Below the pieces are notes generated by a model. That model saw only the letters and a list, made by a program, of their open reading frames with translations, searched no databases and had not been told where the DNA came from. DNA of 36,323 bases from positions 1 to 36,323 of the IMG/VR virus record IMGVR_UViG_3300042691_014437. One strand, 5' to 3'. Source of the DNA: a virus. This document shows, one piece after another, positions 1-36,323 of this stretch. Within the stretch, counting starts at the first letter, position 1. Each line of letters begins with the position of its first letter. The position numbers were made by a program, and so were the translations under genes.

Positions 1-66
1 TATAGGCAGCTAGATGAATGTCAGGGTTGCTAAAGTTTTTGTTAGCCTTACCGATACTCATGTGTA
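1..66. repeat. terminal direct repeat, left copy (circle overlap)
   Basis: Bases 1-66 are identical to bases 36258-36323. A 66-base exact repeat at both ends of a contig, falling inside one open reading frame that becomes complete only when the ends are joined, shows that the genome was assembled as a circle (circularly permuted or concatemeric DNA) and not that these are true physical ends. The unique length is 36,257 bp. Confidence 0.95.
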
Positions 67-415
67 AGTGAGCTCCAGTTGAAGCAGAGCCAGACTTGTA
101 TTTTCCGCCACCGACTTTACCCAACACAGTTTTGCCACCTTCAACCTTGTCACCCTTCTTCAAGTCAGACTGCTTAGCCAAGTGAGCGTAAAGCACCCAA
201 TAGCCATCCTTAGTTGAATGAACCAAGAACCAACCCAACACGTCAGACCACTCACTTAGGAACACAGTCCCATCAGTAATCGCCTTAATCGGTGAAAGTT
301 CCTTGGGAGACCAATCCTGACCTCTATGCGGTCTACCATTACGGTAAGGGGCTAGGTTGCCAAACTCGTCATTACGAGTGTTAGCAGGGAACGGTTCATA
401 GTAAACAACAGACAT
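1..415 (-). CDS. M23-family peptidase, probable endolysin (N-terminal 138 residues; cut by window edge)
   Basis: This is the start of a zinc metallopeptidase of the M23 (lysostaphin/LytM-like) fold that cuts peptide cross-links in the cell wall. ATG is at 415 behind AAAGGA. Visible zinc motifs are H30-x3-D34 (HRGQD), H78 (LYAHL) and H116-L-H118 (GAHLHM). The frame runs off base 1 and continues at 36323 to a TAA at 36208-36210, giving a complete 154-residue protein. There is no signal peptide, so release would need a holin; the upstream 55-residue and downstream 93-residue membrane proteins fit that. Its short length, with no separate wall-binding domain, is notable. The family call is firm; the endolysin role is inferred from the lysis neighbours. 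Confidence 0.9.
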   Translation of the reverse strand, partial: MSVVYYEPFPANTRNDEFGNLAPYRNGRPHRGQDWSPKELSPIKAITDGTVFLSEWSDVLGWFLVHSTKDGYWVLYAHLAKQSDLKKGDKVEGGKTVLGKVGGGKYKSGSASTGAHLHMSIGKANKNFSNPDIHLAAY

Positions 416-417
416 AA

Positions 418-585
418 TTATTCCTTTGGGTTGCGTAAGCGGAAAGTAACAATCCATACCGCTAGTGATACCAGAATACACCAGCCAATAACATTCTTCG
501 CAGATCCTTCCAACACAATCCAGGCAACAAACATACCTAGAAGTGTCCAAATCTGACCCACAATGTCGTTTAAAAAGTTTTTCAA
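418..585 (-). CDS. small two-helix membrane protein, holin-like (55 aa)
   Basis: A 55-residue reading frame starting at TTG (585-583), which overlaps the TGA of the PA14 gene as TTGA, behind GGAG. It encodes two hydrophobic segments, about residues 9-20 (IWTLLGMFVAWIVL) and 29-45 (VIGWCILVSLAVWIVTF), joined by a short polar loop, and a charged C-terminus. It ends two bases before the endolysin start. Size, topology and position match a small holin or holin partner. No specific family is recognised, so the function is inferred from context only. Confidence 0.75.
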   Translation of the reverse strand: MKNFLNDIVGQIWTLLGMFVAWIVLEGSAKNVIGWCILVSLAVWIVTFRLRNPKE

Positions 586-1997
586 TTTATTCTCCTAATA
601 GATGACGGTGCTGAAGCAGTCAGCCCAACTGCCGTAGTCGCTATTTGTGTGACAATCACAGCTGCCACAACAGACTGTTCTGCCTTAGCTCTAACCTTTG
701 GGGACATATCCGCACCAAAGTTGCCAAGAGCGTTCAAGGCATTAGTCAAACCCACAATCGTTGCACCCAAGACAGGTACACTTGCTAATTCTTCATCAAC
801 AACAATGTCATCAGCCTGAGCTACAACCATTAGTTGCTCCAACGCCAGATTGTACTCTTCTGACCCTGCTACAGCCGTCTCAAAGGCCTGTAAAGCACCT
901 TCCTTAAGTTCGCTCACCTCAGCGGTAGTAAGGCTTTGTGGGTCAATAGAAGCTATAGGTATCTCTGTAATAGAAGGTTCTTCTGGCGGAATGATCACAG
1001 GCGGGACTATTACAGGAACTTCAACCACAGGCTCTTTGACTACAGGCGGAATAACCACAGGCGGCTCTACAACGGGCGGAACAATCACAGGTGGTACTAC
1101 AGGTGGCTCAGGCTCTACAGGTGGCTCTACAGGCGGTTCTACAGGCGGAATGACAGGATTAAAACCAGTCCTAATCACAAACGGCTCACTAAACTCCGAA
1201 TACACACCTAACGTATTGTTATCAGACCGAATCCTAAAAGTTATTTCAGTATCTTCAGGCAAATTAGCGACAGTTGCTTTAGATTCAACAGCAGAAATAC
1301 CCCAACCAGGGTTATCGCCATAAGTCCAAGTAACCGCATAATTCTCAATCGCAGTCTGCTCAACAATAGAAGCCCAAACAAGATCCACGCTAGTACCAGA
1401 AACCGAACCATTTACACCAAGAGGTTTAGACAAGCTAGGAACATAAGGTGGCACAAACGGCTCACCACTAAAAGCTGCTGGAGAAATAACGTTCATCCCT
1501 TCACCCTCAGCATCCCAATACAGACGATTACAAGCACCCCCACCATACTCATACCACCAAGCATCAAAAACGTATTCCTGACCAGCAACCATAGGCACAG
1601 TAGCAGAACTGCCAGAGCAACCCTTCGGATACCAGTCATCAATAACAGGCTGACCATCAAGCGAAAAATAGAAGCCATCATCAGCCCAAGACTGAAACGT
1701 AATATCCCCAGACTTAGGTGAAGTCAAAACACCTGTGTAATGAATAAGGACAAACTCTTCTTGGCAGCCAGCAACAACGCCACCACCCCAGTCAGAATCA
1801 ATGTTAGGCACAGAAGTCCAAACAGAATCGCCTACACAGATCGTGTAAGCCCGTCTCTCAGGTAAGGATGACGAGTCGTATGTATAAACATCTACACCTA
1901 AACCCTGTGAGGGTTCTGCCTGTGCCGTAGGTGTAAAGGTCAGAATCGGTGCAAATGCCAAAAACAAAACGAAAAGAAGTTTTGTAAACTTCGGCAT
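582..1997 (-). CDS. secreted PA14-domain protein with Fn3 domain and Pro/Val-rich stalk (471 aa)
   Basis: Residues 1-27 form a clear signal peptide (KxxK, hydrophobic core, AQA cleavage site). Residues of about 30-180 look like a PA14/GLEYA-type beta-barrel: LIHYTGVL, DITFQSWADDGFYFSLDG and a DAWWYE strand, a fold that often binds sugars. A fibronectin-III-like domain follows (about 190-280). Then comes a 60-residue stalk of PPVEPPV-type repeats and an Ala-rich C-terminal domain with a weakly hydrophobic end. A signal peptide on a phage protein inside the lysis region is unusual. It could be displayed on or released from the host, or packaged into the virion. Domain calls are by pattern; the role is unknown. 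Confidence 0.8.
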   Translation of the reverse strand: MPKFTKLLFVLFLAFAPILTFTPTAQAEPSQGLGVDVYTYDSSSLPERRAYTICVGDSVWTSVPNIDSDWGGGVVAGCQEEFVLIHYTGVLTSPKSGDITFQSWADDGFYFSLDGQPVIDDWYPKGCSGSSATVPMVAGQEYVFDAWWYEYGGGACNRLYWDAEGEGMNVISPAAFSGEPFVPPYVPSLSKPLGVNGSVSGTSVDLVWASIVEQTAIENYAVTWTYGDNPGWGISAVESKATVANLPEDTEITFRIRSDNNTLGVYSEFSEPFVIRTGFNPVIPPVEPPVEPPVEPEPPVVPPVIVPPVVEPPVVIPPVVKEPVVEVPVIVPPVIIPPEEPSITEIPIASIDPQSLTTAEVSELKEGALQAFETAVAGSEEYNLALEQLMVVAQADDIVVDEELASVPVLGATIVGLTNALNALGNFGADMSPKVRAKAEQSVVAAVIVTQIATTAVGLTASAPSSIRRIN

Positions 1998-2006
1998 AAC
2001 GCCTTT

Positions 2007-2255
2007 CTATTGAATCAGTTTTACTATAACTCCAACAATTCCAGAAGTAATTACAGCTGATAAAACACCTGTAACCCAAGCAGATTGCCAGCGAGCTTTC
2101 TCCAACTCACGGATGCGAGCTTCGTGATCTATAACCAAATCAGACTGGATAGTGACATCCTTCTTGATTACAGCAATGTCTGTTTTGATTATGGACATGT
2201 CATCAACAATTCTTTGTAAAAGTTCCCCATTATTAGGTCTCTTGACCTCAGACAT
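2007..2255 (-). CDS. XhlA-like coiled-coil plus one-TM protein (82 aa)
   Basis: An N-terminal amphipathic helix with heptad pattern (DMSIIKTDIAVIKKDV, about residues 19-35) is followed by charged residues and a single C-terminal membrane segment (WVTGVLSAVITSGIVGVIVKLI, about 60-81). This layout is that of the hemolysin XhlA family, which works with a holin and lysin in phage lysis modules. The ATG overlaps the stop of the preceding gene as TAATG. The membrane role is likely; a direct lysis role is inferred. Confidence 0.75.
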   Translation of the reverse strand: MSEVKRPNNGELLQRIVDDMSIIKTDIAVIKKDVTIQSDLVIDHEARIRELEKARWQSAWVTGVLSAVITSGIVGVIVKLIQ

Positions 2256-2605
2256 TAGCCAGCAGCCGTTCCAGCAGTCATCTGCACAGCATGATAGTAA
2301 ACAGTTTCAGTCACACCAGAAGCGGCAGAAACGTTACGGACAGTAATAGTTGCAGACCCAGCAGCAATAGTAGTGGCAGTAGCAATGTATCTTGTACCGC
2401 TAGTCCAAGCAGAAACCAAAGGGGCAACAGCGAAACGGCTTGCAGGGAAAGTCACAGAAACAGTAGTAGTCGCATCAGCTGCCAAAGCACCAGTAAGAGC
2501 AGTAGCAGTTCCAGTCGCAACAGCATAAGGTAACTTATTGAAATTGCCATTTAAATCAGCAGCACTAAGGACTTCCCCAGCAGTCCAAACTTTAGTTCCA
2601 GCCAT
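2255..2605 (-). CDS. small virion/tail-tip protein with lectin-like beta domain (116 aa)
   Basis: The first 30 residues (KVWTAGEVLSAADLNGNFN) match a motif frequent at the N-terminus of phage tail-fibre and tail-tip proteins. The remaining beta-rich, Thr/Ala-rich domain ends in TITVRNVS...VYYHAVQM. That domain closely resembles the C-terminus of the collagen-like fibre at 13877-15157, which has the same order of motifs: a (F/Y)P(A/S)SRF strand, RY(I/V)A, a strand ending in VRNVS, and a Tyr-rich last strand. It resembles an H-type-lectin-like receptor-binding fold. ATG follows AAGGAGAG. It lies just after the minor tail gene, consistent with a tail-tip or fibre component. Confidence 0.7.
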   Translation of the reverse strand: MAGTKVWTAGEVLSAADLNGNFNKLPYAVATGTATALTGALAADATTTVSVTFPASRFAVAPLVSAWTSGTRYIATATTIAAGSATITVRNVSAASGVTETVYYHAVQMTAGTAAG

Positions 2606-2615
2606 CTATCTCTCC

Positions 2616-3803
2616 TTAAAAACCCAGCGAATACGAGTCTAGTTTACCAAACTCAACGTCATCTAAAACAATGCTCGGATTCATAATACTCTCAAAGGTA
2701 AAAGTCACGTTATGGTCATCAATGTCAATAGCGTGTTCAATACCAATAACCTTACAAAAACGATTGATAGCCGAACCTGTGCCGTTAGGCGTGAACTTGA
2801 CTTTACAGTAACTGTTCAACCCCAGCAGATCTAAAAGATTGTTTTTTCTTGTGTTATCTAGATTAGTAAAAGAAACAGTCAAGTTATTTACCCGATACTG
2901 TGGCTCATTGTATTTAGAAACTATGTAGTTTGCTAGATAGCTCATAGTAGTTGAATCATTATAAAGAATTGCTGAAACATCTAACTGGCTTATCTGGTAA
3001 AGACCAGCAGAAACTGAATCAGTAGCCGTAACAGTTCTAGTTTCATCATTAGAAGTCACAGAAACCTTGTTGTAAAGCAAGTCAGTACTATAACTAAGAT
3101 CAATGTCGGTATAAGGGTAAGCACCAGAAGTACCATCATCAGTAAAAAACTGGGTAACCGCAGTAGCCGCACTTGTAACGCTATTATTGGCATCCTTAAA
3201 AATCAAGCTACCAGCCTGGTCAGTATAAAAATTACCTTGCTCGGAATCAACAATAGAATTCAGGTACTCTAAAGCATTTCTACCTCTACAAGTAGTATCC
3301 GCATCAAGCATCTTAGTTCCATCATCAACAATGTAGGGATTAACGTTGTAAGGATTAGTGTAAGCAACACCACCATCTTGAAGAACTCTAGTAACCCTAG
3401 CTCCAGTCAACTCAGCAGGAAAACTAGAAGCAAGAATGTATTGCCTAGCAAAAAGACCTGTCCGCTCACTAGCAACAAGAACAGCCGTAGACTCACCATT
3501 CACATCATATTCAAAAGACCAGTCATCAACCCAACCATCAAACAGAGTGTTCATGCCTTCTATCTCAATGTAAACCCAAGTAGCTCTAGGTAGCACAGCA
3601 CCATAAAAAGCAGAACCAGTATTAGTCGGATCAAACTCACGATTAAAGTTTTTTAAATAAAAAGTCGCTGTACCAGGCTGGAAGGTATCTAAAATCTGGT
3701 TTTTACCCAAACTGACTGTGGTGTTTATAACATAGCTAGTGACGTTCCAAATCTCAGTACCATCATTCAAGCCTATAAAAACTCTTTTATCGCCAGTAGC
3801 CAT
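2616..3803 (-). CDS. minor tail protein (395 aa)
   Basis: It lies directly downstream of the tape measure, the position of distal-tail and baseplate hub genes in siphoviruses. Sequence features fit an actinophage minor tail protein: N-terminal beta strands (WNVTSYVINTTVSLG), a hub-like core with FDGWVDDWSFEYDVNG, and a C-terminal strand set ending in TFTFESIMNP. No lysozyme or peptidase motif is seen. It is the only large minor tail gene here, so the baseplate is probably simple. The assignment rests on gene order and general pattern. Confidence 0.8.
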   Translation of the reverse strand: MATGDKRVFIGLNDGTEIWNVTSYVINTTVSLGKNQILDTFQPGTATFYLKNFNREFDPTNTGSAFYGAVLPRATWVYIEIEGMNTLFDGWVDDWSFEYDVNGESTAVLVASERTGLFARQYILASSFPAELTGARVTRVLQDGGVAYTNPYNVNPYIVDDGTKMLDADTTCRGRNALEYLNSIVDSEQGNFYTDQAGSLIFKDANNSVTSAATAVTQFFTDDGTSGAYPYTDIDLSYSTDLLYNKVSVTSNDETRTVTATDSVSAGLYQISQLDVSAILYNDSTTMSYLANYIVSKYNEPQYRVNNLTVSFTNLDNTRKNNLLDLLGLNSYCKVKFTPNGTGSAINRFCKVIGIEHAIDIDDHNVTFTFESIMNPSIVLDDVEFGKLDSYSLGF

Positions 3804-3806
3804 TGG

Positions 3807-6110
3807 CTAACCTCTCCAAGTTTTGCCGTTAGTCTTTTCATAAGATTGGATCTTCTTAATCAAAGCTCTACCAATTTCAGCATCAGTCGCACCATAAGGA
3901 ACATTAACAACAATATTGTATTGTGGAGCAACATTGTTTTTAGTGTTCTGGAAAGAAGCCCATTGATTAGCTTGCGTTTTTTGGTTGTAAGGGTTGACAA
4001 TTTGATTAGGCATAAAACTGTACATACCATCTTTACCTGGCTTTACAGCAAGTGGAGCTAACGGCCCTGTACCTTGCTTGAAAAGGCTAGACATGTTTGA
4101 AAAAAGCGGGGTAGGCTTTGGCTTCGGAGTTGATAAAGGTTTGCTCTTGCTAAGTATGTTTACAAACTCACCGAAACCAATCTCACCAGAAGCAAGCTTC
4201 TCCGCAGCAGTCTTTTCAACAGCCTTTGCCATTCCATCTACAAGTGCTTCCCCAGCACTAGCTCCAGCCGCCGCAGCTGCTGCGTTTAAACCAGACCCGT
4301 TCAAACCCTTTAGCATTGCAATAAGAGGGTCAATAAGACCATTACCAATGTCTTGATTGCTGTCCATGAAATTCTTTGCGACAGTATATCCAACGTCACC
4401 AGAAATTTTACGGATGTCTTTAGAAGTCTTAGTTAACGCATCAATACCTTCCTGACCTGAAGCCAAAATAGCTTCAGCAGTAGCCGCACCAGCAATAGGC
4501 CCAGCATCAGTAATTTGTTTCAACAGAACAGGATCTAAACCAGCCTTGATAAGCAGCCTTAAGCTACGGTAGAAACTCTTAATCTTGGCTAAGTTATCCT
4601 GGAAACCAGTAACAATGTTTTTAGAAGTTTCAGAAACGCCATCAACAACAGTCTGGAACTTACCGTTAACAAAAGTAACGCTTTCAACAATTCCATCACT
4701 AACATCACCCATAACATTGTTTACATCAAAAGTACTCATAATAGATGACTGGATACCTTGAGCCATCTTTAAAAGATCTTCTAAGTATTGATTAGTGCCA
4801 CGAATCTTTTTACCCGCATTTTCGGCAGATTTACCGAGACCATCAATGTTATTTAAAGGAAGCTTCTTAGACAGAAGTGCTGTCATCTCGTTGGTAGCAC
4901 CATTCAAGCCATCTGTTTTATCTGTGCTATCAAGAATTCTTTGACTAAAATCTTTTAACCCAGCGTTAATGCCTTTAAAAACATCACCGATACCTGGAAT
5001 AGCAGCCAAACTATCAAGTAAAAATTGTAAACCTTCAACAAGTATTCGTAAAGCCATAGTCACTACCCAAATAACAGGAGCTAGGATTGCACCCAAAAGG
5101 TTTGCTAAGAAAGTAATCCAAGGGACTAGCATTTTAACCGCTGTAGCAATTAACTTGAAAACCCCAGCTAACGGGATCATTAAAGGTTCAATCAACATAA
5201 AAAGAACATCAACGATAGGAGTAACGGCTTCTACGACAGCAAAGAATTGTTGTGCCATGGCATCAAGAACAGGAGTAAGCATAGTAACTACTCTTGTTAG
5301 AACATCAAAGTAAGGAGTCATCTTTTCTCCAAGAGTGTCAACAATAGGTTGCATAACTTGAAGTAGATTGGCTAAAGGTTGAGTCAAACTAGCACCTAAA
5401 GATGCTTTAATGTTTTCAAAGCTAGCCTGAAGGTTCTTTTGAGCAACAAACAAACTGTCAGACTGTTGAGCATAAGAAGCTTGGGCATCTTGAGAGCGGT
5501 TGTAAAGAATGTCTAGACGAGCCTGAGCTGTAGCCTGACGTAAAGTAGCCCCAGTCAACTTGTTCTGTCCACGAGCAGCCAATAAAGCATTAACTTCAGA
5601 CTGCTTCATAGCAACACCGAACTTCTCAATCGGGTCATACTCACCACGGAACAACGCTGTCATACCAGTCAACGCTTCAGAAACGTCATAACCATAAGTA
5701 GCTGCCAAGTCCGAAGCCAAACCAACAAGGTTCTTAGTTTCTACCGCAACATCACCCATCTCAAAACCAGACTGCTTCAAAACAGATCCCAAGAAAGTAG
5801 AAGCCTTAGAAGCTTCAATCTGGCTCAAACCAATAGCAGCCGCATCCTTAGAGAACTTCTCCATACCAGGGCTTATGTCACCAAAAACGTTATTCAAACC
5901 AACCATGTTGCGGTCAAGATCACGAGCTGCTGTTACAGCATCTTTCACAAAGTTTGCTGCACCCACCGTAGCAAAAGCCGCAGCCGCAGCTATAGCCGCA
6001 CCCTTAAGATGCTTTACAGAACCTAAAAGAGCAGACATTCCACTCTTAGCATCACGAACACCCTTACCGTCAAAAACGGATATTAGGGGAATAAAGATTG
6101 AACCAGCCAT
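3807..6110 (-). CDS. tape measure protein (767 aa)
   Basis: The longest gene in the window, between tail-assembly and minor tail genes. It is Ala-rich and helical, with an N-terminal hydrophobic helix (about 35-60), two conserved glycine-rich phage tape-measure segments (YGYDVSEALTGMTALFRGEYD near 140-160), a long strongly hydrophobic stretch (about 275-370) and a C-terminal part with Asn/Gln-rich linkers. At about 0.15 nm per residue, 767 residues predict a tail of about 115 nm. This clearly makes the phage a siphovirus. The protein sets tail length and probably aids DNA entry. Confidence 0.95.
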   Translation of the reverse strand: MAGSIFIPLISVFDGKGVRDAKSGMSALLGSVKHLKGAAIAAAAAFATVGAANFVKDAVTAARDLDRNMVGLNNVFGDISPGMEKFSKDAAAIGLSQIEASKASTFLGSVLKQSGFEMGDVAVETKNLVGLASDLAATYGYDVSEALTGMTALFRGEYDPIEKFGVAMKQSEVNALLAARGQNKLTGATLRQATAQARLDILYNRSQDAQASYAQQSDSLFVAQKNLQASFENIKASLGASLTQPLANLLQVMQPIVDTLGEKMTPYFDVLTRVVTMLTPVLDAMAQQFFAVVEAVTPIVDVLFMLIEPLMIPLAGVFKLIATAVKMLVPWITFLANLLGAILAPVIWVVTMALRILVEGLQFLLDSLAAIPGIGDVFKGINAGLKDFSQRILDSTDKTDGLNGATNEMTALLSKKLPLNNIDGLGKSAENAGKKIRGTNQYLEDLLKMAQGIQSSIMSTFDVNNVMGDVSDGIVESVTFVNGKFQTVVDGVSETSKNIVTGFQDNLAKIKSFYRSLRLLIKAGLDPVLLKQITDAGPIAGAATAEAILASGQEGIDALTKTSKDIRKISGDVGYTVAKNFMDSNQDIGNGLIDPLIAMLKGLNGSGLNAAAAAAGASAGEALVDGMAKAVEKTAAEKLASGEIGFGEFVNILSKSKPLSTPKPKPTPLFSNMSSLFKQGTGPLAPLAVKPGKDGMYSFMPNQIVNPYNQKTQANQWASFQNTKNNVAPQYNIVVNVPYGATDAEIGRALIKKIQSYEKTNGKTWRG

Positions 6111-6793
6111 TAGGTAAGCATCCTTCGGTTAATTTTGTCGTACGCACGTTGCAAAGCAGCGTTCATCTTAGGCAGAACTGACGGAATAGCCTTATCAGCC
6201 GCAGGATAAACAAATCTAGAACGGCCATTGCCAGAAGTACGTCTGCTCAAAGCCTGAATCATAGCTCTACCTTGACCATTGATTCTGTGGATTCTTTTAC
6301 CTGTAGCAGAACGGCTGTAAGAATACTCACGAGTAACAGATTTATTATCAATGTACTTACGAGATGAACCAGCCAGGTCAGCCATAACAGTAGCCGCACT
6401 ATCAACCTTTAAACGAGCGATAGAAGCAGCAGACATCTTGTTGTACTTCATGTTACGTTTCGCTCTAGTAGCAGAGAACGTTTGAATACCAACAGATCTA
6501 GCTTCACGCATCCTGTTCTGAGAGTTAGCACCCCAAGACAAACGACCAGGAATAGAGCGAGGATAAAAACCAGAAACAGTATTCTGTCTCTTCTTCTTGT
6601 GAACACCGCTAGTAGGTGGATTCAAAGGAATAGCAGACTTTACAGCAGTCTGGACAGGCTTAGCAATCTGTCTATACTCTTTACGAAGTTGAGTAACAAG
6701 AGTAGGGTGAATACGGTTTAATTCACGAATCAGATCTTGGTAATCGGTAACGTAGATCCCTGACTTGTTACCTTTAGTAACTAACACAGACAT
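6110..6793 (-). CDS. basic tail-region protein, possibly HK97-gp10-like (227 aa)
   Basis: A strongly basic protein, rich in Arg, Lys and Ser. Its N-terminal helix (LIRELNRIHPTLVTQLRKEYRQIAKPV followed by AVKSAIP) resembles the start of HK97-gp10-type tail completion proteins. The remainder has repeated RS/RR motifs and no recognised catalytic site. It sits between the tail-assembly chaperone and the tape measure, a position that is normally empty in siphoviruses. The stop overlaps the tape measure ATG as TAATG. The structural role is inferred from place only. Confidence 0.55.
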   Translation of the reverse strand: MSVLVTKGNKSGIYVTDYQDLIRELNRIHPTLVTQLRKEYRQIAKPVQTAVKSAIPLNPPTSGVHKKKRQNTVSGFYPRSIPGRLSWGANSQNRMREARSVGIQTFSATRAKRNMKYNKMSAASIARLKVDSAATVMADLAGSSRKYIDNKSVTREYSYSRSATGKRIHRINGQGRAMIQALSRRTSGNGRSRFVYPAADKAIPSVLPKMNAALQRAYDKINRRMLT

Positions 6794-6817
6794 AAATCAC
6801 CACCAATCTCTTATATT

Positions 6818-7224
6818 CTATCCCCTAGATTGTTGTTGACTTCGCCATACAAGATACCTACCCATAGTCCACAACATGCGATCATCACACTCTAAAAGGT
6901 GGTTAGGGCTAATACCTGTTTCAACTGCAAGAGAAGCGATATACCAATGTGCGGAACTATCGCCCAGACCGACTATTTTGGGTCTGTTTCACTCGCCTTA
7001 ATAGAAGCCACATCATCAATCCACACATCAAAATCTTTGGTAGTGGACTTAGTGCGAGCTTCAGATGACCAAGCTAAAAACAATAGGTGAGTAAGTTTCA
7101 CGTTTGCTTCTAGTACAGCAACTGACAAGTCAAATTTAGTTTCAAACTTAACTATGTCAGCCGCTGAACAAGAAATTTCTTTTTCTTCACCAGAAACAAA
7201 TTCAATGCGTAGGTTAATCTTCAA
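6818..7224 (-). CDS. tail assembly chaperone, GT fusion made by -1 frameshift (135 aa)
   Basis: A -1 slip at CCCAAAA (6982-6976), one codon before the TAG of the short frame, joins 83 residues to a 52-residue extension ending at TAG 6818-6820. The extension contains LAVETGISPNHLLECDDRML, the pattern of the T half of actinophage tail chaperones. This reproduces the lambda G/GT arrangement: a short protein made in excess and a fusion that binds the tape measure during tail assembly. In the zero frame the slip site reads C CCA AAA, an exact X XXY YYZ heptamer. The inverted words CAGACC and GGTCTG flank it. Confidence 0.9.
6973..7224 (-). CDS. tail assembly chaperone, short G-type product (83 aa)
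   Basis: The zero-frame product, which ends at TAG 6973-6975. It starts at TTG 7224 behind AAGGA. The compact alpha/beta sequence (VSGEEKEISCSAADIVKFETKFD then LTHLLFLAWSSE) is typical of the N-terminal chaperone domain between the major tail and tape measure genes. The Lys-rich, Asp-rich end leads directly into the slip site. It should be made in excess over the fusion product. Confidence 0.9.
   Translation of the reverse strand: MKINLRIEFVSGEEKEISCSAADIVKFETKFDLSVAVLEANVKLTHLLFLAWSSEARTKSTTKDFDVWIDDVASIKASETDPK
6976..6982 (-). other. -1 ribosomal frameshift site CCCAAAA
   Basis: The minus-strand heptamer C CCA AAA is immediately followed by the TAG stop of the short chaperone. After slippage the tRNAs re-pair on CCC and AAA, and reading continues with ATA GTC GGT. 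A stop codon directly after the heptamer can raise frameshifting. The flanking CAGACC/GGTCTG inverted repeat could form a small hairpin around the site. Confidence 0.88.
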
Positions 7225-7242
7225 TGTTTTTCCTTAGTTTAA

Positions 7243-7656
7243 TTAGGCTGTTGCACGACTTACAGTTCCGCTGGTCGGCCAGGTAACTGAAAGTGTTGCA
7301 ATGTCCCCAACGGATGCTGAGAACGGTTGGTACTGTGAAACCAAGCATACAGCAGTCCAAGCAGGGTTAGTTGCAGACACGGCTGAGCTTGTAGGTGTTA
7401 CAACAACAGTAGCGTATGAGCCAGCGTTGAATAGTGGAGTGATCGTTGCATCAACAGATGCTGCTCCGAAGTCCTGGAAGAAGTTTAGAGTTACAGATCC
7501 AGACTTCAAGCCTTGGATACGAGTTCTCCAACCGCCACCGAAAGCTGTTGTTTCAATTTCATCTGAGCTGATGTCAAGGCTTACACTCTGGAGAACATTT
7601 GAAAGGTTTGTTCCGTTGAGCGTAATCTTGTGGTCAGTTGCTGCGTAAACCGCCAT
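7243..7656 (-). CDS. major tail protein (137 aa)
   Basis: A short beta-rich protein with the features of a siphovirus tail-tube subunit: N-terminal strand with KITLNGTNLSNVLQSVSLDIS, a Gly-rich loop (TTAFGGGWRTRIQGL), then SGSVTLNFFQDF and a C-terminal strand with SVTWPTSGTVSR. Position directly upstream of the tail chaperone supports this. ATG lies behind TAGGAG. It forms stacked hexameric rings of the tail tube. It is also a possible target of the glycosyltransferases encoded 1.5-3.8 kb upstream. Confidence 0.88.
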   Translation of the reverse strand: MAVYAATDHKITLNGTNLSNVLQSVSLDISSDEIETTAFGGGWRTRIQGLKSGSVTLNFFQDFGAASVDATITPLFNAGSYATVVVTPTSSAVSATNPAWTAVCLVSQYQPFSASVGDIATLSVTWPTSGTVSRATA

Positions 7657-7667
7657 TTAATGTTCTC

Positions 7668-8075
7668 CTAATTTGCTTGAACAGCACAGTCAAACTCTGC
7701 TGTTAGATATGTGTTATCACCGATAATGACTGAGCCGTAGTTTCTCATATCAGATACTACCAAATCAAAACAACGACCTGATAGTGTCCTATCTGATTCT
7801 ATCGCACTTTTTATACTAGATGCCCCAGTAGAAGCACAATAGGCATCAAGGTTTGCTTGACCTATACGATCTGAAACTCTACCCACAAAGACTGACACAA
7901 CAAAGCTGTAAGTGTTGAAGCCATTGTGGAAAGCCTTATGGTACTCAATGCTTTGAGGAGTTACAACAGCCATAGGTGGATTAGGGTTGTCAGGCATAAA
8001 ACTAGAAACTCTTAGCCCAGTAATTGTAGAAAGATTTTCGGCTATACCGTCACGAAGATCGCTGAGAGAAGCCAT
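7668..8075 (-). CDS. tail terminator / tail completion protein (135 aa)
   Basis: It lies between the head-tail connector and the major tail gene, where siphoviruses encode the protein that caps the tail tube and joins it to the head. The sequence starts with an amphipathic helix (LSDLRDGIAENLSTI) followed by strands and a PNPPMAVVTP segment, a pattern common in this group. The start overlaps the connector stop as TAATG. The call rests on order and size. Confidence 0.7.
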   Translation of the reverse strand: MASLSDLRDGIAENLSTITGLRVSSFMPDNPNPPMAVVTPQSIEYHKAFHNGFNTYSFVVSVFVGRVSDRIGQANLDAYCASTGASSIKSAIESDRTLSGRCFDLVVSDMRNYGSVIIGDNTYLTAEFDCAVQAN

Positions 8076-8716
8076 TAGCCTTGATTTCTCATCTTGCGGT
8101 AAGAGTTCAACAGCATAGCTACGTCAGGGTCAATGCGGTTAGACACTCTGAAGAAACCTGTGTCTGGGCTAGAAATAACACCCAGAGGAGAGTCAAGACG
8201 TTTGAAGATGCGGCTTGCCTGAATAATGGTTGCTTGCTTTACCGCTGTAGGAACTGCTGACCAACCCCACACACCAGTAACCTGGACTGTAGCAATGTCC
8301 TCTTGACCGTAGCGACCTTCATAACGATACCTAGTATTGCCGTCAGGGAACTCATAAGTTCCTACAGCACGAATACGAGTGATAGGCCAACCAGTTAGAC
8401 CATCAGCAACATTATTCAAAGGCTCAGTCTGATAGTCAACCTCACTCCAGGTCTGGTCAAAAGTTTTATTTAGCATAGTAGACACAGCGATAGAAGAGAT
8501 AGACACAGCATCATCAATGGCTACAAGATCGTTGTGAGAAGGCACAAACACTCTAGTTGCAGTACCAGCGTTATAGAAGCTACGCATAGTGTATTCATCT
8601 ACCATACGAGAAGCAGACTCTAAAGCCAGTTCCAGTAGTGTGTCATCCACGCCATCTTGGATACGAAGTGCGGATTTAAGGTCGTTTAGGCTTGCATAGC
8701 CGTTGACAACAGGCAT
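8075..8716 (-). CDS. head-tail connector/adaptor protein (213 aa)
   Basis: The N-terminus ASLNDLKSALRIQDGVDDTLLELALESASRMVDEYT is the hallmark helical pattern of gp6/gp15-like head-tail adaptors. The middle part is beta-rich (VTGVWGWSAVPTAVKQA). The adaptor forms a ring below the portal. ATG follows AAGGAG. The three sugar genes separate it from the capsid gene, although capsid and connector genes are usually adjacent. Confidence 0.88.
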   Translation of the reverse strand: MPVVNGYASLNDLKSALRIQDGVDDTLLELALESASRMVDEYTMRSFYNAGTATRVFVPSHNDLVAIDDAVSISSIAVSTMLNKTFDQTWSEVDYQTEPLNNVADGLTGWPITRIRAVGTYEFPDGNTRYRYEGRYGQEDIATVQVTGVWGWSAVPTAVKQATIIQASRIFKRLDSPLGVISSPDTGFFRVSNRIDPDVAMLLNSYRKMRNQG

Positions 8717-8718
8717 GT

Positions 8719-9177
8719 TTACTCCTTGTCTTTACTAACCAATTTTACCCCATTTACTATACGGGTTTTGATGTCAGTAGAACTAACCCCAACAGTATAA
8801 GGAACATAGATAAGTTGAATCTGCTGTTCATCAAGCCAAGCCTGAGTGAACTGCATTTGAGCGTAATAATCTTTCCTAGCCCAGTCATCACCGATAACCA
8901 CAAAGTCAGGTATCACGTTTTCTATCGCTGGTTTAGAATCTTCATTACCCACATTGGCTACAACTGAATCAACATATCTACAACCCATCAACACAGCTTT
9001 ACGCTCAGCGAAAGACATGATAGGTGGCTTACCCTTATAGGCAGCAATAAACTCGTCAGTATTTAGGCTTACAACTACACGCCCATCCTTACCAGCGATA
9101 CGCTTACAAGATCTAAGGAACGCCACATGTCCTGAATGGAACAAATCAAATGTTCCGCCTGTATAAACTACTCCCAC
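8719..9177 (-). CDS. nucleotidyltransferase of the TagD/RfaE-C cytidylyltransferase family (152 aa)
   Basis: It has the signature GTFDLFHSGHVAFL with the HxGH nucleotide-binding motif at residues 14-17 and a C-terminal SSTDIKTRI segment corresponding to the conserved ISTTxI motif. Members transfer CMP (or AMP) to a phosphorylated alcohol or sugar, for example making CDP-glycerol. It follows two glycosyltransferase genes and overlaps the second, so it probably supplies an activated donor for them. GTG start at 9177. The substrate cannot be told from sequence. Confidence 0.88.
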   Translation of the reverse strand: MGVVYTGGTFDLFHSGHVAFLRSCKRIAGKDGRVVVSLNTDEFIAAYKGKPPIMSFAERKAVLMGCRYVDSVVANVGNEDSKPAIENVIPDFVVIGDDWARKDYYAQMQFTQAWLDEQQIQLIYVPYTVGVSSTDIKTRIVNGVKLVSKDKE

Positions 9178-9815
9178 GAGTTATCCCGTCTAACTTGTAA
9201 TGACCAGTTGCCCTCTGAGAAGTCCTCATCAGCAATCTTCTGTGTAAATAGCAGATGATTACGCCCAAACGTAACATCATTTTGGCTGTGAAAGCCTGTG
9301 CTAAGCGTAGAGCTATTGTCATGCCCTAAAACAGCGTGGATAAATTTGGCTTCAAATCCAGCGTTGATTATCCTACGTTCATAGTCGTTATCTTCAAAGT
9401 AGATAGGGTGGAAACGCTCATCAAATAGCCCCACATCTCTTACAACCTTTTCGCCCAACACAAAGCCACTCCACTTGGGCATAATGCTTAGGAAGTTGAT
9501 TGTGTCAGGGTCTGCTTCTTCGCTGATCTTCTGCAAAGCACCAGGGGCAAGAACCGAATCATCATTCAACAGAACCCAGTAAGGAGCAAAGGGCGTGGAC
9601 TTAACAATCAGGTTTAGCCCACCGCCATAGCCCAATCCGTGTGGCAGTCTTATAAGCCACATACGCTTAACCAATTCAGGTTTGACAGGGTTGTATTCCT
9701 GCTTGCCAGAGTTATCTACAATAACTAGATCTTCCACAGGATAGTCAATACTTGCCAGTAGCCTGTCCGCTAAGTCAAAACGCTTTAATGTTAGGAAACC
9801 TAAGACGGGGATCAT
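9168..9815 (-). CDS. family 2 glycosyltransferase (215 aa)
   Basis: A GT-A fold transferase: N-terminal strand VLGFLTLKRFDLADRLLASI, donor-binding VDNSG, the metal-binding acidic motif LLNDDS, and the downstream VGLFDERFHPIYFEDNDYERR segment with the ED catalytic motif of GT2 enzymes. The chosen ATG at 9815 overlaps the TGA of the preceding gene as ATGA; an upstream in-frame GTG at 9833 is less likely. It is coupled with a GT4 enzyme and a cytidylyltransferase. It probably adds a sugar to a virion protein. Confidence 0.88.
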   Translation of the reverse strand: MIPVLGFLTLKRFDLADRLLASIDYPVEDLVIVDNSGKQEYNPVKPELVKRMWLIRLPHGLGYGGGLNLIVKSTPFAPYWVLLNDDSVLAPGALQKISEEADPDTINFLSIMPKWSGFVLGEKVVRDVGLFDERFHPIYFEDNDYERRIINAGFEAKFIHAVLGHDNSSTLSTGFHSQNDVTFGRNHLLFTQKIADEDFSEGNWSLQVRRDNSWE

Positions 9816-11011
9816 CCCAGAAGTTTCTTCCACAAAGGTAGCCAGTATTCAGCCCACACAGTTTCCACATCAAACTGCTTTACGAAGTCTATGCTCTTCT
9901 GTGAGCGTGTGCCACGAACCTTGTACGCTTCTTCTAAAGCGTTTACGATTGACGGGATTGATGGTGTCTGCCACCAAGCGTTCTGACCTGCATCCCAAGC
10001 TGGTTGACCATCTACAAGCCAAGAGTCCTCAGATACTAGGTCTGGCGTTGCTGCCCAGTTAGAACCGATCACCCTTGTCCCACAGGCCTGTGCTTCAATA
10101 GTTGGAACACCAAATCCTTCACCGAAAGATGGGGTAAGCATTACATCCATTGCAGTATAAAAAGCAGCTAACACTTCTTGACTAATGCCGTAGCGGTAGT
10201 CAGCAATGTCTGGGAAGAACACTTGCTCAGGGTTGATGCTTAGCGATTCACATAAGGTAAACAGATTCCAGCCACCAGCAGCACCGAAAGGGTCTGTGTG
10301 TAAATACAGTTTCGCATCAGGCTTATCCTTAGCAAAAATACTGAAAGCCATAAGGTTCTCAGCAAATGCTTTACGGTGAATCAAACCACCAGCCTTATTA
10401 GCTGCGTTCATACCAACAATAAAGTCATCTTCACCGACACCCATAAACTTTCGGGTAGCCACACCATTTACAGTAGCGGTAGGCTTCATAACCTTAGTAT
10501 CTACAGAGTGAGGAACATACTCGCACTCCAAGCCAGCTTCTTTCATCTGACGGACACCATGCGGACTCATAGCGATAGGTAGCACGTTAGATCTTTTCAA
10601 CCACGCCAACACAGAAGGTGGAATAGTGATGTGGTCTAGTGGAGTCCAAGAAACGATTTGACGAACATTATCAAAAGCTTTGCCCTTGAATACCCATACG
10701 TCATACAAGGTCAGTAGCACGTCATTTAAAGCTGTTTTAGACCCCTTAGCGGCCTGAGCCGTGTGATGTGCATGATGCATAGCAATAACATCATTGCTGT
10801 AGCCTTCAAAGCCACGAGCATAATGAGGTATCTCACCATAAGGGGTTTGTAGAGTGCTGTTAGTTCCCTCTAAACCAAAGTTAGATAAAGCAGCAACGTC
10901 AACGCCACTACGCTTCAACCGATCAACAAGATAACCTGCTTGAACACCATAACCAGTTGGTAGATACGGACTGTTAGATAGGACAGATACAACGCCCTTT
11001 AATTTTCCCAT
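9812..11011 (-). CDS. family 4 glycosyltransferase (399 aa)
   Basis: A GT-B enzyme. The N-terminal Rossmann half has SNSPYLPTGYGVQAGYLVDRL (acceptor side, glycine-rich loop). The C-terminal half has PSFGEGFGVPTIEAQACG, the conserved E-x7-E donor-binding motif of GT4. ATG lies behind AAAGGAA, 40 bases after a terminator that ends the capsid transcript, so expression probably depends on partial read-through. It starts a three-gene sugar cassette inserted between the capsid and connector genes. The likely target is a structural protein. Confidence 0.88.
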   Translation of the reverse strand: MGKLKGVVSVLSNSPYLPTGYGVQAGYLVDRLKRSGVDVAALSNFGLEGTNSTLQTPYGEIPHYARGFEGYSNDVIAMHHAHHTAQAAKGSKTALNDVLLTLYDVWVFKGKAFDNVRQIVSWTPLDHITIPPSVLAWLKRSNVLPIAMSPHGVRQMKEAGLECEYVPHSVDTKVMKPTATVNGVATRKFMGVGEDDFIVGMNAANKAGGLIHRKAFAENLMAFSIFAKDKPDAKLYLHTDPFGAAGGWNLFTLCESLSINPEQVFFPDIADYRYGISQEVLAAFYTAMDVMLTPSFGEGFGVPTIEAQACGTRVIGSNWAATPDLVSEDSWLVDGQPAWDAGQNAWWQTPSIPSIVNALEEAYKVRGTRSQKSIDFVKQFDVETVWAEYWLPLWKKLLG

Positions 11012-11053
11012 TTAATTTCCTTTTTTTCGTAGGTTCAACTAGACTAGCATAAG

Positions 11054-11088
11054 AAAACCCCCCTAGTGCCTACGCACACTAGAGGGGC
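11054..11088 (-). terminator. intrinsic terminator after major capsid gene
   Basis: On the minus strand GCCCCT and CTAGTG pair with CACTAG and GGGG, around an 8-base loop, followed directly by TTTTCTT. It lies 20 bases past the capsid stop. It would let the capsid message be made in excess over the sugar and tail genes. Confidence 0.85.
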
Positions 11089-11108
11089 TTTCAGTTTAAC
11101 TCAGGGGA

Positions 11109-12281
11109 TTAGCTTGCTGCACCCTTGAAGTACTTGACGTGGCTTGCGTGGGTTAGGTTACCATCCACACGCATCTTCACACGGAAAGTTGTTACATCCT
11201 GGTTGAACGCATAGTCAGGTGACTGTGCAATGTCAATACCGCCAGCGATACGAACCTTGTATGAAGGTAGGTGACCGAACAGTACAGACTTGTTACCAGT
11301 TCCAACAGCTGCAACAGCAGGGTTCTCGTAAATGCTGTATCCAAGGATCTGGTCTGGCTGGCCAGCAGTTCCTGGAACGAAGATGTAGTTACCTGCACCA
11401 TCCTTTAGCTTACGAACGTTAGCCAAAGCAGTTGCTGACATCTGGAATCCAACACCTGGAAGCTGACGAGCAGAACCATCTAGGCTGTAAACAAGGTCAA
11501 CTAGGTTGTCGTAAGTGAAAGCACCTGACACACCAGTTCCACCCAAAACCGCTGATCCTGCAACGTTAGCCAAACCAGTTGGCTCAACAGTTCCAGTACC
11601 TACAGTTAGAGCGTTGTTCACTCTGTAACCGATTTCGTTACCTGCTTGCTCTGCAATTAGAGAAGTTAGGTCAAAACCAGCATCAGCAATCAGTTCGTTA
11701 GCAACGCCTACAAGGAATGAATACTTGTATGCACCAAGAGTGATTGAGCTGAATGTTGGGTCGCTTGCACCAATAGCAGCAGTCGCAGTAGCGATAGCAG
11801 CAGTTGAGCGAGCAGTTAGGGTTGGAATAGTTAGGTTCTCACCAGATGTTGTGTTGAAGATCTGTGAGGTTGTCAACATAGGGCCAACAAGTCTTGCAAC
11901 CTGGAATACCTGGTCATAGAAAGACTGTGGAACTGTGTTGCTTGAACCAACTAGGGTACGCTTCTCGGCCTTGTTGAATTCGTGTCCTCTACGCTCGCCC
12001 AAAGCGATTGAACGAAGGATATCTGCATCAGTTGAACGAGTGTCGTTTGATGGAGTGAAAGCAGAAGCCGCTTCAGCAGCTCTTTCTTCACGCTCTGCGG
12101 TTGCTTTGATTGAGTCAATGAGCTTTGCTCTTTCGTCAATGTCAGCCATAATACGCTCGTAAGTCTGAGTTTCCTCACCTGAAAGATCACGCTTTTCAGA
12201 TGCTGCATTGTCAAGCAAAGCCTTAGCTTGCTCGTATGCTGACTTACGGGCTTCTTGCTGGATTTTAATAAAATCAGACAT
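11109..12281 (-). CDS. major capsid protein, HK97 fold (390 aa)
   Basis: The N-terminal 100 residues are highly charged and helical (EARKSAYEQAKALLDNAASEK), the scaffold-like delta domain that the upstream protease removes. The rest carries typical HK97 patterns: P-domain helix, GEXLTIPTLTA-like strand, A-domain loops and C-terminal strand VTTFRVKMRVDGNLTH. ATG lies behind TAGGAG. The gene stands between two terminators, after a leader with repeated sequence. It forms the shell and may be glycosylated by the downstream enzymes. Confidence 0.93.
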   Translation of the reverse strand: MSDFIKIQQEARKSAYEQAKALLDNAASEKRDLSGEETQTYERIMADIDERAKLIDSIKATAEREERAAEAASAFTPSNDTRSTDADILRSIALGERRGHEFNKAEKRTLVGSSNTVPQSFYDQVFQVARLVGPMLTTSQIFNTTSGENLTIPTLTARSTAAIATATAAIGASDPTFSSITLGAYKYSFLVGVANELIADAGFDLTSLIAEQAGNEIGYRVNNALTVGTGTVEPTGLANVAGSAVLGGTGVSGAFTYDNLVDLVYSLDGSARQLPGVGFQMSATALANVRKLKDGAGNYIFVPGTAGQPDQILGYSIYENPAVAAVGTGNKSVLFGHLPSYKVRIAGGIDIAQSPDYAFNQDVTTFRVKMRVDGNLTHASHVKYFKGAAS

Positions 12282-12317
12282 GGAAGTCTCCTATAGATAA
12301 ATTGATAAGGGATACCT

Positions 12318-12360
12318 GCGGTGCTGACACTCAACAGACGTAGCGGTGCTGACACTCAAC
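12318..12360 (-). repeat. two 18-bp direct repeats in the capsid gene leader
   Basis: The word gcggtgctgacactcaac occurs at 12318-12335 and again at 12343-12360, 25 bases apart, in the 120-base gap between a terminator and the capsid start. Just beyond it is the imperfect palindrome tactaa-cttaag-t-ttagta (12361-12379). Each repeat on the minus strand begins with GTTGAG, which resembles a -35 element. A promoter/operator or a repeated protein-binding site for the capsid message is possible. Confidence 0.6.
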
Positions 12361-12400
12361 TACTAACTTAAGTTTAGTAGTAGAAAATAACGCTTAAAAG

Positions 12401-12436
12401 AAAACCCCACCAAGAAAAGGGATTAACCTGGCGGGG
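12401..12436 (-). terminator. probable intrinsic terminator upstream of capsid gene
   Basis: Minus-strand CCCCGCCA (12436-12429) pairs with TGGTGGGG (12412-12405; one G-T pair), followed by TTTTCTTTT. It lies 22 bases after the stop of the 53-residue gene. If active, the capsid gene needs its own promoter in the 12282-12400 gap. Confidence 0.65.
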
Positions 12437-12457
12437 GGTCGCTAGAAAAGGGAATAA

Positions 12458-12619
12458 CTAGCGAGTCTCTTTTACCTCAACAACTCTAACCTCTTTGGCT
12501 GGAGTGTCAATAGCAACAACCGCATCAGCAAACGCTTCTGCTAAATCTTTGATCTCACCGACAGCAGGGTTGCCAGCGGTTTCTAGTATAGCTGCAATAA
12601 TCTGTTCTTTAGTGGCCAT
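12458..12619 (-). CDS. small head-region protein, acidic/Ala-rich (53 aa)
   Basis: A 53-residue frame whose ATG overlaps the protease stop as TAATG and which ends at TAG 12458. It begins MATKEQIIAAILETAGNP, a helix, continues with KDLAEAFADAVVAID and ends in charged residues. Its place between the protease and the capsid is where scaffold or decoration proteins are found. The C-terminus of the protease is helical and acidic and may serve as scaffold with it. No family is recognised. Confidence 0.72.
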   Translation of the reverse strand: MATKEQIIAAILETAGNPAVGEIKDLAEAFADAVVAIDTPAKEVRVVEVKETR

Positions 12620-13746
12620 TAGAGCATCTTTCCTTCAAGTTCGTGTTTCAACTGTTTCAATACTAGCAGATTTACTTCAGGTGAAAGTTCAACTTCCTCA
12701 ACCTGTTCTGCTTCTTCAACTATAGGCTCTTCAGCCTTCTCACCCTTAGTCATCTGCTTGATAACGTTTTCTAGCAAACCTGCTTGATCTGGAGTGAGAG
12801 AATCGTTTGTCTCTAACGCTAGAAGAGCATCAGATAGTTTCTCTACATCAATTTGATCTAGGGAACGTACTTGGGCAACACTTGAAGTATAAGCTGGGAA
12901 CGTCACGATACTTACCTCTAGCAATCTTACGGATTCTAAAGTTCTAACGCTACCGTCAGGAGACCAAGAATCGGACTGGACATTGAAACCAAAAGACATC
13001 TTATCAATGTCTCCTCGCTCCATAAGTATACTCAAATCTCTGCCCCTTGTGGTAGGTGCTAGTTCGGCTTCAACACGCAAACCCTTAGAGTCCTCAAACA
13101 AACGCATAGTGCCAGAACGAGTAGAAGCTAACGGTTCACCTGAATCGTGATTCCAAAGCAACTTCACATCATTGCGAGACTGAAGAGAACGCTTAAAAGC
13201 ACCTGGAGCGATACGCTCAGTAAAAGGTAGTGGCTCGCTGTCGCTATTGAACACAGCTGCATAACCAGAGAAAGTTAGCTTGTCTCCAACAGCACGGATC
13301 TCAAACTCCGCATTAGAAACACGAGTTTCAGGCTCAGGCTTCAATCCGTTGATTCTACGCAAACTTGCCATAATCTTTTCGGCTCTACTATTAGCCCGTA
13401 AAACTACATCACTCATCAAATTCCTTTGTTCATCTGATTCTCTATCTACAATACCACTAGACCAAGTAAAGCCAGCATCTCCGCCCCACGCATCCCACAT
13501 TATTCTGCCATTACTAGGGTTGTCTGTGTTGTAGAAATCCTTGCCTTTTTTATCTACTTCATGTCTAGAGAAAAACGAGTACATTCGCTTGACCACGCTC
13601 AAAGACATCTCTCTGCCAGCAACAATGTCTGTAGCCCTGCCCCAACCAACAGGAGTACCAGCACCAGTAGCCTTGCCTTCCTTCTTCCAGCGTAAAGCCC
13701 TAGCAGCATTAGTTTTCATTCCCTGTGTTGGCTTGTATGTTGGCAT
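12619..13746 (-). CDS. prohead protease with extra N-terminal domain (375 aa)
   Basis: Residues 140-300 form an HK97-type (U35) serine protease: FSGYAAVFN, ERIAPGAF, the catalytic histidine H200 in LLWNHD and serine S251 in DKMSFGF. Residues 1-100 form a separate domain with MKTNAARALRWKKEG, AGREMSLSVVKRMYSFFSRHE and RIMWDAWGGDAG motifs, seen in other phage and prophage proteins and of unknown function. The C-terminal 90 residues are acidic and helical, scaffold-like. The protein cleaves the capsid delta domain during maturation. Start and stop both overlap neighbours as TAATG. Confidence 0.9.
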   Translation of the reverse strand: MPTYKPTQGMKTNAARALRWKKEGKATGAGTPVGWGRATDIVAGREMSLSVVKRMYSFFSRHEVDKKGKDFYNTDNPSNGRIMWDAWGGDAGFTWSSGIVDRESDEQRNLMSDVVLRANSRAEKIMASLRRINGLKPEPETRVSNAEFEIRAVGDKLTFSGYAAVFNSDSEPLPFTERIAPGAFKRSLQSRNDVKLLWNHDSGEPLASTRSGTMRLFEDSKGLRVEAELAPTTRGRDLSILMERGDIDKMSFGFNVQSDSWSPDGSVRTLESVRLLEVSIVTFPAYTSSVAQVRSLDQIDVEKLSDALLALETNDSLTPDQAGLLENVIKQMTKGEKAEEPIVEEAEQVEEVELSPEVNLLVLKQLKHELEGKML

Positions 13747-13877
13747 TATTGCTCCACCTTATTGGTTATCTCATTCATACAGACACCACAAATACATCTC
13801 TCTGCTGGATCTTCAAACGGAATACCTATGTTTGCATTAAGGCATCCTTCAGTTTCACAAGTCAAAATAATTATCAT
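13746..13877 (-). CDS. small zinc-binding-type protein (43 aa)
   Basis: A frame with TAATG overlaps at both ends. It has cysteines in the order C-x4-C (TCETEGC) and C-x-C-x2-C (CICGVC), which suggests a single zinc site. It lies between a fibre gene and the protease. No family is recognised; the paired overlaps and the regular cysteine pattern make it a credible gene. Confidence 0.72.
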   Translation of the reverse strand: MIIILTCETEGCLNANIGIPFEDPAERCICGVCMNEITNKVEQ

Positions 13878-15157
13878 TAGTTACCCATTCCAGCGACAAT
13901 TTCTATAGCCTGATAGTTCCATGTGTAGGTCGTTCCTGTTCCGTCAGATACGTTTCTGACAATCATAGTAAAACCTGTTGAAGAAGATGAGGTAATCGCA
14001 GCCACATATCTAACTGAGCTTGTAGCAGCCACCACAGATGGAGTAGTAGTAAATCTGCTAGATGGATAAGTGACTGTTACTGCCGTTTCTTGTGCGTTAG
14101 CTGCTAGAGCAGAACCACCAGCAGTCGTTGTACGGTTAGCGGCAACTCTAATGGCGGCTGAAGGTGCAGTCTGAGTTCCATTAGCATTAACAATAGTTGC
14201 AGCAGAACCAGATGTGCCACGATACTTTAAAGCACCAGCATCAACATACATGAAACCACCGCTAACTGGGCTACCTGTAGGTTCTGTAAGCCTATTACCT
14301 ATAAATAGGATTCGGTTTCCGCTTTGATAATTTGTTGAAGTATAGGGAAAGAAAGAAACATTCCCACCATTATTTAAACCAACAGTTGCAGCATTATCAA
14401 TGTTTATTCCAGAATTGCTACTTGAAGTCAAACTTAGATATGTTGTAGGGCTGGCTACTGCATTAGTTTGAACTCCCTGACCGCCACCAAAGAAAGCGTT
14501 ACCAGCTGAGTCAATAGCAAACGTTCTTGTACCGTAAACATTGGCTTGAATAATGTCATAACTTGAATAGTATTCGCCATCAATTTCGCTGTTGATAACA
14601 ATTCCTCTTGCATCCACGTTATTAATTGTTAAAGCAGTATCTTGATACGTTGTTGAAGTTATACCTGGAAAAGTTGCTCTACCAAACGAATCAACTTTTG
14701 CTAGTGTTGTGGCAGCTGAGTTTTGCCAGTCCTGCAAATTAGCTGTTTGAGAAGTAGCACCCTTGACTATAAGTGGCTTATTTGCAGCACCCGTTCCTGT
14801 AATAGTTTGAGATCCTGTAAAAGCATTACCGCCTGAAATGTTTGCTTTACCAGTTAATGACGTGCTTAATCCTGTAACCTGAGCCTGAGCTAAAGTTATA
14901 CCTGCTTGATCTATGGCTACAGTTTGTGTGCCTGAATCATAAGTGATTGGAGCAGTAGCTGTAACAACACCTGTATCACCTTGAGGGCCTTGAGGGCCTT
15001 CAGGGCCAGTAGCACCAGTTTCACCCTGTGGGCCTTGATTGCCACTAGGAGTATTAGTTACAGAATAAACCCAAGAAACACCAGACCAAGTGTAAGTAAT
15101 ACCCTCATCAGTAAAAGTATCGCCCGAAACAGGATTAGAAGGATAAGAGATAGCCAT
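13877..15157 (-). CDS. collagen-like fibre protein with lectin-like C-terminus (426 aa)
   Basis: The N-terminus (SYPSNPVSGDTFTDEGITYTWSG) is a virion-attachment pattern of phage fibres. Residues of about 38-62 are Gly-X-Y repeats (GPQGETGATGPEGPQGPQG), which should form a collagen-like triple helix. A long beta-rich shaft follows. The last 80 residues resemble the 116-residue tail-tip protein at 2255-2605. Together this is a trimeric receptor-binding or decorative fibre. It is encoded inside the head module, between portal and protease, not with the tail genes, so a head fibre is possible. Confidence 0.82.
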   Translation of the reverse strand: MAISYPSNPVSGDTFTDEGITYTWSGVSWVYSVTNTPSGNQGPQGETGATGPEGPQGPQGDTGVVTATAPITYDSGTQTVAIDQAGITLAQAQVTGLSTSLTGKANISGGNAFTGSQTITGTGAANKPLIVKGATSQTANLQDWQNSAATTLAKVDSFGRATFPGITSTTYQDTALTINNVDARGIVINSEIDGEYYSSYDIIQANVYGTRTFAIDSAGNAFFGGGQGVQTNAVASPTTYLSLTSSSNSGINIDNAATVGLNNGGNVSFFPYTSTNYQSGNRILFIGNRLTEPTGSPVSGGFMYVDAGALKYRGTSGSAATIVNANGTQTAPSAAIRVAANRTTTAGGSALAANAQETAVTVTYPSSRFTTTPSVVAATSSVRYVAAITSSSSTGFTMIVRNVSDGTGTTYTWNYQAIEIVAGMGN

Positions 15158-15822
15158 TATGTTGTCTCAAACATTCCAGATAAATGTAGTGAATCAGCAG
15201 TAGCCATAGTTACAGGTGAATTATGGTCAAAAATTTGGTCTTGCCCAGAAGTGGTATAAAACAAAGTCATAACATCTGAATTAGCGTTAACATGACCAGT
15301 CAAATGATAGGTATTATTTGCTGAAGCATCATGGTAAGTTCCATTACGAAAAACAACTTCTTGTGATGATGTAAAAGGTAAAGTAATACTGTATTGTGTT
15401 GTTCCAAAATTAGTTACATAAGTAAAATTTAAAAAAACATTGAAATAACATAGTTTTCCATTTTTTATGTATGATCCTGAAGCACCATTTTGAGTTGCAC
15501 TATAAGTTCCACCATCTTGAAATAAAGGTGTGTAACTTGTTGAAGCACCAGACTGCATTGCTGTTGTTTGAGTAGTTGAATCATTAAAAACAACATTTGA
15601 TAAATGAGCATCTGACCAACGCCTGGAAGAAGAACCTAAACTATATGTTCCAGTTTGTGCTGGAAGAATGTTAGCTGCTACAGCATCAAAACTTACTGCT
15701 TGCAAAATGCTATTGTCTGTATTTACTAAAACAGAAGATTCAATCACATCAATAGTCACATCACCATCTGAAACAGTAATAGATGGGTTACTTTCAATGA
15801 CTGTTACTGAAACATCTGTCAT
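15157..15822 (-). CDS. fibre-like structural protein (221 aa)
   Basis: The first 45 residues are rich in Val, Ser and Asp. Then YSLGSSSRRWSDAHLSNVVFN matches a shaft motif found in many phage fibres, in which a short strand repeats after LGS. The C-terminal part is Tyr/Thr/Ser-rich and beta-stranded. Its stop overlaps the collagen-like fibre start as TAATG. Probably a fibre or its base, by pattern and neighbour. Confidence 0.7.
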   Translation of the reverse strand: MTDVSVTVIESNPSITVSDGDVTIDVIESSVLVNTDNSILQAVSFDAVAANILPAQTGTYSLGSSSRRWSDAHLSNVVFNDSTTQTTAMQSGASTSYTPLFQDGGTYSATQNGASGSYIKNGKLCYFNVFLNFTYVTNFGTTQYSITLPFTSSQEVVFRNGTYHDASANNTYHLTGHVNANSDVMTLFYTTSGQDQIFDHNSPVTMATADSLHLSGMFETT

Positions 15823-16166
15823 CTTGTCACCTGTGGTGTGACCACAAACTTGCCTTGTAGCAAGCGGTCTGTAACTCCACCACCCGAAGTAATCTCAAGG
15901 TCATACTGATAAAAGCCTTCAGTAAGAGATGCTGTAGCAGTAGAAGAGACCAGAAGAGCGATAGTTCCAGCAGTTCCACCTAAAGTAATGCCTGTGCCAG
16001 AAGTCAAAGACAAAATAGTTGAAGTTGAATCATAGGTTTCACGAACTTGCATAGCTGCTGTATAGCCAGTCAAATTTTTAGGTGTCCCACTAATGCTGAT
16101 AGTGAATGTCTTATCAAAGGTTGCCCCTTGTGGGCAAGTAATGTTGTATGTGCCTGGATTTATCAT
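15819..16166 (-). CDS. Ig-like small structural protein (115 aa)
   Basis: The sequence YNITCPQGATFDKTFTISISGTPKNLTGYTAAMQVRE is a pattern widespread in phage structural regions, usually next to fibre genes. The rest is a compact beta sandwich ending in LLQGKFVVTPQ. It probably anchors or connects the fibres that follow. TAATG overlap with the portal stop; ATGA overlap with the next gene. Confidence 0.7.
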   Translation of the reverse strand: MINPGTYNITCPQGATFDKTFTISISGTPKNLTGYTAAMQVRETYDSTSTILSLTSGTGITLGGTAGTIALLVSSTATASLTEGFYQYDLEITSGGGVTDRLLQGKFVVTPQVTR

Positions 16167-17533
16167 TAACTATCCTGTTCTTCTTCTGTCATGTCCTCAG
16201 CCATGTCATCTTGAGTATCTTCAACCTCATTAGGAGATTCATCTTCAGGCATCACAGGCTCAGGAGCTGCTGTGCCAACAAAAGGAATCTCAGGTAAACC
16301 AAGTTCCATCAACACCGCTTCAGGGTCATAGCCAGCGTTAACTAGAGTCTCAGCCATCTTTACTCTGATCTGTGTCTCAGACAAGTCAGCCGCACCAATG
16401 CTGATGTTAGCCAAAGGCACTCTAAACGCATCTCCACCCTCAACTAAAGGCTCATCTTCAAGCTTCTTAATCTCATTAATTGACTTGAAACCAGCCTGAG
16501 TAGCGATTGAGTACGCTTGGTAGCGACTCTGAAGGTCTCCACGAAGCAAAGCAGAGAAATTAAACTTGATAAAAGCACCGTTAGGCAAGATACGGCTGTA
16601 AGCCCACTCAAGTTTCTCCAAAATAGGTCTTAGAGTGTGCGAAATGAACTGCAAGTTGTTTTGTTCTACAGAAGCGTAGCTCGCTGTGTCAGGAATACCC
16701 AACATGTGTAGCGGAATGTTGAACGCACGAGCAACTTCTTCAACCGCAAACCTACGAGAATCCAAGAACTGTGCCTGATCGTTAGAAACGCTAGTGTTCA
16801 CATACTTAGCACCGCCAGAAAGGACACCTGTCTTGTGTGCTTTACGCAAACCTCTGTGGCGAGAGTCAAAACCATCACGCAAATCTCTAGCTTCCTCGGC
16901 AGTAAGTTCACCAGGGTACTCAATGATGCCGTTTGTGCTTGCACCGTTAGAGAAAAAGCGAGCCGCATAAGACTGCAAAGCCGTAGCAACACCGAGAGCA
17001 TCCTTCAATTTATCTACCCGACTTAGGCCTGTAAGTGAGCCTGGTACTGCTAGGTCTATGATGTGGATAACTTCATCAGAAGTAAGTGGCTTAGGTTCGT
17101 CAGCGTAAACAAAGATCTTCTTACCGATAGCAGAACGTCTAATTTCCATCTTGGTTGGATCTAAAGCAACAAGGTTAACTACATCTCCACGCTTGTCACG
17201 GAAAACTCTGGTGTAAGAGTTGCCATACACAAGCAGAGAAGAAACGACAGCCCCATAGTGTGCTTGACGGGTAGTGTCTACGTCTGGCTGTTCAATCCAT
17301 AGTGGCTTAGGTCTGTAAGGTGAACGCTCACCATCAATACGTTTGAAAGCATCTACAGGCAGAGTAGAGATGGTGTCGCTGATAAGGCTGACAGCTGCGA
17401 AGAAAGCAACGATCTCGTAGGCTGTGTTGCCGTTGATAGTTGCACCTGACTGAGTTTCAGTAGCGAAGTCTCCGCCCTGAGAGAAGATGCTCTGGTAAGA
17501 GACCGAGCGTGTCTGCATAAGCCTGTTGAGCAT
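16166..17533 (-). CDS. portal protein, HK97 family (455 aa)
   Basis: The characteristic portal sequence is visible: AYEIVAFFAAVSLISDTISTLPVDAFKR at the N-terminus, LLVYGNSYTRVFRD, the IPLHMLGIPDTASYASVEQNNLQF segment and the LRGDLQSRYQAYSIATQAGFKSINEIKKLE motif near the C-terminus. The tail is very acidic (EDESPNEVEDTQDD). The portal is the dodecameric DNA gate at one capsid vertex. It follows terminase in the normal order. Confidence 0.95.
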   Translation of the reverse strand: MLNRLMQTRSVSYQSIFSQGGDFATETQSGATINGNTAYEIVAFFAAVSLISDTISTLPVDAFKRIDGERSPYRPKPLWIEQPDVDTTRQAHYGAVVSSLLVYGNSYTRVFRDKRGDVVNLVALDPTKMEIRRSAIGKKIFVYADEPKPLTSDEVIHIIDLAVPGSLTGLSRVDKLKDALGVATALQSYAARFFSNGASTNGIIEYPGELTAEEARDLRDGFDSRHRGLRKAHKTGVLSGGAKYVNTSVSNDQAQFLDSRRFAVEEVARAFNIPLHMLGIPDTASYASVEQNNLQFISHTLRPILEKLEWAYSRILPNGAFIKFNFSALLRGDLQSRYQAYSIATQAGFKSINEIKKLEDEPLVEGGDAFRVPLANISIGAADLSETQIRVKMAETLVNAGYDPEAVLMELGLPEIPFVGTAAPEPVMPEDESPNEVEDTQDDMAEDMTEEEQDS

Positions 17534-17670
17534 TATTTATCCGTTCCAAGAGCTAAGCCGAAAAGAAGTGTGCCTACGCCTAAAGCAATGACACCTGCTG
17601 GTGGGTAAATCCAACCGATACCCAGCGACACGACAATAATGCCTACCGCTTGAACTATTGAAGAAATCAT
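17533..17670 (-). CDS. small membrane protein between terminase and portal (45 aa)
   Basis: The ATG at 17670 lies 8 bases after the terminase stop, and the TAA overlaps the portal ATG as TAATG. It encodes two hydrophobic segments, about residues 4-22 (SIVQAVGIIVVSLGIGWIY) and 25-41 (AGVIALGVGTLLFGLAL). A membrane protein at this site is unusual. No family is recognised. Confidence 0.75.
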   Translation of the reverse strand: MISSIVQAVGIIVVSLGIGWIYPPAGVIALGVGTLLFGLALGTDK

Positions 17671-17677
17671 AATAAAC

Positions 17678-19192
17678 CTATCCAAAAAACTTTGGCACTA
17701 TCCTTTTCTCTATTTTAGCCCCTGCTCGGTCATACGCCAAGATAGCAGCGACAGCTGCATCTATCCTACGATTGCTGGAACGATTCTCTTTAACAATACG
17801 AACACCCAAACTATCTGTCTTTACTACAGCGTTACTCAAATGACGTGCAAGCAAAGGATTACCGTCATGGGTTATACGCTTCTCAACGACAGCATCAAAG
17901 AAAGCAGCACAGGCAGGAATCATACGTTTTGCTGAAGTAGACGGCCACTCAACAATCGGGATACCCTCATCAGCCAACGCTTCCATAGATCTTTGCCAAC
18001 GGTAAGGGTCACAAGCAACCTCACGAACCTTATACTTTGCACAGAACTCACGGATAGCGTTCTCAGCATCCAGAATGTCTACACGCCAAGTATCGTCAGA
18101 ATCAACAGGCTTCTCCCACGCCTTCACCAAGAACACATAAGGTTTATCTTCTTCATGTCTTGCCTTGCGACAACCAACAATGACAGTCGTATCCCCAGAG
18201 AACGAGCCGTCAAAGCCCAACACATACTCGCCATCAGGATCTAGCTCTTCAGGCTCAGCGATAGCATCCCACACACCAGTAGGAAGCCAAGAGATGGCAC
18301 TAGACACCCATTGGTTACAACGCTTGGTGCGGAACTCAGACTCAGGGGTACGCAACACAGCAGACTCGTAATCAGACAAAGCACAAATGTCATCAATGCC
18401 AGGATTAGCGATACGCCAAGTTTCTTCCAGCCTGTGATCTGCTTCCATAGGTGCTTCCCACCAAGCCATAAAAAATGTTGGGTCAACAATCTCGCCACGA
18501 GCAACCTTCTGCCCATACTGATACAAAGAGTAGGCAATGCTGTCCTGACCCGTATTGTCAGACTTTACCCCAGCAGTAGTAATCGCAATCATAGAAGCCA
18601 TGTTTCCTCTAGCACCCTGAGCCAAAGACATAACATCAAACAGCTCCCTGTTGGGCTGGGCATGAAGCTCATCAAGCACAATTAATGTTGGAGATAGGCC
18701 CTCTTTAGTGAACGCTTCAGATGACAGCACACGATACACAGACCCAGTAGACGGAACTTCAATAGCATCCCTATACAACTTCACCATGTCCATCAAGTCA
18801 GGGTGAGCTTCAATCATCTTCTTCGCATCAGCAAACACGATACGGGCTTGGTCTCGGTCAGCTGCACAACTGTAAACCTCAGCACCATTAATACCCTGAG
18901 CCAACAAACCATAGATACCCAACGTACTGGCAAGGGCTGACTTGCCTTGCTTTCTTGGCATACCAATCAAATTGATGCGGTGCTTCAAACCCTTATCGTC
19001 ATGGGCAAAAACATTCCTAAACAAATCTTTCTGCCAGTCACGCAACTGCAAAGGTACGCCAGCCTTACCAGCAACAGAGTCCTTAGTGATAATGCCAAAA
19101 GTTTCAGCAAACGCAATGACCGCTTCACCCTTGCCCTTAGCAATCTGCTCGTCAGTAACAGGGGTTAGCCAAGCAGGTGGCCAACTAGCCAT
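17678..19192 (-). CDS. terminase large subunit (504 aa)
   Basis: The packaging motor. The ATPase domain has Walker A GMPRKQGKS (residues 77-85) and Walker B TLIVLDE (169-175). The RNase H-like nuclease has D328 in LGFDGSFSGD, D407 in ACDPYRW and a last acidic residue in RRIDAAVAAILAYD near the C-terminus. Length and layout match actinophage TerL. It overlaps the small subunit by eight bases. Confidence 0.96.
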   Translation of the reverse strand: MASWPPAWLTPVTDEQIAKGKGEAVIAFAETFGIITKDSVAGKAGVPLQLRDWQKDLFRNVFAHDDKGLKHRINLIGMPRKQGKSALASTLGIYGLLAQGINGAEVYSCAADRDQARIVFADAKKMIEAHPDLMDMVKLYRDAIEVPSTGSVYRVLSSEAFTKEGLSPTLIVLDELHAQPNRELFDVMSLAQGARGNMASMIAITTAGVKSDNTGQDSIAYSLYQYGQKVARGEIVDPTFFMAWWEAPMEADHRLEETWRIANPGIDDICALSDYESAVLRTPESEFRTKRCNQWVSSAISWLPTGVWDAIAEPEELDPDGEYVLGFDGSFSGDTTVIVGCRKARHEEDKPYVFLVKAWEKPVDSDDTWRVDILDAENAIREFCAKYKVREVACDPYRWQRSMEALADEGIPIVEWPSTSAKRMIPACAAFFDAVVEKRITHDGNPLLARHLSNAVVKTDSLGVRIVKENRSSNRRIDAAVAAILAYDRAGAKIEKRIVPKFFG

Positions 19193-19628
19193 GCTTATCC
19201 ATAAACTCCGCCAACTTAGATTTAGCCTTCACCTCAGCCAAACCATAGCGAGAACGATCAACAGGAGTCCAAGCCATCAAAGACAAATTAGAAATCAACG
19301 AACGCTCAAGGTCACGCAACTGCCTACGGTCACGCCACGAATCAGTATCACCATTTGCCACACGCTCAGCAAGGATCACACGCAACTCATCACGCTCATC
19401 CAACATCTCAGCAGTCAACTGCACAAGCCAAGCATCAGTACGCCCTAACCACAACTGACCCTTATTCCAAGCTTCATCCCAAAACAAAGAACCACTCACA
19501 CCCAACGGGCGTAGAGGGGCAGGTCTCATGTCAAGCTGTGGCAACTCAACAGCATCCTTCGGCAAAGGCCGCCTACCAGGGTTACCGATAAGACGTTTCT
19601 GCTCAATAGGTTTAGGGGGGTTAGGCAT
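19185..19628 (-). CDS. terminase small subunit (147 aa)
   Basis: RLIGNPGRRPLPKDAV at the N-terminus is the typical actinophage TerS opening. The rest is helical and charged (LTAEMLDERDELRVILAERV, DRRQLRDLERSLISNLSLM). The chosen ATG at 19628 has GGAG six bases upstream; an in-frame TTG at 19640 is possible. It recognises the packaging site, which may lie in the long gap just upstream. Confidence 0.88.
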   Translation of the reverse strand: MPNPPKPIEQKRLIGNPGRRPLPKDAVELPQLDMRPAPLRPLGVSGSLFWDEAWNKGQLWLGRTDAWLVQLTAEMLDERDELRVILAERVANGDTDSWRDRRQLRDLERSLISNLSLMAWTPVDRSRYGLAEVKAKSKLAEFMDKHG

Positions 19629-19845
19629 CACACTCTCCAAATCTCGTAGTTGATTTGTCCTATAAGCCTAACACCTAAAAAGGTCTGAACTGCTACTTTG
19701 TGCAAAGACTCAGGGCAGGGGTGTCGGCATCTTAGGCTAAGCTAGAATTTCACCTACCCCCCCCTAAGTATTTTTTATTCGTAAATTGTTTACCTTGGTA
19801 AAGATGTTTTTTATTTTCTTTTTCTAAAGATCACTTTTCGTTTAT

Positions 19846-19870
19846 AAAAAAGCTGCGAAATCCTGGCGGG
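19846..19870 (+). repeat. intergenic repeat, copy 1 (agctgcgaaatcctggcgg)
   Basis: The 19-base word agctgcgaaatcctggcgg, preceded by a run of A and, 12 bases earlier, by gatcactttt. The same composite occurs at 20769-20817. See the finding on the intergenic repeat family. Confidence 0.8.
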
Positions 19871-19930
19871 GTGGGTTGTGGTTTGTGGGTGTGTGGGCGT
19901 GGTTGTGTGGTGATTGCTTAGGGTATGCGA

Positions 19931-19960
19931 AAACCCCCCAACCTTTTATGGTTGAGGGGC
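19931..19960 (-). terminator. intrinsic terminator after the small-gene block
   Basis: On the minus strand GCCCCTCAACC pairs with GGTTGGGG around ATAAAA, followed by TTTTC. It lies 15 bases past the stop of the 66-residue gene. It would end early transcripts before the structural operon begins. Confidence 0.88.
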
Positions 19961-19974
19961 TTAGGCGTTAGGGT

Positions 19975-20175
19975 TTAGTCGTGGTCATAAACTATGGTGA
20001 GGGCTTCCCCTTCTTCGCAGATTGTGTCTGTAAATTCTTGTTTGTCGCTTCCATACCAGTCAAAGAAACGGGCGAGGGCTTCCTCTTCTGTCTTTGCTTC
20101 TACCTCGTAAGTTGTTCCAGTAAGTATGGTGTATGTGCTTAGTTTCGGTAGTGGTCTCTTGTCTAGTCTGGTCAT
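19975..20175 (-). CDS. hypothetical small protein (66 aa)
   Basis: The ATG at 20175 lies behind GGAAGAG. The frame is open further upstream but that part runs through the neighbouring membrane gene and has no good start. The protein has a basic N-terminus, then VEAKTEEEALARFFDWYGS, a beta-helix pattern common in small phage proteins that carry an acidic patch. No family is recognised. It is the last gene before the terminator. Confidence 0.75.
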   Translation of the reverse strand: MTRLDKRPLPKLSTYTILTGTTYEVEAKTEEEALARFFDWYGSDKQEFTDTICEEGEALTIVYDHD

Positions 20176-20201
20176 TTGGTCTCTTCCTTTTCTTGTGTTG
20201 A

Positions 20202-20387
20202 TTACTTGGTTAGGCGGAAAGATAGGGCAATTGCTAGGGCGATTGTTGGGATAGCAGGAAAGCCCGAGATTACTAGGGCATCTTTCTCGCCCCAACCTAG
20301 ATTTGCTAGATAGACCGCACGGGTGGTGAAAATTCCTATTCCTAGCCATACTGCTAGAACTAAGTTGATTTTTGTGTTTTTGCTCAT
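20202..20387 (-). CDS. small membrane protein (61 aa)
   Basis: ATG behind AAAGGGAC. It has two hydrophobic segments, about residues 8-27 (NLVLAVWLGIGIFTTRAVYLA) and 39-56 (VISGFPAIPTIALAIALS), with a charged linker. No family is recognised. It is the first gene after a 480-base non-coding region. Confidence 0.78.
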   Translation of the reverse strand: MSKNTKINLVLAVWLGIGIFTTRAVYLANLGWGEKDALVISGFPAIPTIALAIALSFRLTK

Positions 20388-20439
20388 TTTGTTTGTCCCT
20401 TTCTTTGTAAGCGATTTGCCTACCTCTATATTCTCGCAT

Positions 20440-20462
20440 AAATCCTGGCGGAGCTGCGAAAA
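20440..20462 (+). repeat. intergenic repeat, permuted copy
   Basis: Here the two halves occur in the opposite order: aatcctggcgg followed directly by agctgcgaaaa. This is what is expected if the ancestral unit agctgcgaaatcctggcgg was once tandem. Confidence 0.7.
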
Positions 20463-20635
20463 TAACCCCCTTCTTTTGATAACTTTTTTTATAGAAATCG
20501 TTATAAAAAACGCTTTGTTTTTAGGTCTTTATATGCTATGTAAAAAAGATCACTTTTTAGGGCGTTCCTGGTGGTATCGCATAGCACATTTTTTCTTTTT
20601 TTGTGGCGTGTTTTGATAACAATTTGATAACGCCC

Positions 20636-20651
20636 CCGAACACTTGTTCGG
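20636..20651. promoter_or_regulatory. 16-bp palindrome, candidate operator
   Basis: ccgaacacttgttcgg has perfect 7-base arms (ccgaaca / tgttcgg) around ct. It lies within the non-coding region beside gataac words. It could bind a dimeric regulator or form a small hairpin. Confidence 0.45.
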
Positions 20652-20671
20652 TAAAACACGCTTGCGAGGTT

Positions 20672-20741
20672 GCCCGTAGAGACACTTTTAGGTGTGGTCT
20701 GGTGTGATAGTTCGTTATAGGGGGTGAGGGCTTCTACGGGC
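20672..20741. ncRNA. candidate structured RNA or long hairpin
   Basis: Perfect 9-base arms gcccgtaga (20672-20680) and tctacgggc (20733-20741) enclose 52 bases with at least one inner hairpin (acac / gtgt). The closing stem and the 70-base length resemble a tRNA outline, but there is no T-loop in the right place on either strand. It may be a small RNA, a leader structure or an operator. The strand is unknown. Confidence 0.4.
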
Positions 20742-20793
20742 GTTTTAGGGCGTTTTTGAGGGGGTGAAGATCACTTTTTTTATGGTTTTTGCG

Positions 20794-20817
20794 AAAAAGC
20801 TGCGAAATCCTGGCGGG
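20794..20817 (+). repeat. intergenic repeat, copy 2 (agctgcgaaatcctggcgg)
   Basis: A 24-base exact match to 19847-19870, again preceded by gatcactttt (20770-20779). It lies directly before the terminator of the 20.9-21.6 kb genes. Confidence 0.85.
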
Positions 20818-20826
20818 CAGATACAA

Positions 20827-20853
20827 GAAAACCCCCGCCAAAATAGCGGGGGC
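20827..20853 (-). terminator. intrinsic terminator
   Basis: On the minus strand GCCCCCGC pairs with GCGGGGG around TATTTTG, followed by TTTTCTTG. It lies 18 bases after the stop of the 32-residue gene. Confidence 0.9.
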
Positions 20854-20870
20854 TTGCTTGCTTGTCTGGG

Positions 20871-20969
20871 CTAGAACGGGACAGAAAAAACCCACGCAAA
20901 AAGATACATAAAGCCGATAAGGGCGGGGAAGAACAACCACTCGGCTAGTCTTTCAATTACCTTTCTCAT
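20871..20969 (-). CDS. tiny membrane protein (32 aa)
   Basis: The ATG at 20969 lies behind AAAGGA and within the last codons of the preceding gene (17-base overlap). The N-terminus is amphipathic (MRKVIERLAEW), followed by one membrane helix (LFFPALIGFMYLFAWVFSV). It ends just before a strong terminator. No family is recognised. Confidence 0.65.
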   Translation of the reverse strand: MRKVIERLAEWLFFPALIGFMYLFAWVFSVPF

Positions 20970-21321
20970 TTTCAATCCTTTCCTTTAGTTGTTCGTTGAA
21001 TTGGTCAAATAGTTCCCACAAGACATATCTAGGGCTTCCGTTAGCGATTTCCCCGCTAAAGAAATTGGTTTCAATTCCGTCTGTAATCTGCCAGTAAAGA
21101 ACCCCGTTCCACATATAAGGGTCTTCATCTCCAAAGCCTAGAGTTATCTCGTAGCCGTGTCCTAGCCAGATGTTTAGATATTGGGGGTATTCAATAGTGG
21201 GTTCTAATCGGGAAAAGTTGCCCGTTAGGTCTCTAATGTGGTCTGGCAATTCCACCCAATCAACTTGCTCAAATTCTCCTTGAAGATTTCTAAGAATTTC
21301 TATTCTGTAATCGTGGCTCAT
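20953..21321 (-). CDS. hypothetical acidic protein (122 aa)
   Basis: Acidic and aromatic-rich, with an alpha/beta pattern: HDYRIEILRNL, IEYPQYLNIWLGHGYEITLGFGDED and a C-terminal helix LWELFDQFNEQLKERIENE. The start overlaps the stop of the preceding gene as TAATG. No family is recognised; an acidic small protein made early by a phage may act on a host protein. Confidence 0.78.
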   Translation of the reverse strand: MSHDYRIEILRNLQGEFEQVDWVELPDHIRDLTGNFSRLEPTIEYPQYLNIWLGHGYEITLGFGDEDPYMWNGVLYWQITDGIETNFFSGEIANGSPRYVLWELFDQFNEQLKERIENEKGN

Positions 21322-21647
21322 TATGCCCCTACCTTTCCTAGAAATTGGCTGAACCCCGCAATGTTTTTCAGGGCTGTCTTGGCGTGGTCTAGTGTCTTGT
21401 AGCCGTTGAACTCTCCAAGCGTGTCTATCTCGTAGCCGTCTTCAACATTGACGAAACGAACCGAGAAACATTTTTCAGTTCGGTCAAAGTTATCTTCTGT
21501 AGAGATGAACAAAAAGCCCCCGTCTATCTCGGTTAGGGTGTGCCAGTAAATACGAGAACCGAAAAATCTTAGAGTGTCCTGGCTAAACCAGAACGAATTT
21601 TCTGCCCTAATTGTTAGCCAGATTTGGCTTTCTTTGGTGTGTTTCAT
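21321..21647 (-). CDS. hypothetical protein (108 aa)
   Basis: ATG behind AAAGGGAC. It is aromatic-rich, with alternating strands (QIWLTIRAENSFWF, GGFLFISTED, CFSVRFVNVEDGYEI) and a C-terminal helix. It is the first gene downstream of the strong promoter at 21820-21848. No family is recognised. Confidence 0.78.
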   Translation of the reverse strand: MKHTKESQIWLTIRAENSFWFSQDTLRFFGSRIYWHTLTEIDGGFLFISTEDNFDRTEKCFSVRFVNVEDGYEIDTLGEFNGYKTLDHAKTALKNIAGFSQFLGKVGA

Positions 21648-21723
21648 TTGTGTCCCTTTCTTTTGGTGGCGTTGTTGCCACTCTCTAATTATGCCCGAAA
21701 AGTGATCTCTAACCCCCGCAGCT

Positions 21724-21754
21724 TTATAACATTTATTTATTTATATCGTTATAA
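21724..21754. promoter_or_regulatory. inverted TTATAAC/GTTATAA pair in a leader
   Basis: ttataac (21724-21730) and gttataa (21748-21754) are exact inverted words 17 bases apart in a very AT-rich stretch. The gttataa word also occurs at 20510, at 25473 and at 25484 in other non-coding regions. Possible regulator sites or an RNA stem; not proved. Confidence 0.4.
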
Positions 21755-21819
21755 AAATGTTCTTGCTTTTTTGTTGCTTTTTTTGTATAAGCACACCGCC
21801 AGGAACTACTAAGCACAAA

Positions 21820-21848
21820 CTTATAACATTTTTTTAGTCTCTCGTCAA
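21820..21848 (-). promoter_or_regulatory. sigma70-type promoter TTGACG-17-TATAAG
   Basis: On the minus strand TTGACG (21848-21843), 17 bases, TATAAG (21825-21820): close to consensus at both boxes with ideal spacing. Transcription would start near 21813 and run through the 108-, 122- and 32-residue genes to the terminator at 20827. The -35 box is the end of a 22-base word shared with the promoter at 31062-31091. Confidence 0.8.
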
Positions 21849-21865
21849 TAGCAAAACGCCAGAAA
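21844..21865 (-). repeat. promoter-upstream element, copy 1
   Basis: The minus-strand word CTGGCGTTTTGCTATTGAC (with three T in front) matches the copy at 31087-31108 at 21 of 22 positions. It spans the -35 box and 17 bases upstream, so it is a candidate activator or repressor site common to two promoters. Confidence 0.75.
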
Positions 21866-21930
21866 ACTTTTTTTCTTTTTTTGGCGTGTGTTGGCTTTTT
21901 CATATGGTAGAGATATACGAGATACGCCAG

Positions 21931-21960
21931 AGACCCCTAACCTATTTGGGCTAGGGGTCT
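21931..21960. terminator. perfect hairpin between two transcription units
   Basis: agacccctA (21931-21939) pairs fully with taggggtct (21952-21960) around a 12-base loop. No T run follows on either strand, so it is an atypical terminator or a processing/stability structure at the end of the 25.4-22.1 kb operon. Confidence 0.5.
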
Positions 21961-21997
21961 AGGGTGTAAGTTGTGATCTGCTTGGGGCTACCAAAGC

Positions 21998-22112
21998 TCA
22001 ACCAGATTATTCAACCAAATTTTGACCAAATTTTGACCAAATTTTTCAACCGAATTTTGATCAAATTTCAACCGAATTATTCAACCGAATTTTGACCAGA
22101 ATTTGACCAAAT
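21998..22112. repeat. phased array of ten (T)(C/G)A(C/T)C words with a 35-bp super-period
   Basis: Ten copies of (c/g)a(c/t)c in an AT-rich setting (typical unit tcaaccgaatttt or tttgaccaaatttt). The conserved A(C/T)C starts at 22001, 22014, 22025, 22036, 22049, 22060, 22071, 22084, 22095 and 22106. The spacings are 13, 11, 11 repeated exactly three times, so there is a 35-bp repeat built of three helical-turn-phased subunits. It lies directly after the stop of the 77-residue gene. Confidence 0.92.
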
Positions 22113-22346
22113 TTATTCGTGCGGCAGATGACCAGAATTAGCGAAACTATCGCAATCCCACTCACCATACATAGCTTTACGAATAGACAACACTCCAACT
22201 GGATATTGTTCTCTAATTCTGTCCTTTGCTTGTGTAATGTTATCAGCAAAGATCAAGCCCGTATTTTCTCCAAATGTGAAGAAACCAACCGAACCGATAC
22301 CGAACCAATAGTAGTTCTCTCCGTCAATGTAATCTATGTCTAACAT
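22113..22346 (-). CDS. hypothetical acidic protein (77 aa)
   Basis: ATG behind AAAGGG, overlapping the preceding stop as TAATG. Aromatic and acidic: DIDYIDGENYYWFGIGSVGFF, then a helix ITQAKDRIREQY and a C-terminal part with one Cys. Last gene of the 25.4-22.1 kb operon, followed by the repeat array. No family is recognised. Confidence 0.78.
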   Translation of the reverse strand: MLDIDYIDGENYYWFGIGSVGFFTFGENTGLIFADNITQAKDRIREQYPVGVLSIRKAMYGEWDCDSFANSGHLPHE

Positions 22347-22630
22347 TATTTTCCCTTTTCTTCTAGAATTAGCCCTTTTTGAACTAGTAATGACCAGATG
22401 TCGCTTTCTTCTATTTCAGGATAAATCCTTGATAACAACCAAGCGGAATTAGCAAAGCGATCCCAAGTTTTTTCATCTTCTTTTAGTTTTGAAGCTTCAT
22501 ACTTTTTTCTCGCTTTTTCATTTAGTTTTTCTACTCTAACTAGAACCCGATCTGTTTCTTCATCATAATAATATTGCGGATAGCAAGTTTCACAATCCCC
22601 CCTATCGCATTTTTCATTATCTTTTTTCAT
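22346..22630 (-). CDS. hypothetical protein with N-terminal Cys cluster (94 aa)
   Basis: Three cysteines near the start (KCDRGDCETC, C-x4-C-x2-C) suggest a metal site or disulfide. A charged helical region (VEKLNEKARKKYEASKLKEDEK) and the sequence SAWLLSRIYPEIEESDIW follow. TAATG overlaps at both ends. No family is recognised. Confidence 0.78.
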   Translation of the reverse strand: MKKDNEKCDRGDCETCYPQYYYDEETDRVLVRVEKLNEKARKKYEASKLKEDEKTWDRFANSAWLLSRIYPEIEESDIWSLLVQKGLILEEKGK

Positions 22631-22764
22631 TAGCTTCTCCCTTTCAACGCATCTTTGATAGAACTACTCATAAGTGATATGCCGCAAGTAAGTATCGCCA
22701 CAAAAATTATAAGTATGACCATACCCACATTACCGCTTACATTTTTTTCTGTATCTTCATTCAT
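22630..22764 (-). CDS. small single-TM protein (44 aa)
   Basis: A 44-residue frame with TAATG overlaps at both ends. A polar N-terminus (MNEDTEKNVSGN) precedes one membrane helix (VGMVILIIFVAILTCGISLM) and a short basic end. The overlaps on both sides support it strongly. No family is recognised. Confidence 0.78.
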   Translation of the reverse strand: MNEDTEKNVSGNVGMVILIIFVAILTCGISLMSSSIKDALKGRS

Positions 22765-23156
22765 TATTCAACACTCTCTAACTCTCTTAGTTCATCACAA
22801 TTTTCTAAAGCTACTTGAGCTAATTCACTTATGTTTGTCCATTCGCTTTCTTTAGCGTGTATCTTTTTCCAGAAAGTATGGGCAGATCTTACTTTAGGAA
22901 CGTCTCCCTGTTCGGTGTAATCGCCCAGGACAAACACTCTGTCCCCTGCCCATCTACCTAAGAAAGCTTCGTTGTATTCTGTAAGCGAGAAATCACCGAA
23001 ACCCCTAGCCCTAGAACAAGTAGTAAGTAAGTATTGAACTAGCGGCAGATCACCCATAAACCCACAATGTTCTAATTGCTTAGCCCCGAAACCGAGATCT
23101 CTAGGGTTTATGTATTCTTTCTTATCGCTATTCACTAACAGATGATATTGCCCCAT
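22764..23156 (-). CDS. conserved hypothetical protein, MGQYHxLVN family (130 aa)
   Basis: It opens with MGQYHLLVNSDKKEYINPRDLG and continues with GFGDF and GRWAGDRVFVLGDYTEQGD. This pattern is known from proteins of actinomycetes and their phages whose function is not known; the match is from memory and not from a search. TAATG overlaps at both ends. It is the largest gene of this operon. Confidence 0.8.
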   Translation of the reverse strand: MGQYHLLVNSDKKEYINPRDLGFGAKQLEHCGFMGDLPLVQYLLTTCSRARGFGDFSLTEYNEAFLGRWAGDRVFVLGDYTEQGDVPKVRSAHTFWKKIHAKESEWTNISELAQVALENCDELRELESVE

Positions 23157-23437
23157 TAGTTTTTACCCCCTACAAAATACCAATCATTACGAGGTTGTTC
23201 CTTAGAGTGTTGCTCAATCGTTTCACCTGTATAAGCGGTAAGCCAGTAGAAAATGTTTTCATCAAAATTTATCCATTCTAAATCCTGACTTTCCAAAGCT
23301 TCATTCAAAGCTATTTCCTGTTCGGGTGTTTCCAAGATCCCGAACCTAGCGTAAAACGGCTCACTCTCTCCGTAATCACACTCATCAAGCCAAGCGATAA
23401 GGTATTTTTCAACCTTTATCTCATCTATAATTGCCAT
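23156..23437 (-). CDS. hypothetical acidic protein (93 aa)
   Basis: Very acidic, with an N-terminal helix (IIDEIKVEKYLIAWLDECDYG) and IALNEALESQDLEWINFDENIFYWLTAYTG. It starts directly after the TAA of the preceding gene and overlaps the next as TAATG. No family is recognised. Confidence 0.78.
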   Translation of the reverse strand: MAIIDEIKVEKYLIAWLDECDYGESEPFYARFGILETPEQEIALNEALESQDLEWINFDENIFYWLTAYTGETIEQHSKEQPRNDWYFVGGKN

Positions 23438-23689
23438 TTATTTTTCTTCCTTTTCTTCTATCATTTCTTCAAGATCACTAGCCAGGTCATAGCCCGTCTG
23501 GGTGAAATCCAAATGACCTTCAAGGGTTTCTTGTCCGTCTTTCACAAACTCTTCCCAAACACTATTTATGTTTTCTAAAGTGAAATCATTAGTTTCAATG
23601 AAATAGTTTTTATCCCAATACGCCACAATAATTTCATCATCTAAATCACTGCGTTTTAGCAGCTCTTCAATAAGTTCTCTAATCTTCAT
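23438..23689 (-). CDS. hypothetical acidic protein (83 aa)
   Basis: ATG at 23689 with AAGGGG upstream; an in-frame TTG at 23710 is less likely. It begins MKIRELIEELLKRSDLDDEIIVAYWD, a helix-strand pattern common in small phage proteins, and ends in EEMIEEKEEK. No family is recognised. Confidence 0.75.
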   Translation of the reverse strand: MKIRELIEELLKRSDLDDEIIVAYWDKNYFIETNDFTLENINSVWEEFVKDGQETLEGHLDFTQTGYDLASDLEEMIEEKEEK

Positions 23690-23694
23690 TTCTG

Positions 23695-23901
23695 TTAGCC
23701 CCTTCTCCAAGTTAGGTTTATGTGTTGCTTATTCCACCAGACACTATCCTTCAAATCTTCAAAAGTGTAAGTGGCATTAGTTTTTTCAGCGTGAGCTGCC
23801 CAAGATCTCTCTAGTTCTGCCCACATAGTTTCTTCACTATCCGCTACTAAGTAAAAGTCATAGTGGGCGGTAGCCAAGTGTGCGATATACATTTCTTCCA
23901 T
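23695..23901 (-). CDS. hypothetical small protein (68 aa)
   Basis: ATG at 23901. A strand HYDFYLVADSEETMWAELERSWAAH pattern suggests a small beta-alpha fold. It contains WWNKQHINLTW near the end. No family is recognised. Confidence 0.75.
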   Translation of the reverse strand: MEEMYIAHLATAHYDFYLVADSEETMWAELERSWAAHAEKTNATYTFEDLKDSVWWNKQHINLTWRRG

Positions 23902-23903
23902 TT

Positions 23904-24080
23904 TTATTCTCCCTTTAGTTCATAAGTAATGTTTCCGTCAAGATACTCAATGTTTTCTTCGCCAATAAAATCTGGCAATTCTGGGTTGCTGTATTGCTCT
24001 GTAATTTGCTCTCTAACCTTGTGTAGATCTTTGATATCTACTAGGTAGCGGGCTTGAATAGTTATTTCGTATTTTGCCAT
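23904..24080 (-). CDS. hypothetical small protein (58 aa)
   Basis: ATG at 24080 overlaps the preceding TAA as TAATG; an upstream TTG at 24113 is unlikely. The pattern YEITIQARYLVDIKDLHKVREQI (strand then helix), with an acidic end, recalls the other small beta-alpha proteins of this operon, notably the 49- and 60-residue ones. Confidence 0.75.
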   Translation of the reverse strand: MAKYEITIQARYLVDIKDLHKVREQITEQYSNPELPDFIGEENIEYLDGNITYELKGE

Positions 24081-24229
24081 TAGTTTTTTCCCTTTTCTTC
24101 TGTTGTAAAACAATTTTCTTCAATGAAAATGTGGAGCTCTTCAAAAGCATTTCCATAAGCGATCATTGTGTTAGCGGCTTGTAGTTGTCTATAAATTTCC
24201 AGTAGTTCCCAGGTCTGTTGCTTAGTCAT
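24080..24229 (-). CDS. hypothetical helical protein (49 aa)
   Basis: TAATG overlaps at both ends. Nearly all helical: KQQTWELLEIYRQLQAANTMI and AFEELHIFIEENCF. No family is recognised; the double coupling supports it. Confidence 0.75.
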   Translation of the reverse strand: MTKQQTWELLEIYRQLQAANTMIAYGNAFEELHIFIEENCFTTEEKGKN

Positions 24230-24330
24230 TAGTTATCCTTATCTTCATTAGGGCAGACACAATCGGCAGGGTATCTTTGTAGGCATTGTTCGCATTGTGT
24301 TCCACAAGCGACACATAAACAATCACTCAT
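24229..24330 (-). CDS. Cys-rich microprotein (33 aa)
   Basis: Eight cysteines in 33 residues: C-x-C-x2-C-x3-C-x2-C in SDCLCVACGTQCEQC, then C-x-C in DCVCP. It probably binds one zinc or an iron-sulfur cluster. TAATG overlaps at both ends. No family is recognised. Confidence 0.72.
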   Translation of the reverse strand: MSDCLCVACGTQCEQCLQRYPADCVCPNEDKDN

Positions 24331-24557
24331 TAGTTCTCCCCTTTTTCAATAAACTCCCAGAATTCGTTGAAAGCATTTTCGGTATAGTCATTCGCTAGGT
24401 GTTGGTAATAGTTTTGGTGTTCAATGAACTTAGACCATAACTCTCTGGTTGCCCCGTCTACGCTTTCAAGATCTTCGTATCGTAGTGTCTGCCAAATAAG
24501 TTCTGTATCTGGCTCGTAAGTTTCGGTTAGAAACTCTATTAGTGTATCTCTAGTCAT
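24330..24557 (-). CDS. hypothetical acidic protein (75 aa)
   Basis: TAATG overlap with the following gene. Helical and acidic: DTLIEFLTETYEPDTELIW, TRELWSKFIEHQNYYQHLAND, EFWEFIEKGEN. No family is recognised. Confidence 0.75.
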   Translation of the reverse strand: MTRDTLIEFLTETYEPDTELIWQTLRYEDLESVDGATRELWSKFIEHQNYYQHLANDYTENAFNEFWEFIEKGEN

Positions 24558-24578
24558 TTTCCCTTTTTCCTTTTCCTT

Positions 24579-24710
24579 CTACTCGTTTTCCATGTGTAAA
24601 GCTAATTGGTTATAAATAGGAAGCAAAATAGCGTAATATTCGTTATCCGCTTTTTCGCCAAGCAATTCAAGTAATACCTCAACTTGAAAATCTGTAAGTG
24701 TTATTTTCAT
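24579..24710 (-). CDS. hypothetical small protein (43 aa)
   Basis: ATG at 24710 behind AAAAGGG, TAG at 24579. A single helix pair: ITLTDFQVEVLLELLGEKA and YYAILLPIYNQLALH. No family is recognised. Confidence 0.65.
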   Translation of the reverse strand: MKITLTDFQVEVLLELLGEKADNEYYAILLPIYNQLALHMENE

Positions 24711-24724
24711 TTTCCCTTTTCCCT

Positions 24725-24874
24725 TTATTTTGCTAATCTAACAGAACGAACCGCAACTAACGGAGCTTTCTCTAAATCACACGCCAACTTTATAGCGTGA
24801 TCTGTGTCTTTGGCGGCAACTATGATACTTACATATCCCGTGTCGTGTTTTAGGCGAACTTTATAGTTAGGCAT
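24725..24874 (-). CDS. hypothetical small protein (49 aa)
   Basis: ATG at 24874 overlaps the end of the preceding gene by 8 bases; TAA at 24725. Beta-alpha-beta pattern: YKVRLKHDTGYVSIIVAAKDTDHAIKLACD then VAVRSVRLAK. It resembles the 60-, 58- and 63-residue neighbours in layout, so local gene duplication is possible. Confidence 0.72.
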   Translation of the reverse strand: MPNYKVRLKHDTGYVSIIVAAKDTDHAIKLACDLEKAPLVAVRSVRLAK

Positions 24875-25049
24875 TTATACGCCCCATAATCTCTAAAGTA
24901 ATTTCGTGCCTAAGATCATCACAATCAAAGCCAGCATATTCCAAAATCTTTTCCTTAGCGTATTTTTCCGCTAGTTCATCATCTTCAGCATAAACGCCAG
25001 TAGTGATAGTGAAATAATCGGTAGAGATACTTACAGAATAATCAAACAT
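24867..25049 (-). CDS. hypothetical small protein (60 aa)
   Basis: ATG at 25049 overlaps the preceding TAA as TAATG. Two strands, then a helix and a strand: YSVSISTDYFTITTGVYAEDDELAEKYAKEKI. Similar layout to several neighbours. No family is recognised. Confidence 0.75.
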   Translation of the reverse strand: MFDYSVSISTDYFTITTGVYAEDDELAEKYAKEKILEYAGFDCDDLRHEITLEIMGRINA

Positions 25050-25240
25050 TAGTTTCCTTCCTTTGTCTCGGTTGGTTCTTCCCAATCTATTTCGCCGCCC
25101 TTGAAGAACTTTTCGCCATTAGGCAGATCTTCGTGTGATAAGAACTCACTCATAAGTTCCTTAGCGTGTTCCAAACTATCCGCTTGAAAAGTAATTATGT
25201 TTCTGGTGTATTCGTGTTCTACAAACTGATACTTAGGCAT
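25049..25240 (-). CDS. hypothetical small protein (63 aa)
   Basis: TAATG overlaps at both ends. Strand-helix pattern YTRNIITFQADSLEHAKELMSEFLSH, then an acidic end with IDWEEPTE. No family is recognised. Confidence 0.75.
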   Translation of the reverse strand: MPKYQFVEHEYTRNIITFQADSLEHAKELMSEFLSHEDLPNGEKFFKGGEIDWEEPTETKEGN

Positions 25241-25386
25241 TACTTTTCTCCCTTTACATAGCTCTTGAATAGTTGTGTTGCTTCTTTCTTACTATAAAAG
25301 TAAAAAACCTTTTTATAGTATTCATTTCCAATAAAAGTTGAAAGAACCCAAGCCCCTTCACTATTACGATCATAAATTATTTCCAT
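25240..25386 (-). CDS. hypothetical small protein (48 aa)
   Basis: First gene of the 25.4-22.1 kb operon. ATG at 25386 behind AAAGGG; TAATG overlap with the next gene. Pattern MEIIYDRNSEGAWVLSTFIG and a helix SKKEATQLFKSYVKG. No family is recognised. Confidence 0.75.
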   Translation of the reverse strand: MEIIYDRNSEGAWVLSTFIGNEYYKKVFYFYSKKEATQLFKSYVKGEK

Positions 25387-25471
25387 TTATTTCCCTTTGT
25401 TTAGGTAGCCGCTGTTGGCTACAAGAAAAGAATAAGCCCCCAGGACACAAAAACAAGATCATTTTTGGTTT

Positions 25472-25491
25472 CGTTATAAATCCGTTATAAA
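25472..25491. repeat. cgttataaa direct repeat, 11-bp period
   Basis: cgttataaa at 25472-25480 and 25483-25491, one helical turn apart. The same word occurs at 20509 and near-copies at 21747. A candidate regulator site upstream of the small-gene operon. Confidence 0.55.
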
Positions 25492-25495
25492 CGCC

Positions 25496-25526
25496 AAAAA
25501 CCCCTAGCGGACAAAGACTAGGGGTT
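25496..25526 (-). terminator. intrinsic terminator
   Basis: Minus-strand AACCCCTAG pairs perfectly with CTAGGGGTT around a 10-base loop, followed by more T then GGCG. It ends the 27.0-25.6 kb transcript. Confidence 0.88.
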
Positions 25527-25554
25527 TCAGCAAGCTACTTGGTGTCGGGTATCA

Positions 25555-25618
25555 CAACCGAACTTACAACCAAATAACCAAAAGTGATACAACCAAATAC
25601 TAACCAAATTTCAACCGA
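25555..25618. repeat. loose array of AACC(A/G)AA words
   Basis: Six ACC cores at 25557, 25569, 25577, 25592, 25603 and 25614 in an A-rich setting; the last three are 11 bases apart. It follows a gene stop and precedes a terminator, the same arrangement as the array at 21998-22112. Confidence 0.75.
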
Positions 25619-25621
25619 AAA

Positions 25622-25954
25622 TCAAGTCAGCGGCTTATTACCCCGTTTCTCATTACAACTCTTATGAGCAGGAAGCAAGATCGCAGTAGAACCAAAATCG
25701 CCAGGATTAGCGTGATCAGCAACCCAAGGATCGTCAAACCTACCGCCACCACCGCACAAATGGCATACCAAAGCAGTTTCACGAACCAATTTTGCTCTTT
25801 TACGATAATCACCTGAGTATTGTCCTGTCTGTTTCTTTACGGCAGCTCGCTTGGCGTTATGTAGCCCTTGAACCAAATTTTCGTGTATATCACACCGATT
25901 ACCGCCAGTAGTAAGCTCACCGCAATCCAGGCAAGGTTTAGGAAACCTACCCAT
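25622..25954 (-). CDS. HNH endonuclease (110 aa)
   Basis: The HNH fold is visible: C64-x2-C67 (CHLC), the catalytic D80-H81 in WVADHANPG, H97-x2-C100 and N101 in LLPAHKSCNEKRGN. An additional N-terminal zinc pair CLDCGE with C21-x2-H24 is present. In many phages such a protein assists terminase cutting, although this one lies 6 kb from terminase. It could also be a free-standing homing or anti-host nuclease. Confidence 0.88.
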   Translation of the reverse strand: MGRFPKPCLDCGELTTGGNRCDIHENLVQGLHNAKRAAVKKQTGQYSGDYRKRAKLVRETALVCHLCGGGGRFDDPWVADHANPGDFGSTAILLPAHKSCNEKRGNKPLT

Positions 25955-26108
25955 TATGTTTCTCGCAATGAGCTATAGCCTGATCTTCTGTGTCATACTT
26001 GTCCCAACAATTTTCAACCGAATTATTGAAGAAACCGAATATTAGAACCAAAATTCCTATAACCAGAATTCCGTTTATTACAACCAAAACTTTTTCAAAC
26101 AATCTCAT
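25947..26108 (-). CDS. small single-TM protein (53 aa)
   Basis: ATG at 26108 overlaps the NlpC/P60 stop (ATGA) and the end overlaps the HNH start by 8 bases. One long membrane helix (VLVVINGILVIGILVLIFGFF) is followed by a charged tail with two Cys (ENCWDKYDTEDQAIAHC). It may partner with the secreted hydrolase upstream. No family is recognised. Confidence 0.75.
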   Translation of the reverse strand: MRLFEKVLVVINGILVIGILVLIFGFFNNSVENCWDKYDTEDQAIAHCEKHNG

Positions 26109-26626
26109 TTTATTATCCTTACAAACCGAATTTGGCTTTTACTGAAATCTGTGAGCAACTGAATTTTTGTTGTCCCAAACATCAAATTAGCGTTGATAAT
26201 CTTATTATTCCCTAGATAGATAGCCGAATGATAAAAACTTGTTGAACCAGGATAAGCAAAAACAACTACGTCTCCTACTCTCGCTTTAGAAACACGCTTA
26301 CCTATGTGAGCTTGCTTATCTGCCGAGTGAGGTAGCGTAATGCCGATCTTCTTGTAAGTCCATACAACCAAACCAGAACAATCCCAACCAGAAGGTTTTG
26401 AACCAGAAAAGACGTATGGTGTCTTATCTGCGAACCGAACCAAATTATTGGTTATTTGAACCAAATGTTTACGTTTTTGAACCAAATGTTTCTGTTTATC
26501 TAAATCCAGAAAGTATTGAACTGGATTATTGGTTTGTAGGTGTGTAGTGCGGTCAGTTGAACCGAAACTTGCCCAACCGCCAACCAAAACCATGAACGCT
26601 GACAAAACTAAAACTAAATACTTCAT
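26105..26626 (-). CDS. secreted NlpC/P60 cysteine peptidase (173 aa)
   Basis: Residues 1-21 are a signal peptide or N-terminal membrane anchor. The C-terminal NlpC/P60 domain has the nucleophile C83 in WDCSGLVVWTYKK, H133 in FYHSAIYLG and a third polar residue in KIINAN. Such enzymes cut peptidoglycan stem peptides. The linker has a seven-residue repeat (HLVQKRK, HLVQITN, NLVRFAD). It lies in the early region, far from tail and lysis genes. A role in wall remodelling or blocking a second infection is possible. Confidence 0.88.
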   Translation of the reverse strand: MKYLVLVLSAFMVLVGGWASFGSTDRTTHLQTNNPVQYFLDLDKQKHLVQKRKHLVQITNNLVRFADKTPYVFSGSKPSGWDCSGLVVWTYKKIGITLPHSADKQAHIGKRVSKARVGDVVVFAYPGSTSFYHSAIYLGNNKIINANLMFGTTKIQLLTDFSKSQIRFVRIIK

Positions 26627-26640
26627 TTTCCCTTTCCATC

Positions 26641-26811
26641 CTAATCTTTACCCCATCCAGTCCCCTTGAACTGAATTGACGGGCTACCAAATAGTCTAAC
26701 CAAAACTTCTTTACATTGTTTACATTTTGTAGGTGGTTTATGTGTGTTATTTATAGGCTCAGTAATAATAAACTTATGTCCATTTTTACATTCGTATTCA
26801 TAAACTGGCAT
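26641..26811 (-). CDS. FmdB-type zinc ribbon protein (56 aa)
   Basis: The opening MPVYEYECKNGHKF, a Cys pair C30-x2-C33 and the ending SPSIQFKGTGWGKD match the FmdB family of short zinc ribbons, in which the C-terminal FKGSGW motif is conserved. Family members are proposed regulators. ATG at 26811 overlaps the preceding TAA as TAATG. The family match is strong; the role is not known. Confidence 0.85.
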   Translation of the reverse strand: MPVYEYECKNGHKFIITEPINNTHKPPTKCKQCKEVLVRLFGSPSIQFKGTGWGKD

Positions 26812-27017
26812 TATTCTTCCTCTTCGTTATAGGGATCGTAAATGGCTTGAAAGCCTAAAGCTATGTCTGTATTGCTAAGTACAACTGAATCTTTTGTTTC
26901 TTGTGTTGGTTGCTTTTCAGCGTGTTTATGTGTTCTACGCCAATTTTTAACCAAATCAACAGCATCTCTGTCATCAGTTTCAAATTCAGCACCACAGCTA
27001 CACACTTCACGGATCAT
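26811..27017 (-). CDS. small zinc-finger-like protein (68 aa)
   Basis: N-terminal C-x-C (CSCGAEFET) and H30-x-H32 (RRTHKHAE) suggest a zinc site. The C-terminal half is acidic and unstructured (DPYNEEEE). No ribosome-binding site is visible; TAGACT lies six bases before the ATG, so a leaderless message is possible. Confidence 0.78.
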   Translation of the reverse strand: MIREVCSCGAEFETDDRDAVDLVKNWRRTHKHAEKQPTQETKDSVVLSNTDIALGFQAIYDPYNEEEE

Positions 27018-27023
27018 AATGTA

Positions 27024-27029
27024 AGTCTA
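27024..27029 (-). promoter_or_regulatory. possible -10 box (TAGACT) of a leaderless gene
   Basis: TAGACT fits the actinobacterial TANNNT -10 pattern and ends 6 bases before the ATG at 27017, with no Shine-Dalgarno in between. The upstream terminator at 27034-27080 means this unit needs its own promoter. Confidence 0.4.
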
Positions 27030-27033
27030 AAGG

Positions 27034-27080
27034 AAAATCTCCTAGCAACAGGGCGTTTACATGCGTGGCTACTAGGAGAT
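27034..27080 (-). terminator. intrinsic terminator after the phosphoesterase gene
   Basis: Minus-strand ATCTCCTAG (27080-27072) pairs with CTAGGAGAT (27045-27037), followed by TTTTCC. The 26-base loop is long and has wobble pairs next to the main stem. Confidence 0.75.
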
Positions 27081-27102
27081 CCTCTTTAATCTACCAGAAA
27101 GT

Positions 27103-28275
27103 CTAAAGTTTCCAAACTGTTCCAGTAAAATCTTTCTCTTTCTCTAATGCAAAACAAACCAAACCAGGCTGGCTGTCTTCACCGCTATTGAGTCTCCACC
27201 AGTTAGATCCGTTGTCTAGGGTTGCAGCTTGAACCCAGAAACGTGATGTTCCCCTGCTTGTTGAACCAAGTTCTTGAACTCTAAGATGATGAAAATGACC
27301 AGAAACCAGAACTGTTGAAGCGGTTACAGGTTGCTTACCAAACGATTGTTTACGCCACCAGTCAGGGATACCTTCAGGTCTATTGGCTTGATGTCCATGT
27401 ACCATACCGAGAACATGGTAGGAATCACCGAATACATCTAGAGCCAATGATTCGTCATGGGTTGAAGGCTCGTGGAAAGTTATGTCAAGTCCAACTTCTT
27501 TACTTAACCGAGCAAGCGTACGCCCAATGTGAATACCCCAATCATCTGTAGGAGTACCAACCTTTTGTTTGTTCACTCGGAACTGACAATGATTACTTCC
27601 AACCGAAAGGTAAGTTATAGGAGCGTACTTAGCGAGTTGCTTTAAAGTTTCCCACGCCATTGCAGTACTTACGTCAACCTGCTGCATGAGCGACATTGAA
27701 TTTGTGGCGAGCTGGTGAAGATCTGCGACATTTCCAAAGTTCTCAATAGTATCACCAACATCACAGAAAATAATGCGTTCAGGTTTTGTTTCTTTTACCT
27801 TGTTTATTAGCCTGACCTGTGTTTCAGCGATACGCATAAACATAGCTTCAGTACCGCCCCTATGGTCTACCTTACCTACCTGTAGATCTGACCAAAGAAC
27901 AACCAAAGCTTTACCCGAAACAACTGGTTTAGGTGTAACAGATTTGGTTTTCTTAGCTAACGCATAAAGCAAAGGCAGATCTAAAGCAGCGTTCTTCCTA
28001 CGCCACCTAATCCTGACTGCTGTATGCCATGCAGGTTCAAGTGGAAAAGGTCGTGCAACCTGCCAGCGACTAATTCTAGGCTCACCAACAATGTCAATCT
28101 CATCAGGATTAATTCCTGCATCACGCAAAAAACCGTCAATGTCTACAGGGTTATCGCCTTCAACGGCAGGAAGAGTAGCTTCCCCACCTTCACCATCAAA
28201 CACGACTGATGGATTCCAGCCTTCAGGGGCTTGCACTTTAGGTGCAGGTGTAACTAAATTCTCCAACATGAGCAT
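27103..28275 (-). CDS. metallophosphoesterase (390 aa)
   Basis: Calcineurin-like phosphoesterase motifs in order: SDLQVGKVDH (metal ligands), CDVGDTIEN (GDxx), VGSNHC (GNH-type), GMVHGHQ and VSGHFHHLR (GHxH). The N-terminal 100 residues include a Trp/Arg-rich segment (RWQVARPFPLEPAWHTAVRIRWRRK) that may bind nucleic acid. Such proteins are frequent in actinophages and may act as nucleases or phosphatases. ATG at 28275 or 28269; the start overlaps the HTH gene. Confidence 0.88.
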   Translation of the reverse strand: MLMLENLVTPAPKVQAPEGWNPSVVFDGEGGEATLPAVEGDNPVDIDGFLRDAGINPDEIDIVGEPRISRWQVARPFPLEPAWHTAVRIRWRRKNAALDLPLLYALAKKTKSVTPKPVVSGKALVVLWSDLQVGKVDHRGGTEAMFMRIAETQVRLINKVKETKPERIIFCDVGDTIENFGNVADLHQLATNSMSLMQQVDVSTAMAWETLKQLAKYAPITYLSVGSNHCQFRVNKQKVGTPTDDWGIHIGRTLARLSKEVGLDITFHEPSTHDESLALDVFGDSYHVLGMVHGHQANRPEGIPDWWRKQSFGKQPVTASTVLVSGHFHHLRVQELGSTSRGTSRFWVQAATLDNGSNWWRLNSGEDSQPGLVCFALEKEKDFTGTVWKL

Positions 28276-28478
28276 CTCTTCCTTGCATGGCTATCAACTG
28301 AATAGCGACTGATTTTTAAACCACGTTCATTTAGAGCAGTTGTAAGAGCAGAATTGTTCCACAAAGGAGATTCTAACGCTTCAATCAGTATTTTTCTGTC
28401 TTTTTCTTCAAGGTTTTGAAGAATAGTGTTGATTTTGCAGGGATACTGCCTGGATGTCGGAGCTATGTTTTCAAGCAT
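28254..28478 (-). CDS. small helix-turn-helix-like protein with C-terminal Cys motif (74 aa)
   Basis: The sequence LWNNSALTTALNERGLKISRYSVDSHARKRCSC has the shape of a helix-turn-helix followed by a basic Cys motif, typical of a small actinophage family found next to phosphoesterase genes. It probably binds DNA. It overlaps neighbours at both ends by 8 and 22 bases. Confidence 0.75.
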   Translation of the reverse strand: MLENIAPTSRQYPCKINTILQNLEEKDRKILIEALESPLWNNSALTTALNERGLKISRYSVDSHARKRCSCWRI

Positions 28479-28674
28479 TGGGTTTCTCCAATAAAACTGG
28501 GCTAGAGATGCTAAAACATAACTCTCGGATAGTAGCGAGAATAACTGGATGAGTCATTGTGTTAGCTTCTTCAATAACATCCGCTATTTTGTGGCGAACC
28601 AAATCAAAGTCGCTAGACCAAAGTAGGTTATCATCTCTCAACAGTTTTACTGTGTCTTGCACTTTGTTACTCAT
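28471..28674 (-). CDS. hypothetical small protein (67 aa)
   Basis: ATG behind AAGGAG. All-helical and slightly acidic: VQDTVKLLRDDNLLW, FDLVRHKIADVIEEANTM, ILATIRELCFSI. No family is recognised. Confidence 0.75.
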   Translation of the reverse strand: MSNKVQDTVKLLRDDNLLWSSDFDLVRHKIADVIEEANTMTHPVILATIRELCFSISSPVLLEKPNA

Positions 28675-28801
28675 CTAAATCTCCTTCATCATTGTATGGG
28701 TCTTTTACTTCTATTTGTTGTGCCACAAAGAAAATTGCTACATAGCCGATACTTAGCATTACTACTGCAAGTATCACAACCGAAACTATTAACTCCACCA
28801 T
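28667..28801 (-). CDS. small single-TM protein (44 aa)
   Basis: ATG at 28801 with AGAAGAG upstream; overlaps the previous gene by 13 bases and the next by 8. One N-terminal membrane helix (LIVSVVILAVVMLSIGYVAIFFV) and an acidic tail (DPYNDEGDLDE). No family is recognised. Confidence 0.7.
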   Translation of the reverse strand: MVELIVSVVILAVVMLSIGYVAIFFVAQQIEVKDPYNDEGDLDE

Positions 28802-29124
28802 TGTTTCTCTTCTACTAGGTTTGAGTTCCAAACACGAATAGGTCTGGCATGTGAGACTGCACGTTTAGAAGCAATAAAACTATCTGACGGTTTTATGTGT
28901 CCAATTTTGCTGGCATTTCTAAACATTGCCCCCATAGCTGCAGGTTGATGGGTTTGTATTTCAGGATAATTTTTTAGTTCATCCCAAACATCATCAGACG
29001 TAAAATGATCTAGCCTATTGGCAAGTTGACCAATAATTTTTGTGACCAGATCAGTCCAAGCCTTATTAGCGTTATCTTCAACCTGTTCAAGAGCTTCATC
29101 TCTTAGTTGTGTAGCAGTTTTCAT
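28789..29124 (-). CDS. conserved phage protein, winged-helix-like (111 aa)
   Basis: The pattern EALEQVEDNANKAW, then DHFTSDDVWDELKNYPEIQTH, AMGAMFRNASKIGHIKPS and SHARPIRVWNSN is familiar from small phage proteins of actinobacteria, where it looks like a winged-helix fold. The role is unknown. TAATG overlap with the methyltransferase stop. Confidence 0.72.
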   Translation of the reverse strand: MKTATQLRDEALEQVEDNANKAWTDLVTKIIGQLANRLDHFTSDDVWDELKNYPEIQTHQPAAMGAMFRNASKIGHIKPSDSFIASKRAVSHARPIRVWNSNLVEEKQWWS

Positions 29125-30002
29125 TAGTTCCCTTTCAGTTCAATGTCTTGTAGCAATACTCTTAATGCTAGTTCTGCTTGTTGCGGAACAACACCATTGC
29201 CACATGCTTTTAATTGTTCATTTCGTGTCAACCCTATTTCTGGGTCTGTAACCCAACCAGCAGGAAGCCCCATCATCCATTCAGTAAACTCTGCTGACAG
29301 ACGGTGGTTACCGTCTTTGCCGTCAGGTTTAGTGGGTGCTGGTGCTGGTTGATTTATTGTTTGTTCCCATCTTCTGATGGCTGGCTCAAACTTACCCCAA
29401 TCAAGAGTAAGAACCTGTGTGTTTAGTGGCAAAGTATTTCTGTCAAATTGACTAGGGCCACCATTGTTTTTTGCATCTTGTGTTGTAGGTGTAGGAAGCA
29501 TCTCCATACGAACAGCAACTCCAAGGCTCACCCCAGGCATACCCTTAGTCTTGCCGTCAATGTAATCCTGTCTGCGTTCCAAATAGTTTTCTATCGGCTC
29601 ATCATGGTTACGAATGTGACCAACAGCAGGAGTAGGGAGCAAAGACATAGCAATACTGTCTGAAACCTTTAGACCATTCTCAAATGCTAACTGTGCCATC
29701 TGGTCAGCAGTCTTTACCATGCGACCACGATCACGGGCTTGAGTCTCACTAATAGCACCACCAGTAGAGTCTGTAACACTAGGTGTCCTAATTAATGCTT
29801 CGTCTGGGATAGGCAACAATGAAGACTCTAAATCGGTTGTGGGTAGCACCTGCATCAGCTGCTCGTATGCCACACCATTTTCCGTCATACCCCAAATCGG
29901 CCAAGTCTCCCAAAACACATCCGATTGCTCTGAGAAAAGGTTTTCCTGCGGGGATAACCAAATCTTCTTCTCCGTACTCCATACCGCTATTTGCTTCAGC
30001 AC
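29124..30002 (-). CDS. C5 methyltransferase C-terminal part (frame 2; GTG at 30002 or frameshift product)
   Basis: Open from 30002 (GTG, with AGGGG eight bases upstream but inside frame-1 coding sequence). The first 60 residues are the out-of-frame reading of motif VIII and look non-native; homology begins near PIPDEALIRTPSV. Ends with the ACGNGVVPQQAELAL motif. Independent translation is possible but less likely than a fusion. Confidence 0.65.
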   Translation of the reverse strand: MLKQIAVWSTEKKIWLSPQENLFSEQSDVFWETWPIWGMTENGVAYEQLMQVLPTTDLESSLLPIPDEALIRTPSVTDSTGGAISETQARDRGRMVKTADQMAQLAFENGLKVSDSIAMSLLPTPAVGHIRNHDEPIENYLERRQDYIDGKTKGMPGVSLGVAVRMEMLPTPTTQDAKNNGGPSQFDRNTLPLNTQVLTLDWGKFEPAIRRWEQTINQPAPAPTKPDGKDGNHRLSAEFTEWMMGLPAGWVTDPEIGLTRNEQLKACGNGVVPQQAELALRVLLQDIELKGN

Positions 30003-30354
30003 TTAAAATACCCCTAACATTTTCTATAACAACCAATTTAGGTTGCAACTCTTCAATAGCCCTAGCAAACTCTGACCATAGACCAGACCTAGTGCCTTCT
30101 TTCAAACCTGCTCTTTTACCTGCGATAGATAAATCTTGACAAGGAAAACCACCTGTAAGGACATCAACTTTTTCTACTTGTGTAAAATCAACTTTTGTTA
30201 CATCACGATAGTTTGGAACACCAGGAAAGTTGCGTTCAAGGATCTTTGATGGTGCATCATCCCATTCGCAATGCCAAGCAACTTCGCCACCAATAACAGC
30301 CGAAACTGCTAAATCTAAGCCACCATAACCAGAAAATAGACTTCCTATCTTCAT
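29124..30354 (-). CDS. C5 cytosine methyltransferase, full length if read through a +1 frame change (409 aa)
   Basis: Frame 1 (30354 to 29806) carries motif I FSGYGGLDLA, the catalytic PCQ at 71-73 (C72), ENV at 111-113 and the motif VIII-like THNRFRVFIVAYP. Frame 2 (29804 to 29124) carries the rest: variable region with LLPTPTTQDAKNNGG, then LTRNEQLKACGNGVVPQQAELAL, the C-terminal motif that completes the fold. Skipping A at 29805 after CCC joins them as AYP-DEALIRTPSV. It would methylate cytosine in phage DNA and protect it from restriction. Sequencing error, programmed +1 shift or a two-subunit enzyme are all possible. Confidence 0.8.
29788..30354 (-). CDS. C5 methyltransferase N-terminal (catalytic) part (188 aa)
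   Basis: The unshifted product. It holds AdoMet-binding motif I, catalytic PCQ and ENV but lacks the target-recognition region and the last motif, so it should be inactive alone. It ends RRSIN after a TAG at 29788. ATG at 30354 overlaps the end of the preceding small gene. Confidence 0.85.
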   Translation of the reverse strand: MKIGSLFSGYGGLDLAVSAVIGGEVAWHCEWDDAPSKILERNFPGVPNYRDVTKVDFTQVEKVDVLTGGFPCQDLSIAGKRAGLKEGTRSGLWSEFARAIEELQPKLVVIENVRGILSAEANSGMEYGEEDLVIPAGKPFLRAIGCVLGDLADLGYDGKWCGIRAADAGATHNRFRVFIVAYPRRSIN

Positions 30355-30533
30355 GTCAAACTCAAATCTTTGACTGACTGGATTACTTCTCTTTTATCTA
30401 CCTGTATTAGCTGCTTTTCGCCCATCCAAATAAATGGCAGTTTTTCTAGCATCTCTACAACCAAACTTTGTGTAGAGATCTGACCAGATAGTTTTCCTAC
30501 ATGGGCAAAGTTCTTATTGCACTTTTCACACAT
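30351..30533 (-). CDS. hypothetical small protein with Cys pair (60 aa)
   Basis: Begins MCEKCNKNFAHVG, a half zinc-finger. The rest is amphipathic. ATG at 30533 overlaps the preceding stop by eight bases and the end overlaps the methyltransferase start as ATGA. No family is recognised. Confidence 0.7.
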   Translation of the reverse strand: MCEKCNKNFAHVGKLSGQISTQSLVVEMLEKLPFIWMGEKQLIQVDKREVIQSVKDLSLT

Positions 30534-30735
30534 CAGTTTCTAAACCTGTCAAATAAATAACGTTTTCTCCATTAGTGTCAAATGCAACAAGTTTGTTTGT
30601 TGCCCCACAACGTCTAACAGCATTTAGATTTAAAAGTAAATCTATTATTCGTTTTTGTTCTTCAGCCTGACCAGCTTTACGACCATCTGCAAGTTGCTGA
30701 TAAAAGTAAGCCATGTCATCAGTTTCTTTGCTCAT
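30526..30735 (-). CDS. hypothetical small protein (69 aa)
   Basis: Starts directly after the stop of the preceding gene (TAAATG). Pattern MAYFYQQLADGRKAGQAEEQKRIIDLLLNLN then a strand-rich end with NVIYLTGLE. The DGRKAGQAEEQKRIIDLL segment parallels ENGRNEERLAIVKFL in the upstream gene, so the two are probably related duplicates. Confidence 0.72.
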   Translation of the reverse strand: MSKETDDMAYFYQQLADGRKAGQAEEQKRIIDLLLNLNAVRRCGATNKLVAFDTNGENVIYLTGLETDV

Positions 30736-30918
30736 TTATTCAGCTCCAATCCCGATCAAACCAATAAACTCATTTATCACAGAGCATCTAGGACACTCGC
30801 AGTTATCATGTAGTTCGCTATTTAGGAACTTTACGATTGCTAAACGTTCTTCATTGCGACCATTTTCATAAGCACGTTGAATCCACTCATTTAGTTTTTC
30901 TGATTCTGACCAAGACAT
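30736..30918 (-). CDS. hypothetical small protein with Cys motif (60 aa)
   Basis: ATG at 30918 with AGAGAGGG upstream; an in-frame TTG at 30924 is possible. Helix IQRAYENGRNEERLAIVKFLNSELH, then CECPRC (C-x-C-x2-C) and VINEFIGLIGIG. Shares the NGRNEERLAI type of motif with the next gene. Confidence 0.72.
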   Translation of the reverse strand: MSWSESEKLNEWIQRAYENGRNEERLAIVKFLNSELHDNCECPRCSVINEFIGLIGIGAE

Positions 30919-31033
30919 CTGCAAACCCTCTCTTTAGATCTGGTTTCACGAAGAAACGCCAACGATTTTGTAGACGTAGATACTGTTGAAATAGGCGGCT
31001 ACCGAACTGGTAATGCCCTTTGTGTTTAGCCAT
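30887..31033 (-). CDS. small basic protein (48 aa)
   Basis: ATG at 31033 behind GAAAGGG, 29 bases after a -10 box. Very basic and aromatic: KHKGHYQFGSRLFQQYLRLQNRWRFFVK and an end with RIRKTK. It overlaps the next gene by 32 bases, which is unusual here, so confidence is moderate. It may bind nucleic acid. Confidence 0.5.
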   Translation of the reverse strand: MAKHKGHYQFGSRLFQQYLRLQNRWRFFVKPDLKRGFADVLVRIRKTK

Positions 31034-31061
31034 GTTTCCCTTTCTTGTTTTCATAGACCTA

Positions 31062-31091
31062 AATCTATGCCTACAATTACCCCTAAGTCAA
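31062..31091 (-). promoter_or_regulatory. sigma70-type promoter TTGACT-18-TAGATT
   Basis: On the minus strand TTGACT (31091-31086), 18 bases, TAGATT (31067-31062), in the gap between RusA and the next gene. It would drive the 31.0-27.1 kb genes. The -35 box and upstream sequence are shared with the promoter at 21820. Confidence 0.7.
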
Positions 31092-31108
31092 TAGCAACAC
31101 GCCAGAAA
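31087..31108 (-). repeat. promoter-upstream element, copy 2
   Basis: Minus-strand CTGGCGTGTTGCTATTGAC with TTT in front; 21 of 22 positions match 21844-21865. It begins four bases from the RusA stop codon. Confidence 0.75.
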
Positions 31109-31111
31109 TAA

Positions 31112-31501
31112 TTAATCTTTTATTTGGCTAATAGTGACGTAAACCCCAGTCCAACCATCCACCGTATAACGCTTATAGGCGTGAAGATCTACGACAAGCT
31201 TGTCATCCACAATAGCCCCGCCCTTAGTCAGTCCATCTAAAACGCTCCTACACAATTTATCCGTATCAGGCATCACAGTCGGATACTGCCTAGAAATGGA
31301 AGAAGGCCTTGGAATGTAAAACCAAAGTTCTACTTCCAAAGCCCCATCCATAGGTTCGTCAAAAAGTGATTGACATTCTGTTTCAATAGCTTTCCGCCAG
31401 GCAGGAAGATACTTGCTGGCTTCAATCATCCGACCATTACCTACATGACGTTTAGAGCCTTGAGGTGCTGGCAGACCTTCAACAGAAAATTTACTTATCA
31501 T
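31112..31501 (-). CDS. RusA-like Holliday junction resolvase (129 aa)
   Basis: The RusA pattern is clear: EGLPAPQGSKRH at the N-terminus, IPRPSS, and the catalytic acidic set D79, D81 (MPDTDKL), D89 and D99-D100 (AIVDDKLV), then H107 and K110. It cuts four-way junctions during recombination and before packaging. ATG at 31501 lies inside the end of the preceding small gene. Confidence 0.92.
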   Translation of the reverse strand: MISKFSVEGLPAPQGSKRHVGNGRMIEASKYLPAWRKAIETECQSLFDEPMDGALEVELWFYIPRPSSISRQYPTVMPDTDKLCRSVLDGLTKGGAIVDDKLVVDLHAYKRYTVDGWTGVYVTISQIKD

Positions 31502-31649
31502 GCTTTCTATAGTAAGCCACGCATAACACTAGAAACCACCAGCCAGCGAAGATCCAAGGTAAAACAGATTCTTCAGCAGACTCTGCTGTCATAGCAAGAT
31601 ACATAAACGCTACAACAGTCGCAAAGATAGTGAAATACGCTAGTTTCAA
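31491..31649 (-). CDS. small two-TM protein (52 aa)
   Basis: Starts at TTG (31649-31647), overlapping the preceding TGA as TTGA, the same junction as at 582-585. Two hydrophobic segments: LAYFTIFATVVAFMYLAM and VLPWIFAGWWFLVLCVAYY, with an acidic loop. It ends 11 bases into the RusA gene. A membrane protein inside the replication block is odd. No family is recognised. Confidence 0.7.
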   Translation of the reverse strand: MKLAYFTIFATVVAFMYLAMTAESAEESVLPWIFAGWWFLVLCVAYYRKHDK

Positions 31650-31969
31650 AAAGTGTCCCAAGCAGATGAAGGTGGGTTACCGAAGGCAGCGGCAGGTGCA
31701 GGTGCAACAAGAGTTACTTCTTTTGCGTTGATACTCAACTGAGCGTAAACAACATGCTTACCAGACTGATCTGTGAACTCATTTACGTTAGCTGAAGCAT
31801 TACCAACAACATCAACGACCTGACCTTCAGACACAGGAGAAGTAAACCAAACCTTGTAGTTTAGCTTCCCTTCAGAACCATCAGTCTTCTTGAAAACATC
31901 CTGAGCAATAAAGAACTTGCCAAATGCTTTTGTTACTGTGAGATTTGTTGCTTTAATTACGTTGGGCAT
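31646..31969 (-). CDS. SSB-like OB-fold protein (107 aa)
   Basis: Strand-rich sequence with IKATNLTVTKAFGKFFIAQD, YKVWFTSPVSEGQVVDVVG and HVVYAQLSINAKEV, then a disordered linker and the tip SSAWDTF. This resembles single-strand binding proteins, whose short acidic, aromatic tip recruits partners. It lies between the initiator and RusA genes, which fits. No conserved signature could be checked. Confidence 0.6.
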   Translation of the reverse strand: MPNVIKATNLTVTKAFGKFFIAQDVFKKTDGSEGKLNYKVWFTSPVSEGQVVDVVGNASANVNEFTDQSGKHVVYAQLSINAKEVTLVAPAPAAAFGNPPSSAWDTF

Positions 31970-31981
31970 TTTTGGCCCTTT

Positions 31982-32248
31982 CTATTTTTCTATGTGTTTT
32001 GGATTTACACAATCGGAATGATTGCATACTCTTTTGCCTGGTAAAACTACAACCCCACCAGACACAGGGGTCACCCCATCTTCAGCAAAATCTCCTGAGT
32101 GCGGAATACATTTGAGACTGCCATACTGGACAACCGAAGCTGGCTTAGCACGACAAGAGACACACAACAAATCTTTGCGATCTCTTTTTTCTGGAGCAAC
32201 GACCCACGCATAACCGCAACGGTTACAGAGAATCTTGTTGTCATCCAC
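31982..32248 (-). CDS. zinc-binding protein with HNH-like C-terminus (88 aa)
   Basis: GTG start at 32248 (no close ATG in frame). N-terminal zinc ribbon C8-x2-C11 and C29-x2-C32 (LCNRCG, LCVSCRA). The end GKRVCNHSDCVNPKHIEK has the C-x4-C-x-NP-x-H pattern found at the end of some HNH nucleases. It may be a nuclease remnant or a small zinc protein working with the replication genes. Confidence 0.7.
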   Translation of the reverse strand: MDDNKILCNRCGYAWVVAPEKRDRKDLLCVSCRAKPASVVQYGSLKCIPHSGDFAEDGVTPVSGGVVVLPGKRVCNHSDCVNPKHIEK

Positions 32249-32268
32249 AAACTTAGTTTAGCCATTTT

Positions 32269-33084
32269 TTAGCCTTTTGCAACCTTACCAAAGTTACATT
32301 TACGGCAATTCCAAACAATCTTGTCATGCTCACAATGCTTAGGTGGGGCTAAAACAACCTTCTTTTCGTGTTCTAGGGCTTCAGCAGCACGAATACGATC
32401 TAACTCCCGTACACGTTGCACACGGGCTTCCTCAGCCATCCTCGCTTCATTCTGTAGCTCTTCCTTAGTTTTCTGTCTCTCAGGCAACGGAGCATCACCC
32501 CAACGATCACCATTCAACCAAGTAGTCGGATAAGGGATGAACTCTTGTGGTGGAAGATTCTTGTCGTGGGCATAGCGTACACAGCCAGCAAGAATGTCAT
32601 CAAAGCTTGCTCTCTGCAAAGCAGATTCAAAAGCTTTACACGCAGCTCGCTTAGAAACCTTACGAGGATAAACATTCCAGAATTCCTCAAAATGAGCATA
32701 TAGGTTAATATATGTTTCTTTTAAAGGTTTGTGTGCCAGATCTGTCACCCCTGACGTACCCAGTCTGTCACCCCTGCTTACCTGAGCTGTCACCCCTGCT
32801 TCCCAGTTTGTCACCCCTGGCAAAAGAATCCAATACTTATTTGTCTTGTATTGACCACCAAAATCAGAGCCATTAACTTCAACGCTAATCTCCCCGATTT
32901 CCTGAAGATACTGCAAATCTCTTTTGATTGATCTTTCACTAGCGTTAGCGTAACGAGCCAAAGTAGCGATAGACGGCCAAGCACCATTATCGCCATGATG
33001 GTTAGCGATACCAATTAGCACAAGCTTGGCTCGCCCATCAGCCCGACTGTTATTTAGGACAGCCGAAATCATCTCCACACTCAT
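32269..33084 (-). CDS. replication initiator with HTH domain and internal iterons (271 aa)
   Basis: Residues 1-75 form a winged helix-turn-helix (AVLNNSRADGRAKLVLIGIANH then SIATLARYANASERSIKRDLQYLQEIGEISVE), as in phage replisome organisers. Residues 89-114 are an Arg/Gly-rich linker encoded by the iteron DNA. Then FEEFWNVYPRKVSKRAACKAFESAL and PYPTTWLNGDRWGD, a segment common in phage replication proteins. The last 25 residues have a zinc motif (C-x-H, C-x2-C). It probably binds the iterons and loads the host helicase. No helicase or polymerase gene is present, so host enzymes must be used. Confidence 0.87.
   Translation of the reverse strand: MSVEMISAVLNNSRADGRAKLVLIGIANHHGDNGAWPSIATLARYANASERSIKRDLQYLQEIGEISVEVNGSDFGGQYKTNKYWILLPGVTNWEAGVTAQVSRGDRLGTSGVTDLAHKPLKETYINLYAHFEEFWNVYPRKVSKRAACKAFESALQRASFDDILAGCVRYAHDKNLPPQEFIPYPTTWLNGDRWGDAPLPERQKTKEELQNEARMAEEARVQRVRELDRIRAAEALEHEKKVVLAPPKHCEHDKIVWNCRKCNFGKVAKG
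32690..32820. other. candidate replication origin: four iterons plus AT-rich stretch
   Basis: tgtcacccctg occurs exactly at 32743-32753, 32766-32776, 32788-32798 and 32809-32819, with starts 23, 22 and 21 bases apart, about two helical turns. The neighbouring 32697-32727 stretch is nearly all A and T (ttaatatatg). The copies are read in different frames of the initiator gene, so selection acts on DNA and not on protein. This is the arrangement of lambda-type origins, where the initiator gene contains its own binding sites. Confidence 0.85.
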
Positions 33085-33087
33085 CTT

Positions 33088-33372
33088 CTACTCCTCGCTG
33101 TCAAGCAAAGCCTGGACGACTTTATTTGCAATCTCCGCAACTTCATCTCTAGCACCGCCAGCCCAGCGACCAGCATTAAAGAACAACTTATCTCGCTGCT
33201 CACGCATGTCCTCAAGTTCTTCTTTCTTTAGTCTCAGCTGACGCTTACCTTGAGCAAACTTAGCGAAACTCAACTCCTCATCAGTTAGAAGTTTGTTAGC
33301 GTGTGTTATGTCAGTACGCTCTTTTTCCAATGCTTCCGCAAGGTTAATCCATTCATCAGATCCAAATTCCAT
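33088..33372 (-). CDS. hypothetical charged helical protein (94 aa)
   Basis: ATG at 33372 with AAAGGG upstream; the frame is open to a TTG at 33387. Long charged helices (WINLAEALEKERTDITHANKLL, RQLRLKKEELEDMREQRDKLFF), probably a coiled coil. No family is recognised. Two bases separate its stop and the initiator gene's ribosome-binding region. Confidence 0.75.
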   Translation of the reverse strand: MEFGSDEWINLAEALEKERTDITHANKLLTDEELSFAKFAQGKRQLRLKKEELEDMREQRDKLFFNAGRWAGGARDEVAEIANKVVQALLDSEE

Positions 33373-33383
33373 TTGTATCCCTT

Positions 33384-33725
33384 TCAAGCCATAAATAATC
33401 GGTAAGGTGTCTTATTCCATTGATTATCAATCAGAAACCAGTCACCTTTATAAAAATCGTAAATCGGTGTTGCTTCAGGAAACTTGTATCGCTCAAGCTT
33501 CCAACCATACTGTAAAGCCTTCTCACGAAACTCTGCATTAGATTCCATCAACAAATTAGATTCACTACACATAGCCACCAGGTTAGATGGGGTGTCTAAT
33601 AACTTAGACCCGCCCATCCCCCGATTGACTCGGTGTTGCGGCACGAGCGTATCATCAATACGCCCACAATGCCAACAACACACGTCACGTTCAAGCACCT
33701 TAGCCCAAATAGTTTTACTAACCAT
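33384..33725 (-). CDS. HNH endonuclease-like protein (113 aa)
   Basis: C17-x2-C20 (CWHC), H31 in VPQHRVNRGMGGSK, and N48 in SNLVAMCSESNLLMESN give an HNH pattern with the typical histidine and asparagine. The C-terminus is a separate short domain (YDFYKGDWFLID). It may nick DNA during replication or recombination, or be a homing-type nuclease. Confidence 0.78.
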   Translation of the reverse strand: MVSKTIWAKVLERDVCCWHCGRIDDTLVPQHRVNRGMGGSKLLDTPSNLVAMCSESNLLMESNAEFREKALQYGWKLERYKFPEATPIYDFYKGDWFLIDNQWNKTPYRLFMA

Positions 33726-34056
33726 GACGGAACGTTAGCTCCACCTGTTTAGCAATAACTGCAGTCAAAGTACCCGCATCTGAGATCTGCTTTATCTTAG
33801 CCTTGACACGGTTCAACTCAACTTTTGCCATGTCATGCTCAAACTTTAGCTCAGCAGTCTTGAGACGAGCTACAGCAGTCCTATCGGCCACAGTCCCCTG
33901 GGCTTCAAGAAAAGCAGATTGAAACGCCTTTTCATAAACTAAATCTCTATCAGCAACTTTCATCTCAGCATCATAAAGAGCATTAACGCCCTTTTCGCCA
34001 GACTGGATTAGTTCATTTAGTTTGCCAATAATGTGGTCAGGACTAACTATTTCCAA
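33718..34056 (-). CDS. coiled-coil protein of the recombination block (112 aa)
   Basis: TTG at 34056 has GGGG-TAAAGAAC upstream; the frame is open to another TTG at 34077. The protein is mostly helical: HIIGKLNELIQSGEKGVNALYDAEM, then LKTAELKFEHDMAKVELNRVKAKI. No family is recognised. It lies directly after the ERF-like gene and may be its partner. Confidence 0.72.
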   Translation of the reverse strand: MEIVSPDHIIGKLNELIQSGEKGVNALYDAEMKVADRDLVYEKAFQSAFLEAQGTVADRTAVARLKTAELKFEHDMAKVELNRVKAKIKQISDAGTLTAVIAKQVELTFRHG

Positions 34057-34531
34057 GTTCTTTACCCCACTTAACAATCAGATCTAACTTATCTTTTGAC
34101 AACTTAGCTTGTTGAGCTTCAAGATACAAAGCCTTCAACTTGGCTAAATCTTTTTTGGAATAAGCATCATTAGCCTGAGCATAAATGTCCTCAGCAGCAC
34201 GATTTACTTTATCCATCTCTTGTGCTGAAGGTCGCTTACCCTTTGGGCTAAACTCTCCACCGAGAGCCGAAATTGCTCTTCCATAGGCCGAGGTAGCACA
34301 GTTCTCTACAAAAGACACCTTGTTTATGTGGCTAGTGCCTAAACGCTCTTCAGCGTAATCAACCGCAGCTGGCTTTTCATCAGCCTTGTCTAAGAACACT
34401 TCAGCCTTCATAACGACCTGTGTTTCGTTGATTAGAACGATCTCTAAGTTCAAGCGACCGTTGCCGTACCTAGCCCAGAACAGGTCAATTCTCTCCTGGA
34501 CAGTTTGATATTGTGAAAGGTCAAAGGCCAT
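34043..34531 (-). CDS. ERF/Sak-like single-strand annealing protein (162 aa)
   Basis: ATG at 34531 overlaps the preceding TAA as TAATG. LFWARYGNGRLNLEIVLINETQVVMKAEV, then the motif VENCATSAYGRAISALGG, which corresponds to the ETSA-GRALA-LG pattern of phage recombination annealing proteins. With the YqaJ nuclease two genes upstream it would form a two-component recombination system. The exact superfamily is uncertain. Confidence 0.72.
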   Translation of the reverse strand: MAFDLSQYQTVQERIDLFWARYGNGRLNLEIVLINETQVVMKAEVFLDKADEKPAAVDYAEERLGTSHINKVSFVENCATSAYGRAISALGGEFSPKGKRPSAQEMDKVNRAAEDIYAQANDAYSKKDLAKLKALYLEAQQAKLSKDKLDLIVKWGKELGNS

Positions 34532-34740
34532 TAGTTCGCCACCCAAGTAACAGTCATGTTATCTTCAAGCCAAATCCATTGACCCAAACCCTGCACAGTC
34601 AGACCAACAGACCCAGTATCCAAAACCTGAATACCAGATAAGACACCAGTAACATGTGTAGTTTTCTTATCGCTGCCGTGAATAGAAACGGCAACTTTGT
34701 CACCAACAGATAAACCCTTAAGGTCAGTTATTTTCTTCAT
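34531..34740 (-). CDS. hypothetical small beta-rich protein (69 aa)
   Basis: TAATG overlaps at both ends. Residues LKGLSVGDKVAVSIHGS and THVTGVLSGIQVL suggest a small SH3- or OB-like barrel. No family is recognised; it lies between the nuclease and the annealing protein. Confidence 0.75.
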   Translation of the reverse strand: MKKITDLKGLSVGDKVAVSIHGSDKKTTHVTGVLSGIQVLDTGSVGLTVQGLGQWIWLEDNMTVTWVAN

Positions 34741-35606
34741 TAGTTTACTTTCTTGATTGTCAGATACGGCACTCCACCAGCTCTGGAAGAACGTGTAGCG
34801 ATAACCTTGCCGTTTACTAGACCATACTTGGCTTTACCCATCTTGTCTAGTATTTTGCTTTTTAATTTTGTGACTTGTTCTGTAGATAGATCCAACTCTG
34901 CTTGAGCGTAAACCAAGTCAGAGCCAAGAACACCCAACTCAACTTCATCATCCAGAATGTCTGGATTCATATTGCGGACAGTTTGGAAAGTGCTTTCAGA
35001 GCCATCCCAATCAGGTGCAACATCCTGAGCCAACTTATCCCAAAACTCTTCTACACGAGCAACCATACGAGCAGAATACTCGGCATCATAGTCAAGGTGG
35101 AAAGTTTCTAACTGATTACCCTGGAACAGCACAACAACCTTGCACCACTTCAAACCCAGCAACTCCATGTACCACATACATTGAGCTGCATAATGCTCTG
35201 GAATGGAATCCCAACGATAGCCAGCAGTCTTTATTTCTAGCAAACCGAACTCGCCATCCAACTCAAGGATGCCATCAGGGTTAGCGTGTTTCCAACCATC
35301 CGCCCAAGTGCCAGTCGTATACATTTTGTATTCAGGATTACGGACACCCCACTCATCAAAGATCAGCGGTTCAACAAGCGTTCCCCAACGCATCTTCTCA
35401 TTCTGCTGAAAACTATCTTCAATCTTGTTAGTCAACTTAGCCCACATAGTGTAAGCAGACTCCCAAGGGTTTACACCCAAAATAGTCCCAACCTGAGACC
35501 CACCAATACCATTGCTTCGCAGCTCATGCCACTCTGCACTCTGATTCTCAAAGTCTCCAATGAGAACAGCCTTACCAAATAACTTGTGATCTAATTTATT
35601 AGTCAT
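34740..35606 (-). CDS. YqaJ-type exonuclease / viral recombinase (288 aa)
   Basis: Lambda-exonuclease-like fold: WHELRSNGIGGSQVGTILGVNPWESAYTMWAKLT is the YqaJ opening. RWGTLVEPLIFDEW follows, then the catalytic D111 in NPDGILELDG and E124-x-K126 in LLEIKTAGY. It degrades one strand of double-stranded ends to feed the annealing protein. First gene of the long minus-strand series, divergent from WhiB. Confidence 0.93.
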   Translation of the reverse strand: MTNKLDHKLFGKAVLIGDFENQSAEWHELRSNGIGGSQVGTILGVNPWESAYTMWAKLTNKIEDSFQQNEKMRWGTLVEPLIFDEWGVRNPEYKMYTTGTWADGWKHANPDGILELDGEFGLLEIKTAGYRWDSIPEHYAAQCMWYMELLGLKWCKVVVLFQGNQLETFHLDYDAEYSARMVARVEEFWDKLAQDVAPDWDGSESTFQTVRNMNPDILDDEVELGVLGSDLVYAQAELDLSTEQVTKLKSKILDKMGKAKYGLVNGKVIATRSSRAGGVPYLTIKKVN

Positions 35607-35627
35607 AGCCCTTTTCCAGTTTTACAT

Positions 35628-35643
35628 CTGACCGAATTGTCAG
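35628..35643. promoter_or_regulatory. 16-bp palindrome between divergent genes, candidate operator
   Basis: ctgaccgaattgtcag has perfect 5-base arms (ctgac / gtcag) around cgaatt. It lies in the 49-base gap between the exonuclease and WhiB starts. It could be the site of a phage or host regulator controlling both directions. Confidence 0.55.
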
Positions 35644-35655
35644 TAAGGTTATTGT

Positions 35656-35964
35656 ATGACAAACCACCGACATCAGATACCAATTTCACGAAAACTTTTT
35701 TCTTTTTTAGAACTACAAGAAAAAGTCGGTGAACTACCCTGCCAAAACTTCCCTGATGCGTTCTTCCCAGACATAGGAACAACAGGGCATCAAGACACCC
35801 AGTACGCTAAAGAGCTATGTTCAATGTGTCCAATAATGCAAGAGTGTAGGACATACGCTATAGAAGCAAAAGAACCACTAGGGATCTGGGGTGGGCTAAC
35901 AGCAGGAGAAAGACGAGTACACAGGTCTATTTCTTCTGTTCTGTATCCTTTACCTTCTGAATAG
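35656..35964 (+). CDS. WhiB-family iron-sulfur transcription factor (102 aa)
   Basis: The only gene on the plus strand. It has the four conserved cysteines C29, C55, C58 and C64 (C-x2-C-x5-C) that bind a 4Fe-4S cluster, and the GIWGGLTAGERR segment that is the family signature. WhiB proteins occur only in Actinobacteria and their phages and act with the housekeeping sigma factor. Here it may switch gene expression or block a second infection. AAGG lies seven bases before the ATG. The 3' end overlaps the holin gene tail to tail by 38 bases. Confidence 0.94.
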   Translation: MTNHRHQIPISRKLFSFLELQEKVGELPCQNFPDAFFPDIGTTGHQDTQYAKELCSMCPIMQECRTYAIEAKEPLGIWGGLTAGERRVHRSISSVLYPLPSE

Positions 35965-36208
35965 CATCATTAGAAGCCTTAGCGACATCTTCCTTAGTGA
36001 CTTGACCTGTAGTAGCGATAGCATAGCCAATCGCCCCGATAACACCAATCATTAGTGTTCCCCAAGCAATAATCACACCATCAAGCCAGTTTCCTGTCAA
36101 AGCTGCACCCACACCAGCCGAGCCACCAAGAATGAACAGGAAAATACCAAATCCACGCCAGGCTAGAAAGCCAAGCACATTAATAATTTCTTTAATTCGT
36201 GTCTTCAT
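35927..36208 (-). CDS. holin-like membrane protein (93 aa)
   Basis: ATG at 36208 overlaps the endolysin TAA as TAATG. Two or three hydrophobic helices (FLAWRGFGIFLFILGGSAGVGAAL and GVIIAWGTLMIGVIGAIGYAIA), then a charged tail (TKEDVAKASNDAIQKVKD). This is a common actinophage holin pattern next to the lysin. Last gene of the minus-strand series. Confidence 0.85.
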   Translation of the reverse strand: MKTRIKEIINVLGFLAWRGFGIFLFILGGSAGVGAALTGNWLDGVIIAWGTLMIGVIGAIGYAIATTGQVTKEDVAKASNDAIQKVKDTEQKK

Positions 36209-36323
36209 TATTTGCCTTTGTTTTCTAGGATGTGCTTCAACGGGTCAACTAAATCTTTATAGGCAGCTAGATGAATGTCAGGGTTGCTAAAGTTTTTGTT
36301 AGCCTTACCGATACTCATGTGTA
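36208..36323 (-). CDS. M23 endolysin, C-terminal end (second half of the gene cut at base 1)
   Basis: The frame enters from base 36323 and ends KDLVDPLKHILENKGK at TAA 36208-36210. It joins in frame with the 138-residue part at 1-415 when the contig is circularised (the first 66 bases are duplicated here). The joined protein is 154 residues long. Confidence 0.92.
   Translation of the reverse strand, partial: HMSIGKANKNFSNPDIHLAAYKDLVDPLKHILENKGK
36258..36323. repeat. terminal direct repeat, right copy (circle overlap)
   Basis: Exact repeat of bases 1-66. See the left copy. Confidence 0.95.

Follow-up and report, generated by a model that had tools for sequence, protein, structure and literature searches.

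What acts on a run of short, regularly spaced words at the junction between the early and late genes of a phage is the question raised by this locus. The window, by which we mean the whole 36,323-nt stretch of virus record IMGVR_UViG_3300042691_014437 that was analysed, carries ten A(C/T)C words, the first at 22001, in steps of 13, 11 and 11 repeated three times (array 1; Table 1). A preliminary description had reported this layout, and when the sequence was read and re-parsed it proved to be exactly so. On the plus strand the units are written ACCRRA; in order they are ACCAGATTATTCA, ACCAAATTTTG, ACCAAATTTTG, ACCAAATTTTTCA and ACCGAATTTTG in the first half and ATCAAATTTCA, ACCGAATTATTCA, ACCGAATTTTG, ACCAGAATTTG and ACCAAATTT in the second, with a weak eleventh word, ACCAAAGCTC, at 21990, 11 bp to the left of the array. 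TRF gave a period of 35 with 3.3 copies, 81% matches and a score of 164, which is the top score of the window. Stepping by 11 or 13, the A(C/T)C words form a chain 11 long, whereas the longest chain was 5 in 3,000 dinucleotide-shuffled copies of the segment and 4 in 30 shuffled copies of the entire window. Shuffling never produced such a chain, and array 1 is genuine.

The same description took the 13-11-11 spacing as a rule kept exactly, with the units one helical turn apart, and neither point held. Since the three 35-bp blocks of array 1 are 80–86% identical to each other in pairwise comparison, the super-period looks like an old block duplication, and it is best read as a local 35-bp duplication that has since diverged. 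Because steps of 13 bp and 15 bp shift the face of the helix, a distance of one turn does not hold for every pair of neighbouring units. Contig L006 is 99.9% identical to the window; in L007, the nearest relative whose array is at the corresponding place and whose version of the 77-aa protein next to it is 68% identical, ten units occupy the same 105 bp in total with spacings of 11, 12 and 13, and the arrays of most other relatives have a plain spacing of 11.

The window has a 66-bp terminal direct repeat (1–66 and 36258–36323), which suggests that the assembly is circular and complete; in the related contig G008 the terminal direct repeat is 127 bp long. The contigs G001 and G002 share a start site some 80 bp ahead of terS, which resembles a cos end. 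The WhiB gene of the window phage and its large terminase, which has 58% identity with the terminase of Pontimonas phage phiPsal1, make an actinobacterial host likely. In the simple open-reading-frame calls used for the window, all confident genes except WhiB lie on the minus strand. Along the direction of transcription, recombination and replication genes (36–30 kb) come first; next are the genes for an exonuclease and a cell-wall hydrolase, the HNH gene and some small genes, and the terminase and virion genes come last, from 20 kb to 0. Array 1 sits at this early-to-late junction and is followed by a strong hairpin, the 120-nt stretch after the array having a fold z of −5.4. The HNH gene that adjoins array 2 also precedes an array in several distant relatives (G003, G011, G012 and G006). 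Within the early region, a DNA methyltransferase at 29124–30354 is split over the overlapping frames 29788–30354 and 29124–30002, representing either two genes or a programmed frameshift; relatives of both halves occur in the same related phages.

Table 1. Features of the window that bear on the arrays and their surroundings.
Feature	Position	Strand	Remarks
Array 1	21998..22112	-	ten TYYGGTY-type units, spacing 13-11-11 three times; directly 3' of the stop codon of the 77-aa gene
77-aa gene, no family assigned	22113..22346	-	stop codon adjoins array 1; relatives in eight contigs
GC-rich hairpin, 12 bp	21931..21960	-	downstream of array 1; terminator-like, without a long U run
Non-coding region from array 1 to the next gene	21648..21997		similar in L007; early-to-late junction
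Array 2	25555..25621	-	six TYYGGTY-type units, spacing 11, 11, 15, 8, 12; 3 nt past the HNH stop codon
HNH endonuclease-like gene	25622..25954	-	stop codon adjoins array 2
Terminator-like hairpin (AAACCCCTAG..CTAGGGGTTT)	25498..25527	-	downstream of array 2; z of the stretch −2.6
Unit cluster in NlpC/P60-type cell-wall hydrolase gene	26366..26489	-	partly a 21-bp repeat
Early-operon stretch	22000..30500	-	37 of 41 minus-strand TYYGGTYR sites, coding and non-coding; only 3 to its left (late region)
Adjacent HNH-like (113-aa) and 119-aa genes	33384..34077	-	119-aa product without assigned function

Read on the transcribed strand, the unit is the 7-mer TYYGGTY, and this unit is shared by related phages. 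Contigs G001–G012 were gathered by scans with a neighbouring protein and with array patterns and, except for the unrelated G005, each of them contains one to three arrays built from it. These arrays comprise 4–11 units, mostly 11 apart and sometimes 13 or 15. All of the approximately 20 arrays are on the gene strand, and most start 1–10 nt past the stop codon that ends an early operon, upstream of the next operon. A 17-nt pair pattern gave 45 matches, on one strand per contig throughout, and its reversed control gave 0. The spacing of array 2 is kept within one base in L007, L010/L011 and L137. According to the preliminary description, finding relatives with the same gene order and no array would have meant a slippage product; the relatives with matching gene order do carry arrays, at the same place, and its view of a genuine repeated recognition element is borne out.

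These comparisons also bear on a neutral or selfish tandem repeat, produced by slippage and block duplication without function, which they disfavour and which we consider very improbable. The 35-bp blocks do look duplicated, G003 likewise has a three-unit super-period, and in L010 and L011 a perfect, fresh 18-bp array adjoins the older array. However, slippage cannot keep ten units and 105 bp in L007, nor can it scatter a 7-mer over differing codon positions in non-repetitive early genes at frequencies above those of synonymous shuffles, as found in six divergent genomes.

Outside these phages, no array was found among 50,697 cultured phage records. The array pattern had only one match in 394 Actinomycetes genomes, on a contig of 70% GC, in another context and unrelated in appearance, and Rfam covariance models at gathering thresholds had no match in the window. 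A GGTCA-at-11 pattern was also run on viral and genome collections; it was too loose and returned mostly unrelated repeats, with only L072, L129, L137 and L144, besides the known loci, truly belonging to the array family. The 12-bp repeats of L019 and L047 were set aside as well, being origin-type iterons inside a replication gene. As the preliminary description had supposed of standard phage features, no described phage element was matched here, and the arrays are a real, apparently undescribed signal and not a one-off repeat.

The consensus over 135 array units is AATYYGGTYRNA, in which T, GG and T are nearly invariant (the two G in 130 and 134 units) and three positions are freely C or T. 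The array units show the same specificity as a logo obtained from coding sequences alone. When one position of the word was mutated at a time in coding sequences, T1, G4, G5 and T6 were fixed, while at positions 2, 3 and 7 C and T were about equally enriched (2.2–2.9-fold) and other bases stood at 0.7–1.3-fold. This logo cannot be explained by array duplication because it derives from non-repetitive coding sequence. In the early coding sequences of eleven genomes, TYYGGTYR was present 183 times, compared with 57.5 ± 7.0 expected from synonymous-codon shuffles, whereas in their late coding sequences it was not enriched (58 versus 65.2 ± 5.9), the pooled z-scores and significance being inflated by the relatedness of the genomes. 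The 7-mer TYYGGTY itself was enriched about 2–3-fold over such shuffles in early coding sequences. The ranks within each genome are free of this inflation and are safer. As a control for having chosen the word after seeing it, a separate ranking of approximately 2,040 patterns built in the same way was made for each genome; TYYGGTY came 1st in the window, G001 and G011, 4th in G003, 5th in G004 and 20th in G002, and it ranked 475th–1789th in late regions (the window, G001 and G003) and in array-less phages.

Outside the arrays, TYYGGTYR occurs almost solely on the gene strand and almost solely in the early region; in the window, 24 sites are in coding sequences and 17 are non-coding. The word is densest near the 3' end of the first early operon, and its density resets past the HNH array; beyond the last array the word is absent as a signal, with 12 sense versus 25 antisense sites in 29 kb. 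The exonuclease genes of array-type phages mostly have 4–7 sense and 0–1 antisense sites, in more distant array-type phages partly at other codons, whereas those of array-less relatives, 75–84% identical in protein, have 0–2 sites. The exception is G010, with an exonuclease gene that lacks sites, and is perhaps newly acquired, yet with 13 sites in the downstream region. The word is not enriched in sister phages, and among the sequences compared it tracks the phage clade; the phages that carry it are actinobacteria-type, freshwater actinophages. Within the unit cluster of the hydrolase gene, a 21-bp repeat at 26437–26489 carries TYYGGTY and encodes HLVQ repeats in the hydrolase linker, and the word may have shaped the protein.

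An oriented word that becomes denser towards one end of a linear genome recalls Chi, a short, G/T-containing word whose polarity is established. A Chi-like, DNA-end or packaging signal would steer a host helicase-nuclease or the packaging motor; the word lies on one strand, its density increases towards the right, cos-side arm, its orientation suits an enzyme entering from the right end, and G001 and G002 start just before terS in a cos-like manner. Nevertheless, we regard this as very improbable. The word stops at the last array, 1–4 kb before the end is reached, and several genomes have few copies of it in the preceding operon. It is degenerate, tandem and tied to stop codons, unlike Chi, and there is no reason for Chi to be placed in tandem 3 nt after stop codons. 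In addition, in sampled small actinobacterial genomes (40–49% GC, ~1.2–1.4 Mb), which are host-like, it is not enriched (52 versus 49.4 ± 6.2).

Since about half of the 120-nt stretches after arrays fold much more stably than their shuffled versions, with z as low as −7, the arrays appear to lie inside the transcribed unit; those of G001, G002, G003, G008 and G011 have no convincing downstream hairpin. The position after stop codons and before hairpins, the strand lock, the confinement to early units and the reset at unit ends together tie the word to transcription units, and its spread through early coding sequences indicates a role at the level of the transcription unit or of the RNA. We favour, at a probability of about 0.4, the explanation that array 1 is one copy of a family of elements marking the ends of transcription units, with the word being read on RNA by a putative factor that would govern what becomes of the 3' end. 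Early transcripts of the clade would carry UYYGGUY scattered through their coding part and, in the ribosome-free interval that separates the last stop codon from the terminator, packed as tandem arrays. A trans-acting factor, protein or RNP and most likely phage-encoded, would bind the word on RNA, with avidity at the arrays. Its binding could then decide between termination and read-through into the next operon, or between decay and protection of the early mRNA. RNA as the form that is read, multivalent binding at the arrays and the effect of that binding are what we infer beyond the observed word.

A more tentative version takes UYYGGUY in reading frames together with the arrays in 3' untranslated regions as one distributed RNA code, addressed to an RNA-binding protein or a guide RNA to which the two pyrimidines are equivalent at three positions, and timing the early-to-late switch or the fate of the mRNA, with selection for the code having reshaped synonymous sites across the early operon. 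RNA and DNA polarity are inseparable here because all of the genes concerned run one way, and no opposite-strand early genes were informative on this point. Array RNAs often fold better than shuffles. Self-pairing of units, GGUY with itself through G-U wobbles, was considered and rejected, as unit positions 4 and 9 do not covary and CGGUCA is common. A search for phage RNA able to pair with the word (GACCGGA and similar) likewise gave no conserved candidate.

In a comparison of the gene content of motif-bearing and other genomes, no gene was found whose presence follows the word exactly. Each of the ten motif-bearing genomes that include an early region has the pair of adjacent genes at 33384–34077, which in the window span 33384–33725 and 33718–34077. 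G013–G015 lack this pair, and it is also present in the array-less phiPsal1. Apart from the tape-measure gene, these two are the only genes found in array-type genomes but not in G013–G015. In terms of gene content, the pair and the tape-measure gene would be the only leads to the putative reading factor.

If the transcripts are read, Rho has to be considered as the reader, with the array as a ribosome-free loading site that offers a regularly spaced pyrimidine dinucleotide in most units. The arrays immediately follow stop codons and precede the next transcription unit; each array unit has strict pyrimidines, and the units recur every 11–15 nt. The rut sites of E. coli Rho, however, are C-rich and G-poor, whereas in the arrays GG is the least variable part and C is freely swapped for T; enrichment within translated genes is also unexpected for Rho, and we think its involvement very unlikely.

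The main rival to reading on RNA is a DNA-level one, in which a phage DNA-binding protein would occupy oriented sites throughout the early region, cooperatively at the arrays, and block or tune RNA polymerase at operon ends in the manner of stoperators. The stoperators of cluster A mycobacteriophages are asymmetric 13-bp sites, 23–36 per genome, mainly intergenic or at gene ends and in one orientation relative to transcription (PMC3029335). Like those of L5 and Bxb1, the sites described here are short, asymmetric and one-way and number dozens per genome (PMC3029335); the arrays also stand at gene ends, and most of the single sites are in coding sequence. Against the RNA reading, the dominant step of 11 bp is close to a helical turn and suits a DNA-bound protein. 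Known stoperators, in contrast, are predominantly single intergenic sites, whereas the word here is a 7-mer with three free pyrimidines that is also enriched in coding sequences and stands in tandem after stop codons. The spacings of 13 and 15 break the helical phase, and no integrase or repressor family, including the CI type, was found among the 30 window proteins scanned with PHROGs. We hold this DNA-level explanation to be doubtful, though far less so than the other alternatives to reading on RNA.

Besides stoperators, the nearest described elements are the start-associated sequences of cluster K mycobacteriophages, the two kinds having in common that they are short, dispersed and oriented phage signals. 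These sequences (SAS/ESAS) are single, non-palindromic 13-bp copies located 3–7 bp before start codons, with no function assigned (PMC3203893). They resemble the word in being short and non-palindromic, confined to the right, non-structural half of the genome and a few nucleotides from translation signals (PMC3203893), and they differ from it in that the arrays follow stop codons and the word, itself a different one, recurs in coding sequence. Because it forms arrays after stop codons, admits either pyrimidine at three positions and also occurs within coding sequences, the array signal is taken as a variant related to stoperators and SAS.

A replication origin and a partition or centromere-like site were both proposed in the preliminary description. 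In their overall arrangement, direct repeats of about 11 bp are similar to iterons, and parC-type 11-bp direct repeats, as in plasmid R1, are bound by ParR, with tandem spacing similar to that of the arrays. However, array 1 is 10 kb from the O-like replication gene, which contains iterons of its own of approximately 22 bp (CAGGGGTGACAGACTGG-like, 3.8 copies, at 32736–32819, also conserved in relatives); these are likely the replication origin. As for partition, each genome has several arrays at operon ends, tied to stop codons and strand-locked to the direction of transcription, unlike parC, and no par family was seen among those early-region proteins that were scanned. Iterons or a parC-like centromere are the least probable of the explanations considered. 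The origin, partition, Chi and Rho readings each fail on a feature that was tested, and the first three, like pure slippage, are less likely. What stands of the preliminary interpretation is the genuine recognition element, without the exact super-period, the origin or the centromere.

Should the favoured reading on RNA be correct, a widespread aquatic phage group would have an undescribed genome-wide regulatory word, the specificity of which can be read from coding sequences alone. The word would provide a clean handle for fishing out the phage (or host) regulator of early transcripts. Furthermore, the dispersed, oriented signals of phages, stoperators and SAS, would gain a third form, centred on stop codons and constraining codon choice as well.

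Some further regularities were observed in and around the arrays. In the window, G002, G003, G004, G011 and G012, spacings that deviate from 11 are almost all 13 or 15; 12 is rare and 14 does not occur. Units with GGTT, rather than GGTC, tend to precede the longer steps. This rule of odd spacings is plain by eye in the arrays but weak in coding sequence after exclusion of similar pairs (36 of 55 odd, p 0.03). The perfect 18-bp array of L010 and L011 (TCGACCAGCTCAGCCAGC, 6.7 copies, GC-rich; 7302–7419 and 7330–7447, respectively) directly follows a TYYGGTY array and is partly complementary to it (GACCAGC versus CTGGTC). In the window, a similar promoter-like stretch (TTATAACG...AAAAATGTTCTTG) is present after both arrays, at 21740–21800 and 25400–25470, on opposite strands, and the one beside array 1 would read towards the array.

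Follow-up and report, generated by a model that had tools for sequence, protein, structure and literature searches.

A candidate replication origin formed by off-frame iterons within the winged-helix initiator gene of a freshwater actinobacterial phage, and a possible residue-to-base code for its recognition

Replication origins located within the gene of their own initiator are known from lambda and from Stx phages, where the iterons of ori lie in the initiator gene O, four in lambda and four or six in Stx-phage variants (PMC7466680). According to a 2024 review, no structure of iteron-bound lambda O has yet been solved (PMC10797057). Rep of plasmid pSK41, an initiator of RepA_N type, uses its N-terminal winged helix to bind four Rep boxes situated midway along rep; the linker encoded by ori is dispensable, and a C-terminal domain contacts the primosome (PMC5703833). 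The Rep protein of pPR9 carries an N-terminal domain of family PF13730, and about 500 bp comprising this domain and ori are swapped as a cassette; the pPR9 mini-replicon replicates (PMC5703833). In PLE, the DNA-binding domain of RepA (RepA_N) and the iterons of ori covary between variants (PMC8263062). RepA of mycobacteriophage Miko is an HTH protein whose gene is sufficient for replication, with an origin proposed within or beside repA, repeats not having been found there nor iterons reported (PMC7157519).

The DNA analysed here (the window, i.e. the whole stretch of 36,323 nucleotides, a viral contig from IMG/VR) is assigned to a freshwater-type phage of actinobacteria, and the presence of a WhiB gene points to an actinobacterial host. 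This WhiB-like regulator, at 35656-35964 near the right-hand edge of the window, is encoded on the + strand, while nearly all long genes lie on the - strand. One of these encodes a replication initiator, with RusA, a RecE/YqaJ exonuclease and other replication and recombination genes as neighbours. It contains four exact copies of an 11-mer, reading TGTCACCCCTG on the + strand and CAGGGGTGACA on the - (coding) strand. The features of the locus are as follows:

32269..33084, - strand: initiator gene, 271 aa, with an N-terminal winged HTH (PF13730), a disordered linker and a C-terminal helical domain
32809..33084, - strand: N-terminal winged-helix DNA-binding domain, residues 1-92 (Pfam, AF2 and PDB matches)
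32968..32970, - strand: codon of I39, at the start of the helix preceding the recognition helix (two lineages combine K39 with A7, see below)
32899..32937, - strand: recognition helix, residues 50-62 (DSSP of the AF2 model; iteron bases 7 and 9 covary with its residues)
32809..32819, - strand: iteron 1 in gene order, CAGGGGTGACA, read as (P)GVT
32788..32798, - strand: iteron 2 in gene order, CAGGGGTGACA, read as (A)GVT
32766..32776, - strand: iteron 3 in gene order, CAGGGGTGACA, in a shifted frame, read as (S)RGD(R)
32743..32753, - strand: iteron 4 in gene order, CAGGGGTGACA, read as (S)GVT
32488..32721, - strand: C-terminal helical domain, residues 122-199, candidate helicase- or primosome-recruiting part
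32681..32730, no strand: AT-rich stretch, candidate DNA-unwinding element, 3' of the iterons in the sense of the gene

The + strand starts at 32743, 32766, 32788 and 32809 (span 32743-32819) correspond to steps of 23, 22 and 21 bp, as an earlier note on this DNA had claimed for four exact copies in an HTH initiator gene; coordinates and frames were confirmed. All four copies lie inside the gene at 32269-33084, with gene offsets of 265, 286, 308 and 331, i.e. 1, 1, 2 and 1 modulo 3, encoding GVT, GVT, RGD and GVT. They separate the parts of the initiator ORF that encode its two domains, the position expected of near-identical iterons in an origin of this type. No fifth copy of TGTCACCCCTG with 0 or 1 mismatch was found in the whole 36,323-base record. 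Chance was assessed by synonymous codon resampling of the whole gene, using the codon usage of the phage itself and keeping the peptide: among 20,000 draws, no 11-mer occurred more than three times inside 110 bp (three in 21 draws), and four copies were seen in none. The joint chance that the initiator peptide is written with four identical 11-mers is ~7e-13. Four copies are thus beyond synonymous chance, and therefore the DNA word is what is fixed. This bears out a further proposal of the earlier note, namely that the DNA repeat is conserved and not the peptide, two frames being in use.

The initiator itself is a member of HTH_36 (PF13730; E=1.6e-8, 34.7 bits at a curated cut-off of 25), and its best and longest PHROG match is to phrog_270, replication initiation protein (E=7.5e-33). 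Partial matches are to PHROGs 8540, 391 and 678 (replication initiation O-like), and the C-terminal part matches phrog_9327 (primosomal protein) and phrog_9474, as well as phage genes annotated as DnaD-like helicase loader. In the AF2 model the N-terminal winged helix is confident (pLDDT mostly >80), residues 93-121 are disordered (pLDDT <50) and approximately coincide with the iteron-encoded linker, and the C-terminal domain is helical and confident. The model of this latter domain found no match among PDB folds; in sequence it weakly resembles 1no1, a replisome organizer of solved structure (E=0.42), which is a lead only. The N-terminal domain matches winged-helix proteins in the PDB, including 4pt7 and 4pql, which we take to be initiator N-terminal domains of the RepA_N family. 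Membership of the initiator in that family was considered and rejected, the likeness being at the level of the fold only: the RepA_N profile gave no match to the initiator at E up to 0.1.

Protein searches of IMG/VR yielded 27 and then 80 loci. Together with the window gene, the 80-locus protein-selected set contains 43 nonredundant genes, and iterons are present in 42 of them. Among 42 nonredundant protein-selected relatives (over 160 copies), 8 of the 11 iteron columns reach 1.95-2.0 bits and none of the remaining three drops below 1.6, whereas the spacer columns are near random, mostly <0.6 bits. The step patterns are diverse (21/21/21, 21/22/23, 20/22/23, 22/22/22, 33/21/22, 12/21/21) and frames shift. 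The earlier note had proposed to check whether the repeats persist in related phages whose linker peptide differs, and the outcome is in its favour. In the more distant relatives L019-L024, which have the C-terminal domain in common at 31-35% identity, the iteron is absent. A vector test of helical spacing scored 0.84-0.86 for a period of 10.5-11 versus 0.27 for a period of 3, with other periods near 10.5-11 also scoring high, since most steps are 21-23. The idea of an exact helical period was dropped for this reason, and we state only that the iteron steps cluster near whole helical turns.

A blind scan of viral IMG/VR contigs for pairs of CAGGGGTGACA separated by 6-16 bp returned at least 120 contigs. 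Among the matches listed, all 113 with steps of 20-24 bp lie inside an HTH initiator ORF, 112 of them on the same strand; among the seven listed with other steps, one lies in an HTH initiator ORF and six do not. Paired iterons of a TGACA type were also seen inside the HTH ORF of L101 and L195, on the strand opposite to the gene. In contigs of bacterial genomes the paired word falls outside HTH genes in 39 of 44 cases; the signal therefore belongs to phages and integrated elements, and in chromosomes the paired motif alone is not diagnostic.

The stretch at 32681-32730, directly beside the iterons as in an origin of this kind, is 76% AT compared with 57% genome-wide and holds the least stable 50-mer nearby; about 0.6-0.8% of the 50-mers of the phage are equally AT-rich or unstable. 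The AT-rich neighbourhood described in the earlier note is confirmed. AT-rich DNA is found at the same 3' place in 42/42 relatives.

Comparable arrays are found in cultured phages and plasmids. Five copies of a GGGGTG[AC]AC type, with steps of 30/22/22/22 and in all three frames, occur in the Arthrobacter phages Galaxy, Abidatro, Andrew and Marchesin (helix RSVQN), and Eesa (helix RSVQR) carries four related copies (22/22/22), some of which read GGGGTG[AC]CA. The gp8 gene of EBPR podovirus 2 (L207), annotated as hypothetical, has six exact copies of AAACCCGGAA (14/14/14/22/22, three frames), likely an unannotated origin as judged from this array. The Rhodococcus plasmid pRA1 (L369) holds four copies of GGGGTGCCTC, each step exactly 23 bp and all three frames represented, within an annotated HTH gene, and a Sulfitobacter plasmid (L370) five GGTAAAGTCC-type copies, likewise in an annotated HTH gene. 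Lambda, measured in the same way, has four iterons with steps of 20/24/23 in frames 0, 2, 2 and 1 and an AT-rich 3' side. Taking cultured phages, plasmids and lambda together, off-frame iterons within the initiator gene are therefore usual for such origins. A lack of iterons in RedFox, VanLee, Lilmac1015, MooMoo and Kels would carry little weight, the simple repeat finder being unreliable on these genes.

Some relatives switch every iteron copy together, from T7 to G, from A9 to T or from T7 to A, in company with a change of one or two HTH residues. In L012 all four copies are CAGGGGGGACA (G7) and the recognition helix carries K54R; in L234 all four are CAGGGGTGTCA (T9), with R51S; L381 and L388 have four GGGGAGACA copies each (A7), keep Q54 and possess K39. 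K39 accompanies A7 in 2/2 cases and is missing from all T7 and G7 classes tabulated. The rule for residue 54 was noted after three lineages, and a fresh scan for GGGGGGACA pairs then gave six new HTH lineages, all with R54 (L315, the L317 group, L336, L338, L342 and L364). One exception is L337, a weak HTH match with GGGGGGACA copies yet K54. GGGGGGACA by itself is a poor marker, 38 of 61 contigs being without an HTH ORF. Across the comparison, which takes in hundreds of relatives and whose class counts are non-independent observations, R54 occurs in 10/10 G7 helix classes versus 0/59 T7 classes, the T7 set having been picked partly by its word, with the protein-selected set in agreement. Among the columns of the domain, residue 54 alone accounts for base 7 in full (0.597 of 0.597 bits; the second-best column reaches 0.466). 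A tree built without residues 49-58 requires seven changes of base 7. Its well-supported branches provide six independent contrasts, which without exception point the same way (p=0.031); as several rows are long branches, this count of contrasts is the conservative one. R51 is found in 67/67 A9 or C9 classes and is missing in 3/3 T9 classes, reflecting only 2-3 independent events. One relative, L066, holds two CAGGGGTGACA (T7) and two CAGGGGGGACA (G7) copies in a single gene with K54 and looks like an intermediate, perhaps caught in mid-switch.

In the window, the probable specificity residues of the recognition helix are R51 and K54 (also R55). Of these, 51 and 54 occupy helix positions 2 and 5, which typically contact bases in winged helices. 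Since the switches of the site track changes in the DNA-reading helices of the initiator, the initiator very probably binds the iterons through its own HTH, a reading that the sequence comparisons strongly support. Going further, we consider it reasonably probable, if well short of assured, that a code relates reader and site: residues 39 and 54 would set base 7 (K/Q54 with I/V/L39 for T, R54 for G, K39 for A), residue 51 base 9 (R for A, other residues for T), and residue 55 perhaps bases 10-11. Reader and site would then co-evolve within one gene, and sequence might suffice to predict which origins are recognised in phages and plasmids of several phyla. In the Arthrobacter phages L203, L204, L205, L206, L211 and L372, N55 (RSVQNKL) is found with GGGGTG[AC]AC and R55 (RSVQRKL) with GGGGTG[AC]CA. 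A fourth code position at residue 55 is possible, with few independent lineages bearing on it. No published residue-by-base code for the HTH_36 family was found in a search of the open literature, and the code appears to be undescribed.

Based on these data, we regard it as very likely that 32743-32819 together with 32681-32730 form a replication origin lying, like lambda ori in O, within the initiator gene, in which the winged helix binds the iterons, the AT-rich DNA melts and the C-terminal domain recruits host helicase and primase. As to mechanism, covariation suggests recognition of every one of the four 11-bp iterons by the N-terminal winged helix. The steps of 21-23 bp would put the bound monomers on approximately the same face of the helix, so that an O-some-like complex could form. 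From its position and composition, the AT-rich stretch 32681-32730 may then be melted by the bound array, and the C-terminal domain, going by its family labels, might bring in host helicase and primase. With the iterons acting as signals in the DNA, the linker would be a passive tether, free in frame and sequence. The protein-binding origin proposed in the earlier note is thereby backed as to binding, through covariation and DNA conservation; its origin part draws on the architecture and on the precedent of lambda, pSK41 and pPR9, by analogy with which we infer a start of replication at 32743-32819.

Other signals in the record were searched as well. No helicase, primase or polymerase family was recognised among the 28 window proteins searched against PHROGs, apart from a minor primase-profile match of one methyltransferase ORF; the phage presumably depends on host replication proteins, and the contig may be incomplete. 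A DNA methyltransferase at 29124-30354 of the window is split into overlapping - strand ORFs, 29788-30354 (N-terminal) and 29124-30002 (C-terminal), which may be a frameshifted gene, an indel from sequencing or a programmed shift. The GC-skew check suggested for the replication start did not succeed: neither GC skew nor keto skew turns at 32.7 kb, and skew is uninformative here because nearly all genes run one way and this near-unidirectional coding masks it. DnaA boxes are not enriched (11 near-matches versus 19.8 expected).

Autorepression via iteron binding is common in plasmids. The initiator might accordingly bind the iterons for autoregulation or copy-number control, as an internal roadblock or operator, with the origin elsewhere; covariation points to binding by the initiator, and the same sites could serve. 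We consider this improbable, as the sites lie deep within the gene rather than at a promoter, promoter-like and terminator-like matches near the iterons are at chance level, the AT-rich stretch is always 3', and no other iteron cluster exists in the 36 kb record. Furthermore, the layout is that of lambda ori and pSK41 ori (PMC5703833).

Binding by another factor (a host protein or a phage repressor), linked to the initiator gene by chance, is very unlikely: bases 7 and 9 change with the initiator's own residues 54 and 51 in independent lineages, and among the viral contigs listed the word at 20-24 bp steps is found only with the HTH initiator family. It is scarcely credible that selection acts on a repetitive GVT/RGD linker peptide, with the DNA repeat arising from duplication as a by-product. 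In some relatives all copies do share a single frame, 21 bp apart, and thus encode GVT repeats; however, two or more reading frames occur in 50 of 70 helix/iteron classes, steps in most classes are not multiples of three, synonymous positions are fixed to the extent given by the resampling, spacer peptides vary freely, and variant words such as CAGGGGGGACA change every copy across two frames. Repeats also occur in cos/pac and recombination sites, but a packaging site or recombination hotspot instead of an origin is equally hard to credit, as the array is tied to the recognition helix of the initiator and lies in the replication cluster near RusA and RecE-like genes, far from the terminase at 17678-19192.

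An origin within the initiator gene, as favoured here, is of practical interest since the origins of most phages known from sequence only are unmapped, and a single 11-mer locates a candidate origin across a very large phage family. The family offers natural mutants of site and reader together, whose covariation gives concrete candidate residue-base contacts of a small winged helix and helps to predict incompatible phages and plasmids.

In comparison with known systems, lambda likewise has four iterons between the DNA-binding and C-terminal parts of its initiator, off-frame steps of 20-24 bp and an AT-rich 3' tract. The lambda iteron, however, is an 18-bp, partly palindromic sequence, whereas here it is an asymmetric 11-bp word; the initiator is of HTH_36/phrog_270 type, its matches to O-like families being partial, and no lambda P gene was recognised. 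pSK41 Rep shares the sites in the middle of the gene, the N-terminal winged helix and the linker encoded by ori, but belongs to RepA_N instead of HTH_36, and the C-terminal model here has no PDB match that would mark it as DnaD-like. With pPR9 Rep the HTH family PF13730 is common to both, while the C-terminal domain differs. The ori of PLE is intergenic, with a RepA_N initiator and covariation at the level of domains, in contrast to the intragenic array and per-residue covariation seen here. Miko RepA is an HTH initiator of an actinobacterial phage as well, but no iterons are reported for it. The layout as such equals that of lambda ori/O and pSK41 Rep, and is in itself already known textbook knowledge.
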